The position numbers and the translations under genes were made by a program. A stretch of DNA of 64,000 bases from assembly GCA_022599775.1 (NCBI GenBank), contig JAHZLQ010000033.1, positions 62,001 through 126,000 on the forward strand, written 5' to 3'. A model generated the notes under the pieces. The model was not told the origin of the DNA and made no database searches. It saw only the letters and a list, made by a program, of their open reading frames with translations. Positions 1 through 64,000 of the stretch are shown here, piece by piece (positions within the stretch are counted from its first letter, which is position 1; each line of letters begins with the position of its first letter). Source of the stretch: Gammaproteobacteria bacterium. GTDB lineage: Bacteria > Pseudomonadota > Gammaproteobacteria > Nevskiales > Nevskiaceae.

Positions 1-1
1 A

Positions 2-3000
2 GGTCTTGCCCGGCAGGGGCGCTATCAGGAAGCGGTGGAATCCTATCGCACGCTGTTCGGCGGCGAAGTCCCCGGCGGCCGCCTGGGTCTCGAGTACTAC
101 CAGACCCTGGCGGGCGTCGACGGCAAATGGGGCGAGGCCCGACAGGGCATTGAGCGACTGGCCAAGGACTACCCCGATGACCCGGTCTATCGTCTGGCGC
201 TGGCGCAGCACCTGACCTATCGCGAGGATTCGCGCCGCGACGGCATCAGTCGCCTGGCACAGCTCGCCGACAATGCGGCGGTGTCGGTGCAGGCGCGGCA
301 AGCATGGCGCCAAGCCTTGCTTTGGTTGTCCACGGACCCCAATGACCGGCGCTACTATCAGACTTACCTCGACGAATACGGCAACGATCCGGAGGTTGCC
401 GCCAAGCTGCGCGGCGTGCAGGAGGCGGTGGCCAGCGTCACACCGCAGGCCGACCCGCGTGTTGCCGAGGTGCAGGAAGCGTACGAATCATTGAATGGCG
501 GCGAACTGGCCGCCGCATCTGCTCGTTTCGAGGACCTGCTGCGCGACGATCCGCGCGACGCCGACGGACTCGGCGGTCTGGGCATCGTACGGCTACGCCA
601 GCAGCGTTTTGCCGAAGCGGCGTCGCTGCTCGAACAAGCCAGCATTGCCGACCCCAAGCGCTCGCAGCGCTGGTCGGAAGCCCTGTCCAGTGCACGGTTC
701 TACGCGCTGGTACGGGAGGCGGAAACGGCGCGTCAGGCGGCGCAGCCGGAACGCGCCGAACAATTGCTGCGCAGCGCACTCGCCGCGGATGGCGTCGACG
801 ACGACTCGGACGTGCGCAGCAGCCTGGCTGACGTGCTCGCCGAGCAGGATGAAATCGGCGAAGCCGAACAGCTTTATCGTCAAATCTTGTCGCGTCACCC
901 CGACAACATGAATGCGACACGCGGGCTGGTCGGCTTGCTCACGCGCAGCAATCGGATTCAGGAAGCGATCCAGCTGGCGGAACGCCTGCCGCCGGAGCTG
1001 CGCAACCAGATCGGCAGCCTCAGTCAGCTCAAGGCGCAATATCTAAGGGATCAGGCGACCGAGGCGACCGAGGCCGGTGACCAGCAGGGCGCCGAGAACC
1101 TGCTCAAACAGGCGCTGCTGCTCGATCCGAACAGCGTTTGGGTGCGCCTCGATCTGGCACGCATCTACCAGCAACAGAAGCGCACGCGTGAAGCCAACAC
1201 CCTGGTTGACGGCATTCTGTCCGGCAACCCGAACATGGGCGAAGCGATTTTCGTGAAGGCCTTGCTGTTATCGGAACAGCAACGCTGGTATGACGCGCTG
1301 CAGTTGATGGAGCAGATCCCGCTGGCGACGCGTGACACCGGCATGGTTCAGCTGCAGCATCGGCTGTGGGTGCGTTACCAGACGGAACGCGCCGGTGTTT
1401 ATGCGCGGTACGGCCGCGTCCAGGATGCGCTGGAACTGCTGCGCCGGGTGGAACCGCAGGTCGACAACGCCCCCGAACTGCTGGGCGCACTGGCCACGGC
1501 CTATGCCGAAGTCGGTGACGAGGGCAGGGCACTGGGTTATATCCGCGCGGCGCTGTCCGGTACGCCGGATCCCGATCCGGGGCTGCGCCTGCAATACGCC
1601 TCGCTCTTGTTCAAGCTGCGACAGGACGCGGAGTTCGAGGTGGTGATGACCGATCTGGTGCAGCGCGGCGGCTTGACCCAGCAACAGGCACTCGATCTGG
1701 CCAATCTGCGCGTGGCCTATCGCCTGCGTCAGGCCGACCTGGTGCGCGAGGAAGGTGATCTTGCGCGCGCCTATGACTATCTGGCGCCGCTGCTGCAGGT
1801 GAACCCCAATGATCCGCGGCTGCTGATGGCGCTGGCGCGCCTCTACAACGATTCCGAGGAATACGACCACGCCGCGCAGATCTACGATCGGGTATTGCAG
1901 ACCGACCCCGAAAACCTCGACGCCTACAAGGGCTCGATCGGCGCCGCGCTGGCACGCAATGATCTGGAAACCGCGAATCAGCTGTTGAACGAGGCGTTCA
2001 ATTTGGATCCACAGAACGCACGCCTGTATGCCTTGGCCGGGCGGCTGGCCCGGGCGCGCGGCGAAGACGGGCGCGCGCTGGAGTATTACCAACGCGCCCT
2101 GGCGCTGGATGCGCAGCAGGGTGCCCAGGAGTTCGGCGGACGCTATGCCCCGCAGTTGTATCTGTTGGATCCGGCTGCGGCTGGCAGCCGGGTGCTTCCG
2201 GTCCCGAGCGATCGTGGTGGTTTCAGTTTTCGTCCCTCATCTGCGCAGAGCCCTAGGCGCAGCGATTCGGCGCGGGCGCGCGAAGCGGCCTGGCAACCGG
2301 CACGCGGCGGCGGCTACCTGATCAAGACCGCGGCACCGCGACGCTCAGCCCAGCCCGAGAAGTCCCAGACTCCGGAAGAGAGGGTTGAGCCGGTTCCACG
2401 AGCTTCGGTCGATCAAGGCATTCGACCCAGCATCTACAGCATCGAACCGGCACCGATGCGAGCCGAACCCGAGCCGGTGACGGCGCAGACCACGCCGGCA
2501 TCGCAAACCGGGGCGGATGCCCCGCGCGCTCATGAGACACCCGGCGTGTTTCTCAAGCTGTCGACGCAGTCCAATGGTGAACGCGTCACGCGATCAGCGG
2601 AGACGCCGTGGACGCTACCGCCGCCACCGTCCACCCGTTCCGGCAGCGCTGCCGTCCCGCTGCAGATGGAGACCTTGCAGGCACCGCCGTTCCCACCTCC
2701 AAGGCTGAGTCAGCGACCGGATTACCGGTCCGGGTCCGAATCTTCACTGTCCGCGCCGGCCACCATGCCGGCGCTGCCGACTTATTCGGCGCCATCGACG
2801 CGCCGCGAGCTCACCACCGCACCGGATCCCAACTATCAGTTCATGCCAGAGGTCAGCCGTTCGACGGCCTCCTCCGCACCGGCGCCAGCGCCGATGGCAC
2901 CGGGCTCGCAGGCCCCGTTGTATCCGCCGTCGTCCCGGTCGGCGGTGACTTCGTCGACCTACCGCCAGGCTACCAGCACCCAAGTTCAGCCGTACTCGAG

Positions 3001-4681
3001 TTCCTATGCCGAGCCGGCGCCGGCGGTTCCGTCGAATGCGGTCCCGGCCTCGACCTACCCCTCGACATCGACGGTCCAGCAGAGCAACGGAACGGTTTCG
3101 ATTCCTTACGGTCCGCTGGGCAGTAACGCCAGCGTGGTACAGGCCGGTCCGTCGTATTACTCGTCGCAATCCGGCGGCACGCAAACCCAGACCCGCAGCG
3201 AGGTCTACACGCAGGGACAGGCTCAGACCGTTCGTCGCTTCGATCCACCGAGTGGTCAGGCTCCGTACCCGGCGGGCGGGCTGCCGCCCGCATCGGCGCC
3301 GCGCATGAGCACGCAGCTGTCGTCGTCCAGCGGCGACCCGGCGCTGCGTCGCGAGTTGTCGCGGGAGATCAATGATATTCGCGGCGCCTATGTCAGCCAG
3401 CCGGCACCGCAGGCGCCCGTCATGAGCTATGGCAATGATCCGGCGCTGACGGTGCCGAGCTTCGCACGACGCGAACTGCCGCCGACACGCGAACGCAGCG
3501 ACCTGATCCGCGAGATCGAGTCGATCGAGGCGAACCGTGCGGCCAATGCCGGACTCGGCGTGGCCTTGCGCAACCGTGACGGTCAGAGTGGCCTGGGGCG
3601 CCTGTTGGACATCGAGCTTCCGGTCGAGGCAAGCATCGCCGGCACCGAGGCCGGGCGTTTCGCGCTCCGCGCGGTTCCGGTGTTTCTCGATGCCGGCTCC
3701 GTGTCCGGGCGTGATCAGCTTCTGTTCGGGGCCATGCCGCTGGTCGACGACGCCACCAGTTATCGATTCGCACAGGATGCCAGCGGCGTTGCCGTCGGCG
3801 GCGTCTATTCGATCGCGGACTTGCGTCTGGACGTGGGATCGTCGCCGCTCGGATTTCCGGTGGAGACCATCGTTGGTGGGCTGCAGTGGAAGCCGCAGGT
3901 CGACAATGTGTCCTTCAAGATCGATCTGTCGCGCCGATCGGTGACCGACAGCCTGCTGTCTTATGCAGGCACGCGCGATCCCGCCACCGGCCGCGTCTGG
4001 GGTGGCATCACCCGCACCGGTGGCCGCATCGACATGTCCTATGACCTGGGGCGCTATGGCGTCTACGTTAACGGCAGCTACCACGTGCTCGATGGCGAGA
4101 ACGTCGATCAGAACAATGCCTTCGAAGCCGGTGGCGGTTTCTATACGCGTGGCGTGCAGCGTCGCGGATTCCGCGTGACCTACGGCCTCAACCTCACGAC
4201 GTTTTTCTACGACAAGAATCGCCGCTACTACACCTTTGGTCATGGCGGCTATTTCAGTCCACAGTTCTACATGAGCGTGGGCGTGCCGTTCGAGATCAGC
4301 GGATCGCGTGATCGCTTCTCGTACCGGATCGGCGGCGCGATCGGTCTGCAGGCCTTCAAGGAGGATGGTGCCGCGCTGTTCCCGACCGATGCCGGGCTCC
4401 AACTCGCGGTGGAAGATCTGCTGCTGGACAGCGATGACGAGGATCTCGTCAGTGGTTACAGCGACAGCAGTCAGAGTGGTGTCGGCTACAACTTCAGCGG
4501 CGCCTTCGAATACCTGATCGCGCCACAGCTGACGGCCGGTGCCTTGCTGAGTCTGGACAACGCCAAGGACTACAATGAATCCTTGGTCATGGGCTATGTC
4601 CGTTACTGGTTCTCGGCACAACCGCGCGTATCGTCACCGCCGACGATGCTGCGCCCGTACTTCAATTTCGGGAGCGACTGA
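2..4681 (+). CDS. bcsC: Cellulose export subunit BcsC, 5'-partial
   Basis: Outer-membrane export component of bacterial cellulose secretion: a periplasmic TPR superhelix leading the glucan to a C-terminal beta-barrel. The gene enters from the left edge (first full codon at base 2), so start and signal peptide are not visible. The in-frame GTG at 35 is not the start, because TPR sequence continues upstream of it (RQGRYQEAVESY). Of 1559 visible residues, TPR units run to about 725. A Pro/Ser/Thr-rich stretch fills about 730-1150. The BCSC_C barrel module follows from about 1165, with SVTDSLLSYAGTRDP, WGGITRTGGR and YFSPQFYMSVGVP. E. coli BcsC is about 1157 aa in total, so this protein is unusually long, mainly because of the linker. 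Other bcs genes are expected to the left, outside the window. Confidence 0.95.
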   Translation, partial: GLARQGRYQEAVESYRTLFGGEVPGGRLGLEYYQTLAGVDGKWGEARQGIERLAKDYPDDPVYRLALAQHLTYREDSRRDGISRLAQLADNAAVSVQARQAWRQALLWLSTDPNDRRYYQTYLDEYGNDPEVAAKLRGVQEAVASVTPQADPRVAEVQEAYESLNGGELAAASARFEDLLRDDPRDADGLGGLGIVRLRQQRFAEAASLLEQASIADPKRSQRWSEALSSARFYALVREAETARQAAQPERAEQLLRSALAADGVDDDSDVRSSLADVLAEQDEIGEAEQLYRQILSRHPDNMNATRGLVGLLTRSNRIQEAIQLAERLPPELRNQIGSLSQLKAQYLRDQATEATEAGDQQGAENLLKQALLLDPNSVWVRLDLARIYQQQKRTREANTLVDGILSGNPNMGEAIFVKALLLSEQQRWYDALQLMEQIPLATRDTGMVQLQHRLWVRYQTERAGVYARYGRVQDALELLRRVEPQVDNAPELLGALATAYAEVGDEGRALGYIRAALSGTPDPDPGLRLQYASLLFKLRQDAEFEVVMTDLVQRGGLTQQQALDLANLRVAYRLRQADLVREEGDLARAYDYLAPLLQVNPNDPRLLMALARLYNDSEEYDHAAQIYDRVLQTDPENLDAYKGSIGAALARNDLETANQLLNEAFNLDPQNARLYALAGRLARARGEDGRALEYYQRALALDAQQGAQEFGGRYAPQLYLLDPAAAGSRVLPVPSDRGGFSFRPSSAQSPRRSDSARAREAAWQPARGGGYLIKTAAPRRSAQPEKSQTPEERVEPVPRASVDQGIRPSIYSIEPAPMRAEPEPVTAQTTPASQTGADAPRAHETPGVFLKLSTQSNGERVTRSAETPWTLPPPPSTRSGSAAVPLQMETLQAPPFPPPRLSQRPDYRSGSESSLSAPATMPALPTYSAPSTRRELTTAPDPNYQFMPEVSRSTASSAPAPAPMAPGSQAPLYPPSSRSAVTSSTYRQATSTQVQPYSSSYAEPAPAVPSNAVPASTYPSTSTVQQSNGTVSIPYGPLGSNASVVQAGPSYYSSQSGGTQTQTRSEVYTQGQAQTVRRFDPPSGQAPYPAGGLPPASAPRMSTQLSSSSGDPALRRELSREINDIRGAYVSQPAPQAPVMSYGNDPALTVPSFARRELPPTRERSDLIREIESIEANRAANAGLGVALRNRDGQSGLGRLLDIELPVEASIAGTEAGRFALRAVPVFLDAGSVSGRDQLLFGAMPLVDDATSYRFAQDASGVAVGGVYSIADLRLDVGSSPLGFPVETIVGGLQWKPQVDNVSFKIDLSRRSVTDSLLSYAGTRDPATGRVWGGITRTGGRIDMSYDLGRYGVYVNGSYHVLDGENVDQNNAFEAGGGFYTRGVQRRGFRVTYGLNLTTFFYDKNRRYYTFGHGGYFSPQFYMSVGVPFEISGSRDRFSYRIGGAIGLQAFKEDGAALFPTDAGLQLAVEDLLLDSDDEDLVSGYSDSSQSGVGYNFSGAFEYLIAPQLTAGALLSLDNAKDYNESLVMGYVRYWFSAQPRVSSPPTMLRPYFNFGSD

Positions 4682-4683
4682 GC

Positions 4684-5184
4684 ATGAAGCCGCCAATCCT
4701 GCCGTTCTGCCTGGCCGCCCTGGTGCTGGCCTCCTGCGCCGCCGACGATCCCAGGGCCGAAGGGCTCAATGTTCGCGCGCCGTATGGAAGCGTGGCAGGA
4801 CAAGGCGATGTCGCGAACTGGTCGCCGGGCTCGTCCTATTCGAACATGGGACGACAGAGCCTGGCGCAAGGCCAGCCTGAGCGGGCCGCGTATCAATTCG
4901 AGGAGGCGCTCAAGGTCAATCCCTTCGATCCGGTGGCGCTCAATAACCTGGCCGTGGCCAAGGCTGAGCAGGAGGACTACCACACCGCGGTCGATCTGCT
5001 CAGCCGCGCCGCCCGATTGGCGCCGGATGACGTGGAGATCGCCGCCAATCTGGCGCGACTCCGCAACTGGGTCAACAGCGAGGCACTCAGTGGTGTCGAC
5101 TCCGAGGACTGGAGTGGGCAGGCCGATCTTTCGGCTCTTCCACCACCGCCGCCCGATCTGTGGAATCCGCAGGTCTATCGCTAG
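4684..5184 (+). CDS. TPR lipoprotein downstream of bcsC
   Basis: A 166-aa predicted lipoprotein of unknown function. The N-terminus (MKPPILPFCLAALVLASC) is a lipoprotein signal with lipobox LASC and Cys18 as the acylated residue. Residues about 50-120 form two or three TPR-like helical pairs (GQPERAAYQFEEALKVNPFD, then LNNLAVAKAEQEDYHTAV). The C-terminus is Pro-rich (LPPPPPDLWNP). The ATG lies 2 bases after the bcsC stop, so the two genes are very likely co-transcribed and perhaps translationally coupled. By context it may be an accessory of the cellulose exporter that docks to the BcsC TPR domain in the periplasm. That role is inference; no named bcs gene is recognised in it. Confidence 0.85.
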   Translation: MKPPILPFCLAALVLASCAADDPRAEGLNVRAPYGSVAGQGDVANWSPGSSYSNMGRQSLAQGQPERAAYQFEEALKVNPFDPVALNNLAVAKAEQEDYHTAVDLLSRAARLAPDDVEIAANLARLRNWVNSEALSGVDSEDWSGQADLSALPPPPPDLWNPQVYR

Positions 5185-5231
5185 GTATTTCGCCCTTCGC
5201 GGCAACGATTCCCCCTGGACAAGGAACCGCC

Positions 5232-6446
5232 TCAGGACGAACAGCTCGCCCGTTTGATGAGGACATCCCGACCATCCTGATTGTCGGAGTATCCCTGCCA
5301 CACGGCGATCCAGGCCGAGGCGGAGATCGGGCCAGGCGCCAGTCGCGGCAATAGCTGAGTGTACGGTGCTGCCGCGTCATCGAGACCTCGCGCAGCGCCG
5401 AGTGGTCCGCTGAGGCCCAGGCACTGCAGGAAAATCCCATCTCCATGCGCCACCAGCGCCACGCGATCGGCTTCGTCGATGGCCAGTCCGGCATAGCGCT
5501 GCAGGCGCGCGTCGGTGGCGTATTCCGCCCCCAGGGGCTGGCTGTCAGCCGAAAACGCGCGGACCCGAACGGCGGCGGCGGTGAAATCCGCCATGAAGCT
5601 GTCCCAGGCCAGATAGAAGCTGCCGTCCGATGCGACCGATACGCTGGGGCGGTCGACCAGCAGATCCGTGGACCCGCTGGCGTCGAAGACTCGCCCGAGC
5701 GCCGAGCCATTGCTGTCATAGACCCGCGCCTGGATGGTGCCGGCCCCATCCGACCGGAGCCAGGTCACAACCGTCTGACCGGCAGCGTTGCTCGCGACGC
5801 GTGGAAACAGCAGCGGATTACTTAGGTCGGTGTGCACGGTCTGGACGGCGTCGACGGCAACAGCGTCGGAATCAAAGCGACGAATCGCGACCACGCGCTG
5901 GTCCAGCAGGCCCAGGAGTGGACGGCGTTCCTGCCAGACCACGGTGATTCCGCCGGCGGCGTCCATGGCGATATCCGCTTGCGGCTGGACCGTGAACGTC
6001 CCTTCATCGACCCGGACCTCCGGACCACGGGCTGCGCCGGCAGCCGAGAAGGTTCGCAACTTGATCGCAAGTCCTTGCGGGGACTCGCTGTCCCAGGCGA
6101 TCGCAAAGCGTCCGTCTGGCGCCATCGCGACCGAGGGACGGCTCTGTCGACTTCGGGTTTCGTTGTTGACCCTGAATTCATCACCGGCTGCCGTGCCCGC
6201 GGCCGTATACCGGCGCGCATAGATTCCGCTGAGGCTGCCGTCCTGATCGTCGCTCTGCCAGACGACGACGTAGCGCCCGTCGGCTGCGGAGGCGATCGCA
6301 GGCAGAGCCTGATCGCCCGTGCTGAACTGATTGACCACGGGATCGGGATTGCTTGCACCTGCTTCGGTTGCCGCTCGGGCATCTTCGCCGTCGAAGGCAA
6401 CCCAACCGAGCGCGGTCGCCAGCAGCAGCATTCCGCAACGATTCAT
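5232..6446 (-). CDS. Secreted repeat protein, probable beta-propeller
   Basis: A 404-aa secreted protein of unknown function. It begins with a signal peptide (MNRCGMLLLATALGWVAF... cleaved near ARAA). Six or seven repeats of about 50 residues follow, of the form DGRYVVVWQSDDQDG..IYARRY..AG. Later copies are DGRFAIAWDSE, GGITVVWQE, GQTVVTWLRSDG and DGSFYLAWDS. This type of repeat is common in extracellular proteins and probably folds as a beta-propeller. The ATG at 6446 is chosen because it overlaps the stop of the upstream esterase gene as ATGA and because it gives a proper signal peptide; a longer reading frame upstream is only overlap. The coupling to the esterase suggests a joint extracellular role, but no substrate is evident. 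Confidence 0.8.
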   Translation of the reverse strand: MNRCGMLLLATALGWVAFDGEDARAATEAGASNPDPVVNQFSTGDQALPAIASAADGRYVVVWQSDDQDGSLSGIYARRYTAAGTAAGDEFRVNNETRSRQSRPSVAMAPDGRFAIAWDSESPQGLAIKLRTFSAAGAARGPEVRVDEGTFTVQPQADIAMDAAGGITVVWQERRPLLGLLDQRVVAIRRFDSDAVAVDAVQTVHTDLSNPLLFPRVASNAAGQTVVTWLRSDGAGTIQARVYDSNGSALGRVFDASGSTDLLVDRPSVSVASDGSFYLAWDSFMADFTAAAVRVRAFSADSQPLGAEYATDARLQRYAGLAIDEADRVALVAHGDGIFLQCLGLSGPLGAARGLDDAAAPYTQLLPRLAPGPISASAWIAVWQGYSDNQDGRDVLIKRASCSS

Positions 6447-7363
6447 GGCCGGGAAAACCGTTGGAAGAAATTCCACATTTCCACCGTTGCGTCGATGTCT
6501 TTTGTCGTCGGACCATATTCCGGGACAAAGCTGCCGGCACCGGGCCAGGTGTGCCCGCCACCCTCCACACGGTAGAAGCCGACCGCGCTGCCGGCCGAGC
6601 AATGGTCGTAGTTCAGCGTGCTGACCGTGGTCTCGTCGTCCACCTTATCGGGCACGGCCCGCTCAAGCGGCGTACCGGTACAGCCATTGAAGCTCGCGAA
6701 CCGTTCAAATGCTTCCATCGGCGTGAGATTGCCCAGCGTTCGCGTGTCGTAGCCCACCTTGTCGTCAGCCGTTCCGTTGATCAGCAAAACCGGTACCGGA
6801 ACCGATGGCGAACAACTTCGGTTCACCGATTGATGCAGCGTGGACGCCACCGAGGCGACCGCGGCAATCAGGTCCGGCCGTTCACAGGCCATGTACAGAG
6901 ACATGGCGCCACCGCGCGAATAGCCGGCCATATAGACCCGGCTGTGGTCGATCGGGTCCTGCGCAACAGCGTCTTGTATGAGCTCTGAGAGAAAGCCGAC
7001 GTCGTCGGACAGGCGCAGGTCCGTCGGCGAATCGCTCCAGTCGCCGAAGGTGCCTTGTGGCAGATAGACCCAGGCGCCCTGGTCTCGCACCCACTGCATC
7101 GCCACCGTGAGATTCGCCATGGCTTGCGGTGTGCCGCCGAAGTAGTGAAGGAGCAGCACAGCCGGTGCTGAAGCGGCGGACGGTGGGATCGCGGGGCGCA
7201 GCACCAGGATTTCGCGATCACGACCCTTGAAGTCGACATGCCGCAGTTCCTGCAACACGTTTTCGTAGGGAAAGACGCGGGCCTCGGCAGTGCTTGTCGT
7301 GCACAAGCCCATCAACGCGGCCAGTAGAAAACGGACTCTTCGGCGCTCAACCTTGGCGGTCAT
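6443..7363 (-). CDS. Secreted PHB-depolymerase/feruloyl-esterase family hydrolase
   Basis: A 306-aa alpha/beta hydrolase of the LpqC / esterase-PHB depolymerase (CE1-like) family with a signal peptide (RFLLAALMGLCTTSTAEA). The lid-oxyanion region is LLLHYFGGTPQ. The nucleophile elbow is GYSRGG, a candidate acid lies in INGTADDKV, and the catalytic His is in GGGHTWPG. Family members cleave short polyester or aryl-ester bonds outside the cytoplasm; the true substrate here is not shown. The gene is followed by, and overlaps by 4 bases, the gene for a secreted repeat protein, so the two proteins are probably made together. Four Cys residues in the mature part could form disulfides, as is usual for the family. 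Confidence 0.85.
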   Translation of the reverse strand: MTAKVERRRVRFLLAALMGLCTTSTAEARVFPYENVLQELRHVDFKGRDREILVLRPAIPPSAASAPAVLLLHYFGGTPQAMANLTVAMQWVRDQGAWVYLPQGTFGDWSDSPTDLRLSDDVGFLSELIQDAVAQDPIDHSRVYMAGYSRGGAMSLYMACERPDLIAAVASVASTLHQSVNRSCSPSVPVPVLLINGTADDKVGYDTRTLGNLTPMEAFERFASFNGCTGTPLERAVPDKVDDETTVSTLNYDHCSAGSAVGFYRVEGGGHTWPGAGSFVPEYGPTTKDIDATVEMWNFFQRFSRP

Positions 7364-7424
7364 GGTGTCCTCTCCTTGGCACCCCCTGCGAGCGAGTATA
7401 GCGAGCCCGACCGCGCTCGGTTAT

Positions 7425-7545
7425 CCTTGTCGGATTGGGGAGTAGCCGTCCCGCGCAATGCGGGAGGGTGCGTCAACATACTTGGCCGCTGCATCACATA
7501 GGCCATGGCGCATCCAGCCGGAGAACCGGTGTGGCGAGACCAAGG
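7425..7545 (+). ncRNA. yybP-ykoY manganese riboswitch
   Basis: The leader of the GDT1-type gene contains the conserved blocks of the Mn2+-sensing yybP-ykoY aptamer in order: GGGGAGTAGCC (7437-7447), a hairpin with TCCCGC/GCGGGA arms (7449-7465), CGTCAACATACTTGGCC (about 7471-7487), and the closing GGCGAGACCA (about 7533-7542). The outer helix can be formed by CCTTG (7425-7429) with CAAGG (7541-7545). Downstream, ACCGGGCG (7562-7569) and CGCCCGGT (7599-7606) can pair just before the ribosome site at 7609-7612, a plausible expression platform. Family knowledge says Mn2+ binding turns on manganese exporters, which fits the gene that follows. Confidence 0.88.
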
Positions 7546-7623
7546 TTGACGTGAAGCGGCCACCGGGCGGGCTTCGCGCGCCTTGTCTCGTATCCACTCG
7601 CCCGGTTCAGGAATCAAAATCAA

Positions 7624-8217
7624 ATGGAAGCTTTCTGGATCTCCACCGGTACCGTTTTCCTCGGGGAACTCGGCGACAAAACTCAGCTGCTCGCGGTCAT
7701 GCTCGCCAGTCGCTTTCGGCGTCCATGGATCGTGGTGGCCGGCATCCTGCTGGCGACGGTGCTCAATCACGCCGTGGCCGGGCTCGCCGGTAGCTGGATC
7801 AGAACGGTGCTGCCGGACGAATGGCTGCATTGGATCGTCGGCCTGTCATTCATCGCTGTTGGGCTTTGGGCGATCAAGCCGGATGAGATCGACGAATCCG
7901 AAGCGCTGCGCAGTGGTCGCAGCGTGCTGTGGATCACCGTCGTCAGCTTCTTCCTGGCCGAGATCGGCGACAAGACACAGATCGCGACGACGGTGCTCGC
8001 GGCCCGTTTTGACGACCTGCTCCAGGTGGTGGCCGGCACCACCAGCGGTATGCTGCTGGCCGACGTTCCGGTGGTGTTTCTGGGTGCCGCGATCGCCACC
8101 CGTCTGCCACTGACCGCGATCCGCTGGACCGCCGCCGGCCTGTTCGTGGTGCTGGGCGTCACGACCCTGATCTGGGGCGGAACCTGGTTGGGGGCCGGGG
8201 CGGGGCAGGCGGGCTAA
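7624..8217 (+). CDS. GDT1/TMEM165 (UPF0016) family Mn2+ exporter
   Basis: A 197-aa inner-membrane protein with six predicted transmembrane helices arranged as two homologous halves. Each half carries the family signature E-x-G-D-K-T: GELGDKTQ at residues 14-21 and AEIGDKTQ at 112-119. The acidic residues of the two motifs form the cation path. Bacterial members export Mn2+ and protect against its excess. The length is normal for the bacterial two-repeat form. The start is supported by AGGA at 7609-7612. A manganese riboswitch in the leader strongly supports manganese as substrate and indicates induction by excess Mn2+. It is convergent with the parA gene. Confidence 0.93.
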   Translation: MEAFWISTGTVFLGELGDKTQLLAVMLASRFRRPWIVVAGILLATVLNHAVAGLAGSWIRTVLPDEWLHWIVGLSFIAVGLWAIKPDEIDESEALRSGRSVLWITVVSFFLAEIGDKTQIATTVLAARFDDLLQVVAGTTSGMLLADVPVVFLGAAIATRLPLTAIRWTAAGLFVVLGVTTLIWGGTWLGAGAGQAG

Positions 8218-8257
8218 ACGCTTTGCGTCGCTGCACGAAATTCATGCTTTCAGACGC

Positions 8258-9025
8258 TCAACCCTGCTCAAGCGCATCGAACAGCGCCTCGTACTCTCGC
8301 GTCAGCTTGTGTGAAGGATCGAAGAAAATCATTGGCTTCGACTGCTCGTGCGATTCACGGATGCGTACCGAACTCGACAGGAACGGCTCCAGCACGCTGA
8401 GGTCTTCGTTGCGCAATTCCTCGATCATTCGGGCCGGCAACTTGGCACGCGGCTGGAACTGATTGACGATGATGCCTTCGAGCTCCAGTTCTTCGTTGTG
8501 GTCGGCGCGGATCTCTTCGAGGTTCTCGATCAGTGTGTAGAGCGCGCGTTTGGCGAACTCGTCGCAATCGAAGGGCACCAGCACGCGATCGGCCGCGATC
8601 AGGGCCGAGCGACTGTAGAAGTTCAGCCCCGGCGGTGTGTCGATGAAGATGTGGTCGTAACCACGCACTTTCGCCAGCGCCTGACGCAGCTTGTGCACCT
8701 TCTGCTTGGCTTCGAGCTTGACCTGCAGATGCTCCAGTTCCGGACTGCCGGCGATCAGGTCGAGATTTTCGAACGGCGTTTCCGTCGCATAGCTTTCGAA
8801 CGGCGGGCTGGACAGGCTGAAGTTGAGCGTTCCATCAAAGAAGTCGGCGATGTTCTTCGAAGGCTGGAAGGGCCCGGCGCCGAGCAGGTAGCGCGTCGTG
8901 TTGCATTGCACGTCGAGGTCGATCACCAGCGTGCGCAAACCGCGCGCCGCCGATACGGCGGCGAGATTGCAGACGATCGTGGTCTTGCCGACACCGCCCT
9001 TCTGATTGAATACCACACGTCTCAT
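8258..9025 (-). CDS. ParA-family ATPase, orphan
   Basis: A 255-aa deviant-Walker P-loop ATPase of the ParA/Soj type. The Walker A motif KGGVGKTT is at residues 9-16, right after the first strand (RRVVFNQ), and the switch region shows DLDVQCNTT and IDTPPGLNF. It lacks an N-terminal DNA-binding domain, as in chromosomal ParA/Soj and related positioning ATPases. No parB or other partner gene lies next to it, so it could position a plasmid-like or cellular cargo other than the origin. The start has a good ribosome site (GAGGAAGC, 7 bases before ATG). It is convergent with the manganese exporter gene and lies downstream of the HSDL2-like gene with a 107-base gap. Confidence 0.85.
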   Translation of the reverse strand: MRRVVFNQKGGVGKTTIVCNLAAVSAARGLRTLVIDLDVQCNTTRYLLGAGPFQPSKNIADFFDGTLNFSLSSPPFESYATETPFENLDLIAGSPELEHLQVKLEAKQKVHKLRQALAKVRGYDHIFIDTPPGLNFYSRSALIAADRVLVPFDCDEFAKRALYTLIENLEEIRADHNEELELEGIIVNQFQPRAKLPARMIEELRNEDLSVLEPFLSSSVRIRESHEQSKPMIFFDPSHKLTREYEALFDALEQG

Positions 9026-9132
9026 TGCTCAGCTTCCTCGAATGCGATGTCGCGCCAGCGGGAAATGCTGCTGTGCAGCAATTCTGTCAAAGGAGGGTCG
9101 ACAAAGCGAGCCTGCCGCTGCTGCGCGCGCCG

Positions 9133-9924
9133 TCAATCCGTGAACAGGTCGGACATCAGCGGCTTGCCCGGTGATACCGCGTACTTGCGGAAATCGCTGA
9201 CGCCGTATTCGCGCAACAGTTCCTCGTCGAGAAAGAAGCGACCGGTGCTGACGCGAGCCGGACGCGTCAGCAGCACATGCAGGGCGTCCGCCACGATTTC
9301 CGGTTTGCGGCAGTTCTCGGCCTTGACGTGCTGGGCATGCTTCAGCGCCGCGGTGTCGATGACGGTCAGTGGCCACACCGCGTTGACGGCGATGCCGTAG
9401 CGGCGGAATTCCTCGGCCAGGCCCATCACCATCATGCTCAGGCTGAGCTTGGTGATGGCGTACGGCGTGCGCCCGGTAAACCAGCGCCGGCTCATGTTGA
9501 CCGGCGGCGCCATGGCCACGATGTGCGGATTGGTGGCGCGACGCAGATGCGGCAGCGCGGCGCGTGTCAGATGCAGCGGGCCGTGTGTATTGACCGCCAG
9601 CATCACCTCCAGCGCCCGGCTCGAAATGCGCTCCAGAGGCCCCAGGTGAATCTGGCTGGCGTTATGCACCAGGGCGTCGATGCCGCCGAAGTGATCGGCC
9701 GTCTGCGCGACTGCACGGTCGATCTGCTGAGGGTCGTCCATGTCCAGCGTCAGGCCCAGGGCTCTGCCACCGGCTTCCTCGATGGCGGCCACGGCGGATT
9801 CGGTATCGCTGCGCGAGGTGATGACCAGACGCGCTCCGTCGCGGGCAAGTCGCAAGGCGACGGCGAGGCCGATGCCGCGCGCGCCGCCGCTGATGAAGAT
9901 GGTCTTGTCGGCAATGGCCGTCAC
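9133..9924 (-). CDS. HSDL2-like short-chain dehydrogenase
   Basis: A 263-aa NAD(P)-dependent SDR that resembles the N-terminal domain of hydroxysteroid dehydrogenase-like protein 2. The cofactor motif is SGGARGIG (12-19), the structural motif VHNAS, and the active-site pair Y155 and K159 (YAITK). The stretch ending in NAVWPLTVIDTAAL is typical of the HSDL2 group. The usual catalytic Ser position (ISPP in human HSDL2) reads MAPP here, so Ser is replaced by Ala139. The GTG at 9924 is chosen because AGGA lies 7 bases upstream and the protein begins right before the first beta-strand. Longer upstream readings would run across the acnA terminator and into acnA. Substrate unknown. Confidence 0.82.
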   Translation of the reverse strand: MTAIADKTIFISGGARGIGLAVALRLARDGARLVITSRSDTESAVAAIEEAGGRALGLTLDMDDPQQIDRAVAQTADHFGGIDALVHNASQIHLGPLERISSRALEVMLAVNTHGPLHLTRAALPHLRRATNPHIVAMAPPVNMSRRWFTGRTPYAITKLSLSMMVMGLAEEFRRYGIAVNAVWPLTVIDTAALKHAQHVKAENCRKPEIVADALHVLLTRPARVSTGRFFLDEELLREYGVSDFRKYAVSPGKPLMSDLFTD

Positions 9925-9959
9925 GATGGGATCCTCGTAGGTTCGATTGACGATAAGCA

Positions 9960-9992
9960 ATAAAAAGGCCGCGGCGAGAATTCGCCGCGGCC
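9960..9992 (-). terminator. Intrinsic terminator of acnA
   Basis: A perfect 11-bp inverted repeat (9967-9977 with 9982-9992, arm GGCCGCGGCGA) with a 4-base loop is followed on the minus strand by CCTTTTTATT. This is a strong Rho-independent terminator placed 27 bases after the acnA stop and before the HSDL2-like gene, so that gene probably has its own promoter or depends on readthrough. Confidence 0.9.
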
Positions 9993-10019
9993 CGGTACCG
10001 CGTGAAACGAGACGGAATC

Positions 10020-12710
<2,691 letters not shown>

Positions 12711-12898
12711 GGCTTCTTTCTCCAGATATTCAGTGTGGCTAGCGGGACGAGCGATGGCCGCCGGCAGCAGCGGCGCAGCGGGCGCGGATTATAGCAAAAG
12801 TGCTTGCAGGCTCATGGATTTGCGGGCTACATCCATGATTCGATCGGATCGCGGCTTGCAGCGTCGGCGAATGTCCCGGCGCCTACCGGAGTACAGGG

Positions 12899-13534
12899 AT
12901 GAATGTCACCGAGATGGTTCTGGGTGCGGGCGCACTGGGCACGGCGGCCTTCGGCATCGTCGAAGCGTTCAAATGGTCGGCCTTGGGAGAGGCCGGATTC
13001 AAGCGACTCAAGAGCATGCTTGGAGAAGCATTACTTCGTTCATTGTCAACTTCGTATGGAACAGACTTCGAGTTATTTCTACGTGCACAGTATCGCAATC
13101 CCGAAGGCGTTGGTGAACTGCGACGCAGTCTGCGTCAGGGGATGCGCATCGGTTTGAGGCCGGAACTGGCGCCTGCCTTGGCTGCGCAAGTCGGCACCGT
13201 GGACGCGGCAGAATTGACTCTCGTGGCCGAGCGGCTGATGCACGGAGACCCACTCGACGACGCATTGCGCACCGTGCTCGGGCGTTATGAACTGGCCGTG
13301 GACGCGCGGATCGATGCCGGACTGACGCTGGCGATCGATGGCTACCAGGGCGCGATTCGCGCCGCCGCCTCCTTGCTCGCCATCATTCTGGCCTTGCTGG
13401 CGGCATTCACGCTGGGGCGACCGTGGTGGCACGGCGCGCTGCTGGGCGTGGCGGCGGTACCGCTGGCGCCGGTCGCCAAGGATGTGGTGTCCGCCTTGCA
13501 GGCGGCGACGCGCGCCTTGCGCGCACGCTCATGA
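12899..13534 (+). CDS. Hypothetical membrane protein
   Basis: A 211-aa protein not recognised by family. A hydrophobic N-terminal segment (about 6-24) is followed by a soluble, charged middle region. Two hydrophobic segments lie near the C-terminus (about 152-195: AAASLLAIILALLAAFTL and WWHGALLGVAAVPLAP). ATG is preceded by GGAG at good spacing. Its stop overlaps the next start as ATGA, so it is produced together with the following alpha/beta hydrolase. The pair may form a membrane-anchored hydrolase unit; this is inference only. Confidence 0.75.
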   Translation: MNVTEMVLGAGALGTAAFGIVEAFKWSALGEAGFKRLKSMLGEALLRSLSTSYGTDFELFLRAQYRNPEGVGELRRSLRQGMRIGLRPELAPALAAQVGTVDAAELTLVAERLMHGDPLDDALRTVLGRYELAVDARIDAGLTLAIDGYQGAIRAAASLLAIILALLAAFTLGRPWWHGALLGVAAVPLAPVAKDVVSALQAATRALRARS

Positions 13535-14343
13535 TTCACGTCTGCGATTTCCGCGAGCGCTCGTCCGGCGGCGCCGTGGTGCCTGGGCGTCTGGTGGCGG
13601 GTGACGCTGCGCGCCTGTTCACGGCCGAGCGCGTCTGTTTCCTGCTGCACGGATTCAACGTGAACCGCGAGGACGGAATGGCGTCGCTGAACCGTCTGGC
13701 CGCAGCGCTGCCGCTCGGCTCGGAAGCCGACGAACTGGTCTGTGCTCTGTGGCCAGGCGACCATTGGTTGGGCGCGCTTTCATATTCGTTCGAGAATCGG
13801 GATGCCGACGACAGCGCGACGGCCCTGATGCAGTTCGTTGAACTGGCCTGCCCGCGACGGCCGACACTGTCCTTCGTTGCGCACAGCCTGGGTTGCCGCG
13901 TCGCGATGCGCGCGGCAGAGCTCGCCCGGCGTGGGCGCTGGCGGATCGATCAGGTTTGCCTGCTGGCTGCCGCCATCGACGACGACAGCCTCGCCTCGTC
14001 GTCCGTATACCGCGCGGCGAGCCGATCGGCGCAGCGCGTGGCGACACTGCACTCCCACCAGGACCGGGTGTTGCGCTTCGCCTATCCGGCCGGCGATCTG
14101 TTGCAGGCCTTCGTGTTTGCCGACGAGCTTGCGCGCGGCGCCCTGGGCTATCACGGGCCGCGTCCGCGACGAGGGCCGCCCGAGGCGGTGCCGGAGTCGG
14201 TCACCGCTCAAGGCATCGCCGATGCGCGCCGCGCCGGGCACGGCGACTATCTACCCGACGAGCCGCCGAACGAGGAGCAACGTTCGGCGGCGGCCTACGT
14301 CGACGAAGTACTCTCCGGCGTCGCACAGCCGCGATACCCCTGA
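13531..14343 (+). CDS. Alpha/beta hydrolase (DUF900-like)
   Basis: A 270-aa predicted serine hydrolase. The oxyanion segment is FLLHGFNVNRE (His40-Gly41), the nucleophile elbow AHSLG has Ser119, and LHSHQDRVLRFAY holds a candidate catalytic Asp. The overall look resembles DUF900-type alpha/beta hydrolases. No signal peptide is seen. ATG at 13531 is chosen over earlier in-frame codons because it makes an ATGA overlap with the membrane-protein gene and gives a normal N-terminus. Substrate unknown. Immediately downstream, on the opposite strand, lies the mnmA 3'-end duplicate. Confidence 0.8.
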   Translation: MIHVCDFRERSSGGAVVPGRLVAGDAARLFTAERVCFLLHGFNVNREDGMASLNRLAAALPLGSEADELVCALWPGDHWLGALSYSFENRDADDSATALMQFVELACPRRPTLSFVAHSLGCRVAMRAAELARRGRWRIDQVCLLAAAIDDDSLASSSVYRAASRSAQRVATLHSHQDRVLRFAYPAGDLLQAFVFADELARGALGYHGPRPRRGPPEAVPESVTAQGIADARRAGHGDYLPDEPPNEEQRSAAAYVDEVLSGVAQPRYP

Positions 14344-14360
14344 TCCGTGCGCGTGCGTTC

Positions 14361-14520
14361 GATCTCGGCGCCGCCGAGGCATTCGTCGCCGTCGTAGAGC
14401 ACCGCGTATTGTCCGGCCACGGCTGCGCGTTGCGCTTGCGCGAAATGCAGATCGACGCACCCGTCATCGTGCAGTGAGCCTGTGCAGGCCTGCAGGGCCT
14501 GGCGATGGTGGACGCGCACA
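14361..14520 (-). pseudogene. Diverged duplicate of the mnmA 3' end
   Basis: Read on the minus strand this segment encodes RVHHRQALQAC, then AQRAAVAGQYAVLYDG and ECLGGAEI, which match the last ~55 residues of the intact MnmA at 20612-21751. The two DNA stretches (14361-14520 and 20621-20780) align without gaps at a constant offset of 6260 bases; by hand count about 120 of 160 bases agree. Homology stops abruptly near 14520: a TGA appears in frame just upstream and nothing of the catalytic MnmA domain is present. On the other side the frame runs on antisense into the hydrolase gene instead of stopping after GGAEI. It is therefore a non-functional 3' remnant, not a gene. Confidence 0.85.
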
Positions 14521-14570
14521 TAGTTCGGGGCCGATCACAATGCTCGTTCTGGTCGGTGCCGTGTGTGATG

Positions 14571-14858
14571 CAGCGCCTGATGGGCGAGGACGCCTACCAG
14601 CTCGCGCTCGTGCCGAGTTCCGAGAGCGACGTGATCGCCGAAGAAGCGCGCCTCATGCTGGCGCGCCTGCGCATTGCCCCGTCCCGGCCGGCGGTCGCGC
14701 GTGCCACGCTCGAAACGGCGCTCGGCCGCGTCGAAGCCAGGCTCGGCGCCGAGGCGCAGCAAGTGCAGACGGCGCGGGAGCCGCTGCGCAGCGGCCTCGC
14801 GAAGCTCACCCGGATGGGCGATCTCGCTGCCGGGGCAAGCAACGTCACGTCGCCGTAA
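14571..14858 (+). CDS. Hypothetical short reading frame, possibly truncated
   Basis: About 95 codons with the high third-position GC seen in real genes here, and a helical, charged product (e.g. MGEDAYQLALVPSSESD, then AVARATLETALGRVEARLG). No family is recognised. No ribosome site is seen at ATG 14571; an earlier in-frame GTG at 14505 would start inside the mnmA remnant. It may be the 3' end of a gene whose front was lost at the island border, or chance coding. It ends 49 bases before the TonB-receptor start. Confidence 0.3.
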   Translation, partial: QRLMGEDAYQLALVPSSESDVIAEEARLMLARLRIAPSRPAVARATLETALGRVEARLGAEAQQVQTAREPLRSGLAKLTRMGDLAAGASNVTSP

Positions 14859-14907
14859 CAGGGCCTCCACATACTGGCTTGGCCACAGACTGTCGGGGAG
14901 TCGACTA

Positions 14908-17481
14908 GTGAATTCACGTCCAACGACGTGCTGCGCGTTTTCGGGTGCGCGGCAGAAATTGTCGCGCTTGTTCGGGAAGCTTGCGATCGGGGCGATGGCT
15001 TGCGTATCCGTAGCCGCGGCGCAGGAGCCTGGCGATCCGGCCGTGCTCGAAGAGGTCGTCGTCACGGCGACGCCGATCAAGGACAGTATCGAGGAATCGC
15101 TGCAGCGCCAGCAGGCCGCCGAGAACGTCGTCAATGTGATCGCCTCGGACACGATCGGCCGCTTCCCGGATACCACGGCCGCCGCCGCGCTGGCGCGCCT
15201 GCCAGCCGTGGCCGTGCAGCGCGACCAGGGGCAGGAGCGCTACATCCAGGTGCGCGGCGCGCCGGCGCGCTGGACAGCGGTCGCCTTCGACGGAATCAAC
15301 GTCCTCGGCGCCGAGGAGCGCATCTTCCGGTTCGATTCCGTGCCGGCAGCGCTGATCGATTCGGTCGTGCTCAACAAGACGCTGACGCCGGACATGCCGG
15401 CCGAGGCGCTGGCCGGTCGCGTCGACATCCAGACCTTTTCGGCGCTCGACAACCCCGGTTTCACCGGTTATTTCGATCTCGGCCTGGGCTACGTCGATTT
15501 GGCGGACGGCGACCAGGAACAGTACGCGGCACGCCTGGGCTGGAGCGATGAGCGCTGGGGCGTCGTCGTCGCCGGCTCGCACTTCATGATGGAGCAGCAG
15601 ACCGACAACAACGAGTTCGACTACGACGAAGCCGGCGCGCCGACTCTGTTCGATTTTCGCAAGTATCAACTGGAGCGCGAAACCAACTCGTTCAGCGGCA
15701 AGCTCGAATTCGCGCCCGATGCCGACCATCGCTTCGTGCTGTCCTCGCTGTACACCGAGTTCCTCGATCACGAGCTGCGCAACATGTACCAGCTCGACCT
15801 CGACGGTGCGCAGAGCGGTACGCGTACCGCCGCGGAAGGGGATCTGGTGCAGGTGCCGATGTCCGGCTATCTGCAGGACGGCAACTACGAGAACTCCACG
15901 TTCACCAACACCCTGGGCGGCGATCATCGGCTCAGCGACTGGGACCTGGGCTGGCGGCTGAACTACACGGAAACCGAGCAGGTGACGGACCTGCCGCTGG
16001 TGATCCAGATCCAGACCGATCCGTCGCAGATGCCCTCGCTCCACTACGATCGCAGCGACCCCAGGTTCCCGCGCGTGTCGCTGTACACCACCGACACCAG
16101 CGGCGAGACGCCGGTGCGCGGCACGCCGCTGGCGTTTCTGCCGCAGACCGGCTTTGGCCTCAATCTGCTCAACAAGTACGGCACGACGAGCGAGTCCGAA
16201 GCCTACATGGCGAGCCTCGAAGCCGGTCGCGACTGGACGCTCTGGGGCGCCGACAGCCGCCTGAGCTTCGGCCTTCAGTACGACAGCCGCGAAGCGACGG
16301 GTTCGCCGGGGCCGGTCGCGTTTCCCGTGCCGCTGGACTATGCGCCGTATGTCACCGACGAGCCCTGGGACACGGACTTCGAGCGCGGCGTGCAGGGCAC
16401 TTATGTCGACAACGTCGGCCTGCGCCAAGAACTGGAACGGACGCTCGAGGAGCAGGGGCTGACGGTACCGCAAGACCCGACGCTCGCCTACGAGGTGACC
16501 GAGGAGATCCTCGCCGGTTTCGCCATGAACCGCTGGACCTTCGGTCGTCATCAGGTACTGGCCGGCGTCCGCGTCGAATCCGTCGACATCACCAGCGACG
16601 GCACGATCAAGGAAGAGAACGGCGATCCGCAGGCGCTGTCGGTCAGCAAGTCGTACACGGACGTCTTCCCGAGCATTCACTGGAACCTGAATGTGCGCGA
16701 TGACCTCAAGTTCCGCCTGTCCGGCGTTTCGGGCATCGCCCGTCCGACGTTTGCCGAGCAGCGTTCCAGCGCGGTCATCGTCGACGACGAGCAACTCGTC
16801 GACGGGGGCAACCCCGATCTGAATCCGGAAACCGCCTACGGCATCGACAGTTCCCTCGAATGGTACTTCGCGCGGGCCTCGTTGCTGTCGCTGAACCTGT
16901 TCTACCGGCTCGTCGACGACGTCCTGTTTCCGTCGGTCACGACGGTGAGCGACGATCGCTTCGATACCGAAGGCGCGGACCGCACCGGCTACGACTACAG
17001 CACGACGCTCAACGGCAGCGACGGCGAGCTCTACGGTGCCGAGCTGGTCTACACCCAGCCTTGGGCCTTCCTGCCGCCCGTGCTGTTCGGCTTCGGGTTC
17101 GAAGGCAGCGTCAGCGTTCTGGACGGCGAGTTCAAGACCCCCGAGGGACGGACTGCTGGGTTTCCGGGCACATCGGATACCGTCATGAACGCCGCGTTCT
17201 TCTACGAGAACTTCGGCTGGTCACTGCGCCTGAGCTGGCAGTGGCGCAGCGAGTGGATCGACGATATTTCGACGGACGCCGACAGCGACTATTACTGGGA
17301 CGAAACCGAGCGGCTCGATTTCTCGGCGCGCTATCAGGTCAACGACTGGCTGACCGTCTACGGTGACGCCAACAATCTCACCGACGAGCTGGGCGTACGT
17401 TACCAGGGCAGTCCCGAGCGGCCCGTGGAGGTCGAGGGCTTCGGGCGCCGGTACATGATGGGCCTGCGCGCGGTGTTCTAG
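14908..17481 (+). CDS. TonB-dependent outer-membrane receptor (cassette gene 1)
   Basis: An 857-aa outer-membrane active transporter energised by TonB. The GTG at 14908 is chosen because GGGGAG lies 7 bases upstream and a signal peptide follows (LFGKLAIGAMACVSVAAAQ). A TonB-box-like EEVVVTATP follows, then a plug with GRFPDTTAAAALARLPAV and QERYIQVRGA, and a 22-strand-type barrel ending in an aromatic-rich C-terminus (RRYMMGLRAVF). The plug style resembles the Xanthomonas/Caulobacter TonB receptor family, whose ligands are often carbohydrates or other complex nutrients. Next in line are a lipoprotein phosphatase and a secreted PHP phosphoesterase, so a phosphorylated ligand is plausible (inference). 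Confidence 0.93.
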   Translation: MNSRPTTCCAFSGARQKLSRLFGKLAIGAMACVSVAAAQEPGDPAVLEEVVVTATPIKDSIEESLQRQQAAENVVNVIASDTIGRFPDTTAAAALARLPAVAVQRDQGQERYIQVRGAPARWTAVAFDGINVLGAEERIFRFDSVPAALIDSVVLNKTLTPDMPAEALAGRVDIQTFSALDNPGFTGYFDLGLGYVDLADGDQEQYAARLGWSDERWGVVVAGSHFMMEQQTDNNEFDYDEAGAPTLFDFRKYQLERETNSFSGKLEFAPDADHRFVLSSLYTEFLDHELRNMYQLDLDGAQSGTRTAAEGDLVQVPMSGYLQDGNYENSTFTNTLGGDHRLSDWDLGWRLNYTETEQVTDLPLVIQIQTDPSQMPSLHYDRSDPRFPRVSLYTTDTSGETPVRGTPLAFLPQTGFGLNLLNKYGTTSESEAYMASLEAGRDWTLWGADSRLSFGLQYDSREATGSPGPVAFPVPLDYAPYVTDEPWDTDFERGVQGTYVDNVGLRQELERTLEEQGLTVPQDPTLAYEVTEEILAGFAMNRWTFGRHQVLAGVRVESVDITSDGTIKEENGDPQALSVSKSYTDVFPSIHWNLNVRDDLKFRLSGVSGIARPTFAEQRSSAVIVDDEQLVDGGNPDLNPETAYGIDSSLEWYFARASLLSLNLFYRLVDDVLFPSVTTVSDDRFDTEGADRTGYDYSTTLNGSDGELYGAELVYTQPWAFLPPVLFGFGFEGSVSVLDGEFKTPEGRTAGFPGTSDTVMNAAFFYENFGWSLRLSWQWRSEWIDDISTDADSDYYWDETERLDFSARYQVNDWLTVYGDANNLTDELGVRYQGSPERPVEVEGFGRRYMMGLRAVF

Positions 17482-17516
17482 CGGTGTCACCAGCCGTATT
17501 CCGGGAGAACCAGCGA

Positions 17517-18671
17517 ATGAAAACTCAAACCAGTGCCGCGCTGCTGGTCAGCGCCCTGCTCGCGGCTTGTGGCGGTGGTGGCGACAGTGCGTCGCCGCCG
17601 CAATCCGTGGCCACGGCCGCGCCCGCCTTCGTCGAGGTCGAGACCGCCGAGCTGCAGCGCGAAGGCGAGCAGCTGAGCCTGAGCTGGAGCATCGAGGGAG
17701 CGGGCGCGCCGGTGGACGTTTATCTCGCGAGTTCGCCGGATGCCGCCTCCAAGCGGACGCTGATCTCGGACGACGATGCGGACGGCCGTCACGTCTTCTC
17801 AGCGCCTGCGCTGCCGCGGCCCTACGTCTACCTGCAGCCGGCGGCCGGTGGCGAGGGCCTGTGGGTCGCCGAGCGCCTGCTGCCGCTCGAAGGCGGCCAC
17901 AATTTTCGCGATCTCGGCGGCTACGAGACGGCCGACGATAGCCATGTCCGCTGGGGCACGCTGTTCCGCTCCGGCACGATGGCGGGTCTGACCGATGAGG
18001 ACTACGCCTACCTGCAAAGCCTCGGCATCGAGGTGATCTGCGACCTGCGCACGAGCGAGGAGCGCCAGCGCGAGCCCACCGACTGGCAGCGCATGAACCC
18101 GGACCTCGAATACCTGAGCTGGGACTACGCGATGTCCGACGGCGGCGGTTCGCTGTTCGAGGTCCTGGGAGAGAATCCATCTCCCGCGCGGGTACAGGAA
18201 CTCTTCGAGGGTTTCTATCGTGACTTGCCGGATCGCTTCGCGCCGCGTTACGCCGCCATGTTCGAAAAGCTGGTCCATGGCGAAGCGCCGCTGGCCGTGA
18301 ACTGCTCGGCCGGCAAGGACCGCACGGGCGGGGCCTCGGCGCTGCTGCTGACCGCGCTCGGTGTGCCACGTGCGCAGGTTGTGGCCGACTACGCGCTGAG
18401 CGAAAAACTCGTGGATTTCGGCTCTGAGGCCCGCGAGAAAGCGGCCGAAAACCCGAGCTATGCGTTGATGCTGAAGTGGGACCCTGAATCGCTGCGCGTT
18501 CTGACCGGCAGCGATCCGTCACTGATCCGTGCGATGTTCGCAGCGATCGAGGCCAACTACGGCAGCGTCGAGAACTACTTCGAGCAGAAGCTGGACGTGG
18601 ACGCCGCGGACCTGGCAGCCCTACGCCGGCAATACCTGGTCCGTTCCGGCACCGAGCTCGTCCAGCGCTGA
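17517..18671 (+). CDS. Lipoprotein tyrosine-type phosphatase (Y_phosphatase3 family, cassette gene 2)
   Basis: A 384-aa lipoprotein: signal MKTQTSAALLVSALLAAC with lipobox LAAC and Cys18, then a Gly-rich spacer. A beta-rich N-terminal part (about 40-120) precedes the phosphatase domain (NFRDLGGYET, FRSGTMAGL, VICDLRTSEER). The P-loop is NCSAGKDRTGG with the catalytic Cys263 and Arg269 of the CX5R signature. The family relative MptpB has HC at this spot and acts on phosphoinositides and phosphotyrosine; here His is Asn. ATG 17517 is chosen because GGGAGA lies 8 bases upstream. It follows the receptor gene by 35 bases, so they are co-transcribed. Likely role: removing phosphate from a ligand in the cell envelope (inference). 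Confidence 0.88.
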   Translation: MKTQTSAALLVSALLAACGGGGDSASPPQSVATAAPAFVEVETAELQREGEQLSLSWSIEGAGAPVDVYLASSPDAASKRTLISDDDADGRHVFSAPALPRPYVYLQPAAGGEGLWVAERLLPLEGGHNFRDLGGYETADDSHVRWGTLFRSGTMAGLTDEDYAYLQSLGIEVICDLRTSEERQREPTDWQRMNPDLEYLSWDYAMSDGGGSLFEVLGENPSPARVQELFEGFYRDLPDRFAPRYAAMFEKLVHGEAPLAVNCSAGKDRTGGASALLLTALGVPRAQVVADYALSEKLVDFGSEAREKAAENPSYALMLKWDPESLRVLTGSDPSLIRAMFAAIEANYGSVENYFEQKLDVDAADLAALRRQYLVRSGTELVQR

Positions 18672-18762
18672 ACCATAGCCGCATCATCGCTTCTGCGCCG
18701 CATGGCGTGCTGGCTCGCAGAGCCTCTCTCGCCCTGCCGCACGCACGCCAACGGAGCTGACA

Positions 18763-20235
18763 ATGGTCCATAGAATCGCACTCGTCCATTTGTGGATCAG
18801 CGCGCTGTTCGCGGGGGTCGCGGCGGCGCATGAGACCCGCGTCAGCGACCCCGGCGAAGCCCGATGGCTCGCCGGTGATCACCACATTCACAGCCGCTAT
18901 AGCGTCGGCTGGGATCGCGCGAGCGATCCGCCCTCGCCAATCGTGGGCGGCGATGCCATTTATCCCATACCCATGAACGCCGTCATGGCAAGGCGCTTCG
19001 GGCTCGACTGGATGGTGACCACCGATCACGGCGGACCCCAGCATTCGAAGGTCAACCTCGAGCATGCCTATCCCGAGCTGCTCGAATCGCGCGCCGCCGT
19101 ACCGGAAGTTCTCCAGTTCTTCGGCATGGAATTCGATACTCCGGGTGCGGATCACTCCAGCCTGATCATGCCGCACTCGCACGAAGAGGCGGACGACCTG
19201 CATCGCATCGAGAGCCGCTTCAACAAGCGTGAGCCCTGGCCGGAGGATCCCGAGTGGGATACCGAGCCGCGCATGCTCCAAGCGCTGAGCGAGATGAAAG
19301 CGCTCGCGCGCCCCCCCTTGGTGATCGCGCATCATCCCTCCCGATCCGCTCCCGGGCTGGGCGAATACGGGATGACCGAGCCATCGGAACTCCGCGCCTG
19401 GAACGATCTGGCGCCTGATATTGCCGTAGGCATGGAAGGCGCTCCCGGGCACCAGGCGACCGCCCAGATGGATCGTGGCCTGTCGCCGACCCTGTACGAA
19501 CAGTATTTCGGAGACCAGCGGCCGCGTGGCGGCTATCGGGACTACCCCACAATGGGCGGCTATGACCAGATGACCGCCAGGCTGGGAGGCTTCTGGGATT
19601 CCATGCTCGGTGAGGGCCGCCGTTGGTGGATCACCGCCAATTCCGACAGCCACATCCACTGGAGCGAAGGCGGCGCGGATTTCTGGCCGGGCGAGTATTC
19701 CAAGACCTATGTCTTGGCCGAAAAGCGCTACCAGGCCATCTTCGACGCCATCCGCGCCGGACGGATCTTCGTCACCACCGGCGATTTGGTTTCGGAACTG
19801 TGGGTCCAGGCCAGTACCGGCGACCGCCGAGTCGGCATCGGGGAAGCACTCAAGGTGGCCCCGGGGACGAATGTTTCCGTGAGCATCCGCTTCATGGACC
19901 CGGACACGCAGAATCACCACGGCGATAGCCCGGAGGTCAAACGTGTGGACCTGATCGTCGGTCAGGTCTCAGGCGGTGCGGCAGCGGCCGACAGCGACCA
20001 CAACCCGTCCGCCGAAGTACTGGCCCGTTTCACAGTGGACGACTGGCAAAGGGATGGCGCTTACAAAGTCATCAACTATCGGTTGGACGATGTGCGCCAC
20101 GCGCTCTATCTGCGCGTCAGAGGCACCAACACCGATGAGCTGGAGCCCGAGCCCGACGAAGACAACGAGGATGCCTGGCAGGACCTCTGGTTCTACTCCA
20201 ACCCGATCTTTATCGAGTTGCTGGAAGGCGAATGA
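18763..20235 (+). CDS. Secreted PHP-domain phosphoesterase (cassette gene 3)
   Basis: A 490-aa protein with a signal peptide (RIALVHLWISALFAGVAAA) and a PHP-type metal hydrolase fold. All expected metal motifs are visible in order: DHHIHSRYS (His41, His43), MVTTDHGG, FFGMEFDT, IAHHPSRS and ANSDSHIHW. A C-terminal beta-rich domain follows (from about residue 360). PHP enzymes hydrolyse phosphoesters or related bonds using two or three metal ions. GGAG 6 bases before ATG supports the start. A 91-base gap separates it from the phosphatase gene, with no terminator seen, so the three genes are probably one operon. The exact substrate is unknown. Confidence 0.85.
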   Translation: MVHRIALVHLWISALFAGVAAAHETRVSDPGEARWLAGDHHIHSRYSVGWDRASDPPSPIVGGDAIYPIPMNAVMARRFGLDWMVTTDHGGPQHSKVNLEHAYPELLESRAAVPEVLQFFGMEFDTPGADHSSLIMPHSHEEADDLHRIESRFNKREPWPEDPEWDTEPRMLQALSEMKALARPPLVIAHHPSRSAPGLGEYGMTEPSELRAWNDLAPDIAVGMEGAPGHQATAQMDRGLSPTLYEQYFGDQRPRGGYRDYPTMGGYDQMTARLGGFWDSMLGEGRRWWITANSDSHIHWSEGGADFWPGEYSKTYVLAEKRYQAIFDAIRAGRIFVTTGDLVSELWVQASTGDRRVGIGEALKVAPGTNVSVSIRFMDPDTQNHHGDSPEVKRVDLIVGQVSGGAAAADSDHNPSAEVLARFTVDDWQRDGAYKVINYRLDDVRHALYLRVRGTNTDELEPEPDEDNEDAWQDLWFYSNPIFIELLEGE

Positions 20236-20389
20236 AGCGGCGCGCTCGAGAGCGACGCTCAGAGGCTGCTGTAGGCTAATGCCGAGAAAGACCGGCTGGC
20301 CGGGAAGCCGGGCTTGGCACCGCTGCGCAGGTGTTGTTATGCAGCCGGGATACCACTTGGTTCACCCACACGTTTGGTCGCAGCGATGA
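20236..20389. other. Intergenic stretch at right side of cassette
   Basis: No gene, convincing terminator or repeat is seen between the PHP gene and the truncated reading frame that begins after the stop at 20387-20389. The right junction of the inserted cassette probably lies in or near this stretch. Confidence 0.4.
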
Positions 20390-20620
20390 GCTGAAATCAT
20401 CGCAGTGTTCCTTGCGCTACCGGTGTTCGCGCAAACCGAATGGCGGCCGGAGTTGCAGCGCCCGGAGCCGATGCGGCGGCCCGACGACGACGTGACCCTG
20501 TTGTTGCCGGAACCGGCGCCGCCCGAACTCGGCCTGGAGCTCGACGGGCTGGACGTGAGCCCGATCGCCACCGGACAGTCGACCATCTGCGAACCGAGGC
20601 GCACCGGGCAATCAGGCGCG
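20390..20620 (+). pseudogene. 5'-truncated gene for a secreted Pro-rich protein
   Basis: After a stop at 20387-20389 the frame reads IIAVFLALPVFAQTEWRPEL, which is the hydrophobic core and cleavage site (VFAQ) of a signal peptide without its start codon and basic N-terminal region. It continues with high third-position GC as a Pro/Asp-rich mature chain (PMRRPDDDVTLLLPEPAPPE). The frame then runs antisense into the 3' end of mnmA. The only possible start, GTG at 20405, has no ribosome site and would leave no n-region. It looks like a gene cut at its 5' end by the insertion of the adjacent cassette. Confidence 0.5.
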
Positions 20621-21751
20621 GATCTCTGCGCCGCCCAGGCACTCCTGGCCGTCGTAGAGCACCGCGTACTGACCGGCGACCGCAGCCCGCTGCGCCCGCT
20701 CGAAGCGCAGTTCCAAGGCGCCGTCCGGAAGCTGCGTGACGGCGCAGGCCTGCAGCGCCTGGCGATGGCGGAGCCGCGCGTGCAAGCGCTGCGGCAGCGG
20801 CTCCGGCTGCCGGATCCAGTGGAATGGGCGCGTGCGCAGCTGCGTGCTCATCAGCGACGGATGCGCCGCGTCCTGGGAGACCTGCAGCCGATTGCCGGGC
20901 GCATGCTTGGCCACGACATACCAGGGTGCGTCACGCGCGCCGCGCACACCGCCGACTGACAGGCCGCGACGCTGCCCCAGCGTGTAGAAGCTCAGGCCCT
21001 GATGCTGGCCGATGACCTGACCGCTGTCGTCGACGATCGGTCCCGGTTGCGGCTTGAGATAGTGCGCCAGGAACTCACGAAACGGACGCTCGCCGATGAA
21101 GCAGATTCCGGTGGAGTCCTTGCGTCGGTGGTTGGGCAGGCCGGCCTGCGTCGCCAGTTCGCGGACCTCGGGCTTGGTCAGGCCGCCGAGCGGAAACAGC
21201 ACGCGCGAGAACTGCTCGCGTGCCACCGCTGCCAGAAAATAGGTCTGATCCTTGTTGTCGTCCGCCGCGCGCAGCAGGCGCGGGCCGTCGTCGGCCATTT
21301 CCAGGCGCGCGTAGTGTCCGGTCGCCACGAAATCCGCGCCCAGGCGCGTGGCATATTCGAGGAACGGCTGGAACTTGACCTCGCGATTGCACAGCACGTC
21401 AGGGTTCGGTGTCAGCCCGGCCTCGTAGTCGGCCAGGAACCTGGCGAACACGCGCTCGCGATATTCGCGTGAGAAATCCACGCGGTGCAGCGGAATCTCC
21501 AGTTCGTCGGCGACCTCGCGCGCGGACTGGAAATCCTCGGCGGAGTTGCAATAGGCCTGCTCGTCCTCAGCCCAGTTGACCATGAACAGACCGGACACGC
21601 GGTAGCCCTGACGCTTGAGCAGCAGCGCGGAAACGGCGGAGTCGACGCCGCCGGACAGGCCGACGATGACGTGGGGAGCGGGGGAGGACAAGGTGCGGTT
21701 CTTGGAAAGGGCGGTGTCGGTGTGCTCAGTAGTGATAACGGCATTGCGCAA
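20612..21751 (-). CDS. mnmA: tRNA-specific 2-thiouridylase MnmA
   Basis: Transfers sulfur to U34 of Lys, Glu and Gln tRNAs, activating the base with ATP. The PP-loop GLSGGVDSAV is at residues 31-40; the two catalytic cysteines are Cys121 (NPDVLCNREVKF) and Cys217 (DSTGICFIGERPF). The C-terminal beta-barrel ends with YAVLYDGQECLGGAEI. The 379-aa product is slightly longer than E. coli MnmA because about 20 extra residues precede the first strand. The start at 21751 overlaps the yoeB 3' end by 26 bases; a later TTG is possible. In most gammaproteobacteria mnmA follows a nudJ-type gene directly and precedes hflD-purB. Here yefM-yoeB intervenes upstream and neither hflD nor purB is present downstream. 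Confidence 0.96.
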   Translation of the reverse strand: MRNAVITTEHTDTALSKNRTLSSPAPHVIVGLSGGVDSAVSALLLKRQGYRVSGLFMVNWAEDEQAYCNSAEDFQSAREVADELEIPLHRVDFSREYRERVFARFLADYEAGLTPNPDVLCNREVKFQPFLEYATRLGADFVATGHYARLEMADDGPRLLRAADDNKDQTYFLAAVAREQFSRVLFPLGGLTKPEVRELATQAGLPNHRRKDSTGICFIGERPFREFLAHYLKPQPGPIVDDSGQVIGQHQGLSFYTLGQRRGLSVGGVRGARDAPWYVVAKHAPGNRLQVSQDAAHPSLMSTQLRTRPFHWIRQPEPLPQRLHARLRHRQALQACAVTQLPDGALELRFERAQRAAVAGQYAVLYDGQECLGGAEIRA

Positions 21752-21980
21752 GCAGGATCGCCTGTTCGGTGACCTTGTAGACCAGACGGTGTTCGCGGTC
21801 GATGCGGCGCGACCAGTAGTCGGACCCGTTGTGCTTCAGTGGCTCCGGGTCGCCGAGGCCTTCGAATGGTTGCTGTTGTATGTCCCGGATCAGCGCGTTG
21901 ATGCGTTTGAGCGTCTTCCTGTCAGTCTGTTGCCAATACAGATAATCGTCCCAGGCGTGTCGCGCCCACGACAGAATCAT
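21726..21980 (-). CDS. yoeB: YoeB toxin, ribosome-dependent mRNA interferase
   Basis: An 84-aa RelE-superfamily toxin that cleaves mRNA in the ribosomal A site. Length and catalytic residues match E. coli YoeB position for position: Glu46 (GDPEPLK), Arg65 (DREHRLVYK), His83 and Tyr84 at the very end (CRYHY). It therefore looks intact. The start overlaps the yefM stop as ATGA, the normal arrangement of antitoxin first, toxin second. Its 3' end overlaps the annotated start of mnmA by 26 bases. Confidence 0.95.
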   Translation of the reverse strand: MILSWARHAWDDYLYWQQTDRKTLKRINALIRDIQQQPFEGLGDPEPLKHNGSDYWSRRIDREHRLVYKVTEQAILLAQCRYHY

Positions 21981-22231
21981 TCTTCGAGCAGCTCACGCGG
22001 AGTCGTCTGTCCGGATTCGATGTCCGCGATGGCTTCGTTCAGGCGCTGGGCATTGTGCGGGCTCGCCATCAGATACGCGGTTTCCTCGTAGGCCTGAAAG
22101 TCCTCGAGACTGATGACGACCGCCGGTTTGCCGTTTTGCCGGGTGATCAACACCGGTTTGTGATCGTCGTTGACTTTGTCGAGTGTCCGCGCCAATTGGC
22201 TGCGAAACGCCGAGTAGCTGATTGCGTCCAT
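21977..22231 (-). CDS. yefM: YefM antitoxin (Phd/YefM family)
   Basis: An 84-aa antitoxin that binds and neutralises YoeB and represses its own promoter. The N-terminal Phd/YefM DNA-binding fold is clear (MDAISYSAFRSQLARTLDKV, then PVLITRQNGKPAVVISLEDF). The C-terminal toxin-binding tail follows (ETAYLMASPHNAQRL). ATG 22231 matches the family start; a longer reading from 22270 would cross the likely promoter region. It overlaps yoeB by 4 bases. Confidence 0.95.
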   Translation of the reverse strand: MDAISYSAFRSQLARTLDKVNDDHKPVLITRQNGKPAVVISLEDFQAYEETAYLMASPHNAQRLNEAIADIESGQTTPRELLEE

Positions 22232-22268
22232 TGTGTTCGGCCGTGTGTTCGCGTGAAAGCTGGTGGGC

Positions 22269-22288
22269 ATTGTACTTATTTCTGTACG
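22269..22288 (-). promoter_or_regulatory. YefM operator / promoter -10 of yefM-yoeB
   Basis: Two copies of TGTAC (TGTACT at 22271-22276 and TGTACG at 22283-22288) lie with centres 12 bases apart. In E. coli, YefM recognises TGTACA hexamers with the same 12-base spacing. On the minus strand the same stretch also contains TACAAT (22274-22269), a good -10 hexamer, so bound YefM would block the promoter. No clear -35 is seen. The position, about 40-60 bases before the yefM start, fits. Confidence 0.65.
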
Positions 22289-22428
22289 CCCGTGGCCACG
22301 GGGCAGATCACGCGGCGGGGTCGATTCAAGGCGTCCGGACGCTCACGACATCGCGCGCTGAAGCGCCGTTGCCGATGACCAACAGAAATGTGCGGTATAC
22401 GTCGCCACGGCGCGCGTATCGCGCTTGT

Positions 22429-22899
22429 CTAGAGAGCGGGCAGACTGGCGAAATCCGTCTGGTGTTGCACCAGATTCAGCGGGTAGCGGTGGCCGGCTAG
22501 GTAGTCCTCGATGGCGCGCAGCACCATCGGGCTTCGGTGGCGTTCGATCTGCTTGCGGATCTCGGCCTCGCTGAGCCACATGCTCCGCAGGATCGCCTTG
22601 TCCAGCTCGCGATCAGGGCGTTCGCTCAGCGCGCGGCCGATGAACATGAAGCGGATGAAGGTGTAGCCGAGTTCCGGCGGCTCGTACTCGTAGACGCCGA
22701 GCAGAGCGGTCAGCTCCACGTCCCAGCAGGTTTCTTCCAGGGTTTCGCGAATGGCGCCGGCAAACAGTGTCTCGCCGCGCTCCCAGTGACCGGACGGCTG
22801 ATTGATCACCGGCGCGCCGTTGACACGCTCCTCGACCATCAGGAAGCGCCCGTCCTTTTCGACGAGTACGGAGACCGTGACATGCGGGGACCAACTCAT
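22429..22899 (-). CDS. NudJ-like Nudix hydrolase
   Basis: A 156-aa Nudix pyrophosphatase. The Nudix box spans about residues 37-59 (GHWERGETLFAGA, RETLEETCW), with the REUxEE core intact; the Gly usually found near the box end is Cys here, a position that varies in this subfamily. The overall sequence resembles NudJ, a thiamine pyrophosphate/nucleoside diphosphate hydrolase that commonly precedes mnmA in gammaproteobacteria. Its start overlaps the gspN stop as ATGA, so it is the last gene of the secretion operon. mnmA still follows on the same strand but is separated by yefM-yoeB. Confidence 0.88.
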   Translation of the reverse strand: MSWSPHVTVSVLVEKDGRFLMVEERVNGAPVINQPSGHWERGETLFAGAIRETLEETCWDVELTALLGVYEYEPPELGYTFIRFMFIGRALSERPDRELDKAILRSMWLSEAEIRKQIERHRSPMVLRAIEDYLAGHRYPLNLVQHQTDFASLPAL

Positions 22900-23651
22900 G
22901 GCTTCGCGGTTCCTCGTGTGCGGAAGTGGTAGTAGCCTTGATTGTCGGGGCGGCCCAGGCCGCGCAGCAGGTTCTGCAACTGCGGCTCCGTGCCCGGCTT
23001 GGCCTTCAATTGCAGATGCAGATCGTATGCACCCTCGGCGTCAAGCGTGCCTTCGCCGGATACATCCAGCGTACCGTCCACGGTGCTGATCGCGGCGTGC
23101 TGGGTGCGGCCCTCGGTGCTCAGGATCGCGCGAAAGCTGCCCAGGGCCAGCGGCGTGCGGCCAAACTTCCATTGCAGGCTGCGCAGGTCGAGCTGGCCGT
23201 CGATCGCGGTCGGCAGGCGTCCGGCCAGGTCGAGTGCGCGCAGGTCCAGTGAGAAGCGTCCATCGATCGGCAGGTAGCCGTAGCCGGAATTGCGCAATAC
23301 GTCGGGCAGGGCCGCTTCGAGTTCCAGATCGCTGACGCTCAGCGCACCGAACGGCGAAACCCGCAAATGCCCTTGGCCGTTGACATCGCCTTCGCTGCGC
23401 AGCGCAACCGAGACCTTGGCCAGCAGCAGCCACAGCGGTTGCAGGCGCCATTCCAGCGGCCCCGCCAGCGGACGGCCGCCGGCACTGACGGTGGCGACAC
23501 GTCCGTGGCTGAGCGTGCCGTCGAGGCCGTCGAGTTCCACGGCGATGCCGTCGGGCTTGAACCATTGCCACAGATTCGCAGCCGGCGCCGCGCCCACCAG
23601 GGTGATCAGGAAGGCGACCAGTCCGAGCACGATCAGCCAGCGCAGCTTCAT
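22896..23651 (-). CDS. gspN: Type II secretion protein GspN
   Basis: A 251-aa inner-membrane component of the type II secretion system. One N-terminal transmembrane helix (LIVLGLVAFLITLVGAAPAA) anchors a periplasmic beta-rich domain of the GspN family (FGALSVSDLELEAALPDV, YLPIDGRFSLDL). GspN is an accessory not present in all type II systems. The stop overlaps the Nudix gene start, and the start overlaps the gspM stop region, consistent with a single operon. Confidence 0.88.
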   Translation of the reverse strand: MKLRWLIVLGLVAFLITLVGAAPAANLWQWFKPDGIAVELDGLDGTLSHGRVATVSAGGRPLAGPLEWRLQPLWLLLAKVSVALRSEGDVNGQGHLRVSPFGALSVSDLELEAALPDVLRNSGYGYLPIDGRFSLDLRALDLAGRLPTAIDGQLDLRSLQWKFGRTPLALGSFRAILSTEGRTQHAAISTVDGTLDVSGEGTLDAEGAYDLHLQLKAKPGTEPQLQNLLRGLGRPDNQGYYHFRTRGTAKP

Positions 23652-24154
23652 CGTGCCCGTTCCAGGGAGAGGCGGGCGTTGACCACGCCGGCGCTCTCGT
23701 TCTCGATTTCGGCGGACACCACTTCGAGCGCGTAGCGCTTCTTGAGCTCGTCGATCCAGCGCACCAGGGCGTCGAATGACACGGCTTCGAGCCAGACACG
23801 GACAGTGTCGTCGCCATCCGGCTGGATACGCGTCAGCGGTTTGCCGAGGGTGCTGTTCTTGCCGGCCTGGTCCACCACCGAGAGCAATGATTGACCGGCG
23901 CCGATGACCGTTGTGGCTCCGCTGCGTGGCGCGCCGGGGCCGGTCTGCGCACCCAGCACCTCGAGGCGCTCGGCCGTGGCTCGGGCCTGTTCGAGCCGGT
24001 CATGTGCGTTGCTATGGGCGGCCGCGAGCGGCTCCCACACAGCCAGATAGAGAATCGTCAGCAATACGACGATGCCGCCGATCAGCAGGATTCGGCGATC
24101 GCGTGATTCCAGTGCCTGATAGTGACCCAGCAGTTCGCGCAGGGATTCGTTCAT
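23648..24154 (-). CDS. gspM: Type II secretion protein GspM
   Basis: A 168-aa inner-membrane platform protein that partners GspL. A short cytoplasmic N-terminus is followed by one helix (ILLIGGIVVLLTILYLAVW), a coiled-coil segment (about 50-70), and a small ferredoxin-like periplasmic domain (VRVWLEAVSFDALVRWIDEL). ATG at 24154 is chosen because it overlaps the gspL stop as ATGA and matches the normal GspM length; an earlier in-frame reading would lie inside gspL. Confidence 0.9.
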   Translation of the reverse strand: MNESLRELLGHYQALESRDRRILLIGGIVVLLTILYLAVWEPLAAAHSNAHDRLEQARATAERLEVLGAQTGPGAPRSGATTVIGAGQSLLSVVDQAGKNSTLGKPLTRIQPDGDDTVRVWLEAVSFDALVRWIDELKKRYALEVVSAEIENESAGVVNARLSLERAR

Positions 24155-25353
24155 GACACGGCCGTGAGCTTGAGGCGGATCTGTACGCCGGAGCTGCCAG
24201 CATTGGCCGACTCCACTTCCATCGCCACGTCGGTCTGCTGCTCGAACCAGGCCCGCAGCGTTTCCAGGGTCTGCAGATCGGTGCCGGTCATGTTCAGATA
24301 CAAGGCATTGTCGCGCCACTGCAGGCCACGCAGCGACAGGCCTTTCGAGGCGTTCATGCCAGCGGCAAAGCGCTGCATCAGGAACAGCAGTCCGGTGTCG
24401 CCACCACCCTGCAGGCGTCGCAATTCCGCGGCGATCATGGAATCGAGATTGATCGCCTCGACACGGGTCTGGCCGGGAAACAGCTGGCGAAATCGTTGCA
24501 AATTCGCTTCGACCTGCGCGTCCGCGGCCGCGCCGATACGCAGCAGGTCGACGACGCCGCCGATCGCCAGGACCAGAAGGCAGGCCGCCGCCAGCACTGC
24601 CGCGCGCCGCCACGGCAGCCAGGCACGGCGCATGTCCGAGGCCGGCGCATAGTCGCCCTGCAACAGATTGATGGCATTGGCCGCTTGATGATGCCGGATC
24701 AGTGCGTCGAGGGCGGCACCGAACTCGGGAACCACGTCGACGCTGCGGCCCAAGGCCGAGAAGTCGGTCGCGACATCGCGCGGCGTGATGATCTGCAGCC
24801 CCAGAGCGCGTTCCGGGTCAGCGAGATCGAGGTAGGTCAGCAGGTCGTCGGGGCGACACACGAAGCCGCCGAAAGCGGCGCTGCGGACCGTGGCCAGTTC
24901 GGTCTCCATCAGTACGCTCCAGCGTCCGTCGCCGGGCAGCGGCAGGCATAGCGATTCCGGCAGCAGCAAATCGATGCGCGTGCCGCGCGTGCGGAACGGT
25001 TCGAGCCAGGCCCCGAGCCGGGCCTTCGACACGGCGGCCACGGGCCATTCGCCGCCGGCCAGCCTGGCGCCGAGCGCGAAATGCACTGTTTCCACATCGT
25101 CGGCGAGCTGGTCTTCCAGCGCGTAGGGAATCGCCAGCAAGGCCTTGCTGGCCTGCCGCGCGGGGACGGCGGCTTGTGACAGGCGAACGTCCGTGCCTGG
25201 CACGAACACCACGACGCGACGACCGGCGCATTCGTCGAGCACGTCGCCCAGGCGCGATACCCGGGTGCCGCCCGGCGCAGCGCCGTCCACGCGAAAAGGC
25301 GTGGCGGCATCCAACGCGGAGTCGCGCAGGCGTATGTAGAGGGTTTCGCGCAA
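24151..25353 (-). CDS. gspL: Type II secretion protein GspL
   Basis: A 400-aa inner-membrane protein that ties the secretion ATPase GspE to the platform. The cytoplasmic actin-like part fills about residues 1-245 (LLAIPYALEDQLADD, VAAVSKARLGAWLEPF). One transmembrane helix is at about 250-275 (AVLAAACLLVLAIGGVVDLL). A periplasmic ferredoxin-like domain closes the protein (LRGLQWRDNALYLNMTGTD). It starts 3 bases after the gspK stop and overlaps gspM by 4 bases. Confidence 0.93.
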   Translation of the reverse strand: MRETLYIRLRDSALDAATPFRVDGAAPGGTRVSRLGDVLDECAGRRVVVFVPGTDVRLSQAAVPARQASKALLAIPYALEDQLADDVETVHFALGARLAGGEWPVAAVSKARLGAWLEPFRTRGTRIDLLLPESLCLPLPGDGRWSVLMETELATVRSAAFGGFVCRPDDLLTYLDLADPERALGLQIITPRDVATDFSALGRSVDVVPEFGAALDALIRHHQAANAINLLQGDYAPASDMRRAWLPWRRAAVLAAACLLVLAIGGVVDLLRIGAAADAQVEANLQRFRQLFPGQTRVEAINLDSMIAAELRRLQGGGDTGLLFLMQRFAAGMNASKGLSLRGLQWRDNALYLNMTGTDLQTLETLRAWFEQQTDVAMEVESANAGSSGVQIRLKLTAVS

Positions 25354-25356
25354 GGC

Positions 25357-26325
25357 TTATTGACTATCGGTGCTGTGGCCGAGAATGATTGGAGTGCCCC
25401 CAGTCGGCCGACGGATCAGACTATAAAGAACGACGCGACCGCTGCCAATGAAGGCTGCGGCGCGGCCCTGGAAATAATTGCTGGTCACGGAAATGTAATC
25501 TCCGAGTTCGGCCGGAAACGGACTGTCGGGGCTGGCCAGATCGTCCAGGTTTTCCAGCGGTTGTTCCTCACGGGTTTCGACGAAGGATTCGAGCGTGCGG
25601 CGCTGTGCGTCGTCCTGCGCCAGCGCGCACAGCACCGCCGGCGTGGCGGTATTGACGTTGATCGTAGTTTCCTCGGGCAGGGCGGTGAGGTGCGGGCGTA
25701 ACAGACGGTACAGCTCCGGCGTCATGCCCTGGACTGCGAGCAGCTCGGAAACGTCCTGCATCGGGCGATTGGCTGCGCGATAGGACGGCGTCAGGCTCAG
25801 ATAGCTCAGATCTTCGCCGCCCCCCGGAAACGATTGCTCGTCGTCGGCATCGATCCAGTCCTTGATTGCATTGGCGATGCCGCCGGCGTCGAAACCCTGG
25901 ACGTCCTGCATGCCGTCGATGCAGCCGCCGGTGAGGAGATTGTTCAGCTGCGTCAGATAGATCTGCTGCTTCTGGACATCGCGCACGGCCAGATTGTTGA
26001 CGTTGAACAGGCCCTGGAGGTCGGTGATGCTGCCGACCAGCGTGCCGCCTTCGACCGGCAGGGGCGGCAGTTGCTGCGCCCAGATGTCAGCCAGGCTGTC
26101 GGTTTCGGTTTCCTTGGCGTCCAGTTCCAGGATCGCCGTACCCCAGGATTCCAGACCCTGTGCGTACCACCACGCGGATTCGCTCTCCAGGTAGGTTTGC
26201 GCGCGCTGTATGCCGCTGTGCGTGGACGCCAGCAAGGCGGTCGCCGCAATCGTGGCCAGCGCCACCACGAATACCGCCGTGATCAGGGCGATGCCGCGAG
26301 GCTGCCGCGCGATCGGGCGTCTCAT
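25357..26325 (-). CDS. gspK: Type II secretion minor pseudopilin GspK
   Basis: A 322-aa minor pseudopilin that caps the pseudopilus tip. The prepilin leader is MRRPIARQPRG with cleavage before IALITAVFVVALATIAA. Position 5 after cleavage is Thr, not Glu, as is normal for GspK, the tip subunit. The large helical domain includes LFNVNNLAV and NAIKDWIDADDE (calcium-site region) and ETTINVNTATPAVL. ATG 26325 overlaps the gspJ stop as ATGA; upstream in-frame sequence belongs to gspJ. Confidence 0.93.
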   Translation of the reverse strand: MRRPIARQPRGIALITAVFVVALATIAATALLASTHSGIQRAQTYLESESAWWYAQGLESWGTAILELDAKETETDSLADIWAQQLPPLPVEGGTLVGSITDLQGLFNVNNLAVRDVQKQQIYLTQLNNLLTGGCIDGMQDVQGFDAGGIANAIKDWIDADDEQSFPGGGEDLSYLSLTPSYRAANRPMQDVSELLAVQGMTPELYRLLRPHLTALPEETTINVNTATPAVLCALAQDDAQRRTLESFVETREEQPLENLDDLASPDSPFPAELGDYISVTSNYFQGRAAAFIGSGRVVLYSLIRRPTGGTPIILGHSTDSQ

Positions 26326-27002
26326 GTCGGGGCTCCAGCATTTTGCGAGCCGGCGGCTTCCGGCGCAATGCCGCTGCCGAACAGCAGGCGGATCTCGCCG
26401 TAGTCCTCGAGTTCCAGCGTCAGTTCCACGCCGACGGGCAGGCCGACACTGCCCGGATCCTCGTCCTGCGTCGCCACGTTGCTGATGGTGGAGGCATTCG
26501 CTGGCCAGCTTTCCTGCCACTGCGCCTGGGCGTCGAGATAGCGCCAGCGCAGACTGTCCACGCCATCGAGCACTTCAACCTCGGTCGGCGTGGCGTCCTG
26601 CGATCGGTCGAGCGTGCGCCACGAATAGCGCACCAGCTTGTCCTCGCGCAGCCGGTAGCCCACGCGTTCGAGCTGCGAGCGCGGCTGCAGCAAGGGGTTC
26701 TGCCAACCGTTGTGCGTGAATTCAACGATGCCATTGACGTCGGCCATGAACGCCAGCTGGGTATCGCCGAAACCGTCGCGTATCGGGCGCCGCGCCAAGG
26801 ACTGCAGGTCATTGCGCAGGCGCTGGTAGGCGCGCTGGATCGCCGCGGTCCGGTCGAGCGAGCGTTCCACGCCGACACGGCTGTCGAGCACGCTTTTGAG
26901 ACCACCATAGGCCAGCACCGAAAACACGCCGAACACCGCCAGCACCACGATGATCTCGATCAGGGTGAATCCGCCTTGGTTCCGGCGGGCAGGCGCGTTC
27001 AA
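26322..27002 (-). CDS. gspJ: Type II secretion minor pseudopilin GspJ
   Basis: A 226-aa minor pseudopilin. The prepilin leader LNAPARRNQGG is cleaved before FTLIEIIVVLAVFGVFS, with Glu at +5. A TTG start at 27002 is proposed because it overlaps the gspI stop as TTGA, exactly like the ATGA overlaps of the other genes here, and it gives an 11-residue leader; no ATG or GTG lies close to the leader. The body carries the GspJ motif LRNDLQSLARRPIRD. Confidence 0.9.
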   Translation of the reverse strand: MNAPARRNQGGFTLIEIIVVLAVFGVFSVLAYGGLKSVLDSRVGVERSLDRTAAIQRAYQRLRNDLQSLARRPIRDGFGDTQLAFMADVNGIVEFTHNGWQNPLLQPRSQLERVGYRLREDKLVRYSWRTLDRSQDATPTEVEVLDGVDSLRWRYLDAQAQWQESWPANASTISNVATQDEDPGSVGLPVGVELTLELEDYGEIRLLFGSGIAPEAAGSQNAGAPT

Positions 27003-27415
27003 TTGCCACGCCCCGTATTGGCGAGGAACGCCGACAGCGTCGCCAGGTTCTCCTCGCGGTCGCGCGCTTGAACGCGAACGTCGACCCGACGCAGATTGTC
27101 GTCCTGGGTTTCCTTGACTTCGACAAACCAGCGCCATTCGATGTTGGCGAGTTCCACGTCGCCATCGCTGCGGCCGACGTCGGGCCATTCGCGATCAAGC
27201 TGTATTTCGGTGAGACGGTTATGCGCGACCATTTCCGCGAAGGTCCGTTCGCGCAGGCGCGACGCGGCGCTGGTGTACTGCGCCATGCCCGCGAGCAAGG
27301 CGCCCATCGCGATCGCCAGCACGGCGACGGCGACCATGATCTCGATCAGCGTGAAGCCGTTTCTTCGGGACCCGGGTTTGAAACGCTGCGGGATAGGCGC
27401 CTCACCGCCGAGCAT
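26999..27415 (-). CDS. gspI: Type II secretion minor pseudopilin GspI
   Basis: A 138-aa minor pseudopilin. Its leader ends in PGSRRNG and is cleaved before FTLIEIMVAVAVLAIAMGA, with Glu at +5. The mature part (HNRLTEIQLDREWPDVG) matches GspI. ATG 27415 gives a normal 20-residue leader. An earlier ATG at 27550 overlaps the gspH stop as ATGA, but it would add 45 residues encoded by a GC-rich repeat (GGSGPGTRDPGPGKGE), which is atypical for a prepilin. Both starts remain possible. Confidence 0.88.
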   Translation of the reverse strand: MLGGEAPIPQRFKPGSRRNGFTLIEIMVAVAVLAIAMGALLAGMAQYTSAASRLRERTFAEMVAHNRLTEIQLDREWPDVGRSDGDVELANIEWRWFVEVKETQDDNLRRVDVRVQARDREENLATLSAFLANTGRGN

Positions 27416-27546
27416 GCACCGTTCTCGCAGAAGCCGAGCGAAAGGAAAATCGCCTCGCCCCATCCCGGTCGATGCACGCTCGCCTTTCCCAGGACCCGGG
27501 TCCCGGGTCCCCGGTCCCGATCCCCCAACCCCTATTTCACGCCCGA
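27416..27546 (-). repeat. Short GC-rich CCGGGTCCC repeat between gspH and gspI
   Basis: The block around 27491-27518 repeats GGACCCGGGTCCC/GGGTCCCC. A related GGACCCGGGT occurs at 27369-27378 in the gspI leader and GGATCCGGGTCCCG at 28144-28157 in the gspH leader. The pattern looks like the small GC-rich intergenic repeats of some gammaproteobacteria rather than prepilin coding sequence. Confidence 0.5.
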
Positions 27547-28203
27547 TCATGGCCGTCCGCTCGCATCGTCACCCTCGTCGGTCCTGCCCGACTTGACGCG
27601 ACCCATCAGGTCGCCTTCAACGCGATAGCGCGAGGGCTGATCGGGCACCGAGAATTCCAGCGAGAACGGCGTCATCTCACCGCTGGACAGCACCATGACC
27701 TGTGGCGCCGGGCCACTGCCGACGTCGTCGCCGCCGCTCAGGTCGAGACGGCCGTCGCTGGACGGTTCGTCGTCGTCCTCGTCTTCGGGCGTCGCCTGCG
27801 CGTCGTGCAAGGGGGTCGGGCGTCCTTCCACGCTCAGCGTCATCACGATCGGCTCCGGGACAGGATGGGGACGCAAGGCGGCGCCGCCGACATAGGGCAC
27901 CCAGCCGCCACTGCCCAGCACGAGCAGGCGATAGCCGCTGGTCTCCACCAGCAGGCCGAGCTGTTCGCCCTTGAACAGGGATTCGTCGGCGGCCAGCGCC
28001 ATGACCTTGCGCAGACGGCTGGCCTCGGCCTGCAGGCGGTCATCCGAGCTGCGGCCGCCGATCGACAGCATTGCGAACGTCGCCATGATGCCGATGATCA
28101 GCATCACCACGATGATCTCGAGCAGGGTGAAACCGTTCTTTCGGGATCCGGGTCCCGAGAAAGCGGCCCTCCCAACCCCGAATCCCGCTTGCTGGCCAGT
28201 CAT
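27547..28203 (-). CDS. gspH: Type II secretion minor pseudopilin GspH
   Basis: A 218-aa minor pseudopilin. The leader ends GPGSRKNG and is cleaved before FTLLEIIVVMLIIGIMATF, with Glu at +5. The body has LRKVMALAADESLFKGEQLGL, the typical GspH helix region. A strongly acidic insert (PEDEDDDEPSSDGRLD, about 140-155) breaks the beta-domain and makes the protein longer than usual. The gene starts 29 bases after gspG. Confidence 0.9.
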   Translation of the reverse strand: MTGQQAGFGVGRAAFSGPGSRKNGFTLLEIIVVMLIIGIMATFAMLSIGGRSSDDRLQAEASRLRKVMALAADESLFKGEQLGLLVETSGYRLLVLGSGGWVPYVGGAALRPHPVPEPIVMTLSVEGRPTPLHDAQATPEDEDDDEPSSDGRLDLSGGDDVGSGPAPQVMVLSSGEMTPFSLEFSVPDQPSRYRVEGDLMGRVKSGRTDEGDDASGRP

Positions 28204-28232
28204 CCCGATCGCGCCTTGAGGTGGCGCTCCGC

Positions 28233-28730
28233 CTATTCCGCAGCCCAGTTGCCAAGATCGGCATTGACACCGTCGCCGCCCGGTGTTCCGTCGGCGCCCA
28301 GGCTGTAGATGTCGTATTCGCCGTGGCTGCCGGGATTCAGATACTGATAGGGACGGTCCCAGGGGTCCTTGGGCATGCTCTTGAGGTAGCCGCCGGGCTT
28401 CCAGTTCTTCGCCGGCGGTTCTCCGCCCGGCTGCTGCACCAGCGCTTCCAGGCCCTGCTGCGTGCTTGGATAGTAGAAGTTGTCGAGCCGGTACAGTTCG
28501 AGCGCGCTTTCGATCACACGAATGTCCTGCTTCGCTTTCGCGATTCGGGCATCATCCGGCCGACTCATGATGCGCGGCACCACGATGGCGGCGAGGATGC
28601 CGAGAATCACTACCACGACCATGATCTCGATCAAGGTGAAACCGTGTTGACGCTGGGCGCGCCGATGCGATGTGTTCGGGCGGCAGAAGTTGGAGCCGGC
28701 GACAGAGCGCCGTGCAGCGGTCAGATTCAT
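28233..28730 (-). CDS. gspG: Type II secretion major pseudopilin GspG
   Basis: A 165-aa major pseudopilin that polymerises into the secretion piston. The leader ends RAQRQHG, cleaved before FTLIEIMVVVVILGILAA, with Glu at +5. The mature domain shows the hallmark YYPSTQQGLEALVQQP, DPWDRPYQYLNPG and the calcium-loop segment YSLGADGTPGGDG. It is the first gene of the visible operon. gspC, D, E and F, usually just upstream of gspG, are not in the window; rrtA is found there instead, on the other strand. The start at 28730 gives a rather long 30-residue leader. Confidence 0.95.
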   Translation of the reverse strand: MNLTAARRSVAGSNFCRPNTSHRRAQRQHGFTLIEIMVVVVILGILAAIVVPRIMSRPDDARIAKAKQDIRVIESALELYRLDNFYYPSTQQGLEALVQQPGGEPPAKNWKPGGYLKSMPKDPWDRPYQYLNPGSHGEYDIYSLGADGTPGGDGVNADLGNWAAE

Positions 28731-28874
28731 GGGGAGCACTAGTTTTGCGAATAGAACGACTGGATGAATGATAGCAAACGGGGACCACGGACCGACGCCG
28801 AAACGTCCGTCCAAAGCTCTGAAGCCGGATTGGGTCGGGCAAGCGACATCTTGCAGGGACTGTGGAACCGAGCC

Positions 28875-29489
28875 ATGAGTTCCCGTGGCGTGTGGATCGC
28901 GCCGCTGGTGGTGATGTTGCTGTCCCTGGTTCTGGAACTGTTCGGCGACACTGGACGTGGCTGGTTGCGGTATGACCGGGACCAGATCGCGGACGGGCAG
29001 TGGTGGCGATTCCTGAGCGGGAATTTCGTGCACCTCGGTTGGTATCACCTGATGCTCAATGAAATCGGCATCGTGATGCTGGTGCTGCTGTGCCCGGACC
29101 GGCTGTCGCCCTGGGTCTGGTTGCGCCGGATCGGGATCATCGGCATCGGAATGACCTTGTGTCTGTACGCGTTCGTGCCGTCGATGGCCCGCTACGTCGG
29201 CCTGTCTGGCATGCTTCACGGCCTGTTCCTTCTGGGGCTCGGGCGTCAGGCGCTCAAGCGCGACTGGATCGCGATTGCATGTTTGCTCTATCTCTTCGGT
29301 AAACTAGGTTACGAGTCGATCACCGGTACGCCGGTCTCGGACGAAGCGGCGATCGGGGGACGGGTTGCGCTGGAGTCACATTTCTACGGCACGCTTTGTG
29401 CCTTGGCTTATGGCTTCGTGTTCCGTTCGTTTACCGGCGGCCTGGAAAGGCCCAGACCCTACAAAAGAGAACGAGAGGTTCCCGAATGA
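28875..29489 (+). CDS. rrtA: Rhombosortase RrtA
   Basis: A 204-aa intramembrane serine protease of the rhomboid-like rhombosortase family, which cuts GlyGly-CTERM tails from proteins destined for type II secretion. Signature elements are GQWWRFLSGNFVHLGWYH (41-58), YVGLSGMLHG with Ser111, and ESHFYG with His169. At least six membrane segments are predicted. ATG 28875 starts just before the first helix as in the family, and the codons upstream have the weaker third-position GC of non-coding DNA; an in-frame ATG at 28764 would add 37 residues and leave only 33 bases for the divergent gspG promoter. The 3' end overlaps fabD as ATGA. Confidence 0.88.
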   Translation: MSSRGVWIAPLVVMLLSLVLELFGDTGRGWLRYDRDQIADGQWWRFLSGNFVHLGWYHLMLNEIGIVMLVLLCPDRLSPWVWLRRIGIIGIGMTLCLYAFVPSMARYVGLSGMLHGLFLLGLGRQALKRDWIAIACLLYLFGKLGYESITGTPVSDEAAIGGRVALESHFYGTLCALAYGFVFRSFTGGLERPRPYKREREVPE

Positions 29490-30418
29490 GATATGCCCTC
29501 CTGTTTCCGGGACAGGGCTCACAGTCGGTCGGCATGCTCGCGGCGCTGGGTGCGCCCGAGACGACCGATACTTTGAAGGAAGCATCAGAAATCCTAGGCT
29601 GGGACCTTCTGGGACTCGTCCAGTCGGGGCCTGATGACGAACTCAATCGCACCGAACGTACGCAACCGGCATTGTTGGCAGCCGGCGTGGCGGTGTGGCG
29701 CGCCTGGTCCCGCCGCTGCGAGGCGGTGCCGTCCGCGGTGGCCGGGCACAGCCTGGGCGAATACAGCGCTCTGGTTGCCGCCGGCAGTCTCGATTTTGCC
29801 GATGCGCTCAAGCTCGTGGAGCTTCGCGGGCAGTTGATGCAGCAGGCGGTTCCAGCCGGCACCGGTGGCATGGTCGCGCTACTGGGGCTGGCCGACGATC
29901 AGGTCGAGGCGCTGTGCGCCGACTATCCGGGTGATCACGTCCTCGAGCCGGCCAATTTCAATTCGCCGGGGCAGGTCGTCGTTGCCGGCCAGACCGAGGC
30001 GCTCGACTGGCTGTTGGTGAACGCGAAACCCAAGGGCGCCAAACTCGCGAAGAAACTGGCGATGTCGGTACCCTCGCATTGTTCGTTGTTGCGCGGCGCC
30101 GCGGAGCAATTGCACCAGCGGCTGAGCCAGATTGAAGTGAAAGCGCCGGCGTTTCCGGTGCTTCACAATCTGGACGCCGAGCCGCGCCAGAATCCCGATG
30201 ACATCCGTGACGCACTGCGCGATCAGCTGTTCCGCCCGGTACGCTGGACGCAGACCGTGCAGGCTCTGGTGTCCGATGGCGCGGAGGCTGCATGCGAGTG
30301 CGGGCCCGGCAAGGTATTAACTGGGCTGATGAAGCGAGTCGCGGCCGATGTGCCGGCATTCGCGCTGGAGAACGATGCCGGCTTTGACGCGGCGCTGCAG
30401 CACCTGGGAGCGAACTAG
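29486..30418 (+). CDS. fabD: Malonyl-CoA:ACP transacylase FabD
   Basis: A 310-aa enzyme that loads malonate onto acyl carrier protein for fatty-acid synthesis. The N-terminus YALLFPGQGSQSVGML, the nucleophile GHSLGEYSA (Ser89) and the second catalytic region VPSHCSLL are all present. ATG 29486 has GAGAGG upstream and overlaps the rrtA stop; an earlier in-frame codon lies inside rrtA. It heads a fab cluster in which the usual upstream rpmF-plsX-fabH are missing. Confidence 0.96.
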   Translation: MRYALLFPGQGSQSVGMLAALGAPETTDTLKEASEILGWDLLGLVQSGPDDELNRTERTQPALLAAGVAVWRAWSRRCEAVPSAVAGHSLGEYSALVAAGSLDFADALKLVELRGQLMQQAVPAGTGGMVALLGLADDQVEALCADYPGDHVLEPANFNSPGQVVVAGQTEALDWLLVNAKPKGAKLAKKLAMSVPSHCSLLRGAAEQLHQRLSQIEVKAPAFPVLHNLDAEPRQNPDDIRDALRDQLFRPVRWTQTVQALVSDGAEAACECGPGKVLTGLMKRVAADVPAFALENDAGFDAALQHLGAN

Positions 30419-31168
30419 ATGTCGTCAGATTCATCGCCTGCGGGCGTCTTGTCGGGGCAACTGGCGCTGGTCACGGGCGCCAGTCGCGGAATCGGTCGCG
30501 CCATCGCCATGCGCCTGGCGACGGCCGGCGCACGCGTGATCGGTACCGCGACCAGCGAAGCCGGCGCCGTCGCAATCAGTGAGGCGCTGTCACCGCTCGG
30601 TGGCGAGGGCCGGGTGCTGGATGTGCGCGATCCCGCAGCGATCGACGCCTTGGTCAAGGAACTCGAAACGGTGTCGGTACTCGTCAACAATGCTGGCGTG
30701 ACACGGGACCAGCTGGTGTTGCGCATGAAGGACGAGGACTGGCAGCAGGTCCTCGAAACGGACCTCACCAGCGTGTTCCGCTGCTCGAGGTCGGTGCTGC
30801 GCGGCATGATGAAGGCGCGCTATGGTCGCATCGTCAGCGTCGGCTCGGTGGTCGGCAGCATGGGCAATATGGGGCAGGGCAATTATGCTGCGGCCAAGGC
30901 CGGGCTGGTCGGTTTCAGCAAATCGCTGGCTTCGGAGATCGGCAGTCGTGGAATCACGGTCAATGTGGTCGCGCCCGGCTTCATCGATACCGACATGACG
31001 CGCGAGCTACCCGAGGCCGCGCGCAAGACCTTGCTGGAACGGACCTCGATCCCGAGATTCGGCAGCGTGGATGATATTGCCGCGGCGGTGCTGTACCTGG
31101 CTTCACCCGATGCCGGCTACGTCACCGGTCAGACCCTGCATGTGAACGGTGGGATGTATATGCAATAG
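30419..31168 (+). CDS. fabG: 3-oxoacyl-ACP reductase FabG
   Basis: A 249-aa SDR that reduces the beta-keto group in fatty-acid elongation. It shows the NADP motif GASRGIGRAIA, VNNAGVTRDQ, the catalytic Ser in VGSVVGSMGN, and YAAAKAG with the catalytic Tyr/Lys. The MN..GQ stretch (MGNMGQGNYAAAK) is diagnostic for FabG. It starts on the base right after the fabD stop. Confidence 0.96.
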   Translation: MSSDSSPAGVLSGQLALVTGASRGIGRAIAMRLATAGARVIGTATSEAGAVAISEALSPLGGEGRVLDVRDPAAIDALVKELETVSVLVNNAGVTRDQLVLRMKDEDWQQVLETDLTSVFRCSRSVLRGMMKARYGRIVSVGSVVGSMGNMGQGNYAAAKAGLVGFSKSLASEIGSRGITVNVVAPGFIDTDMTRELPEAARKTLLERTSIPRFGSVDDIAAAVLYLASPDAGYVTGQTLHVNGGMYMQ

Positions 31169-31352
31169 GCCGCGTGGCGGCATTGTTGGACTGCACAAAA
31201 ACTCAGAAAACTCAAGCGCCCACGATGGTAGATCGCGTAGGCGCAGTTCTCTACAATCGCCGTCGGGTTTGGCCCGCCGGCGATGAACCGGTAACGCGAT
31301 TCGTAAGCACAAACAGGCACGGTCGCGTATCTCTATTCCTTAGGAGTGATGC
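31169..31352 (+). promoter_or_regulatory. fabG-acpP intergenic region
   Basis: A 184-base gap in an otherwise tight cluster. A small GC hairpin (GCCGC gtg GCGGC, 31169-31181) follows the fabG stop, and a TACAAT (31252-31257) could be a -10 box for an extra acpP promoter. acpP commonly has its own strong promoter, but no good -35 is visible here, so this is only a candidate. A strong ribosome site (TAGGAG, 31341-31346) precedes acpP. Confidence 0.35.
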
Positions 31353-31598
31353 ATGAGCAGCTTAGAAGAGAAGGTCACGAAGATCATCGCCGAGCAACTG
31401 TCGGTCAGCGAAGATCAGATCACCCCGGACGCCTCCTTTGTCGAGGATCTGGGTGCCGACTCGCTCGACACGGTCGAATTGGTCATGGCGCTCGAAGAGG
31501 AATTCGAGATCGACATCCCCGACGAAGAAGCTGAAAAGATCGTGACGTTCCAGGACGTCATCAACTACATCAAGGCCCATACCGGCCAAGCCTCCTGA
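31353..31598 (+). CDS. acpP: Acyl carrier protein
   Basis: An 81-aa acidic carrier protein that holds growing acyl chains on a phosphopantetheine arm. The attachment site is Ser37 in [10 protein letters not shown], and the rest follows the AcpP consensus closely ([13 protein letters not shown]). It is preceded by TAGGAG and sits between fabG and fabF, as in most gammaproteobacteria. Confidence 0.97.
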
Positions 31599-31629
31599 TT
31601 CTCCCTCCGCCCGCCGGAATCTCATCGCA

Positions 31630-32862
31630 ATGAATCGTCGCCGTGTAGTCGTCACCGGCCTGGGGATCGTGTCCCCGGTCGGTAACGACGTAAAGACTGC
31701 CTGGGATAACATCCTGGGCGGAAAAAGCGGGATCGGTCCGATCGAAAAGTACGACGTGTCGGCCTATACGACACGTTTTGCGGGATTGGTCCGTGAATTC
31801 AACGCTGCAGACTGGATGGGTCCGAAGGAGGTCCGCAAGACGGATCCTTTCATCCACTACGGCGTGGCGGCGGCGAAACAGGCGATCGCCGATGCCGGTT
31901 ACGAGATCACCGATGAGAATCGCGACCGGATCGGTGCGGTGGTCGGTTCCGGCATCGGCGGTATCGGCACGATCGAGGATGAGGTGGCGCAGCTCCACAA
32001 GAGTGGGCCGCGTCGCGTATCCCCGTTCTTCGTGCCGGCCAGCATCATCAACATGGTCGCCGGTTACATTTCGATCGAACTGAAGATCGCCGGCCCCAAT
32101 TTCTCGGTCGTCAGTGCCTGTACGACGGCCACCCACGCCATCGGTGTGGGTACACGCCTGATCCAGGCCGGTGACATCGATGCCTGTCTGGTCGGCGGCG
32201 CTGAACATGGCTCCAGTCCCGCGGGCTTGGCGGGCTTCTGCCAGGCACGGGCACTGTCCACCCGCAACGACGATCCGGAGCACGCCAGCCGGCCCTGGGA
32301 TCGGGATCGGGACGGTTTCGTTCTCGGAGACGGTGCCGGCGTCCTGCTGCTCGAAGACTACGAATCCGCCAAGGCACGCGGCGCGAAGATCTACGGCGAA
32401 GTGATCGGTTTCGGCATGTCCAGTGACGCCTATCACATCACTTTGCCGGGCAACGGGGGCGCCTATCGCTGCATGGTCAACACCCTGCGTGATGCCGGGC
32501 TCAATCCCGAAGACATCGACTACATCAACGCGCACGGGACCTCCACGTCGGCCGGCGATGCCGTGGAGTCGGATGCGATCAAGCAGGCCTGTGGCGAGCA
32601 CGCCTACAAGCTGTCCGTGAGCTCCACGAAGTCCATGACTGGGCATCTGCTCGGTGCCGCGGGCGGCATCGAGGCGATTTTCTCGCTGCTCGCCCTGCGC
32701 GATCAGGTCGTGCCGCCAACGATCAATCTAGACAATCCCAGCGAGGGCTGCGATCTGGACTACACGCCGAAGGTGCCCAAGGAACGCGAGCTGAACGTCG
32801 TGGTCTCGAATTCGTTCGGATTCGGTGGTACCAACGGCACGGTCGCGTTCCGACGCATCTGA
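31630..32862 (+). CDS. fabF: 3-oxoacyl-ACP synthase II FabF
   Basis: A 410-aa condensing enzyme that elongates acyl-ACP with malonyl-ACP. The catalytic Cys164 lies in SACTTATHAIG; the two His are in NAHGTSTSAGD and SMTGHLLGAAGG. The length is normal. It follows acpP by 31 bases. Confidence 0.97.
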   Translation: MNRRRVVVTGLGIVSPVGNDVKTAWDNILGGKSGIGPIEKYDVSAYTTRFAGLVREFNAADWMGPKEVRKTDPFIHYGVAAAKQAIADAGYEITDENRDRIGAVVGSGIGGIGTIEDEVAQLHKSGPRRVSPFFVPASIINMVAGYISIELKIAGPNFSVVSACTTATHAIGVGTRLIQAGDIDACLVGGAEHGSSPAGLAGFCQARALSTRNDDPEHASRPWDRDRDGFVLGDGAGVLLLEDYESAKARGAKIYGEVIGFGMSSDAYHITLPGNGGAYRCMVNTLRDAGLNPEDIDYINAHGTSTSAGDAVESDAIKQACGEHAYKLSVSSTKSMTGHLLGAAGGIEAIFSLLALRDQVVPPTINLDNPSEGCDLDYTPKVPKERELNVVVSNSFGFGGTNGTVAFRRI

Positions 32863-32923
32863 CGCTCATGGCGTGCGCCCAGCTGCGGGCGCCACGACGG
32901 CCGACCCCAGCCAGGAGCACACG

Positions 32924-34300
32924 GTGACGACGCTGCGATCCCGTGTATCGGGTCCGGTGGATCTGCTGGACCTGCATGCGGCGATGCCGCTGCGTTATCC
33001 GCTTCTGCTGCAAAGCGTGGCCGCGCATCCCCAGGCTGGCCGCTACGACGTGTTGTTCGCGTTCCCCCAGGGGCGGCTGGAAGTTGGCGCCGATCGCCAA
33101 CTGCGTGCGCACGGCGTGTCGGCGGACGGCGGTGACTTCTTCGAGGCCCTGGACGCCTGGGTGCGTCGCGAAGCGCGGCCTTCCTCGCGTGATCCGGAGC
33201 TCCCCTTTGTCGGCGGCTGGTTCCTGTTTCTGGCGTACGAAGCCGGGGCCCTGGCGGAACCGAGCCTGCATTTGCCTGCATCCACATCGGGCCTGCCGCT
33301 GGCGCTGGCCGTACGTTGTCCGGCCGCGCTGATCTACGACCGGGCCGAGCAGGTCTGTCACCTCATCGCCGAGCAAGATGGCGGGCAGTTGCAGGCGATG
33401 CACGCCGATCTGCAGGCGGCGCCGGGTCTGCCCGATCTGCCGGCGCGCGCTGCCGCAACCGAGGTGCTCGAGGATGCGCCGCAGGGCTTTCTTGATGGTG
33501 TGAAGGCGATCCAGGACTACCTGCGAGCCGGCGACACCTTTCAGGTGAATCTTTCGCGGATCTGGCGAGCCCGGCTTGCGGACGATGTCACGCCAGCCGA
33601 GCTGTATCGCCGATTGCGCCTCAGCAATCCGGCGCCGTTCGCCGGCTCGCTGCGCTGGAACGGGGAGGCCGTGCTCAGCTCTTCGCCGGAACGGCTGGTA
33701 CAGATCGATGCCGATCGCGTGCAAACACGCCCGATCGCGGGTACACGCCCCCGGCTCGCGGATGCCACAGCCGATCTGGCACAACGCGCCGCACTGATCG
33801 GCAACCTCAAGGAACGCGCCGAACACGTCATGCTGATCGACCTCGAGCGCAATGATCTGGGACGTGTCTGCGAGCCGGGTTCGGTCGAGGTCAGCGAACT
33901 GATGTCAGTCGAAAGCTACGCGCACGTCCACCACATCGTTTCCAATGTGCGTGGCCGCTTGCGGCAGGCGGTGGGCCCCGGTCAGGTCCTGCGAGCCGTG
34001 TTTCCCGGCGGTACCATCACCGGTTGCCCCAAGCTGCGTTCGATGGAGATCATCGCCGAACTCGAAGGCGAGGCGCGCGGCGCGTACACCGGCTGCATGG
34101 GCTACTACTCGCGAGACGGGCGCATGGACAGCAATATCCTGATTCGCAGCCTGCACTGGAAGCAGGACGGTGCGGGCGCACGAGTCGTGCTGCGTGCCGG
34201 TGCCGGCATCGTCGTCGATTCGGATGCGCAGCGCGAACTCGCCGAAACACGCGCCAAGGCACGCGGCCTGTTGCTGGCACTGGGAGCGAAGCATGTCTGA
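32924..34300 (+). CDS. pabB: Aminodeoxychorismate synthase component I PabB
   Basis: A 458-aa chorismate-binding enzyme that makes 4-amino-4-deoxychorismate for folate. Motifs: GDTFQVNLSR, PIAGTRPR, LIDLERNDLGRVC and FPGGTITGCPKLRSME. E. coli PabB has a Lys in the PIKGT motif that forms a covalent intermediate; here that residue is Ala, as in anthranilate synthase. PabB is preferred over TrpE because pabC follows directly with an 8-base overlap. The GTG at 32924 has AGGAG 7 bases upstream; earlier in-frame sequence overlaps fabF. No pabA lies nearby. Confidence 0.9.
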   Translation: MTTLRSRVSGPVDLLDLHAAMPLRYPLLLQSVAAHPQAGRYDVLFAFPQGRLEVGADRQLRAHGVSADGGDFFEALDAWVRREARPSSRDPELPFVGGWFLFLAYEAGALAEPSLHLPASTSGLPLALAVRCPAALIYDRAEQVCHLIAEQDGGQLQAMHADLQAAPGLPDLPARAAATEVLEDAPQGFLDGVKAIQDYLRAGDTFQVNLSRIWRARLADDVTPAELYRRLRLSNPAPFAGSLRWNGEAVLSSSPERLVQIDADRVQTRPIAGTRPRLADATADLAQRAALIGNLKERAEHVMLIDLERNDLGRVCEPGSVEVSELMSVESYAHVHHIVSNVRGRLRQAVGPGQVLRAVFPGGTITGCPKLRSMEIIAELEGEARGAYTGCMGYYSRDGRMDSNILIRSLHWKQDGAGARVVLRAGAGIVVDSDAQRELAETRAKARGLLLALGAKHV

Positions 34301-35111
34301 GGCGGTCTGGTTCAACGGCGAGACCGTAGCCGGCCTGCCGGCCGGGCTGCGCGCGCTGCACTACGGTGACGGTGTATTCAGAACCTGTCTGAACTGGAAT
34401 GGAATGATTCTGGACATCGACAACCATCTCGATCATCTTCGGCGTGACGCTCAGCAACTGGGCATGACGCCGCCGGATCGTGAGATCCTGCGGCAGGATC
34501 TGCAGCAGGCCGTCGAGGTGACGCCGTGCGTGCTCAAACTGACGCTGTCGCGCCGCGCCGGCGGACGCGGCTACCGCGCCGACGATGACGGCACCGATCG
34601 AATCGTGATGCGCTCCGCCGCGCCCCGTTATCCCTCCAGTCACTGGAGCCGGGGCGTAAGGCTGCGCGACTGCGAACTGCGCCTGGCCACACAGCCGGCA
34701 CTGGCCGGCATCAAACATCTCAATCGCCTGGAACAGGTCCTGGCGAGCCGCGAGTTTCGAGCGGACGACGAAGAACTGCTGATGAGAGACTCTGAAAACA
34801 ACATCGTCTGTGGCACGCGCAGCAATCTGTTCTGGGTTCATGACGGCGTGTTGCACACGCCCGAGCTGACGCGCTGTGGCGTGGCCGGCGTCATGCGTGG
34901 CCGCATCCTGCGTATCGCCGCGCATATCGGCCTCGAGACTCGGGTGTGCGAGGCCGCGCGCGACAGTTTGCTTGAGTCCGATGAAATCCTGCTCAGCAAC
35001 AGCCTGATCGGTGTCTGGCCGGTACGGCGCTATCAGCATCGCACCCTGTCCGCGCCGGGCCCGGTCACGGCGCGCATCGACGCCGAACTGGCGCACCCAA
35101 GGTTGAGTTGA
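34293..35111 (+). CDS. pabC: Aminodeoxychorismate lyase PabC
   Basis: A 272-aa PLP-dependent fold-type IV enzyme that releases pyruvate from aminodeoxychorismate to give p-aminobenzoate. The PLP Lys is Lys141 in LAGIKHLNRLEQVLA; the substrate region LHYGDGVFRTCL and the phosphate site SLIGVWPV are clear. ATG 34293 overlaps the pabB end by 8 bases. The next gene, mltG, starts 1 base after its stop. Confidence 0.95.
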   Translation: MSEAVWFNGETVAGLPAGLRALHYGDGVFRTCLNWNGMILDIDNHLDHLRRDAQQLGMTPPDREILRQDLQQAVEVTPCVLKLTLSRRAGGRGYRADDDGTDRIVMRSAAPRYPSSHWSRGVRLRDCELRLATQPALAGIKHLNRLEQVLASREFRADDEELLMRDSENNIVCGTRSNLFWVHDGVLHTPELTRCGVAGVMRGRILRIAAHIGLETRVCEAARDSLLESDEILLSNSLIGVWPVRRYQHRTLSAPGPVTARIDAELAHPRLS

Positions 35112-35112
35112 G

Positions 35113-36117
35113 ATGCGGGCTCTACGAACTCTGTTCGCCCTGTTGCTGATCGCGGCCCTCGCGGTCACCGCGGTGTGGCTGGATGCGCGTCAGCAATTGT
35201 CTGCGCCCATGAATCTGGCGCAGGCGCAGCGCACGAATGTGTCACGGGGCAGCAGCCTGCGCGGCGTGCTTGCACAGTGGCAGTCGCAGGGCTGGTTTCA
35301 GAATCCACGGCAGCCTGTGTATCTGCGTCTGTACGCGCGTGCGCGTGGCAGCGCTGCGGCAATCCAGGCTGGCGAATACGAACTGCCACCACGAATCACG
35401 CCGCTGGAGGCGCTGTCGCTGCTGACCTCGGGCCGCGTCAAGCTGCACTCGCTGACGATCGTAGAAGGCTGGACTTTCGCCGAAATGATGGAGGCCGTGC
35501 ACGAATCCTCGGCCTTGCGTAAGACCCTGCAGGCGGAGGACGTGATGGCCGCGCTGGGTGATGCCTCACTGCATCCCGAGGGGCGCTTCCTGCCGGAAAC
35601 CTACCGCTTTCCCAAGGACACCACGGACCTGGAATTCTTGCGCCGCGCGTATACCGCGATGCAGCGCGCGCTGGAGGACGAGTGGCAGGCGCGCGCGCCT
35701 GACCTGCCTTACGACGACGCCTACGATGCGCTGACCATGGCCTCGATCATCGAACGCGAAACCGGCGTGCCGCAGGAGCGCGGCGAGATCGCCGGCGTGT
35801 TCGTGCGGCGCCTGGCCATGGGCATGAAACTGCAAACCGACCCGACGATCATCTACGGGCTCGGTACGGCCTTCGACGGCAATCTGCGACGTCGTGATCT
35901 GCTCAGCGATGGACCGTACAACACCTATACACGTCCCGGTCTGCCGCCCAGCCCGATCTGCCTGCCGGGGCGGGCTGCTCTGCATGCGGCGCTGCATCCC
36001 GCGGACGGTGATGCCCTGTATTTCGTCTCGCGACGCGACGGCACGCATCAATTTTCGGCCAGTCTGAAGGCGCACAATGAGGCGGTGAGACGCTATCAAT
36101 TGGGAAAACGTCCATGA
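35113..36117 (+). CDS. mltG: Endolytic murein transglycosylase MltG
   Basis: A 334-aa inner-membrane enzyme that cuts nascent glycan strands and so helps terminate peptidoglycan polymers. One N-terminal helix (LFALLLIAALAVTAVWL) anchors a YceG domain. The active-site region MASIIERETGVPQER and the motif LQTDPTIIYGLG are intact. Its place between pabC and tmk is standard in this class. Confidence 0.95.
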   Translation: MRALRTLFALLLIAALAVTAVWLDARQQLSAPMNLAQAQRTNVSRGSSLRGVLAQWQSQGWFQNPRQPVYLRLYARARGSAAAIQAGEYELPPRITPLEALSLLTSGRVKLHSLTIVEGWTFAEMMEAVHESSALRKTLQAEDVMAALGDASLHPEGRFLPETYRFPKDTTDLEFLRRAYTAMQRALEDEWQARAPDLPYDDAYDALTMASIIERETGVPQERGEIAGVFVRRLAMGMKLQTDPTIIYGLGTAFDGNLRRRDLLSDGPYNTYTRPGLPPSPICLPGRAALHAALHPADGDALYFVSRRDGTHQFSASLKAHNEAVRRYQLGKRP

Positions 36118-36737
36118 GCGAACTTGGCCGTTTCATCGTTCTCGAAGGCGGTGAGGGCGCCGGCAAATCGACGCAGGTGTCGCACGTGGAGCAATGGCTG
36201 CGCGGTCGCGGCCGAGACGTGCGGCGCACCCGTGAGCCGGGCGGTTCACCGCTGGCCGAGGCGATCCGTGGCGTGGTGCTCGGCGATTGGGACGAGGGCG
36301 TGGACGCGCAGACCGAGCTGCTGTTGATCTTCGCCGCGCGCGCAGCCCATCTCAATGCCACGGTGCGGCCCGCGCTTCAGGCCGGCTGCGATGTGATCTG
36401 CGACCGCTTCGTCGACGCCAGCTACGCTTATCAGGGCGGCGGCCGTGGTATTGCATTGCGCCACATCGACGCGCTCAGCGATCTGGTGTTGCAGGGGCTC
36501 AGGCCGGATCTGGTGCTGCTGCTCGACATCGAGCCCGAACAGGGCTTGGCACGCGCCGACGCGCGCGGCGACAACAATCGTTTCGAAGCCGAGAACCTGG
36601 CGTTTCAACGGCGCGTGCGCGAGCACTATCTGGCGCGCGCGGCGGCAGCGCCTTCGCGCTACGAAATCATCGACGCGGCGCTCGCACAGGACGAGGTGTC
36701 GGCGCAAATCGATCTCGCGCTGGAGCGGCATCTATGA
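36114..36737 (+). CDS. tmk: Thymidylate kinase
   Basis: A 207-aa kinase that converts dTMP to dTDP. The P-loop EGGEGAGKST is at residues 11-20, DR(F/Y) appears in VICDRFVDASYAYQGGGRG, and the lid segment carries ARGDNNRFEAE. It overlaps mltG and holB by 4 bases each (ATGA), so the three proteins are probably coupled in translation. Confidence 0.97.
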   Translation: MSELGRFIVLEGGEGAGKSTQVSHVEQWLRGRGRDVRRTREPGGSPLAEAIRGVVLGDWDEGVDAQTELLLIFAARAAHLNATVRPALQAGCDVICDRFVDASYAYQGGGRGIALRHIDALSDLVLQGLRPDLVLLLDIEPEQGLARADARGDNNRFEAENLAFQRRVREHYLARAAAAPSRYEIIDAALAQDEVSAQIDLALERHL

Positions 36738-37696
36738 GTGAACTGACGACGCAGCCGCTGCCCTGGCAGCTCGGACAATGGCAACGCCTGGTCGATGCCA
36801 ACCGCGATTCACGTCTGGCACATGCCATCCTGCTGGCGGGTCCGCCGGGCGTCGGCAAGCGCCTGTTCGCCGAGGCGCTGATCAACTACCTGTTGTGCGA
36901 AGCCCGGCATGAAAACCGGGCCTGTGGCGCGTGTCGCAGTTGCTCGCAGCTCGCCGCCGGTTCCCATCCCAACCGCATGGAGCTGGTGCCCGAAGAAGGC
37001 AAGCGTGACATCAGCGTCGATTCGGTCCGTGAGATGGTGTCGCGGGTCATGGTCAGCAGCCACTACGGCCAGGCCAAGGTGGTACGTGTCGATCCGGCCG
37101 ACCTGCTCAACAGCGCCTCCACCAACGCCTTGCTCAAGACGCTGGAGGAACCGCCTTCGGCCACTCATTTTCTGCTGATCTCGGAGCGGCCACGACTGCT
37201 CACGCCGACCCTGCGTAGCCGAACGCAGTTGCTGCGCTTTCCGACACCACCGCGCGCGATGGCGCTCGGGTGGTTGGTTCAAAACGTCCCAGGCGCCGAC
37301 GAATCGGCCTTGACCGAAGCGGGCGGGGCGCCGCTACGCGCGGTGCGCTGGCATGAGGACGGTACTCTCGAGCGGCGTCGGGACTGGGCGGCGTTGCTGG
37401 GAAAGGTCGCCTCGCGGCGGCAGTCGCCGCTGGCCGCCGCGTCCGCGGTAGGACGTAGCGACGCCGTGGCGTTCTTCGAATGGCTGGTCGACTGGAGCGG
37501 CCGTGGACTGCGCTCGGCGGTTGCCGGAGACGCCGGTTTGCCGGCCAGCGTCTATGAGCAGTTGTCGACCGACGCCATCGAAGGCCTGCGCGCCCTGTCA
37601 CGCAATGCCAATGCACAGCTCAGCATCGAGTCGATTATGATGCGCTGGCTGCAACTCGCCGCCCGCGGCGCCCGCGCCATGGCGGCTGCCCGATAA
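36734..37696 (+). CDS. holB: DNA polymerase III delta' subunit
   Basis: A 320-aa clamp-loader subunit. The P-loop-like AGPPGVGKRLF, the zinc cysteines (LLCEARHENRACGACRSC) and the SRC-like sensor region NALLKTLEEPPS are visible. ATG 36734 overlaps the tmk stop as ATGA; a longer in-frame reading upstream lies inside tmk. It is followed at 12 bases by pilZ. Confidence 0.95.
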   Translation: MSELTTQPLPWQLGQWQRLVDANRDSRLAHAILLAGPPGVGKRLFAEALINYLLCEARHENRACGACRSCSQLAAGSHPNRMELVPEEGKRDISVDSVREMVSRVMVSSHYGQAKVVRVDPADLLNSASTNALLKTLEEPPSATHFLLISERPRLLTPTLRSRTQLLRFPTPPRAMALGWLVQNVPGADESALTEAGGAPLRAVRWHEDGTLERRRDWAALLGKVASRRQSPLAAASAVGRSDAVAFFEWLVDWSGRGLRSAVAGDAGLPASVYEQLSTDAIEGLRALSRNANAQLSIESIMMRWLQLAARGARAMAAAR

Positions 37697-37708
37697 GACC
37701 GACTCGAC

Positions 37709-38047
37709 ATGTCCCAACCCGGAATTCTCACGCTCAACATCAAGGACAAGAGCGCGCTCTATGTCTCGTACATGCCGTTCGTCAAGAACGGCGGCCTGTT
37801 CATTCCCACGAACAAGGAATACAGCCTGGGCGACGAAGTGTTCATTCTGTTGACCTTGATGGACAATCCGGAACGCATCCCGGTGGCCGGCAAGGTGGTC
37901 TGGGTCACGCCCAAGGCGGCGCAGGGTCAGCGCACACAAGGTATCGGCGTGCAGTTCAGCACTCAGGATGGCGGTGCCACCCAGGGCAAGATCGAGGCAT
38001 TGCTGGCTGGCGCGCTGGGTGCCGATCGGGCCACGCACACGATGTGA
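37709..38047 (+). CDS. pilZ: Type IV pilus PilZ protein
   Basis: A 112-aa PilZ-domain protein of the type IV pilus group (ILTLNIKDKSALYVSYMPFV, GLFIPTNKEYSLG, WVTPKAAQGQRTQGIGVQF). The RxxxR c-di-GMP motif of true c-di-GMP receptors is not seen at its N-terminus, as in other pilus PilZ proteins, which act through PilB and FimX instead. It closes the holB operon, the usual place in pseudomonads and xanthomonads. Confidence 0.93.
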   Translation: MSQPGILTLNIKDKSALYVSYMPFVKNGGLFIPTNKEYSLGDEVFILLTLMDNPERIPVAGKVVWVTPKAAQGQRTQGIGVQFSTQDGGATQGKIEALLAGALGADRATHTM

Positions 38048-38060
38048 TCCGGCACCGCGT

Positions 38061-38086
38061 CCGGGAGGCACGGTATCCCGGTTTCA
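38061..38086 (+). terminator. Weak candidate terminator after pilZ
   Basis: CCGGGA (38061-38066) can pair with TCCCGG (38076-38081) and is followed by only three T residues. It lies between the convergent pilZ and cNMP/rhodanese genes. The stem is short and the T run poor, so this is only a candidate. Confidence 0.3.
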
Positions 38087-38093
38087 CGCCGTT

Positions 38094-39143
38094 TCAACCG
38101 CGATGGCCGTCCAGGCCACCGTCGAGCACGTAGGCGTCGAACCCTTTCTGCGTCAGCACGAAGCCGGCCACCGAACTGCGGCGGCCGCTGTCGCAGACCA
38201 CGACGTATGTCGTTTCGGTTTTCAGCATGCCGATGCGTGGCCGCAGCATGTACAGTGGCAGGTTGATGCTGCCCGGCAGCGAGTCCGCCTGGAATTCGCT
38301 GGGCAGACGCACATCCAGCCAGACCGCTTCGCCGGCGTCCACACGCGCCTGCGCTGCGTTTCGATCGATCCGGCGTGACAGCGGTTCATCCAGCAGCGTG
38401 CGGAAATCCTGCTTCGCTAGGCGCATCAGGCGGCACGGCGTCAGCGCGGTGATCGTGGCATTGCGGGTTTCATCCGCGATCAGGGCTTCCTCGCCGAACA
38501 CGTTGCCGGATTCCAGTTCGGCCAGACGGACCGCCTTACCGGACGGCGGCTCACGCGTGACCAGGCAACGGCCTTCCACGATCACGTAAAAGTAGTCGCC
38601 TTCGGCACCCTGTTTGACGATGACCTCGCCGGGCTGCGCCGACACTTCCTGCAGGCGCATGAACATCGCCTGCAGATTGGCCGGCGGCACGCGCTGAAAG
38701 CTCTTCATCTGAAGCAGGCGACCCATCCAGTCGCCAGAATCCCCGGACCTGGAATCGAGTTCCTGGACTTCAAAGGTGCCGGTCTGGTCCCAGGCCAGCA
38801 TCACGTCGAGCAGTCCGGCATCCACCCGCAGCACGCGACAGGCCGTGCGGCAGCGCGCGGAGAGCGCGCGCGGCGACTGGTGTGCGATACGATGCCGGGC
38901 GGCGATCTGGCCGGCGAGGATGGCGTTGAGGGGCCTGCCCTGGTCGTCCTGCAGCACCAGTTCGCCTTCCAGCAGGTATAGCGCTTCGTCCGCGGCATCG
39001 CCCCGCCGAAACAGGAACTCCTCGGGTGCCAAGGACTGCAGATGCGCCTTTCGGGCCAGATCCCTCTGGCGCTCCGGCTTGAGACTGCCAAGCGGCACCA
39101 GGTCCTGGAACAGTCGCGGATCGACTGCGGAATCGTCCGTCAT
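38094..39143 (-). CDS. Double cyclic-nucleotide-binding domain plus rhodanese protein
   Basis: A 349-aa cytoplasmic protein with three modules. Residues about 15-120 form a degenerate cNMP-binding fold (FLFRRGDAADEALYLLEGEL). Residues about 145-250 form a second, better cNMP domain (GEVIVKQGAEGDYFYVIVEG, ELESGNVFGEEALI). The C-terminal rhodanese domain (about 260-349) has the active Cys in VVVCDSGRRSS. ATG 39143 is chosen since the domain begins soon after; an upstream reading to 39245 is possible. It has no helix-turn-helix, so it is not a CRP-type regulator. Likely a nucleotide- or redox-sensing sulfur-transfer protein; function unproven. Confidence 0.85.
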   Translation of the reverse strand: MTDDSAVDPRLFQDLVPLGSLKPERQRDLARKAHLQSLAPEEFLFRRGDAADEALYLLEGELVLQDDQGRPLNAILAGQIAARHRIAHQSPRALSARCRTACRVLRVDAGLLDVMLAWDQTGTFEVQELDSRSGDSGDWMGRLLQMKSFQRVPPANLQAMFMRLQEVSAQPGEVIVKQGAEGDYFYVIVEGRCLVTREPPSGKAVRLAELESGNVFGEEALIADETRNATITALTPCRLMRLAKQDFRTLLDEPLSRRIDRNAAQARVDAGEAVWLDVRLPSEFQADSLPGSINLPLYMLRPRIGMLKTETTYVVVCDSGRRSSVAGFVLTQKGFDAYVLDGGLDGHRG

Positions 39144-39306
39144 CGAAGCCAATTCTCGATCGTGGGATGCCTTTATATCAGTCTTGTCGGCTATCTTGCG
39201 GACAAACCTGCAAGCCGGACGGTACGCCGGCTCGCGTTTCGCCATTGTCGGGATTCACGCACAATCGGCGCGAACCCCGAATCAGGCTTCAAAGGATAAT
39301 CGTCCG

Positions 39307-39975
39307 ATGATCACCGTTCATCATCTCAACAATTCGCGATCGCAGCGCGTGCTGTGGCTGCTCGAAGAGCTGGAGCTCGACTACGAGATCAAGCGCTACG
39401 AACGCGACCCGGAGACCCTGTTGGCGCCGCCGGAGTTGCGCAAGGTGCATCCCCTGGGCAAGTCCCCGGTGATCACGGATGGCGAGAACACCGTCGCCGA
39501 GTCCGGCGCCATCGTCGAATATCTGGTGGAACGCTACGGTCAGGGTCGGCTGATTCCCGACCCAGGCACCCCGGCGCGACGCCGCTATTCCTATTGGTTG
39601 CATTACGCCGAAGGCTCGCTGATGCCGCCGCTGCTGCTGAAGCTGGTGTTCACACGAATGCCGCAGGCGCCAATGCCGGCCCTGATCCGGCCGATCGTAC
39701 GCAAGGTCGCCGCGAAGGCGCAGGCCGGGTTTGTCGACCCGCAGATCAAGTTGCACCTCGACTACATCGAAGGTGAGCTGAGCCAGTTCGCCTGGTTCGC
39801 GGGTGACGAAATCAGCGCGGCGGATATTCAGATCAGTTTTCCGCTGGAAGCCGCATCGGCTCGTGGCGGTCTCGATGCGAGCTACCCCAAGACCTACGAC
39901 TGGTTGCAGCGCATTCATGCGCGGCCCGCCTACAAGAAGGCTCTGGAACGTGGCGGCCCGTACGCCTACGCCTGA
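39307..39975 (+). CDS. Glutathione S-transferase family protein
   Basis: A 222-aa GST. The N-terminal thioredoxin-like domain (MITVHHLNNSRSQRVLWLLE) has SRSQR at the glutathione site, and GKSPVITDGE holds the cis-Pro. AESGAIVEYLVERYG links to a helical C-terminal domain (WFAGDEISAADIQ). ATG 39307 has AAAGGA upstream; the long in-frame extension upstream is antisense to the previous gene. Substrate not predictable. Confidence 0.9.
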   Translation: MITVHHLNNSRSQRVLWLLEELELDYEIKRYERDPETLLAPPELRKVHPLGKSPVITDGENTVAESGAIVEYLVERYGQGRLIPDPGTPARRRYSYWLHYAEGSLMPPLLLKLVFTRMPQAPMPALIRPIVRKVAAKAQAGFVDPQIKLHLDYIEGELSQFAWFAGDEISAADIQISFPLEAASARGGLDASYPKTYDWLQRIHARPAYKKALERGGPYAYA

Positions 39976-40025
39976 CACGACACTACGAAAGAACAACAGC
40001 CAACGCGCGAACCGAGGAGCCCGCC

Positions 40026-40877
40026 TTGACGCAAGACCTGCAGCACGACAAGCCATCGCAGAAAAGAATTTTCATCACCGGTGGTGCCAGCGGCCTGGGT
40101 CGCGCCCTCGCCGAAATCTATGGCGCGGACGGTTGGAACGTCCTGATCGGTGACATCAACGCGGCGCGGCTGGTGGAGGCGGCCGCCGTCCTCAGTGCGG
40201 CCGGAATCACGGTGCACAGCCTGAGCTGCGACGTGCGGCAGGAAGCCGACCTGATCGCGGCGCGCGACTGGCTGGAAAGCAACTGGGGCGGCGTCGATAT
40301 CGTCGTCAACAACGCCGGCGTCTCGGTGGCCGGTGCGATCGAGGACACCAGCCTCGACGACTGGAACTGGATACTCGACATCAACCTGCTGGGCGTGGTC
40401 CGCGGCTGCAAGGTGTTCACGCCGCTGCTGAAGAAGCAGGGCTCCGGCTGGCTGATCAACATCGCTTCGATGGCGGGACTGATCCATCCGCCACAGATGT
40501 CGCCGTACAACGCCAGCAAGGCGGCGGTGGTGGCGCTGTCCGAAACGCTGAAAGCGGAGCTGTTCAACGACGGTATCGGCGTCAGCGTGGTGTGCCCGGC
40601 ATTCTTCCGCACCAATCTCGCCGAAACTCAGCGCACCGCCACGGCGGCGCTGGATTCGTTCACGCGCAAGCTCGTCAACAAGGCCAAGGTCGGACCCGAG
40701 GAGATCGCGGCCCTGATCAAGGCCGGTGTCGAACACGGGGACTTCCACATCCTCACGCATCCCAAGGAGCGCAATATCTGGCGCTTCAAACGCTTCGTGC
40801 CGTATCCGGTGTATTTCAAGGCGGTGAAGCGCGAGGTCAATCGCGTGTTCAATCGCAAGCCTGCGGCGAACTCATGA
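40026..40877 (+). CDS. Short-chain dehydrogenase (SDR)
   Basis: A 283-aa classical SDR: cofactor motif GGASGLGRAL, VNNAGVSVAG, catalytic Ser in IASMAGLIHPP and YNASKAA with Tyr/Lys. A basic C-terminal extension (FKAVKREVNRVFNRK) could touch the membrane. The start is TTG at 40026 with GAGGAG upstream. It overlaps a second SDR gene by 4 bases, so the two enzymes probably act on the same pathway; substrate unknown. Confidence 0.85.
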   Translation: MTQDLQHDKPSQKRIFITGGASGLGRALAEIYGADGWNVLIGDINAARLVEAAAVLSAAGITVHSLSCDVRQEADLIAARDWLESNWGGVDIVVNNAGVSVAGAIEDTSLDDWNWILDINLLGVVRGCKVFTPLLKKQGSGWLINIASMAGLIHPPQMSPYNASKAAVVALSETLKAELFNDGIGVSVVCPAFFRTNLAETQRTATAALDSFTRKLVNKAKVGPEEIAALIKAGVEHGDFHILTHPKERNIWRFKRFVPYPVYFKAVKREVNRVFNRKPAANS

Positions 40878-41626
40878 CAGTTCGTCAGAACATCCTGATC
40901 ACCGGCGCCAGCTCCGGTCTGGGCGAAGGCATGGCCCGCGAATTCGCGGGCCTGGGGCGCAACCTCGCCTTGTGCGCGCGGCGCACCGACCGGCTGGAGG
41001 CGCTGCGTGATGAACTCCAGGCCGCGGCGCCGGAGATCCGCATCAGCCTGCATGCGTTGGACGTCAACGATCACGAGGCCGTGTTTCGCGTGGTCCGGGC
41101 GTGCGCCGAGGAATTCGGCAGCTTGGATCGGGTCATCGTCAACGCCGGTGTCGGCGAGGGCAAGCGCATCGGCACCGGCCATTTCGAGCAGAACCGGCTT
41201 GCCGCCGAGACCAATTTCGTGGCTGCGCTGGCGCAATGCGAGGCCGCCATCGAGGTCTTCCGCAAACAGAACGCCGGACATCTGGTTGCGATCTCGTCGA
41301 TGAGCGCGATGCGGGGCCTGCCGCGTCACCTCACCGCCTATGCGGCGTCCAAGGCCGGGTTGGCGGCGCTGGCCGAAGGCATCCGCGCCGAAATGATCGG
41401 CTCGCCGGTGCGTGTCTCCACGATTTATCCGGGGTACATCCGCACCGAGATGAATGCGCACGCGCAGAAACTGCCGTTCGAAGTCAGTGCGCAAACCGGC
41501 GCGCGGATGCTGGTCCGCGCCATCGAACGCGAGCCGCAGACCGCCTGTGTACCGGCCTGGCCGTGGAACCTCATGGGTCTGCTGATGCGCCATCTACCGC
41601 TCGGCGTGGTGGCGAAAATGACCTGA
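40874..41626 (+). CDS. Short-chain dehydrogenase (SDR)
   Basis: A 250-aa SDR with GASSGLGEGMA, VNAGVGEGKR, ISSMSAMRGLP and YAASKAG. The C-terminus is hydrophobic (WPWNLMGLLMRHLPLGV), hinting at membrane association. ATG 40874 overlaps the upstream SDR stop as ATGA; earlier in-frame sequence is inside that gene. Probably co-translated with it. Confidence 0.87.
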   Translation: MTVRQNILITGASSGLGEGMAREFAGLGRNLALCARRTDRLEALRDELQAAAPEIRISLHALDVNDHEAVFRVVRACAEEFGSLDRVIVNAGVGEGKRIGTGHFEQNRLAAETNFVAALAQCEAAIEVFRKQNAGHLVAISSMSAMRGLPRHLTAYAASKAGLAALAEGIRAEMIGSPVRVSTIYPGYIRTEMNAHAQKLPFEVSAQTGARMLVRAIEREPQTACVPAWPWNLMGLLMRHLPLGVVAKMT

Positions 41627-41709
41627 ATTCCTGGGTTCCAGCGTTCGGAATGCCTCGAACGCTGGCCGATTGCGTGTATGTTCCCGCCAATGACCAACAT
41701 CAGCTGACC

Positions 41710-42351
41710 ATGCAGAATCCAAGCACCACCGTATCGTCCGCCAAGCCCTCGCTGTGGGGCGTCGCCGGCTTCACCGTTGCCTACATCGTCGCGGCGGTTG
41801 CCGTATCGCTGCTCGGCGGCAACGGCGAATTCGTGTTCTATATCGTGGTCATGCTGGTGCTGATCGCGGCCATCGGACTGCTGCACTCGCGGGTGACGCT
41901 CAGCGCACCGATTCTGTGGGCCTTGTCGGTCTGGGGCCTGTTGCACATGGCCGGCGGCCTGGTTCCGGTGCCCGCTGGCTGGCCCTACGACGGCGATCAG
42001 GCCGTGCTGTATTCGCTGTGGCTGATTCCGGACCACCTCAAGTACGACCAGATCGTGCACGCCTATGGGTTCGGCACCACCACCTGGGTGTGCTGGCACG
42101 TGCTCAGCCATAGTCTGCGAGCCCCCGATGGCGCGGCGATCCAGCCCAGCCTTGGCCTGCTGATCCTGTGCGTCGCGGCGGGCATCGGCTTCGGCGCCCT
42201 CAACGAGGTGATCGAGTTCATCGCCGTGCTGAGTCTGCCGAGCACCAATGTAGGTGGCTATGTGAATACCGGCTGGGATCTGATCTCGAATCTCACCGGC
42301 GCAACGCTGGCCGCGATCACGATCCGCCTGTGCTCTCGACAGGGCGGCTGA
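41710..42351 (+). CDS. DUF2238/YjdF-like membrane protein
   Basis: A 213-aa integral membrane protein with six or seven helices. Conserved polar positions are typical of the YjdF/DUF2238 type: LLHMAGGLVPVP, YDQIVHAYGFG, LNEVIEFIAVL and GYVNTGWDLISNLTGA. No function is established. ATG 41710 is the first reasonable start, though a GTG about 36 bases upstream is possible; no strong ribosome site is seen. Confidence 0.75.
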   Translation: MQNPSTTVSSAKPSLWGVAGFTVAYIVAAVAVSLLGGNGEFVFYIVVMLVLIAAIGLLHSRVTLSAPILWALSVWGLLHMAGGLVPVPAGWPYDGDQAVLYSLWLIPDHLKYDQIVHAYGFGTTTWVCWHVLSHSLRAPDGAAIQPSLGLLILCVAAGIGFGALNEVIEFIAVLSLPSTNVGGYVNTGWDLISNLTGATLAAITIRLCSRQGG

Positions 42352-42403
42352 GTTGCCGAGGCGCGCGTCGTAGAATCCACGTTCCGTCGTTTGCCTGCCT
42401 CCC

Positions 42404-43156
42404 TTGGACCTCGAATTGAGCGATACCGACTCCGAAGTACGATTGACGAATGCGCTCCAGCGCCGGATCGAGCGCCAGGGCTTCGCCTTTGTCCGGGGTG
42501 CGGAAATGCGCGAGCGGCTGGAACTCGCCGGTGCCCTGCACGACTGGGATACCTTCGCCGAAAGCTGGAACGACCTGGAAATCGATACGCACATGGCCGA
42601 TGGCGGGCGCTATCGCCGCCGCCGTCACGCCACATTCGAGGCGCAGGCCGGGCAGGCGGCACGGCGTCTTGCGCACGCGCCACACTTCCAGACCCGCGAC
42701 TACAATCCGCTCAACGGCGGCGTCGCCCGCTGGTTCGCGCCGGTTACGGAGTCGACCGGTAACAGCGCGAGCCTGCGCACGATATTGGCGGCGGCGCAGG
42801 CGCTGTTCGAATCGCTGGCACCGCAAGCGTCGCGATGGTTCATCGAACTGCATCAGTTCAGAATCGAGGCGCATGCCGATCAGTTCGGCCAGCCTACACC
42901 GGAAGGCATGCATCGCGACGGGGTGGACTATGTGCTGGTGATGCTGGTGCGGCGTCACAACATCGCCAGCGGCACGACGTCGATTCACGATCTGGAACGG
43001 CGAGAACTCGGCAGCTTCACCTTGTCGGCGCCTTTCGACTCCGCGTTGGTCGAAGACTCCCGCGTGTTTCATGGCGTGACGCCGGTCGAGCCGGTCGACG
43101 TGGACATGCCGGCCTATCGTGACGTGCTGGTCGCCACGTTCCGCCGACAGGACTGA
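42404..43156 (+). CDS. 2OG-Fe dioxygenase family protein
   Basis: A 250-aa member of the 2-oxoglutarate/iron dioxygenase family PF10014. The iron-binding HxD is in GMHRDGVDYVLVML and the distal His in VEDSRVFHGVTPV; a conserved Arg near the C-terminus (AYRDVLVATFRR) could hold the co-substrate. Relatives hydroxylate free amino acids such as isoleucine, but the substrate here cannot be told. The start is TTG at 42404; it is convergent with ybhN. Confidence 0.8.
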   Translation: MDLELSDTDSEVRLTNALQRRIERQGFAFVRGAEMRERLELAGALHDWDTFAESWNDLEIDTHMADGGRYRRRRHATFEAQAGQAARRLAHAPHFQTRDYNPLNGGVARWFAPVTESTGNSASLRTILAAAQALFESLAPQASRWFIELHQFRIEAHADQFGQPTPEGMHRDGVDYVLVMLVRRHNIASGTTSIHDLERRELGSFTLSAPFDSALVEDSRVFHGVTPVEPVDVDMPAYRDVLVATFRRQD

Positions 43157-43167
43157 ACGGCCGAGCC

Positions 43168-44121
43168 TCAGCTGGTCTCGCCGGCTTCGGCAAGCCCCTC
43201 GCCCCCGCGCCGCGCGCGCCATTCCAGGCTCAGATAGGCCAGGATCGCCAGTGCAAACGGAATGAAGTAGTAGGCCATGCGGTAGGCGATCAGCGCCCCC
43301 AGCAAACGGTTTGCGGGTACCTCCGAGCCCAGCAGGGCAATGAACACCGATTCGAGCACGCCCAGGCCGCCCGGCACGAAGCTGACGACGCCGGCGATGG
43401 CGCTCGCCAGCAAGGCCACCAGAGCTGCCGCATAGCTGACCTCCTCAGGCATGAAACGGTGGATCACCGCCACGATCAACAGCCAGCTTGCACTGGACGC
43501 GGCCAGTTGCAGCAAGGCGAACAGCGGCGGCGGCGCATAGAGCTTCCAGCGCTTGAATTCCCACTCCCGTCCGTGTCCGATAAAGCACAGCGTCAGATAG
43601 CCGGCGGCGACCAGCAGCAGGGCCGGACCCAGGACCCGCAGCAAGGGCAGCGGGATCAGTGTGATGTGCGGCGGCGCTATGGTGAACACCAGCCCGGCCA
43701 GCAGCACGTAGCCGGCCCAGTTGGTGAATACGCTGGTGCCGATGACCTTGCCGGTGTCGCCGGCGCTGAGGCCGAAGCGCGTGTACAGCCGGAAGCGGAA
43801 CCCCATGCCGCCGATCAGCGATCCGAGATTCAGTGTGAACACATAGCCGACAAAGGCAATCCGCATCACCAGCGGTTGCGGCAGCTTGTGTCCGATGTAG
43901 TGCCGGCCGAACAGGTCGTAGGCACTGCAGATCAGCAGACTCAGCGCCGCCAGTGCCAAGGCTTCGGCCATGGTGAGGGCGTCGAAACTGGTGAGGGCCT
44001 GAGCTACTTCGTGCCACTTGATCGTATCGACGCGAGTCACCACCAAGCCGATCACGAGCAGCGACAGCACCGGCATCAGGATCATTCGGGCGCGCTGCAG
44101 CCAGTGTTTCTTCAGTTTCAT
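43168..44121 (-). CDS. ybhN: YbhN family (UPF0104 / flippase-like) membrane protein
   Basis: A 317-aa protein with about eight helices that closely follows E. coli YbhN: YDLFGRHYIGHKLP, GGMGFRFRLYTRFGL, TNWAGYVLLAG, PGGLGVLESVFIALLG and AYRMAYYFIPFAL. This is the lysylphosphatidylglycerol-synthase transmembrane-domain superfamily without the synthase domain, so lipid handling is likely. In E. coli ybhN lies with ybhP and clsB; here it is divergent from them. ATG 44121 is preferred, but 44172 is possible. Confidence 0.88.
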   Translation of the reverse strand: MKLKKHWLQRARMILMPVLSLLVIGLVVTRVDTIKWHEVAQALTSFDALTMAEALALAALSLLICSAYDLFGRHYIGHKLPQPLVMRIAFVGYVFTLNLGSLIGGMGFRFRLYTRFGLSAGDTGKVIGTSVFTNWAGYVLLAGLVFTIAPPHITLIPLPLLRVLGPALLLVAAGYLTLCFIGHGREWEFKRWKLYAPPPLFALLQLAASSASWLLIVAVIHRFMPEEVSYAAALVALLASAIAGVVSFVPGGLGVLESVFIALLGSEVPANRLLGALIAYRMAYYFIPFALAILAYLSLEWRARRGGEGLAEAGETS

Positions 44122-44250
44122 CGAGTCCAGGCAGGCGAGGGGAGGGCGTGGGTCGGGAATGGCGCTAAGCATGGGTTCATTGGCCCGACGAGAACCTTAA
44201 TGGCCTTGAACACGATCGATACCGCTGGTTACCGGAACAATGAAGACACG

Positions 44251-45015
44251 ATGAGTTCGGACGCAACGCGAACGTCCTTTCGACTGCTGACGCTGAATCT
44301 GCACAAGGGGTTCAATTGGCTGAACCGAAAATTCGTCCTGCATCAGCTGCGCGACGCGGTGCGTGAGGTGTCGGCCGATGTGGTGTGCCTGCAGGAGGTG
44401 CTGGGTCAACACGAGGAGCATTCCACGCACTACGAGAACTGGCCCACGGCGCCGCAATACGAATTCCTGGCCGATACGATCTGGGGCGAGTTCGCCTATG
44501 GGCGCAATGCCGTCTATCCCGGCGGCCATCACGGCAATGCCGTACTGTCCAAGTTTCCGATCCGGCAGCATCACAATTTCGATGTGTCAGTGGCCGGTTC
44601 GGAAAGTCGCGGCCTGCTCCATTGCGCACTGGAGTTGCCGGGTTTGGATCTGGACACGCACGTCGTCTGCGCGCACCTGGGCCTGCGCGAAACGCATCGC
44701 CAGCATCAGCTACAACTGCTCAGCAAGCTGGCCGACGAGCGCGTGCCACCGGGGGCGCCGCTGATCGTGGCCGGCGATTTCAACGACTGGCGCGTGCGTG
44801 CACACCAGCCGCTGAGTCGCGAAGCCGGTCTACGCGAGGCATTCGTCGAACTGCACGGTCGGGCGGCGCGCAGCTTTCCGTCGCGATGGCCGATGCTGCG
44901 GCTGGACCGCGTCTACTATCGCGATGCCCGCATTCGGTGCGCGAACATTCTTTCGGACAAACCCTGGTCCCGGCTTTCGGACCATGCCGCACTCTGCGTC
45001 GAGGTGGAAATATGA
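44251..45015 (+). CDS. ybhP: YbhP-like endonuclease/exonuclease/phosphatase protein
   Basis: A 254-aa EEP-fold enzyme: LTLNLHKGFNWLNR, VCLQEVLGQH, AGDFNDWRVRA and LSDHAALCVEV carry the Asn, Glu, Asp-x-Asn and Asp-His residues of the active site. Family members cleave phosphodiesters; next to a cardiolipin synthase gene a phospholipid substrate is possible (inference). ATG 44251 is chosen; an in-frame ATG at 44200 is possible. It overlaps clsB by 4 bases. Confidence 0.87.
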   Translation: MSSDATRTSFRLLTLNLHKGFNWLNRKFVLHQLRDAVREVSADVVCLQEVLGQHEEHSTHYENWPTAPQYEFLADTIWGEFAYGRNAVYPGGHHGNAVLSKFPIRQHHNFDVSVAGSESRGLLHCALELPGLDLDTHVVCAHLGLRETHRQHQLQLLSKLADERVPPGAPLIVAGDFNDWRVRAHQPLSREAGLREAFVELHGRAARSFPSRWPMLRLDRVYYRDARIRCANILSDKPWSRLSDHAALCVEVEI

Positions 45016-46265
45016 GCGATCCTGCGTGGCGGGACAGCAACAAGGTCGAGCTGCTGATCAACGGAGAGACCTTCTTCCCCAGCGTGTTCGATGCGATTCG
45101 CGGTGCCCGCGAAGAAGTGCTGATCGAAACCTTCATCCTGTTCGAGGACAAGGTCGGTCTTGAACTGCACGAAGTGCTGGTCGATGCCGGCAAGCGCGGC
45201 GTGCGCATCAATCTGATGGTCGATGGATACGGCTCACCGGACCTCAGCGCGCAGTACCTGTCGGAACTCAGTGCGGCCGGCGTGCAGGTCCAGGTGTTCG
45301 GCGCGCGGCCCAAGTTGCTCGGCATGCGTACCAATCTGTTCCGGCGCCTGCATCGCAAGCTGGTGGTGGTGGATGCCACCGACGCCTGGGTCGGCGGCAT
45401 CAACTATTCCCATGACCACCTGCGTGATTTCGGCCCTGAGGGCAAACAGGACTACGCCGTGAAAGTGCGTGGCCCGGTGGTGGACGACATACGCAACTTC
45501 ATGCTGCGCGCCATGGCCGGAAAACCGGCACGACGCTGGTGGCGCCGCCGCGCGCGCTGGGCGCCAGACCCGGCGCTGCCGCAGAGCGAAGGCGCCCAGG
45601 TGTTGTTCGTGACCCGCGACAACGTCAATCATCGCGACGATATCGAAAAGCACTACCGCGCCGTGATCCGCTCGGCCAACCAGGAGGTGATGCTCGCCAA
45701 CGCCTATTTCTTTCCGGGCTATCGCGTACTGCGCGAGTTCCGCAATGCCGCTCGCCGAGGGGTGCGCGTGCGCCTGATCCTACAGGGGCAACCGGACAAG
45801 AAGATCATGCGCTGGGCGGCGATGTCGCTGTACGACTATCTGCTGCGCGCCGGTGTCGAAATCTACGAATACGTCGAGCGTCCCTTGCACGCCAAGATCG
45901 CGCTGGCGGATGAGGAATGGTCTACGGTCGGCTCCAGCAATCTCGATCCGCTGAGCCTGGCGCTGAATCTGGAAGCCAATCTGATGATTCGCGACCGGTC
46001 CTTCAACGCCGGATTGCGCGAGCACATGGAATGCCTGATCGACGAGCACTGCCAACGCATCGTCAGCGAGCACGCGCATCGCCCGCTGATCTGGCAGCGC
46101 GTGGTCACGTTCTTCGTGTTCCATTTTCTGCGGCATTTTCCGGCCTGGGCCGGCTGGTTCCCGGCGCACGCCGGCAAGCTCACCAAGATCGAACCGCTGC
46201 GCAGTGAAGCGCCGGACTGGCCCGGAGCCAATGGCAATGTCGCGCTGTCGCCGCGCGAGAAGTGA
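45012..46265 (+). CDS. clsB: Cardiolipin synthase ClsB
   Basis: A 417-aa phospholipase-D-type enzyme that condenses phospholipids to cardiolipin. It has two HKD motifs: HRKLVVVDATDAWVGGIN and HAKIALADEEWSTVGSSN. The length and the start (LLINGETFFPSVFDAI) match ClsB. ATG 45012 overlaps the ybhP stop as ATGA, the same pairing as in E. coli. Confidence 0.94.
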   Translation: MSDPAWRDSNKVELLINGETFFPSVFDAIRGAREEVLIETFILFEDKVGLELHEVLVDAGKRGVRINLMVDGYGSPDLSAQYLSELSAAGVQVQVFGARPKLLGMRTNLFRRLHRKLVVVDATDAWVGGINYSHDHLRDFGPEGKQDYAVKVRGPVVDDIRNFMLRAMAGKPARRWWRRRARWAPDPALPQSEGAQVLFVTRDNVNHRDDIEKHYRAVIRSANQEVMLANAYFFPGYRVLREFRNAARRGVRVRLILQGQPDKKIMRWAAMSLYDYLLRAGVEIYEYVERPLHAKIALADEEWSTVGSSNLDPLSLALNLEANLMIRDRSFNAGLREHMECLIDEHCQRIVSEHAHRPLIWQRVVTFFVFHFLRHFPAWAGWFPAHAGKLTKIEPLRSEAPDWPGANGNVALSPREK

Positions 46266-46410
46266 CGCCGCGTTTGAGGGCCCGCAATCCTGAATCCCGG
46301 CGTCTCGCATCAAGGCTCAGACAGGCGCAGCGCAAACCGCCATGGTTCCAGCCTGACTTGATATCGTGGCAGGCTCCCGAAACGACGAACTGACTGGAAT
46401 CACGCGGCTT

Positions 46411-47898
46411 ATGGATACGCCCCCCCGACTCGACAGCGAATTGCGTGCGGACGCCGTGGTGCTGTTCGGCGCCACCGGCGATCTAGCACTGCGCATGCTG
46501 TTTCCGTCGCTGTACGCCTTGTACGTGGACGGCTTTCTGCCGGAATCATTCCGGATTGTCGGCGTGGCCCGGCAAGCGAGCACGACAGAGGATTTCCGCG
46601 CACGCGTTGCCGAGGCCATTCGGCTGCGCCATACCGGCAGCCCTGTGGATGAGGTCAAGCTCGAAACCTTGTTGCAGCGCATCGACTATTGTCGCGGGGA
46701 CGCGACGCGTGCCGATGGCGTGGTCGAACTCGCAGCGCGTCTGAAACAGCTCGATATTCACGTGCCAATGTTCTATCTCGCCACCTCACCGAGCCTGTAT
46801 TCGGCGATCTGCGGCACCTTGCGCCAGGCCGGGCTGTCGGCCGCGCCGGCGCGCGTGGTACTGGAAAAGCCGCTGGGGCGCGACCTTGCCAGTTCCCAGG
46901 CGATCAACCGCGCGGTCGGCGAGGCCTTCGACGAGGATCGCGTGTTCCGCATCGACCACTACCTGGGCAAGGAAACGGTGCAGAATCTGCTGGCGCTGCG
47001 ATTTGCCAACAGTCTGTTCGAGCGGCTCTGGAACAACCTCACGATCGATCACGTGCAGATCACGGTGACCGAAACCGAAGGCGTCGGTGACCGCTGGCCG
47101 TACTACGACGAATACGGCGCGCTACGCGACATGGTGCAGAACCACATTCTGCAACTACTGTGTCTGGTGGCGATGGAGCCGCCGGCCGATCTCGATCCGG
47201 ACTCGGTGCGCAACGAGAAGGTCAAGGTGCTCAAGGCGCTGCGGCCGATGACACCGGTGGCGGCGGGCAATGCCAGCGTGCGCGGGCAATACGGGGTCGG
47301 TCTGACGGATGGCAAGCCCACTCGCGCCTACGTGGACGAACGTGGACAGGACACGGATACCGAAACCTTCGTCGCACTGCGTGCGGAAATCGACAACTGG
47401 CGCTGGGCCGGTGTGCCGTTTTTCCTGCGCACCGGCAAGCGCATGGCAGAGCGCAGAACCCAAATCGTCATTCAGTTGCGTGATGTGCCGCATTCGATCT
47501 TCGGCAAGGCCGGCAACGCGGGCCTGACAGCGAATCGTCTGGTGATCGACCTGCAGCCGGACGAAGACATCTCGATGCTGCTGATCAACAAGAAACCGGG
47601 ACTGGCCCGCGAAGGCATGGCGCTGCGTGCGCTACCGCTGAGTCTGGGCTCGCAGCCCAGCGCCGATACCGAGCGCCGCCGCATCGCCTACGAGCGCCTG
47701 CTGCTCGACGTGATCGACAACAATCCGACGTTGTTCGTGCGGCGAGACGAGGTCGAACAGGCCTGGAAATGGGTCGACGGTGTCGTCGACGCCTGGAAGC
47801 AGTCCGGCCTCGGCGTCAAGCCGTACGCGGCCGGAGGCTGGGGGCCGGCCGGCGCGTTCGCGCTGATCGAACGCGCCGGGCGCGCGTGGCACGACTGA
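46411..47898 (+). CDS. zwf: Glucose-6-phosphate dehydrogenase
   Basis: A 495-aa NADP enzyme that starts the oxidative pentose phosphate and Entner-Doudoroff routes. It shows the nucleotide motif FGATGDLALRML, the substrate motif RIDHYLGKETVQN, and FFLRTGKRMAER. ATG 46411 is taken as start; a GTG at 46366 would add 15 residues and neither has a strong ribosome site. No pgl, edd or eda is adjacent. It is convergent with the DUF819 gene. Confidence 0.95.
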   Translation: MDTPPRLDSELRADAVVLFGATGDLALRMLFPSLYALYVDGFLPESFRIVGVARQASTTEDFRARVAEAIRLRHTGSPVDEVKLETLLQRIDYCRGDATRADGVVELAARLKQLDIHVPMFYLATSPSLYSAICGTLRQAGLSAAPARVVLEKPLGRDLASSQAINRAVGEAFDEDRVFRIDHYLGKETVQNLLALRFANSLFERLWNNLTIDHVQITVTETEGVGDRWPYYDEYGALRDMVQNHILQLLCLVAMEPPADLDPDSVRNEKVKVLKALRPMTPVAAGNASVRGQYGVGLTDGKPTRAYVDERGQDTDTETFVALRAEIDNWRWAGVPFFLRTGKRMAERRTQIVIQLRDVPHSIFGKAGNAGLTANRLVIDLQPDEDISMLLINKKPGLAREGMALRALPLSLGSQPSADTERRRIAYERLLLDVIDNNPTLFVRRDEVEQAWKWVDGVVDAWKQSGLGVKPYAAGGWGPAGAFALIERAGRAWHD

Positions 47899-47901
47899 TG
47901 C

Positions 47902-49050
47902 TCAGCCGATCGCACGCAGCAGGTTTGCCACAGCGACTCCACTGAAGGTTGCCACGACATAGCCCAGCGTGCCGACCAGCACGGCCGGCGTGACCAGCGC
48001 GCTCCAGCCTTTGGCCGCCGCCATCGCAGCCGCCGTGGTAGGACCGCCGAGATTGGCGTTCGAGGCGATCAGCAGCTCCGGCAGCGTTAGCCCGAACGCA
48101 CGGCCCAGTCCCAGCAGAAACAGCAGGTGAATCGCGAGAATGCCGAACGCGAACACGAACAGCACCGGACCGGCTTCAAAGGCGACCGCGATATTGGCGC
48201 TGGCGCCGATCGTGGCGAAGAACACCTGCATCAGCAGAAAACCGAAGCGGTCCGAGGGCGCCATGGCGGTGGCGCGGCTCGGCCACAGACTGGCAAAGGC
48301 GACCGACAGCGCGGTGATGACGAGCACGCCGCTGCCGCGCAGTCCGCTGACATTCTCGAAGCCGAATCCGAGTGCGCAGACCAGAGCCGCGTATGCGAGG
48401 GCCAGACCGAGTTCGTGGATCGGTAGGCGCGCATCCTGCGGGTCGCGGATGTCGCCGTTCTCGGCGAAGGGCGAGCGCGACTGACTGAAGCGATTGGCGA
48501 AGGCATTCAAGGCCGGCAGCAGGAACAGCACCAGCAGGAACACCGTCATCACCAGATTGTCGGCGGCTACGGCGCCGGACAGAATGGCACCGGCGCGCAG
48601 GTCCAGCGCGTCCGCGGTGGCCGCGAAGTTCATCGATCCGCCAACATAGGTGGCGGTGAACACGCCGCCGAGCTTCCAGTTGTCCTCGCCGAGCGGCAGT
48701 GGCAACAGCCAATAGATCAGCAGCACGCCGAGCACGGTGCCGACCGCACCGAGCGCGAAGGCACCCACCATGGGACCGGACTCGCCGAGGATGCGCCGCA
48801 AGTCGGCGCGCAGCAGCAGCAACGGAATTGCGAACGGAACGCAATACGACCATACCCAGTCGTAGATCGGCGCCGCGACCGGGATGACCGCAAGGTTGCT
48901 GAACGCGAACGTCACCGCAATCGCGATCACCGCACCCGAAAAATAGCGTGCCCAGCCGCGTCCTTCCGCCCACAGCCCGAAGGCGCCTGCACCGAACAGG
49001 ATGGCGGCCAGCGCCCAAGTCTGATCGGCTGCGAACAGTGTTTGATTCAT
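47902..49050 (-). CDS. DUF819 family membrane protein
   Basis: A 382-aa protein with about ten helices of the DUF819 (YjcL-like) family. Two half-repeats share Gly-rich, Asn-containing motifs (FTATYVGGSMNFAATADAL and ASNANLGGPTTAAAMA), as in inverted-repeat transporters. Function is not established. ATG 49050 is chosen for its GGGGGA ribosome site and a hydrophobic start. Confidence 0.85.
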   Translation of the reverse strand: MNQTLFAADQTWALAAILFGAGAFGLWAEGRGWARYFSGAVIAIAVTFAFSNLAVIPVAAPIYDWVWSYCVPFAIPLLLLRADLRRILGESGPMVGAFALGAVGTVLGVLLIYWLLPLPLGEDNWKLGGVFTATYVGGSMNFAATADALDLRAGAILSGAVAADNLVMTVFLLVLFLLPALNAFANRFSQSRSPFAENGDIRDPQDARLPIHELGLALAYAALVCALGFGFENVSGLRGSGVLVITALSVAFASLWPSRATAMAPSDRFGFLLMQVFFATIGASANIAVAFEAGPVLFVFAFGILAIHLLFLLGLGRAFGLTLPELLIASNANLGGPTTAAAMAAAKGWSALVTPAVLVGTLGYVVATFSGVAVANLLRAIG

Positions 49051-49257
49051 CGAGTCCCCCGACTGGTGATGAGTCGGTACCGTGCCCGTTCCGCGAGCGT
49101 GCCGCCCTCCCTTGCGAGGCACCGCTGTTGCGTCTGTCGCGACGCTTGGGACGAGTCTACCGTCTCAACCCCGAGGTTTCAGCCCGTTCGCGCCACCGCG
49201 AATACCGTTCGCGCGGCTGCTACGATGGTCCGCCCGGACTTCGCAACAGGAGCGCTT

Positions 49258-49662
49258 GTGGACAGCATTTTCACCAAGATCATCAAGGGCGAGCTGCCCG
49301 GCCATTTTGTCATGCAGGACGATCAATGCGTGGCGATCATGACGATTGCCCCGATCCGCCCCGGCCATGTCCTGCTGATCCCCCGCGAGCAGATCGATCA
49401 TTGGGACGATCTGCCGGCGCCGCTGGCGAGCCATCTGATGCTGACCGGCCAGCGCATCGCCAAGGCCATCAAGAAGGCGCTGTCTCCCAACCGCGTCGGC
49501 ATGATGATCGCCGGATTCGAGGTCGCACACGTGCATCTGCACATACTGCCGGCCGAGAGCCTGGGTGCCTTCGATTTTTCGCAGGCTCAGCAGCCTGACG
49601 CGCAAGCGCTGGCCGAGAAAGCGCACTTGATCCGTCAGGCACTCGAATCACTCGCCGAATGA
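49258..49662 (+). CDS. HIT family nucleotide hydrolase
   Basis: A 134-aa HIT protein with the triad motif HVHLHILP and the N-terminal SIFTKIIKGELPG. Such enzymes cut phosphoramidates or dinucleotides such as AppppA. The GTG at 49258 has AGGAG 6 bases upstream. It is convergent with the cyclase gene. Confidence 0.9.
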   Translation: MDSIFTKIIKGELPGHFVMQDDQCVAIMTIAPIRPGHVLLIPREQIDHWDDLPAPLASHLMLTGQRIAKAIKKALSPNRVGMMIAGFEVAHVHLHILPAESLGAFDFSQAQQPDAQALAEKAHLIRQALESLAE

Positions 49663-49688
49663 CGATCGCGCCGTTTTTGGCGAAGCGT

Positions 49689-51143
49689 TCAGGCGGTTCG
49701 ACCCACGGTGCGCTGACGCACGCAGTTGCGGCCCGCGCGCTTGGCCTCGTAGAGCGCCGCGTCGGCGACATCGCGCAGCTGACTGGGACGATCGGAATCG
49801 GCCGGCACTACGGTCGCCACGCCCACGCTGGCGGTCAGGCGGATCGGCGCCGATCCGCCGGCCAACAACGTGAGCTCGCAGGATTCGATGCGCTGACGGA
49901 TGCCCGAGGCCAACTCGAGGGCGCCGGCAGCGTCGAGGTCCGGTGCCAGGACCACGAATTCCTCGCCGCCGTAGCGCGCCAGCAGTTGCGAAGCTTGTTG
50001 CAGTGCGGCGCCCAGATGCCGAACGACCTCGATCAGGCAGCCGTCGCCCACGGCATGGCCGTGCTGATCGTTGATCGCTTTGAAGTGGTCCAGATCAATC
50101 ATCAGCAAGGACAGCGGCCGCCCGGACCGGAGGCATTGCCTCCAGGCTTCAGCATAGGCGCCCTCGAAGCGACGGCGATTGGCGATCCCGGTCAGTGGAT
50201 CGGTGCGCGTGAGTTCTTCGAGTTTCCGGTTGTTCAGCGTCAGGCGCTCGTTCAATTCCCTCAGTTCACGCGCCATGCCCCGCGCCCGGGCACGACTTTG
50301 CAACAACGCCCACTGCAACCACGCCAGTATCAGAGACATCAGTAGGCCAAGCGCGTGTGACAGCCAGAACAACGTCCAGGGCGGCGTCCAGCCCGCAACC
50401 GGGTAGGCGACCAGGGTCCAGGCGCCGCCGGGCACCGCGACCTTCATGCGCAGCGCGGATTCCGGGATCGTTGCCACATCGCCCATGATCATGCGGGCCT
50501 CGTCGCCGGGAAGCGGGTCGCCAATGAGCCAGTAGCGCACACCATCGGACACCGCCAGAAGGTCCGCCTGCGCGAACAGGGATCGAAGTTCCATTACCAT
50601 CGAAATGACGCCCCAGTAGCTCGAATCAGCGCGATAGGCCGGCGTGCGACTGACGATGGCGCGGCCGCCCTGAACGAGATCCACCGGACCGGTCACCACT
50701 GCATGCCGCAGTTCCATTGCACGTTTCACGCCGGGCCATTGCTCGGGGCTGTCTTCGTAGCGAAAGCCCAACACGGCCTGGTTACGTTGCTGCGGACAGA
50801 CATGGCGCACCACATTGTCGGGCGCCACGCCGATGTTCCGGATCATGGGATTGGACGAACACACCGTACGCAGAACCGACTCGATTCGTTGGGGCGTCAA
50901 GGAGTCTGCGCTGACCACGAAGGCCGCGAGTCCCTGTGACTGGGCCAGGGTCGTGCTGACCACCGTTTCCAGTCGCGAGCGTGTACTGGCCACCTGATTC
51001 ACCACGGCCTGATGCTCGCGTTGCGACAAGCGGCCGACGTGTGCTGCGATCAGCGCCTCAGCGATACAGGTGCCGGCGATGAAGCTGAGCACTGCGAACA
51101 CGGCACGCCGCAACCAGCCGCTCGCGAGCGTTGCCGGCATCAC
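49689..51143 (-). CDS. CHASE-GGDEF diguanylate cyclase
   Basis: A 484-aa membrane sensor that makes c-di-GMP. Two helices (about 10-32 and 270-292) flank a periplasmic CHASE-like domain (MIRNIGVAPDNVVRHVCPQ, VLGFRYEDSPEQWPGVKRAM). A short coiled coil leads to the GGDEF domain with the active site RYGGEEFVVLAPD. The inhibitory RxxD site expected five residues before it reads QASQ, so product inhibition is probably absent. It is likely active; the ligand of CHASE is unknown. Confidence 0.92.
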   Translation of the reverse strand: MMPATLASGWLRRAVFAVLSFIAGTCIAEALIAAHVGRLSQREHQAVVNQVASTRSRLETVVSTTLAQSQGLAAFVVSADSLTPQRIESVLRTVCSSNPMIRNIGVAPDNVVRHVCPQQRNQAVLGFRYEDSPEQWPGVKRAMELRHAVVTGPVDLVQGGRAIVSRTPAYRADSSYWGVISMVMELRSLFAQADLLAVSDGVRYWLIGDPLPGDEARMIMGDVATIPESALRMKVAVPGGAWTLVAYPVAGWTPPWTLFWLSHALGLLMSLILAWLQWALLQSRARARGMARELRELNERLTLNNRKLEELTRTDPLTGIANRRRFEGAYAEAWRQCLRSGRPLSLLMIDLDHFKAINDQHGHAVGDGCLIEVVRHLGAALQQASQLLARYGGEEFVVLAPDLDAAGALELASGIRQRIESCELTLLAGGSAPIRLTASVGVATVVPADSDRPSQLRDVADAALYEAKRAGRNCVRQRTVGRTA

Positions 51144-51519
51144 CGCCGAGCGCCGCTACAGCACAGCGCACAGGGTTGCGGGGCCCGCAGCCGGCTTGCC
51201 CGGCCCTCACGGGCGCTACCGGCGGGCGCGTGCATTTTGGACAAAACGTATCGCCGCAACTTGAAGGGAAATGATCAATGCGCTCCCTCGCAGGGAAATT
51301 CTTGAATACGGCCGCCGAAGGGGTTCGGGATCGCGTAGACGGGAGCATTGTATGGTTTTCTTCAACGTCGAAAACCGCCCGCCGCCCGGACGTATCATCA
51401 ACGGTGCCCGCTGCGGGACGATCGGTCTGCATTGGGTTCCGGATCCAGGCTGAGGCTCGCCCGATGGCCTGGCAGTAGATCGGGACGCGTCGTGTCGACG
51501 TTCGATGCGCCCGAGGTGC
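51144..51519. other. Gap between cyclase and SDR genes
   Basis: This 376-base stretch holds only short readings without family features or ribosome sites. The promoter of the minus-strand cyclase gene should lie near 51144-51250. No repeat, RNA gene or clear terminator is seen. Confidence 0.4.
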
Positions 51520-52323
51520 TCAGAGCACGCCGGGCGCGCCGGCGATGCCCTGGTAGTACTGTCCGGTCAGCATCCCGCCGTCCACCGCGATTTCCGCTCC
51601 GCAGAGGTAGGAGGATTCGTCGCTGGCGAGAAACAACGAGGTCTGCGCCACCTCCAGCGGCTCGCCCACGCGTTGCATCGGCACCATGGCGTAGCGCTTG
51701 TTGACGTCCTCGCGTGTTTCGGCGTAAGGATTGCCCATCGCCGTGTCGACACCGCCGGGATGCACGGAGTTGACGCGCACGCCGCGATGACCGAACTCCA
51801 TCGCCGCGACCTTGGTCAGACCGCGCACGCCCCATTTGCTGGCGCAATAGGCACCCAGGCCGTTCGCGGCCTTCATTCCGTCCACCGATGAGATGTTCAC
51901 GATCGAGCCCTTGCCACGTTCGATCATCAGTGGCGCGATCGCCTTCATGCCGAGAAATGTGCCGATGAGGTTGATGTCGAGCACGCGTTCGAAGGCAGAC
52001 TTGTCCATATTCAACAAGGTTTCGAACAGCAGCACACCGGCATTGTTCACCAGTACGTCCAGGTGGCCGCCGATCGCCATCGCCTGGTCCGCCAGCCGCG
52101 TCCAGCTGGCTTCATCGCTGACGTCGTGGTGCGAAAATCGCGCGGCTTCGCCCAATTCCCGGGCCAGGGCACTGCCTTCCTGATCCAGTACGTCCGCGAT
52201 CAGCACCTGGGCGCCGTGTTCCACGAACAGACGTGCCGTGGCGGCGCCCATGCCGCGTGCACCACCGGTCACGATGGCGATCTTGCCCTGTAGACGCTCG
52301 GGCCGAGGGCCGGTCTGGCTCAT
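51520..52323 (-). CDS. SDR, hydroxysteroid-dehydrogenase-like
   Basis: A 267-aa classical SDR: VTGGARGMGAATARLF, VLVNNAGVLLFE, ISSVDGMKAANG and YCASKWGVRG. It resembles the 3alpha/20beta-hydroxysteroid dehydrogenase and glucose-1-dehydrogenase-like SDRs (HPGGVDTAMG, FLASDESSYLCGAE). ATG 52323 has GAGAGA upstream. It is divergent from a TonB receptor, which suggests oxidation of an imported alcohol or sterol; that link is inference. Confidence 0.85.
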   Translation of the reverse strand: MSQTGPRPERLQGKIAIVTGGARGMGAATARLFVEHGAQVLIADVLDQEGSALARELGEAARFSHHDVSDEASWTRLADQAMAIGGHLDVLVNNAGVLLFETLLNMDKSAFERVLDINLIGTFLGMKAIAPLMIERGKGSIVNISSVDGMKAANGLGAYCASKWGVRGLTKVAAMEFGHRGVRVNSVHPGGVDTAMGNPYAETREDVNKRYAMVPMQRVGEPLEVAQTSLFLASDESSYLCGAEIAVDGGMLTGQYYQGIAGAPGVL

Positions 52324-52593
52324 GGCATTTCTCTCATATTCTGGCTTGGCACGGTTGCCGATGCACAATTTTGCTGCGCGCGTGAGGCGCAGTCTGATGC
52401 GACTCGGCGCGGTCGGCTTCGTCCGAACGCAGCATCAGATCGGGCTCACCCTTACGGATGATGTTCAGTGGCAGAGAGGCCGCAATCATGCACGCGCTGA
52501 TTCGACGGCTCGGGGTGCGAGGCTTCGAGGTCCGGAACAGGGCAGCCGGAAGTTGTCATTTCTGCCGGCCAATCGAAGAACACGGGGAGAGTC
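52324..52593. promoter_or_regulatory. Divergent promoter region, SDR / TonB receptor
   Basis: The 270 bases between the divergent SDR and receptor genes must hold both promoters. No clear operator or riboswitch is recognised. A GGGGAGAG just before 52594 serves the receptor. Confidence 0.4.
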
Positions 52594-54882
52594 ATGCTGC
52601 GTATCCAGTTGAAGCGTCTGTTCCACATCGTCGGTGTTGCCGGTCTGTCGATGGCCGTCCCGGCATTCGCGCAAAGCGCAATGGCAGACACGGATGTCGC
52701 AGCCACACAGACCAAGCGCAGCGCGGGCGCGCTGGAGGAAATCGTCGTCACCGCGCAGCGGCGCGAGGAAAAATTGCAGGACGTGCCGGTGGCCGTGAGC
52801 GCCTTCACCGAAGCGGATATCGAGAACCGTGGCATCGATCGCCTCGATGACCTCAATGCGCTGGCGCCCGGTCTGCAGATCAGCAAGACCCCCTCCAATT
52901 CCACAATCTCGCAGATTTCGATACGCGGCATCACGCAGATCAATCCCGCGATCTACTGGGACCCGGCCGTCGGCGTGTACGTGGATGGCGTCTACATCGG
53001 CAAGGCTCAGGGCTCGATCTTCGATCTTGTGGACCTGGCCAATGTCGAGGTGCTGCGCGGGCCGCAGGGTACGCTGTATGGCCGCAACACCCTGGCCGGC
53101 GCGATCAATCTGATCTCGCGTGCACCGACGGGGGAGTGGGCCGGCAAGGCCAGCCTGGAAGTCGGCGACTACAACGCCATGGTGCAGAAGGCCAGTGTGG
53201 ATCTGCCGGAGATGAAAGGCTTCCGCGTCTCCATCGGCGCGCGTTCCGAACGCCGCGATGGCTGGGTCAAGACTTCGCGGACCAGCCCGCTGAACGATTT
53301 CAACGATCGCCACAACGACGGTCTGCGCCTGGCCGTGGACTACGTCGGTCTCGACGATTTCACCGTGGCCTATCGCTACGACCAGTCCAACGTCGATCAG
53401 TCCAACAACTACGACCAGCTGTACCGAATCGCGCCCGGATTTGGTCTGGACGACTATGCCTCCACCGACCGTGAGGAATTCGCGGACGTCAATTCGCCGT
53501 CCTACGAGGAATCGCGTGTCACCGGGCACTCGCTCACCTTGACTTGGGACCTGGACGATCGCAATACGCTCAAGTCCATCAGCGGTTATCGCCGCCTCGA
53601 ATGGAACGATTCGCTGGACCTGGACGGCTCACCGCTCAACGTCGCCTTCACTCAGCGCTTTACCGACTACGACCAGTTCTCGCAGGACTTGCAGTGGATC
53701 GGCAGTCTGGACCGGCTGAACTACGTTGCCGGCCTGTACTACTTCACCGATGACGGGCAGACCAACAATCCCCAGCTGTTCTTCGACGGCGCCGCGGAAT
53801 ACGACTCGCGCTACGGTACCGGCACCGATGCCTGGGCGGCCTATGGCCAAGCCGACTACAAGTTGCTGGACGCTCTCACGCTGACCCTGGGCCTGCGCTA
53901 CACCAGCGAGAAGAAGAAACTGGACCGCGCCTTCGGCGTGCGTACCAGTCCGGACGATCCGTACTACTACCTGATTCCCGAAGGCACGCACGCTGCGGAA
54001 ACCTTTACCGATACCACGCCGATGGTGTCCGTCGCCTATCGCTTCAATGAAAGCGTCAACGTCTACGCCAAGTACACGGAAGGCTTCAAGAGCGGCGGCT
54101 TCAACGGTGAATACAGCAACCCGATGGCCACGCCGGAGGACAACATCGCCGAGACGCTGACGCCGTTCAAACCCGAGAAGCAAAAATCTTTCGAACTGGG
54201 CGCCAAGACCGACCTGTTCGGCGGCCGCGCTCGCGTCAATGTCGCGCTGTTCCACAATGAACTCGAAGATCTGCAAGCTTCGATCTTCCTGGGGCAGGGG
54301 GCCGCCGCCACGGCCGTGCGCAACGCCGGCGAAGCGACGGTCGAGGGCGTGGAAGTCGAGGCCGTGCTGCTGCTGACCGCCGGCACCACGCTGAGCCTCA
54401 ACTACGCCTATCTGGATTCGCAGTACGACGAATTCATCGATCTGGCGATTCCGGATCGCATCAACCAGGCCGACAACCGCGCCTTCGTCCACGCGCCGGA
54501 AAACGCGTACAACCTCACGCTGAACAGTCTGCTGGCCGAGACGGCATGGGGCCGCCTCCGCATGGTGGTCGACTACTCGTATACCGATTCGTTCTACACC
54601 TATCCTTACCAACTGGCGGATTCCGGGCCGGACTACAACCCCAATGCCCAACTTGCCGCCAATTCCGAGGTGGACGGACACGGCATGCTCAATCTGCGCC
54701 TCTCGCTGGCGGACATCGCGCTGGGCGAGGCCAGCGGCGAACTGGCGATCTGGTGCCGCAATGCCCTGGACGACGATACCGCCACCAACTTCATCGACTT
54801 CGGACCCGCGTTCGGCGGTCTTACCGTGGCCAACTTCGAGGAACCGCGCACGCTGGGGATTACCGGGATCGTGCGCTGGTAA
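52594..54882 (+). CDS. TonB-dependent receptor
   Basis: A 762-aa outer-membrane transporter. The signal peptide ends VPAFAQS. A TonB-box-like EEIVVTAQRREEKLQDVPV is followed by the plug (LAPGLQISKTPS, RGPQGTLYGRNTLAGAINLI) and a barrel ending in TLGITGIVRW. This receptor subtype is abundant in sphingomonads and related degraders of steroids, aromatics and terpenoids. Together with nearby SDRs and a FadD3-like ligase, a hydrophobic substrate is plausible (inference). Confidence 0.93.
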   Translation: MLRIQLKRLFHIVGVAGLSMAVPAFAQSAMADTDVAATQTKRSAGALEEIVVTAQRREEKLQDVPVAVSAFTEADIENRGIDRLDDLNALAPGLQISKTPSNSTISQISIRGITQINPAIYWDPAVGVYVDGVYIGKAQGSIFDLVDLANVEVLRGPQGTLYGRNTLAGAINLISRAPTGEWAGKASLEVGDYNAMVQKASVDLPEMKGFRVSIGARSERRDGWVKTSRTSPLNDFNDRHNDGLRLAVDYVGLDDFTVAYRYDQSNVDQSNNYDQLYRIAPGFGLDDYASTDREEFADVNSPSYEESRVTGHSLTLTWDLDDRNTLKSISGYRRLEWNDSLDLDGSPLNVAFTQRFTDYDQFSQDLQWIGSLDRLNYVAGLYYFTDDGQTNNPQLFFDGAAEYDSRYGTGTDAWAAYGQADYKLLDALTLTLGLRYTSEKKKLDRAFGVRTSPDDPYYYLIPEGTHAAETFTDTTPMVSVAYRFNESVNVYAKYTEGFKSGGFNGEYSNPMATPEDNIAETLTPFKPEKQKSFELGAKTDLFGGRARVNVALFHNELEDLQASIFLGQGAAATAVRNAGEATVEGVEVEAVLLLTAGTTLSLNYAYLDSQYDEFIDLAIPDRINQADNRAFVHAPENAYNLTLNSLLAETAWGRLRMVVDYSYTDSFYTYPYQLADSGPDYNPNAQLAANSEVDGHGMLNLRLSLADIALGEASGELAIWCRNALDDDTATNFIDFGPAFGGLTVANFEEPRTLGITGIVRW

Positions 54883-54928
54883 ACCGGCGGTGTGACATCA
54901 CCGGAACAGCCGTGTAGAAGCACCGCTG

Positions 54929-55753
54929 TCACTCGTCGACGTCGGCCGCAGGGAAGCCGTCGGATTGGCGGAAACGGCGCAGGACCACCGAAAATGCGTC
55001 GGAATCGGCGAGGCGGTCCAGCGTCTTCACCAAATCGTCAAGGTCCGCGCCGCGCGTGCGGCAGCAGACGAGATAGTCACGCAGCACCTCGGGAAGACGG
55101 GTTCCATTCCTCCGCAGGTGCTGTTCCACTTGCAGAAAATAGGCGGCGCCGCCCCAGTACATGACCGGATACTGCCGCGCCCGCAGCAATCGTTCCGCGG
55201 CGTCTGCAAACGGCAGCTCCGGGTAGGGGTAGCCGCGAGCCGCACTCTGCAGATTGCGGCGATAGCGGTCGTCCGCAGCCGAGCGCGCAAGCACTCCCAT
55301 TTGGATCATCACCTGATATTGCATATAGCTGGCGAACCCCTCGGCGAACCAGGCGTTGTCGCGTCCGAGATACGGCAGAACCAGGTGGCTGAGTTCATGC
55401 GGTGCGGTCCAGTCCTCTCTAAACTGCTTCCGGTCATAGCCGGGATCCACGTAAAACTCGACGCCTTCGCGTCGGCCGCGCTTGGTGTGTGCCCAGGGAA
55501 CAGGCTCTCCCGCAGGCTCGCGCCGGCGGAATTCGATGCGCACGTCCATGGGAAATGGACCCACCTCGCGTTCCAGCGCCTCGCAGGTTTCGCGAATCCA
55601 GGATTCCAGCTGCGTCTTTTCCGTTTCACTGAAACGGTCATCCCAATCCAGGCTGAGCGCGGCCAGGCTCGGCGACGGAACGAGCGCGCCCAGCAGCGGC
55701 ATGAGCAGGCCGCAGAGCCAGCGCGGGGGCCGGCTGGCGAAGACGGTAGGCAT
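54929..55753 (-). CDS. Secreted zinc metallopeptidase (gluzincin-like)
   Basis: A 274-aa secreted protein with signal MPTVFASRPPRWLCGLLMPL... cleaved near SLAA. The zinc motif is HELSH (His119, Glu120, His123), followed by WFAEGFASY with Glu138 as the likely third ligand, the pattern of peptidase MA clan enzymes. YPVMYWGGAAYFLQVEQHL resembles M1/M61-like helices. ATG 55753 is chosen for the signal peptide; a much longer reading upstream overlaps the divergent sensor gene. Substrate unknown. Confidence 0.82.
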   Translation of the reverse strand: MPTVFASRPPRWLCGLLMPLLGALVPSPSLAALSLDWDDRFSETEKTQLESWIRETCEALEREVGPFPMDVRIEFRRREPAGEPVPWAHTKRGRREGVEFYVDPGYDRKQFREDWTAPHELSHLVLPYLGRDNAWFAEGFASYMQYQVMIQMGVLARSAADDRYRRNLQSAARGYPYPELPFADAAERLLRARQYPVMYWGGAAYFLQVEQHLRRNGTRLPEVLRDYLVCCRTRGADLDDLVKTLDRLADSDAFSVVLRRFRQSDGFPAADVDE

Positions 55754-55896
55754 GGTGGGGGCCGTTCGAGGGATGATTGAGACGCCCGGTTTGCGGGCGA
55801 GTTCCGCAAGGCGATGATTGTCCGGCCGATCGCGATGCGGCACTTCGCGTACGCGCGCGCGGGGAGTAATCTGCTGCGGAGGGGAGAACGCAATAG

Positions 55897-58800
55897 ATGA
55901 CAGCAGAGCTGTTACAGGATCTGACCAACAACGCGACGCCGTTGCTGGCGCTCGCCATGTTGCACAACACGCTTCGGGCCCGACGGAAGGTCCATGGCAC
56001 ATGGTTTGGCGTGCTGACCGGTATGTTGTTCGGCGCCACCGCGATGATCGGTATGGCCTTTCCGTTCGTCCTGAGTTCGGGTCTGATCTTCGATTCACGC
56101 TCGGTGGTAATGAGTCTGGCAGGACTGTTCGGCGGCCCGCTGGTGGCGGGTGTGGCCGCATTGATGGCGATCGCCTACCGGAGCTGGCTTGGCGGGATCG
56201 GCACATTCACCGGCGTGGCAGTGATCCTCAGCGCGACCTCGATCGGTATTGCTGCGCACTGGCTGAAGCAACGGGGCCGGCTGAAGCCCGGGCTCGTGAG
56301 TTTTCTTGCCTTGGGCCTGTTCGTGCACCTGGTTTCGCTGTTGTGGATGCTGAGCCTGCCGAATGCGCTGTTCGGCGATGTCATGCGGCACGTGGCCGGC
56401 CCGTTTCTGAGCGTGCTGACGCTTTCGACCTTGGTTTTCGCGCATCTGTTCCAGCTCGGCGAGGATCAGGAGCTGGCGGCGAAATCGCTTGCCGAAAGCG
56501 AGGAAAGATTCCGCAAGCTGGTGGAGGGATCGCTGGTTGGCGTGTATGTGATCCAGGGGCGGCGCGTGGCCTACGCCAATCCCGCGCTCGATGAAATCTT
56601 CGGCTATCCGGAAGGCGGGCTTGAGGGTCGGATGGTCAGGACCCTGGTGGCGCCGGATAGCTTTTCCGAGGTTTACGAAAGGCTGCAGCGTCAGTTCGGT
56701 GATACGCCGGGCAGTCTCCGATATTCATTTCAGGCGGTGAAAGCGGACCGGACGGCCTTTGTGGCCGAGGTGTTCGGAAGCCGGGCCCTGTACGGCGGCA
56801 AGCCCGCCATCGTAGGCATGCTGCTCGATGTGACCGAGCGGCAGCAGACCGCCCGCCGCTTGTCCGAGAGCGAGCGTCTGTTGCGCGAGTCCCAGATGGT
56901 GGCCCGGATCGGCAGCTACCAGTACGACTTCAGGACGCGCTGCTACACCACGTCGGCATTCGTCGACGAAATGCTGGGACTCGAGCCCGGACAGGCGAAA
57001 TCGGACGCCGCCTGGCTCGATCTGGTTGACCCCGGCTACCGCGCAGAGGTCGAGCGGCAAGCCATCGAGGCCGCCGGCCAGAATGATTCCGAACAAACGT
57101 ATCCGATCATCCGGCCGCGTGACGGCCAGCGACGCTGGTTGCACAGCGTGGCGCGTACGGAACGAGACGAGGCCGGCCGGCCATCACGGGTGGTGGGCAT
57201 CATCCAGGATGTCACCGAACGTCGCGAAGCCGAACTCGCCGCCGAATCAAGCGAGAGCAAGTTCCGGGTGCTGGTGAACGCGATTCCGGATCTGGTCTGG
57301 CTGAAGGATCCTCAGGGAGTCTTTCTCACCTGCAACCGCCAATTCGAGCGATTCATGGGGCGCGCCGAAGCGGAGGTGATCGGAAAGACGGATTTCGATT
57401 TCGTCGACCATGAATCGGCGGTGCAGTTTCGTGCCGACGACAAGCGGGTTCTCGAATCGGGACGGACCATCGTCAATGAGGAGCGTTTGCAGGGAGCGAT
57501 CCATGGCGAGCCGAGATTACTCGAAACGGTCAAGACGCCGTTGTACGGCGCCACCGGCGATCTGATCGGTGTGCTCGGTGTTGCGCGTGACATCACCCAG
57601 CGCAAGGCAGTGGAAGACGCGCTGCGCCTGAGCGAGCGCTTGCACAGTCGCGCTCAACGTGTCGCGCAGATAGGGCATTGGGAATTCGACCACCGGAGCA
57701 GCGAAATGCATTGGTCGGACGAGGTTTACCGAATTTTCGAGCGGGATCCGAAGTCCTTTACCCCCAATTTCGAAAGCTCACTTGAGGCCACGCACCCGGA
57801 TGATCGGGAATGGGTGAAGGCGACCTTCGAGGATGCGGCGAAACGCGGCAAGCAATATCAACTGATACATCGCATTCAGCAGCCTTCGGGCGAGATCAAG
57901 TACGTCGAGGAACGCGCGCAGTTCGTGATGGACAGTGACGGCACGCCGCTGCGGACGGTGGGTACGGCTCAGGACGTCACCGAACGACGCCGGGTTCAAC
58001 TGGATCTGGAGCGTCAACTGCACAACAACCGGCTGATGCTGGACACGATGACGGACGGCTACCTGCGCCTTGACGCGCAAGGAAACATCCTCGACGTCAA
58101 CCAGGCGTACTGCCGGATGCTTGGATATGAAAAGGCCGAACTGATCGGGAGCACGGTCGGCAAGCTCCGCGTTGAGAATAATCCGCTCGAAGTTCCCGAA
58201 ATCGCAGCGACGGTCCTTCAGGCAGGGCATCTGCGCTTCGAAACCTATCATCGACGCAAGGACGGCGGGGTGATTCTGTTCGAGTCCAGCGCCACGGCGA
58301 TGCCCGGCGTAGAGCCAGCCCAGATCGCCGCGTTTCTGAGGGACGTCACCGAGCAGCGCAGCATCGAAGCGCACTACCGGGAACTCGTTAATCGGATTCC
58401 AGCCGGCGTCTTCCGATATCGGGCTGATCGTCTCGGTCGTGGGCGCTTGGAATATGTGAGTCCGGAGTTCTGCCGTCTGCTGAAGGTCCAAAAATCCGAT
58501 GCGCTCGGACAACCCGAGCATCTGTTAAATCGCATGTGCCCTGAGGACCGTGCGGAGTTCCAGCGGAGGCGGAGGCACGCCGGCAACGGAAGCCGGTTGT
58601 TCAGTTGGGACGGACGCCTCAGGCTGGACGATCAAATTCGATGGGTACATGTCGAGGCTGGAGCGACCGAAGAGGTCGGTGGCGCGATGGTCTGGCACGG
58701 GATCGCAACCGACGTGACCGAGCGGCAGCTGCTGCTCGACCGCATGCGTCTGGATTCGGCAGTGATCGCGAGCACGACTGAGTCGATCATCGTGACTGAC

Positions 58801-60435
58801 CTTGAGTCGAATATCGTCTCCGTCAACAAGGCGTTCACCGATATGACGGGTTACACGGCAACCGAAGTACTCGGCAAGCAAGTGCGCCTGTTGAAGTCTG
58901 GTCGTCACGACGAAGCTTACTATCAGGCAATGTGGCGCGACCTCCTGATGTTGGGTCGCTGGCAGGGGCAGATATGGAACCGTCGCAAGTCCGGCGAAAT
59001 CTATCCCGAATTGCTCAATCTCAGCGTCGTTCGCAACGAGGAAGGTAAGCCCACCCATTACGTGGGCGTCGCCAGTGATATCAGTTCGCTCAAGCGCAGC
59101 GAAGAGAAGCTTGAACATCTTGCGCACCATGACGCCTTGACCGGCTTGCCCAATCGCTTGTTACTCGCATCCCGTGTCCAGCATGCGGTGGAACAGGCGC
59201 GACGCGGAAACTTTCAGCTTGCCGTATTGTTTTTGGATCTGGATCGATTCAAGACGGTAAACGATGGGCTGGGGCACCCGATCGGCGATCAACTCCTCAT
59301 CGCAGTTGCAGATCGCCTCCGCACCCTGTTGCACGAAGACGATACCTTCGGTCGGCTGGGCGGAGACGAATTTCTCATCCTTATCGAACGCCTGGAGGAA
59401 GCCTCCGATGCCGCCAGCCTGGCGCGGATACTGCTCGATTCTCTATCCCAACCGTTTGTTCTGGAAAGCGGCCACGAGCTCTACATTCAGGCCAGCGTCG
59501 GAATCAGCGTCTATCCATCGGACGGGCAAACCGGTGAAATCCTGATCAGGAACGCCGATGCCGCCATGTTCCGAGCCAAAGATCAGGGAAGGAATGCGCT
59601 GCATTTCTATACGGAAGCGTTGACCGTCCAGGCCAGCGAGCGGCTGAATCTAGAGACGGGCATGCGTCGTGCGCTGGACCAAGGCGACTTCATGGTTTGG
59701 TACCAGCCGATCTACCGCTTTTCCGACCGTCGGATCGTCGGCGCCGAAGCCTTGCTGCGATGGCGGGGGAGCGACGGCAAACTGATCCCGCCCGATCGGT
59801 TCATCCCGGTCGCCGAGGACAGCGGCCTGATACTCGATCTCGGCTTATTTGTGCTCGAAACCGCCTGCGTGGATCTCAAACGCTGGCTCGATTCGGGTCT
59901 GCAAATCGAAACGCTGGCCATCAACCTCTCACCACAACAGCTGCGCGGGCAGAACCTGGAACAAAGCATCGCCGAGCTGATCGCCCGAACTGGGGCTCCC
60001 GCACACTTGCTGGAACTGGAGATCACCGAACGCGGATTGATGGACCTGGGACAAAATACCCTTCAGAAATTGAAAGCACTCAAGGCGCTCGGCGTGCAAC
60101 TGGCGATTGACGACTTCGGAACTGGATATTCATCCTTGAGCTATCTCAAACGCATGCCGGTGGACAAGCTCAAGATCGATCGTAGCTTCGTCGAGGGGCT
60201 GCCCTCGGACGTCAGCGACGTAGCCATCGTTCAAACGATTGTCGCAATCGCGCAGGCAATGCAGATGCGTGTGCTCGCCGAGGGTGTGGAGGTGGATGCG
60301 CAGTTCGACTTTCTCGAAAGCATCGGCTGCGAGGAATGCCAGGGTTATCTGTTCGGCCCTGCGGTACCGGAAGACCAGTTCGCGGAACATCTGCGTGGCA
60401 GGCCGACCCCGACTGTACTGCGCGACCGCAGTTGA
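55897..60435 (+). CDS. LytS-type 5TM, seven-PAS, GGDEF-EAL sensor
   Basis: A 1512-aa membrane sensor for c-di-GMP turnover. Residues about 28-190 form a 5TMR_LYT-type membrane domain (GTWFGVLTGMLFGATAMIGM). Seven PAS units follow, starting near RFRKLVEGSLVGVYV, RESQMVARIGSY, KFRVLVNAIPDLVW, RAQRVAQIGHWEF, MLDTMTDGYLRL, YRELVNRIPAGVF and SAVIASTTESIIV. The GGDEF site is GRLGGDEFLIL; the upstream inhibitory site reads HEDD instead of RxxD. The EAL domain has EALLRW, NLSPQQL, LEITERGL and IDDFGTGYSSLSYL, so phosphodiesterase activity is expected. Both catalytic domains look intact. It is divergent from the peptidase gene. Confidence 0.94.
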   Translation: MTAELLQDLTNNATPLLALAMLHNTLRARRKVHGTWFGVLTGMLFGATAMIGMAFPFVLSSGLIFDSRSVVMSLAGLFGGPLVAGVAALMAIAYRSWLGGIGTFTGVAVILSATSIGIAAHWLKQRGRLKPGLVSFLALGLFVHLVSLLWMLSLPNALFGDVMRHVAGPFLSVLTLSTLVFAHLFQLGEDQELAAKSLAESEERFRKLVEGSLVGVYVIQGRRVAYANPALDEIFGYPEGGLEGRMVRTLVAPDSFSEVYERLQRQFGDTPGSLRYSFQAVKADRTAFVAEVFGSRALYGGKPAIVGMLLDVTERQQTARRLSESERLLRESQMVARIGSYQYDFRTRCYTTSAFVDEMLGLEPGQAKSDAAWLDLVDPGYRAEVERQAIEAAGQNDSEQTYPIIRPRDGQRRWLHSVARTERDEAGRPSRVVGIIQDVTERREAELAAESSESKFRVLVNAIPDLVWLKDPQGVFLTCNRQFERFMGRAEAEVIGKTDFDFVDHESAVQFRADDKRVLESGRTIVNEERLQGAIHGEPRLLETVKTPLYGATGDLIGVLGVARDITQRKAVEDALRLSERLHSRAQRVAQIGHWEFDHRSSEMHWSDEVYRIFERDPKSFTPNFESSLEATHPDDREWVKATFEDAAKRGKQYQLIHRIQQPSGEIKYVEERAQFVMDSDGTPLRTVGTAQDVTERRRVQLDLERQLHNNRLMLDTMTDGYLRLDAQGNILDVNQAYCRMLGYEKAELIGSTVGKLRVENNPLEVPEIAATVLQAGHLRFETYHRRKDGGVILFESSATAMPGVEPAQIAAFLRDVTEQRSIEAHYRELVNRIPAGVFRYRADRLGRGRLEYVSPEFCRLLKVQKSDALGQPEHLLNRMCPEDRAEFQRRRRHAGNGSRLFSWDGRLRLDDQIRWVHVEAGATEEVGGAMVWHGIATDVTERQLLLDRMRLDSAVIASTTESIIVTDLESNIVSVNKAFTDMTGYTATEVLGKQVRLLKSGRHDEAYYQAMWRDLLMLGRWQGQIWNRRKSGEIYPELLNLSVVRNEEGKPTHYVGVASDISSLKRSEEKLEHLAHHDALTGLPNRLLLASRVQHAVEQARRGNFQLAVLFLDLDRFKTVNDGLGHPIGDQLLIAVADRLRTLLHEDDTFGRLGGDEFLILIERLEEASDAASLARILLDSLSQPFVLESGHELYIQASVGISVYPSDGQTGEILIRNADAAMFRAKDQGRNALHFYTEALTVQASERLNLETGMRRALDQGDFMVWYQPIYRFSDRRIVGAEALLRWRGSDGKLIPPDRFIPVAEDSGLILDLGLFVLETACVDLKRWLDSGLQIETLAINLSPQQLRGQNLEQSIAELIARTGAPAHLLELEITERGLMDLGQNTLQKLKALKALGVQLAIDDFGTGYSSLSYLKRMPVDKLKIDRSFVEGLPSDVSDVAIVQTIVAIAQAMQMRVLAEGVEVDAQFDFLESIGCEECQGYLFGPAVPEDQFAEHLRGRPTPTVLRDRS

Positions 60436-60460
60436 GTCGCGCTGCGCCGTCGGCCTGTCG

Positions 60461-61333
60461 CTATTCCACGACCGACGGATTGATCTCCCGAGGCGAGCCC
60501 AGCATCGCCCGGTGCGAGGGTGGCTGGCGACCGCCGCTGTCCTTGATGCCGTACTGTTTGCCGAGTTCGGCACCGATGAAGGTATTCCCGGATTTTTCCG
60601 GTCGTTCGGGATCGCGATATAGCGCGGCGATGACGTGCCCGGTGAATTCCGGCGTTTCGGCGATGTCCCAGAAGCCCGCATATTTTTCGGGTTCGCTGGC
60701 CATGACACGGCGTGTGCGCTCGGTCTGCAACATACCCATCCAGATCGAGGCCGTGCTCACGCCAAACGGCCGGAGATCCACGGCCATGTCATGCGCGAAC
60801 TTGTCGACGCCGGCCTTCTGCGCGCCATAGGCAGGCCCGTGCATGTAGCAACTGGCGCCGAACGAGGAGGTGAAAGCGATCAGGCCGCTCTTCTGTTCCA
60901 CCATCAGTGGCGCCGCATGCCAGCTCGCCACGTAAGCCGATCGCAGTCCGACGTCGAGGATGTTCACCATGTCCAGCGACTTGGTCCAGAAGCCGCCCTT
61001 TTTGATGAGATCGTCATGCAGGTAGGTGGCATTGTTGACCAGAATATCGAGCCGGCCCTGTTCGTTCCTGATGCGTTCGAACAGCGCCGCCACGGACCGG
61101 TCATCCGCGTGCTCGCAGGCCACGGCGACGCCGCGGCCTCCGGCCGCCGTGACGGCCGCGGCGGTGGCGCCGATGGTGCCGGGCAGGACGGCGTCGCCTT
61201 CCTTGAGCGAGCGCCCGGTGACGTAGACCGTGGCGCCGCCGGCACCAAGCGCGCAGGCGATCCCCTGGCCCGCGCCACGACTGGCGCCAGTGACGAGCGC
61301 GACGATACCGCTAAGGGGCTTGTTGTCGGACAT
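60461..61333 (-). CDS. DHRS1-like short-chain dehydrogenase
   Basis: A 290-aa SDR resembling human DHRS1: VTGASRGAGQGIA, ATVYVTGRSLKEG, GRLDILVNNATYL, the active site SSFGASCYMHGPAYGAQKAG, and MGMLQTERTRRV. ATG 61333 has AGGAG upstream. It is the last gene of a minus-strand operon, 11 bases after the CoA ligase. DHRS1-type SDRs act on steroids and other carbonyls; the exact substrate is unknown. Confidence 0.85.
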   Translation of the reverse strand: MSDNKPLSGIVALVTGASRGAGQGIACALGAGGATVYVTGRSLKEGDAVLPGTIGATAAAVTAAGGRGVAVACEHADDRSVAALFERIRNEQGRLDILVNNATYLHDDLIKKGGFWTKSLDMVNILDVGLRSAYVASWHAAPLMVEQKSGLIAFTSSFGASCYMHGPAYGAQKAGVDKFAHDMAVDLRPFGVSTASIWMGMLQTERTRRVMASEPEKYAGFWDIAETPEFTGHVIAALYRDPERPEKSGNTFIGAELGKQYGIKDSGGRQPPSHRAMLGSPREINPSVVE

Positions 61334-61344
61334 TGGTTCTGCTC

Positions 61345-62910
61345 CTATTGCAACGCGTCTGCTACCGCCGCGCGCAGCTGATACTTCATGACCTTGCCGG
61401 AGGCGTTGGTCGGCAGCACCGGCAGACATTCGATCTGGCGCGGCACCTTGTAGTTGGCCATGTGCTCCCGGCACCAGCGGATCAGCGATTCGGCTTCGAT
61501 TTTCTGGCCGGGGCGCGGCACCACATAAGCCTTGCCGACCTCACCCAGCCGTGCATCGGGCACGCCGATCACCGCAACCTGGGCGATCGCGGGATGTGCC
61601 GCCATGCCACGCTCGATCTCGGCCGGGTAGCAGTTGAAGCCACCACTGATGTACATGTCCTTGAGGCGGTCGGTGATGCGCAGATAGCCACGCTCGTCGA
61701 GTACACCGATGTCGCCGGTGTGGAACCAGCCCTGTGCATCGACGGCCTCGCAGGTGGCTGGCTCGTCGTCGAGATAGGCCTGCATCACGTTGTAACCACG
61801 GACCACGACTTCGCCGGCCTCGCCGGTGGCGACGGGACGATTGTCGCCGTCGAAGCAGGCGACCTCGATACCGGGAATCGCACGGCCGCAGGTGCTGGCG
61901 ATGGTCTGTGCATCGTCGTCGGCCTCGCACAGCGAGACGATGCCGCAGGTCTCGGTCAGGCCGTAGCCCGTGAGCACCACCTTGAACCCCAGATCGGCGC
62001 GAATGCGTTCGATCAGGGCGGGGGCAATCGCGGCGGCGCCGGTGATCGTGGCGCGCAGGGACGACAGGTCGGCACTGCTGCGCTCGAGGTCGTCGAGCAG
62101 GCCGATGAACAGCGTCGGCGGGCCGGGCAGCACCGATATCCGCTCCTCGGCGATGCGCCGGAGAATCTGACGCGCGTCGAACACCGCCTGCGGCAACACC
62201 GTGCAACCGGCCAGCAGACCGCCGAGCCAGCCGACCTTGTAGCCGAACGAGTGAAAGAACGGATTGACCACAAGATAGCGGTCCTCCGGCACCAGTTGCA
62301 CCTTCTTCGACCACTCCGAGATCACGCGCAGATTCTGCGCATGCGTGGTCACGGCGCCCTTGGGGCGACCGGTGGTGCCGGAGGTGAACAGGATGTCCAT
62401 CACCGAATCGCCCCGCACGGCCTCGCTGCGGGCTTGAACCTGTGCGGCCTCGGTATCGCTGCCGCGCGTCAGAAAATCGCTCCAGAGGGTATCGCCGGTT
62501 TCGGCCCCGGACAGCACCACAATATGCCGCAGCGTCGGCGGGCGATGCGGCGCCAGCAGACTCGGGTAGTGTTGATCGAGGAAGCGGCCCACCGTGAACA
62601 GCAAGCGTGCCTGACTCTTTTGGAGGACGTATGCGGCTTCGGCTCCGCGCATGCGCGTGTTGAGCGGCACCAGTACGGCGCCCACGCTGTGTATCGCCAG
62701 ACCGGCCACGATCCATTCAAGACTGTTCGGCGCCCAGATCGCGACGCGGTCGCCGGCCCGGATGCCGAAGGCGATGAGCGATCGCGCGGCGCCCAGGCGC
62801 GCGGCATCGAGTTCGGAATAGCTGATCGACTCGCCATTTTCGGTGATCACCGCGGTTTGCCCACCACGCTGTTGCACTGAGGCGGCGAATGCCTGCGCAA
62901 CGGTGTTCAT
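61345..62910 (-). CDS. FadD3-like acyl-CoA ligase
   Basis: A 521-aa AMP-forming CoA ligase. It shows the ATP motif FTSGTTGRPKG, VLTGYGLTETCG, WFHTGDIG, ITDRLKDMYISGGFNCYPAE and the C-terminal Lys in NASGKVMKYQL. The stretches NPFFHSFGYKVGW and VLPGPPTLF match actinobacterial FadD3, which activates the indane propionate left from steroid rings C and D. It lies 16 bases after an SDR gene and 11 before another. The FadD3 role is inference from similarity; other acids are possible. Confidence 0.88.
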   Translation of the reverse strand: MNTVAQAFAASVQQRGGQTAVITENGESISYSELDAARLGAARSLIAFGIRAGDRVAIWAPNSLEWIVAGLAIHSVGAVLVPLNTRMRGAEAAYVLQKSQARLLFTVGRFLDQHYPSLLAPHRPPTLRHIVVLSGAETGDTLWSDFLTRGSDTEAAQVQARSEAVRGDSVMDILFTSGTTGRPKGAVTTHAQNLRVISEWSKKVQLVPEDRYLVVNPFFHSFGYKVGWLGGLLAGCTVLPQAVFDARQILRRIAEERISVLPGPPTLFIGLLDDLERSSADLSSLRATITGAAAIAPALIERIRADLGFKVVLTGYGLTETCGIVSLCEADDDAQTIASTCGRAIPGIEVACFDGDNRPVATGEAGEVVVRGYNVMQAYLDDEPATCEAVDAQGWFHTGDIGVLDERGYLRITDRLKDMYISGGFNCYPAEIERGMAAHPAIAQVAVIGVPDARLGEVGKAYVVPRPGQKIEAESLIRWCREHMANYKVPRQIECLPVLPTNASGKVMKYQLRAAVADALQ

Positions 62911-62926
62911 GATCGCGTTCGGACGA

Positions 62927-63697
62927 TCAGTCCGCCCACATCAGATAGCCGTTGTCGATCCGCATTTCCGTGCCCTGGATGAATCTGGATTCGTCGGAGG
63001 CCAGAAACAGCACCAGATTGGCGATGTCCGTCGGTTCGCAGAATCGTGCCATCAGTTGTTTGGCATCCTTTTCGCGCACGGCCGGCATCTGACCGGGTTT
63101 CAGCGAGCCGTGCAGGCCGCTGATCATCGGTGTGCGGATGCCGTCCGGATGTATGGAGTTGCAGCGGATCTTGTAGCCCTTCATGCGGCAATGCGCGGCG
63201 ATGCTGCGCGTCATGGCCGCGACCGCGCCCTTGGAGGCGCTATAGGCGCAGAACGAGGACACACCGCCGATGCCAGCCATCGAGGACATGTTGACGATCG
63301 AGCCGCCACCCCGGCGCAGCATCGCCTGCATCGCGTATTTGCAGCCCAGGAAATAGCCGTCTGAATTGATGCGCTGGATCTTCTGCCACAGTTCGAGGTC
63401 GGTGTCCTCGATCGTGCCGTAGGCGAGGATCGCGGCGTTGTTGACAAGGATGTCGAGACCGCCGAAACGTTCCTCGGTATTGGCCACCACGGTCTGCCAG
63501 TCCGATTCGCTGGCGATATCCAGTTTCATGAAACTGGCGTTGTCGCCGATGTCCGCGGCGGCGTGTTGTCCGGCTTCCTCTGCGACATCGGTCAACACCA
63601 CCTTGGCACCTTCACGTGCCAACACTCGCGCGTCTTCCAGCCCCGCGCCGCTGGCTGCGCCAGTGACGATGGCGACCTTGCCTTCGACTCTTCCCAT
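62927..63697 (-). CDS. SDR, 3alpha/20beta-hydroxysteroid-dehydrogenase-like
   Basis: A 256-aa SDR: VTGAASGAGLEDARVL, ILVNNAAILAYG, MSSMAGIGGVSSFCAYSASKG and NSIHPDGIRTPMI. The style matches hydroxysteroid and cyclopentanol dehydrogenases. ATG 63697 has GGGAAC upstream. It is the second gene of the minus-strand operon that enters from the right edge. Confidence 0.87.
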   Translation of the reverse strand: MGRVEGKVAIVTGAASGAGLEDARVLAREGAKVVLTDVAEEAGQHAAADIGDNASFMKLDIASESDWQTVVANTEERFGGLDILVNNAAILAYGTIEDTDLELWQKIQRINSDGYFLGCKYAMQAMLRRGGGSIVNMSSMAGIGGVSSFCAYSASKGAVAAMTRSIAAHCRMKGYKIRCNSIHPDGIRTPMISGLHGSLKPGQMPAVREKDAKQLMARFCEPTDIANLVLFLASDESRFIQGTEMRIDNGYLMWAD

Positions 63698-63828
63698 GTT
63701 CCCGTGTCCTGTTCTGAGGGTTCGGTTCCGGAGGCTGACGCCACGCCGGTCGATACCGCAGAAGAATTGTTGGGAACCTCGGGGTTTTGCTCTTCGTCCG
63801 TTGGGGTGAGCCGCTTGCGATACCGGCT

Positions 63829-64000
63829 TCAGTCGGTGGGCCCCGCGTTGATGCCGCCCGGCACATTGTGTTCAAAGCACTTTTCCTCGATGCGTTCGTG
63901 CAGGCGCCAGCCCTGCGTCGTGCGCACCCAGCGGTCGTGGTACCAAAGGCCGAAGAACATCACCTGTCGCTCCCGCTCAGGTACATCGATCACCATCGGG
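63829..64000 (-). CDS. SnoaL/NTF2-like protein, 3' part only
   Basis: The last 56 codons and stop of a gene cut by the right edge. The minus strand reads VMFFGLWYHDRWVRTTQGW, then RLHERIEEKCFEHNVPGG, the typical end of SnoaL-like nuclear-transport-factor-2 fold proteins found in steroid and aromatic catabolic clusters. The stop is at 63829-63831, 131 bases before the SDR start. With the frame ending inside a codon at base 64000, the rest lies outside the window. Confidence 0.8.
   Translation of the reverse strand, partial: PMVIDVPERERQVMFFGLWYHDRWVRTTQGWRLHERIEEKCFEHNVPGGINAGPTD

Follow-up and report, generated by a model that had tools for sequence, protein, structure and literature searches.

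Organic phosphate, phytate above all, makes up a large pool of phosphorus in soil and water, and to our knowledge its entry through the outer membrane of Gram-negative bacteria is poorly known. A TonB-dependent receptor encoded beside a beta-propeller phytase in Citromicrobium JL354 has been proposed to have phytic acid as its substrate (Tang et al. 2012; PMC3400609). Pi-induced receptor/phosphatase loci (PUS) have been described in plant-associated Bacteroidetes, along with the Pi-induced phytase/receptor pair Fjoh_1367/1368 of F. johnsoniae (Lidbury et al. 2020; PMC8115612).

The locus described here lies in a window of 64,000 nucleotides, which is the whole stretch of DNA that was analysed, and encodes a TonB-dependent receptor, a PF13350 cysteine phosphatase and a PHP metallo-phosphoesterase. 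As in the TonB receptor–phytase pairs (PMC3400609, PMC8115612), for which phytate is the proposed ligand, the receptor adjoins an exported phosphatase, and sister receptors of the window receptor show the phytase arrangement itself. The window locus differs from these pairs in having a cysteine phosphatase and a PHP enzyme and no phytase (PF02333), the genome giving one weak PF02333 match on a different contig. It resembles PUS (PMC8115612) in that a TonB-linked outer-membrane transporter is co-localised with periplasmic phosphomono- or diesterases, but PUS loci, which are Pi-induced, use SusC/SusD pairs, whereas the window locus has a TIGR01782 receptor and the neighbouring genes that were scanned include no SusD. 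The statement of the original prediction that no named system has exactly this trio may hold for the trio, but loci of the same general kind, namely TonB receptor/phytase pairs and Pi-induced receptor/phosphatase loci, are already published (PMC3400609, PMC8115612). The open-licence literature searched holds neither a PF13350-linked receptor clade nor a swap of phosphatase fold along one receptor branch, no precedent for a phytase–PHP fusion, and no direct precedent for PHP plus phytase or for receptor plus tyrosine phosphatase.

Gene content and neighbourhood suggest that the trio probably serves to scavenge phosphorylated organic molecules at the outer membrane, with inositol phosphates as the most plausible ligands. 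The phosphorylated ligand would cross the outer membrane by way of the TonB receptor, and in the periplasm the PF13350 and PHP enzymes would take phosphate off it by two unrelated chemistries, the phosphate-removing fold being in principle interchangeable among partner phosphatases. The window locus has no inner-membrane transporter, and free phosphate, possibly together with the dephosphorylated ring, may enter through other transporters.

Organization of the locus

The features of the locus are listed in Table 1. As originally predicted for positions 14908-20235, the three genes run in one direction, each start is preceded by a purine-rich ribosome site (GGGGAG, GGGAGA and GGAG, respectively), and all three products carry export signals. 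The gaps between the genes are 35 and 91 nt. Scans of the locus for promoters and terminators found nothing, and no Pho box above background was found upstream of the operon and its relatives, the best site matching 9/14 positions of a simple E. coli consensus.

Table 1. Coordinates of the receptor–phosphatase–PHP locus and of its flanking repeat in the window
Feature	Position	Strand	Remarks
TonB-dependent receptor (TIGR01782)	14908..17481	+	857 aa, signal peptide; start GTG
Candidate TonB box EEVVVTA of receptor	15049..15069	+	Read from sequence
Exported PF13350 (Y_phosphatase3) phosphatase, N-terminal domain, predicted lipoprotein	17517..18671	+	384 aa
Active-site CX5R loop NCSAGKDRTGG	18300..18332	+	aa 262-272; compared with HCXXGKDR (PMC3091653)
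Exported PHP-family metal-dependent phosphoesterase (predicted)	18763..20235	+	490 aa; PHP domain and C-terminal beta-rich part
PHP motif DHHIHS (H41, H43)	18877..18894	+	
PHP motif TDHG (D88, H89)	19021..19032	+	
PHP motif GMEF (E123)	19123..19134	+	
PHP motif DHSS (H131)	19150..19161	+	
PHP motif AHHP (H191)	19327..19338	+	
PHP motif SDSH (D295, H297)	19642..19653	+	
mnmA 3' end remnant	14361..14517	-	Direct repeat (76%) of intact mnmA end at 20621-20779

The receptor has both a plug and a barrel domain (PF07715 and PF00593) and belongs to TIGR01782, scoring 514 bits against a curated cut-off of 310 in a profile search; an alternative in-frame start is the ATG at 14992. Iron complexes are the classic cargo of TonB receptors and inositol phosphates chelate iron, and so the receptor could import a metal complex, such as iron with phytate or another phosphorylated chelator, with the neighbouring phosphatases freeing the metal by destruction of the chelator, a role that their position beside the receptor would fit. 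This is improbable, however, because the window locus shows neither iron-uptake genes nor a sigma/FecR pair and because the receptor falls short of the cut-offs of the siderophore, heme and B12 models.

The PF13350 phosphatase

The phosphatase scores 220 bits against PF13350 (cut-off 22.2) and thus belongs to this family, and a PDB comparison shows it to be similar to 8dhi and MptpB. Its relatives such as MptpB use phosphoinositides as substrates, an activity for which two residues of the active-site loop, Lys and Asp, matter (PMC3091653). Like the MptpB/LipA-type ALP enzymes, the window phosphatase has a CX5R loop with the conserved Cys, Gly, Lys, Asp and Arg, retaining both residues in question, but Asn replaces His, and so the strict ALP signature HCXXGKDR is not present and the predicted MptpB-like loop is borne out except at this position. 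The window phosphatase also differs from these enzymes in being exported, in having an extra N-terminal domain and in its genetic tie to a TonB receptor. The receptor-linked PF13350 proteins form one clade of 22 rows with a support of 100/99, apart from 26 other members of the family, the sole outsider being L022.

The window phosphatase has the lipobox LLAAC with Cys-18 at the predicted lipid-bearing position, in agreement with its initial description as a lipoprotein. Lipidation is not conserved, the orthologue in a Polycyclovorans metagenome-assembled genome (G033) having an ordinary signal peptide.

The PHP enzyme

Neither a Pfam profile search nor a sequence search against the PDB gave a match for the PHP protein. 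A fold search with its AlphaFold model (pLDDT 85) ranks the PHP phosphoesterase TM0559 (2anu) first with an E value of 9e-8, and in 19 homologues no substitution occurs at the presumed metal ligands H41, H43, D88, H89, E123, H131, H191, D295 and H297. The modelled fold and the conserved ligands thus place the protein in the PHP superfamily, in accord with the secreted PHP enzyme with all metal motifs that had been predicted. While it shares the PHP fold and the full set of metal ligands with PHP phosphoesterases such as TM0559, its likeness to the CehA/McbA metallohydrolases (NF038032) is a weak similarity in the C-terminal half, where it scores 67.1 bits against a curated cut-off of 80 and hence falls outside that family. 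Unlike both groups, the window enzyme is exported and belongs to a tightly conserved family of its own: among 84,980 species genomes scanned, 18 relatives were identified, sharing 55-72% identity and spread over Pseudomonadota, Gemmatimonadota, Verrucomicrobia and Bacillota. Homologues are found in Streptomyces, Bacillus-type and Deinococcus genomes with no TonB receptor, indicating that the PHP enzyme is not specific to the receptor pathway. The PHP family has a wider life of its own beyond receptor loci, Gram-positives included. The idea that it is a universal marker of phytate uptake was dropped in view of these Gram-positive homologues and of plasmid homologues outside that context.

Recurrence of the trio

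The search for co-occurrence in other genomes proposed with the original prediction found the full trio in three further lineages, making four with the window. In the Polycyclovorans genome, which belongs to the family of the window (G033; L055), the receptor, phosphatase and PHP enzyme are 53%, 51% and 69-72% identical to their window counterparts, respectively, and the PHP gene is inverted but still adjacent to its partners. The PHP gene is 2.6 kb off in Gammaproteobacterium BRH_c0 (L054) and divergent in a sphingomonad (L101). This recurrence indicates that the grouping of the three genes is not due to chance, and a gene order that varies across four lineages is stronger evidence of a functional tie than a kept order. 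The trio had been taken as one set, but most PHP loci lack PF13350 and most receptor/PF13350 pairs lack PHP, and the view of an obligate set was dropped. The conserved core is the receptor and the exported phosphatase, with the PHP enzyme as an optional add-on.

A receptor branch with interchangeable phosphatases

The nearest relatives of the window receptor adjoin exported phosphatases. When the window receptor was searched against 299 sphingomonad genomes, with loci picked by receptor similarity alone and the prior PHP loci left out, an exported phosphatase was located within 1.5 kb of 26 of the 27 similar receptors, a count in which several receptors are close kin and for which some of the queries, namely SurE, alkaline phosphatase and purple acid phosphatase, came from these loci. 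In the remaining case (L152), an alkaline phosphatase lies about 2.6 kb from the receptor. None of the 20 control TIGR01782 receptors, which are related to L071 and were scanned with the same queries, has an exported phosphatase as a neighbour. The partners, assigned to families by Pfam, are mostly PF13350 proteins, the rest being SurE, purple acid phosphatase, alkaline phosphatase or beta-propeller phytase. The receptor tree consists of two sister clades, each with a support of 100/99; one, which includes the window receptor, is linked to PTP and SurE, and the other, in which the phytase-linked receptors are placed, is linked to phytase, purple acid phosphatase and alkaline phosphatase, and PHP is found in both. 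Computational comparison has thus shown that this receptor branch is dedicated to exported phosphatases of interchangeable fold, and it provides a testable list of organophosphate receptors.

The original prediction coupled uptake of a phosphorylated compound to phosphate removal in the envelope, and the comparison with the control receptors agrees with such a coupling; it is quite likely that the ligand of the receptor is a phosphorylated organic molecule. PF13350 proteins can also be protein-tyrosine phosphatases (PMC3091653), and the three genes are separable, the PHP gene being inverted in Polycyclovorans. There is a small chance, therefore, that the phosphatase and the PHP enzyme are unrelated to the receptor ligand and are its neighbours by history, with PF13350 acting on envelope proteins or regulating the receptor. 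However, five phosphatase families replace one another as partners along a receptor branch that itself does not change, which is hard to explain unless phosphate removal is the shared function, and such neighbours are lacking from all control receptors.

Association of the PHP family with phytases and the nature of the ligand

In a sphingomonad metagenome-assembled genome (L059), a single open frame behind a receptor joins a beta-propeller phytase (aa 25-354; PF02333, 208 bits) to the PHP enzyme, and in the sphingomonads L100, L102 and L103 the phytase is encoded by its own gene next to the PHP gene. The PHP gene is present in 10 of the 299 sphingomonad genomes, four of which hold any phytase, and in three of these four the phytase–PHP gap is 18-150 nt. 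Under a simple model of random placement in about 3 Mb, the probability of such closeness is near 2e-9. The fusion suggests the existence of an uncharacterised family of hydrolases. The PHP gene also adjoins genes for purple-acid-phosphatase-type enzymes (L062, L064, L069, L070/L098 and L099). A purple acid phosphatase–PHP fusion in L104 was not counted, since its truncated phosphatase domain suggests a join by deletion.

Since a phytase is among the partner folds and is fused to, or adjoins, the PHP family of the window in four genomes, inositol phosphates lead as the candidate ligand, although their assignment as the specific ligand is tentative. SurE beside sister receptors in L111, L122, L123 and L153 and alkaline phosphatase in L126 point also to nucleotides or general phosphomonoesters. 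SurE, alkaline and purple acid phosphatases commonly use nucleotides or mixed monoesters, and beta-propeller phytase has a narrow specificity for phytate. With such enzymes, and purple acid phosphatases too, beside sister receptors, the unit might take up nucleotides or phosphomonoesters in general by means of nucleotidase-like phosphatases and a broad organophosphate receptor. This reading is rather unlikely in view of the phytase–PHP association in four genomes and of the preference of PF13350 relatives of known activity for phosphoinositides (PMC3091653). Returning to inositol phosphates, a more far-reaching possibility, which is somewhat doubtful, is that a distinct TonB receptor branch for inositol phosphates or a close phospho-ligand employs plug-in exported phosphatases that belong to six unrelated folds, and that the PHP family represents a new class of enzymes hydrolysing inositol phosphates, which finish the leftovers of phytases or of the cysteine phosphatase.

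History of the locus

The trio is bracketed by the mnmA 3' end remnant and, downstream, by the end of the intact mnmA. The best match of the remnant in the family is from another genus (78-79%), which hints that the DNA carrying the trio may be of foreign origin. In a congener (G003), window positions 13375-20106 are missing exactly, the flanks are 94% identical, and the PHP gene survives as roughly its last 43 codons. The exact gap, the near-identical flanks and the leftover 3' codons indicate that the trio was lost from the congener by deletion, and so the locus is dispensable. Together with the bracketing mnmA ends and the absence of PHP from 368 other sampled Gammaproteobacteria, this deletion would also suit a decaying, horizontally acquired island that is now functionless in the strain of the window. 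Such decay is highly improbable, since the three reading frames are intact and their catalytic residues are conserved.

Loss of the trio, and the repeats that flank it

An exact 6.7 kb deletion in a congener (G003) removes the trio; what is left of the PHP gene is its 3' end, joined to an upstream frame. In the window, the trio is bracketed by an mnmA 3'-end remnant, which precedes the receptor, and by the intact mnmA end downstream, the former being a 76% direct repeat of the latter. It is possible that these repeats are the footprint of a horizontal acquisition.

Related genes in other contexts

In the window's genome (G000), a second TIGR01782 receptor is followed by P0007, a beta-propeller protein that resembles phytases but is divergent (PF02333 at 28 bits). 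Behind the third such receptor comes P0008, which is exported, has 315 aa and matches no Pfam family. Exported SurE-family proteins lie immediately 3' of receptors from the window receptor's branch at L111, L122, L123 and L153, an unusual position for a SurE protein.

In a sphingomonad MAG, a single 821-aa frame behind a TonB receptor combines a beta-propeller phytase with the PHP enzyme. At L104, a purple acid phosphatase contributes its N-terminal part to a fusion with the PHP enzyme, and since the phosphatase domain is truncated, this fusion is probably a deletion join. In Bacillus-type and Deinococcus genomes (L066, L067, L076), the next gene after PHP encodes a HupE/UreJ-type membrane protein, and a TonB receptor is absent. 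A mobilizable Novosphingobium plasmid (L073, NZ_CP039696.1) carries both a PHP gene and a TonB receptor, with an IS6-family transposase between them.

Coordinates of the features
Feature	Locus	Position	Strand
Segment missing in G003	window	13375-20106	
Deletion junction	L051, G003:C3	around 3326	
mnmA 3' end remnant	window	14361-14517	
Intact mnmA end	window	20621-20779	
Second TIGR01782 receptor and P0007	L145, G000:C68:53500-64000	3039-6966	-
Third TIGR01782 receptor and P0008	L146, G000:C78	4081-7735	
Phytase–PHP frame	L059	2072-4537	
Phosphatase–PHP fusion	L104	7057-9078
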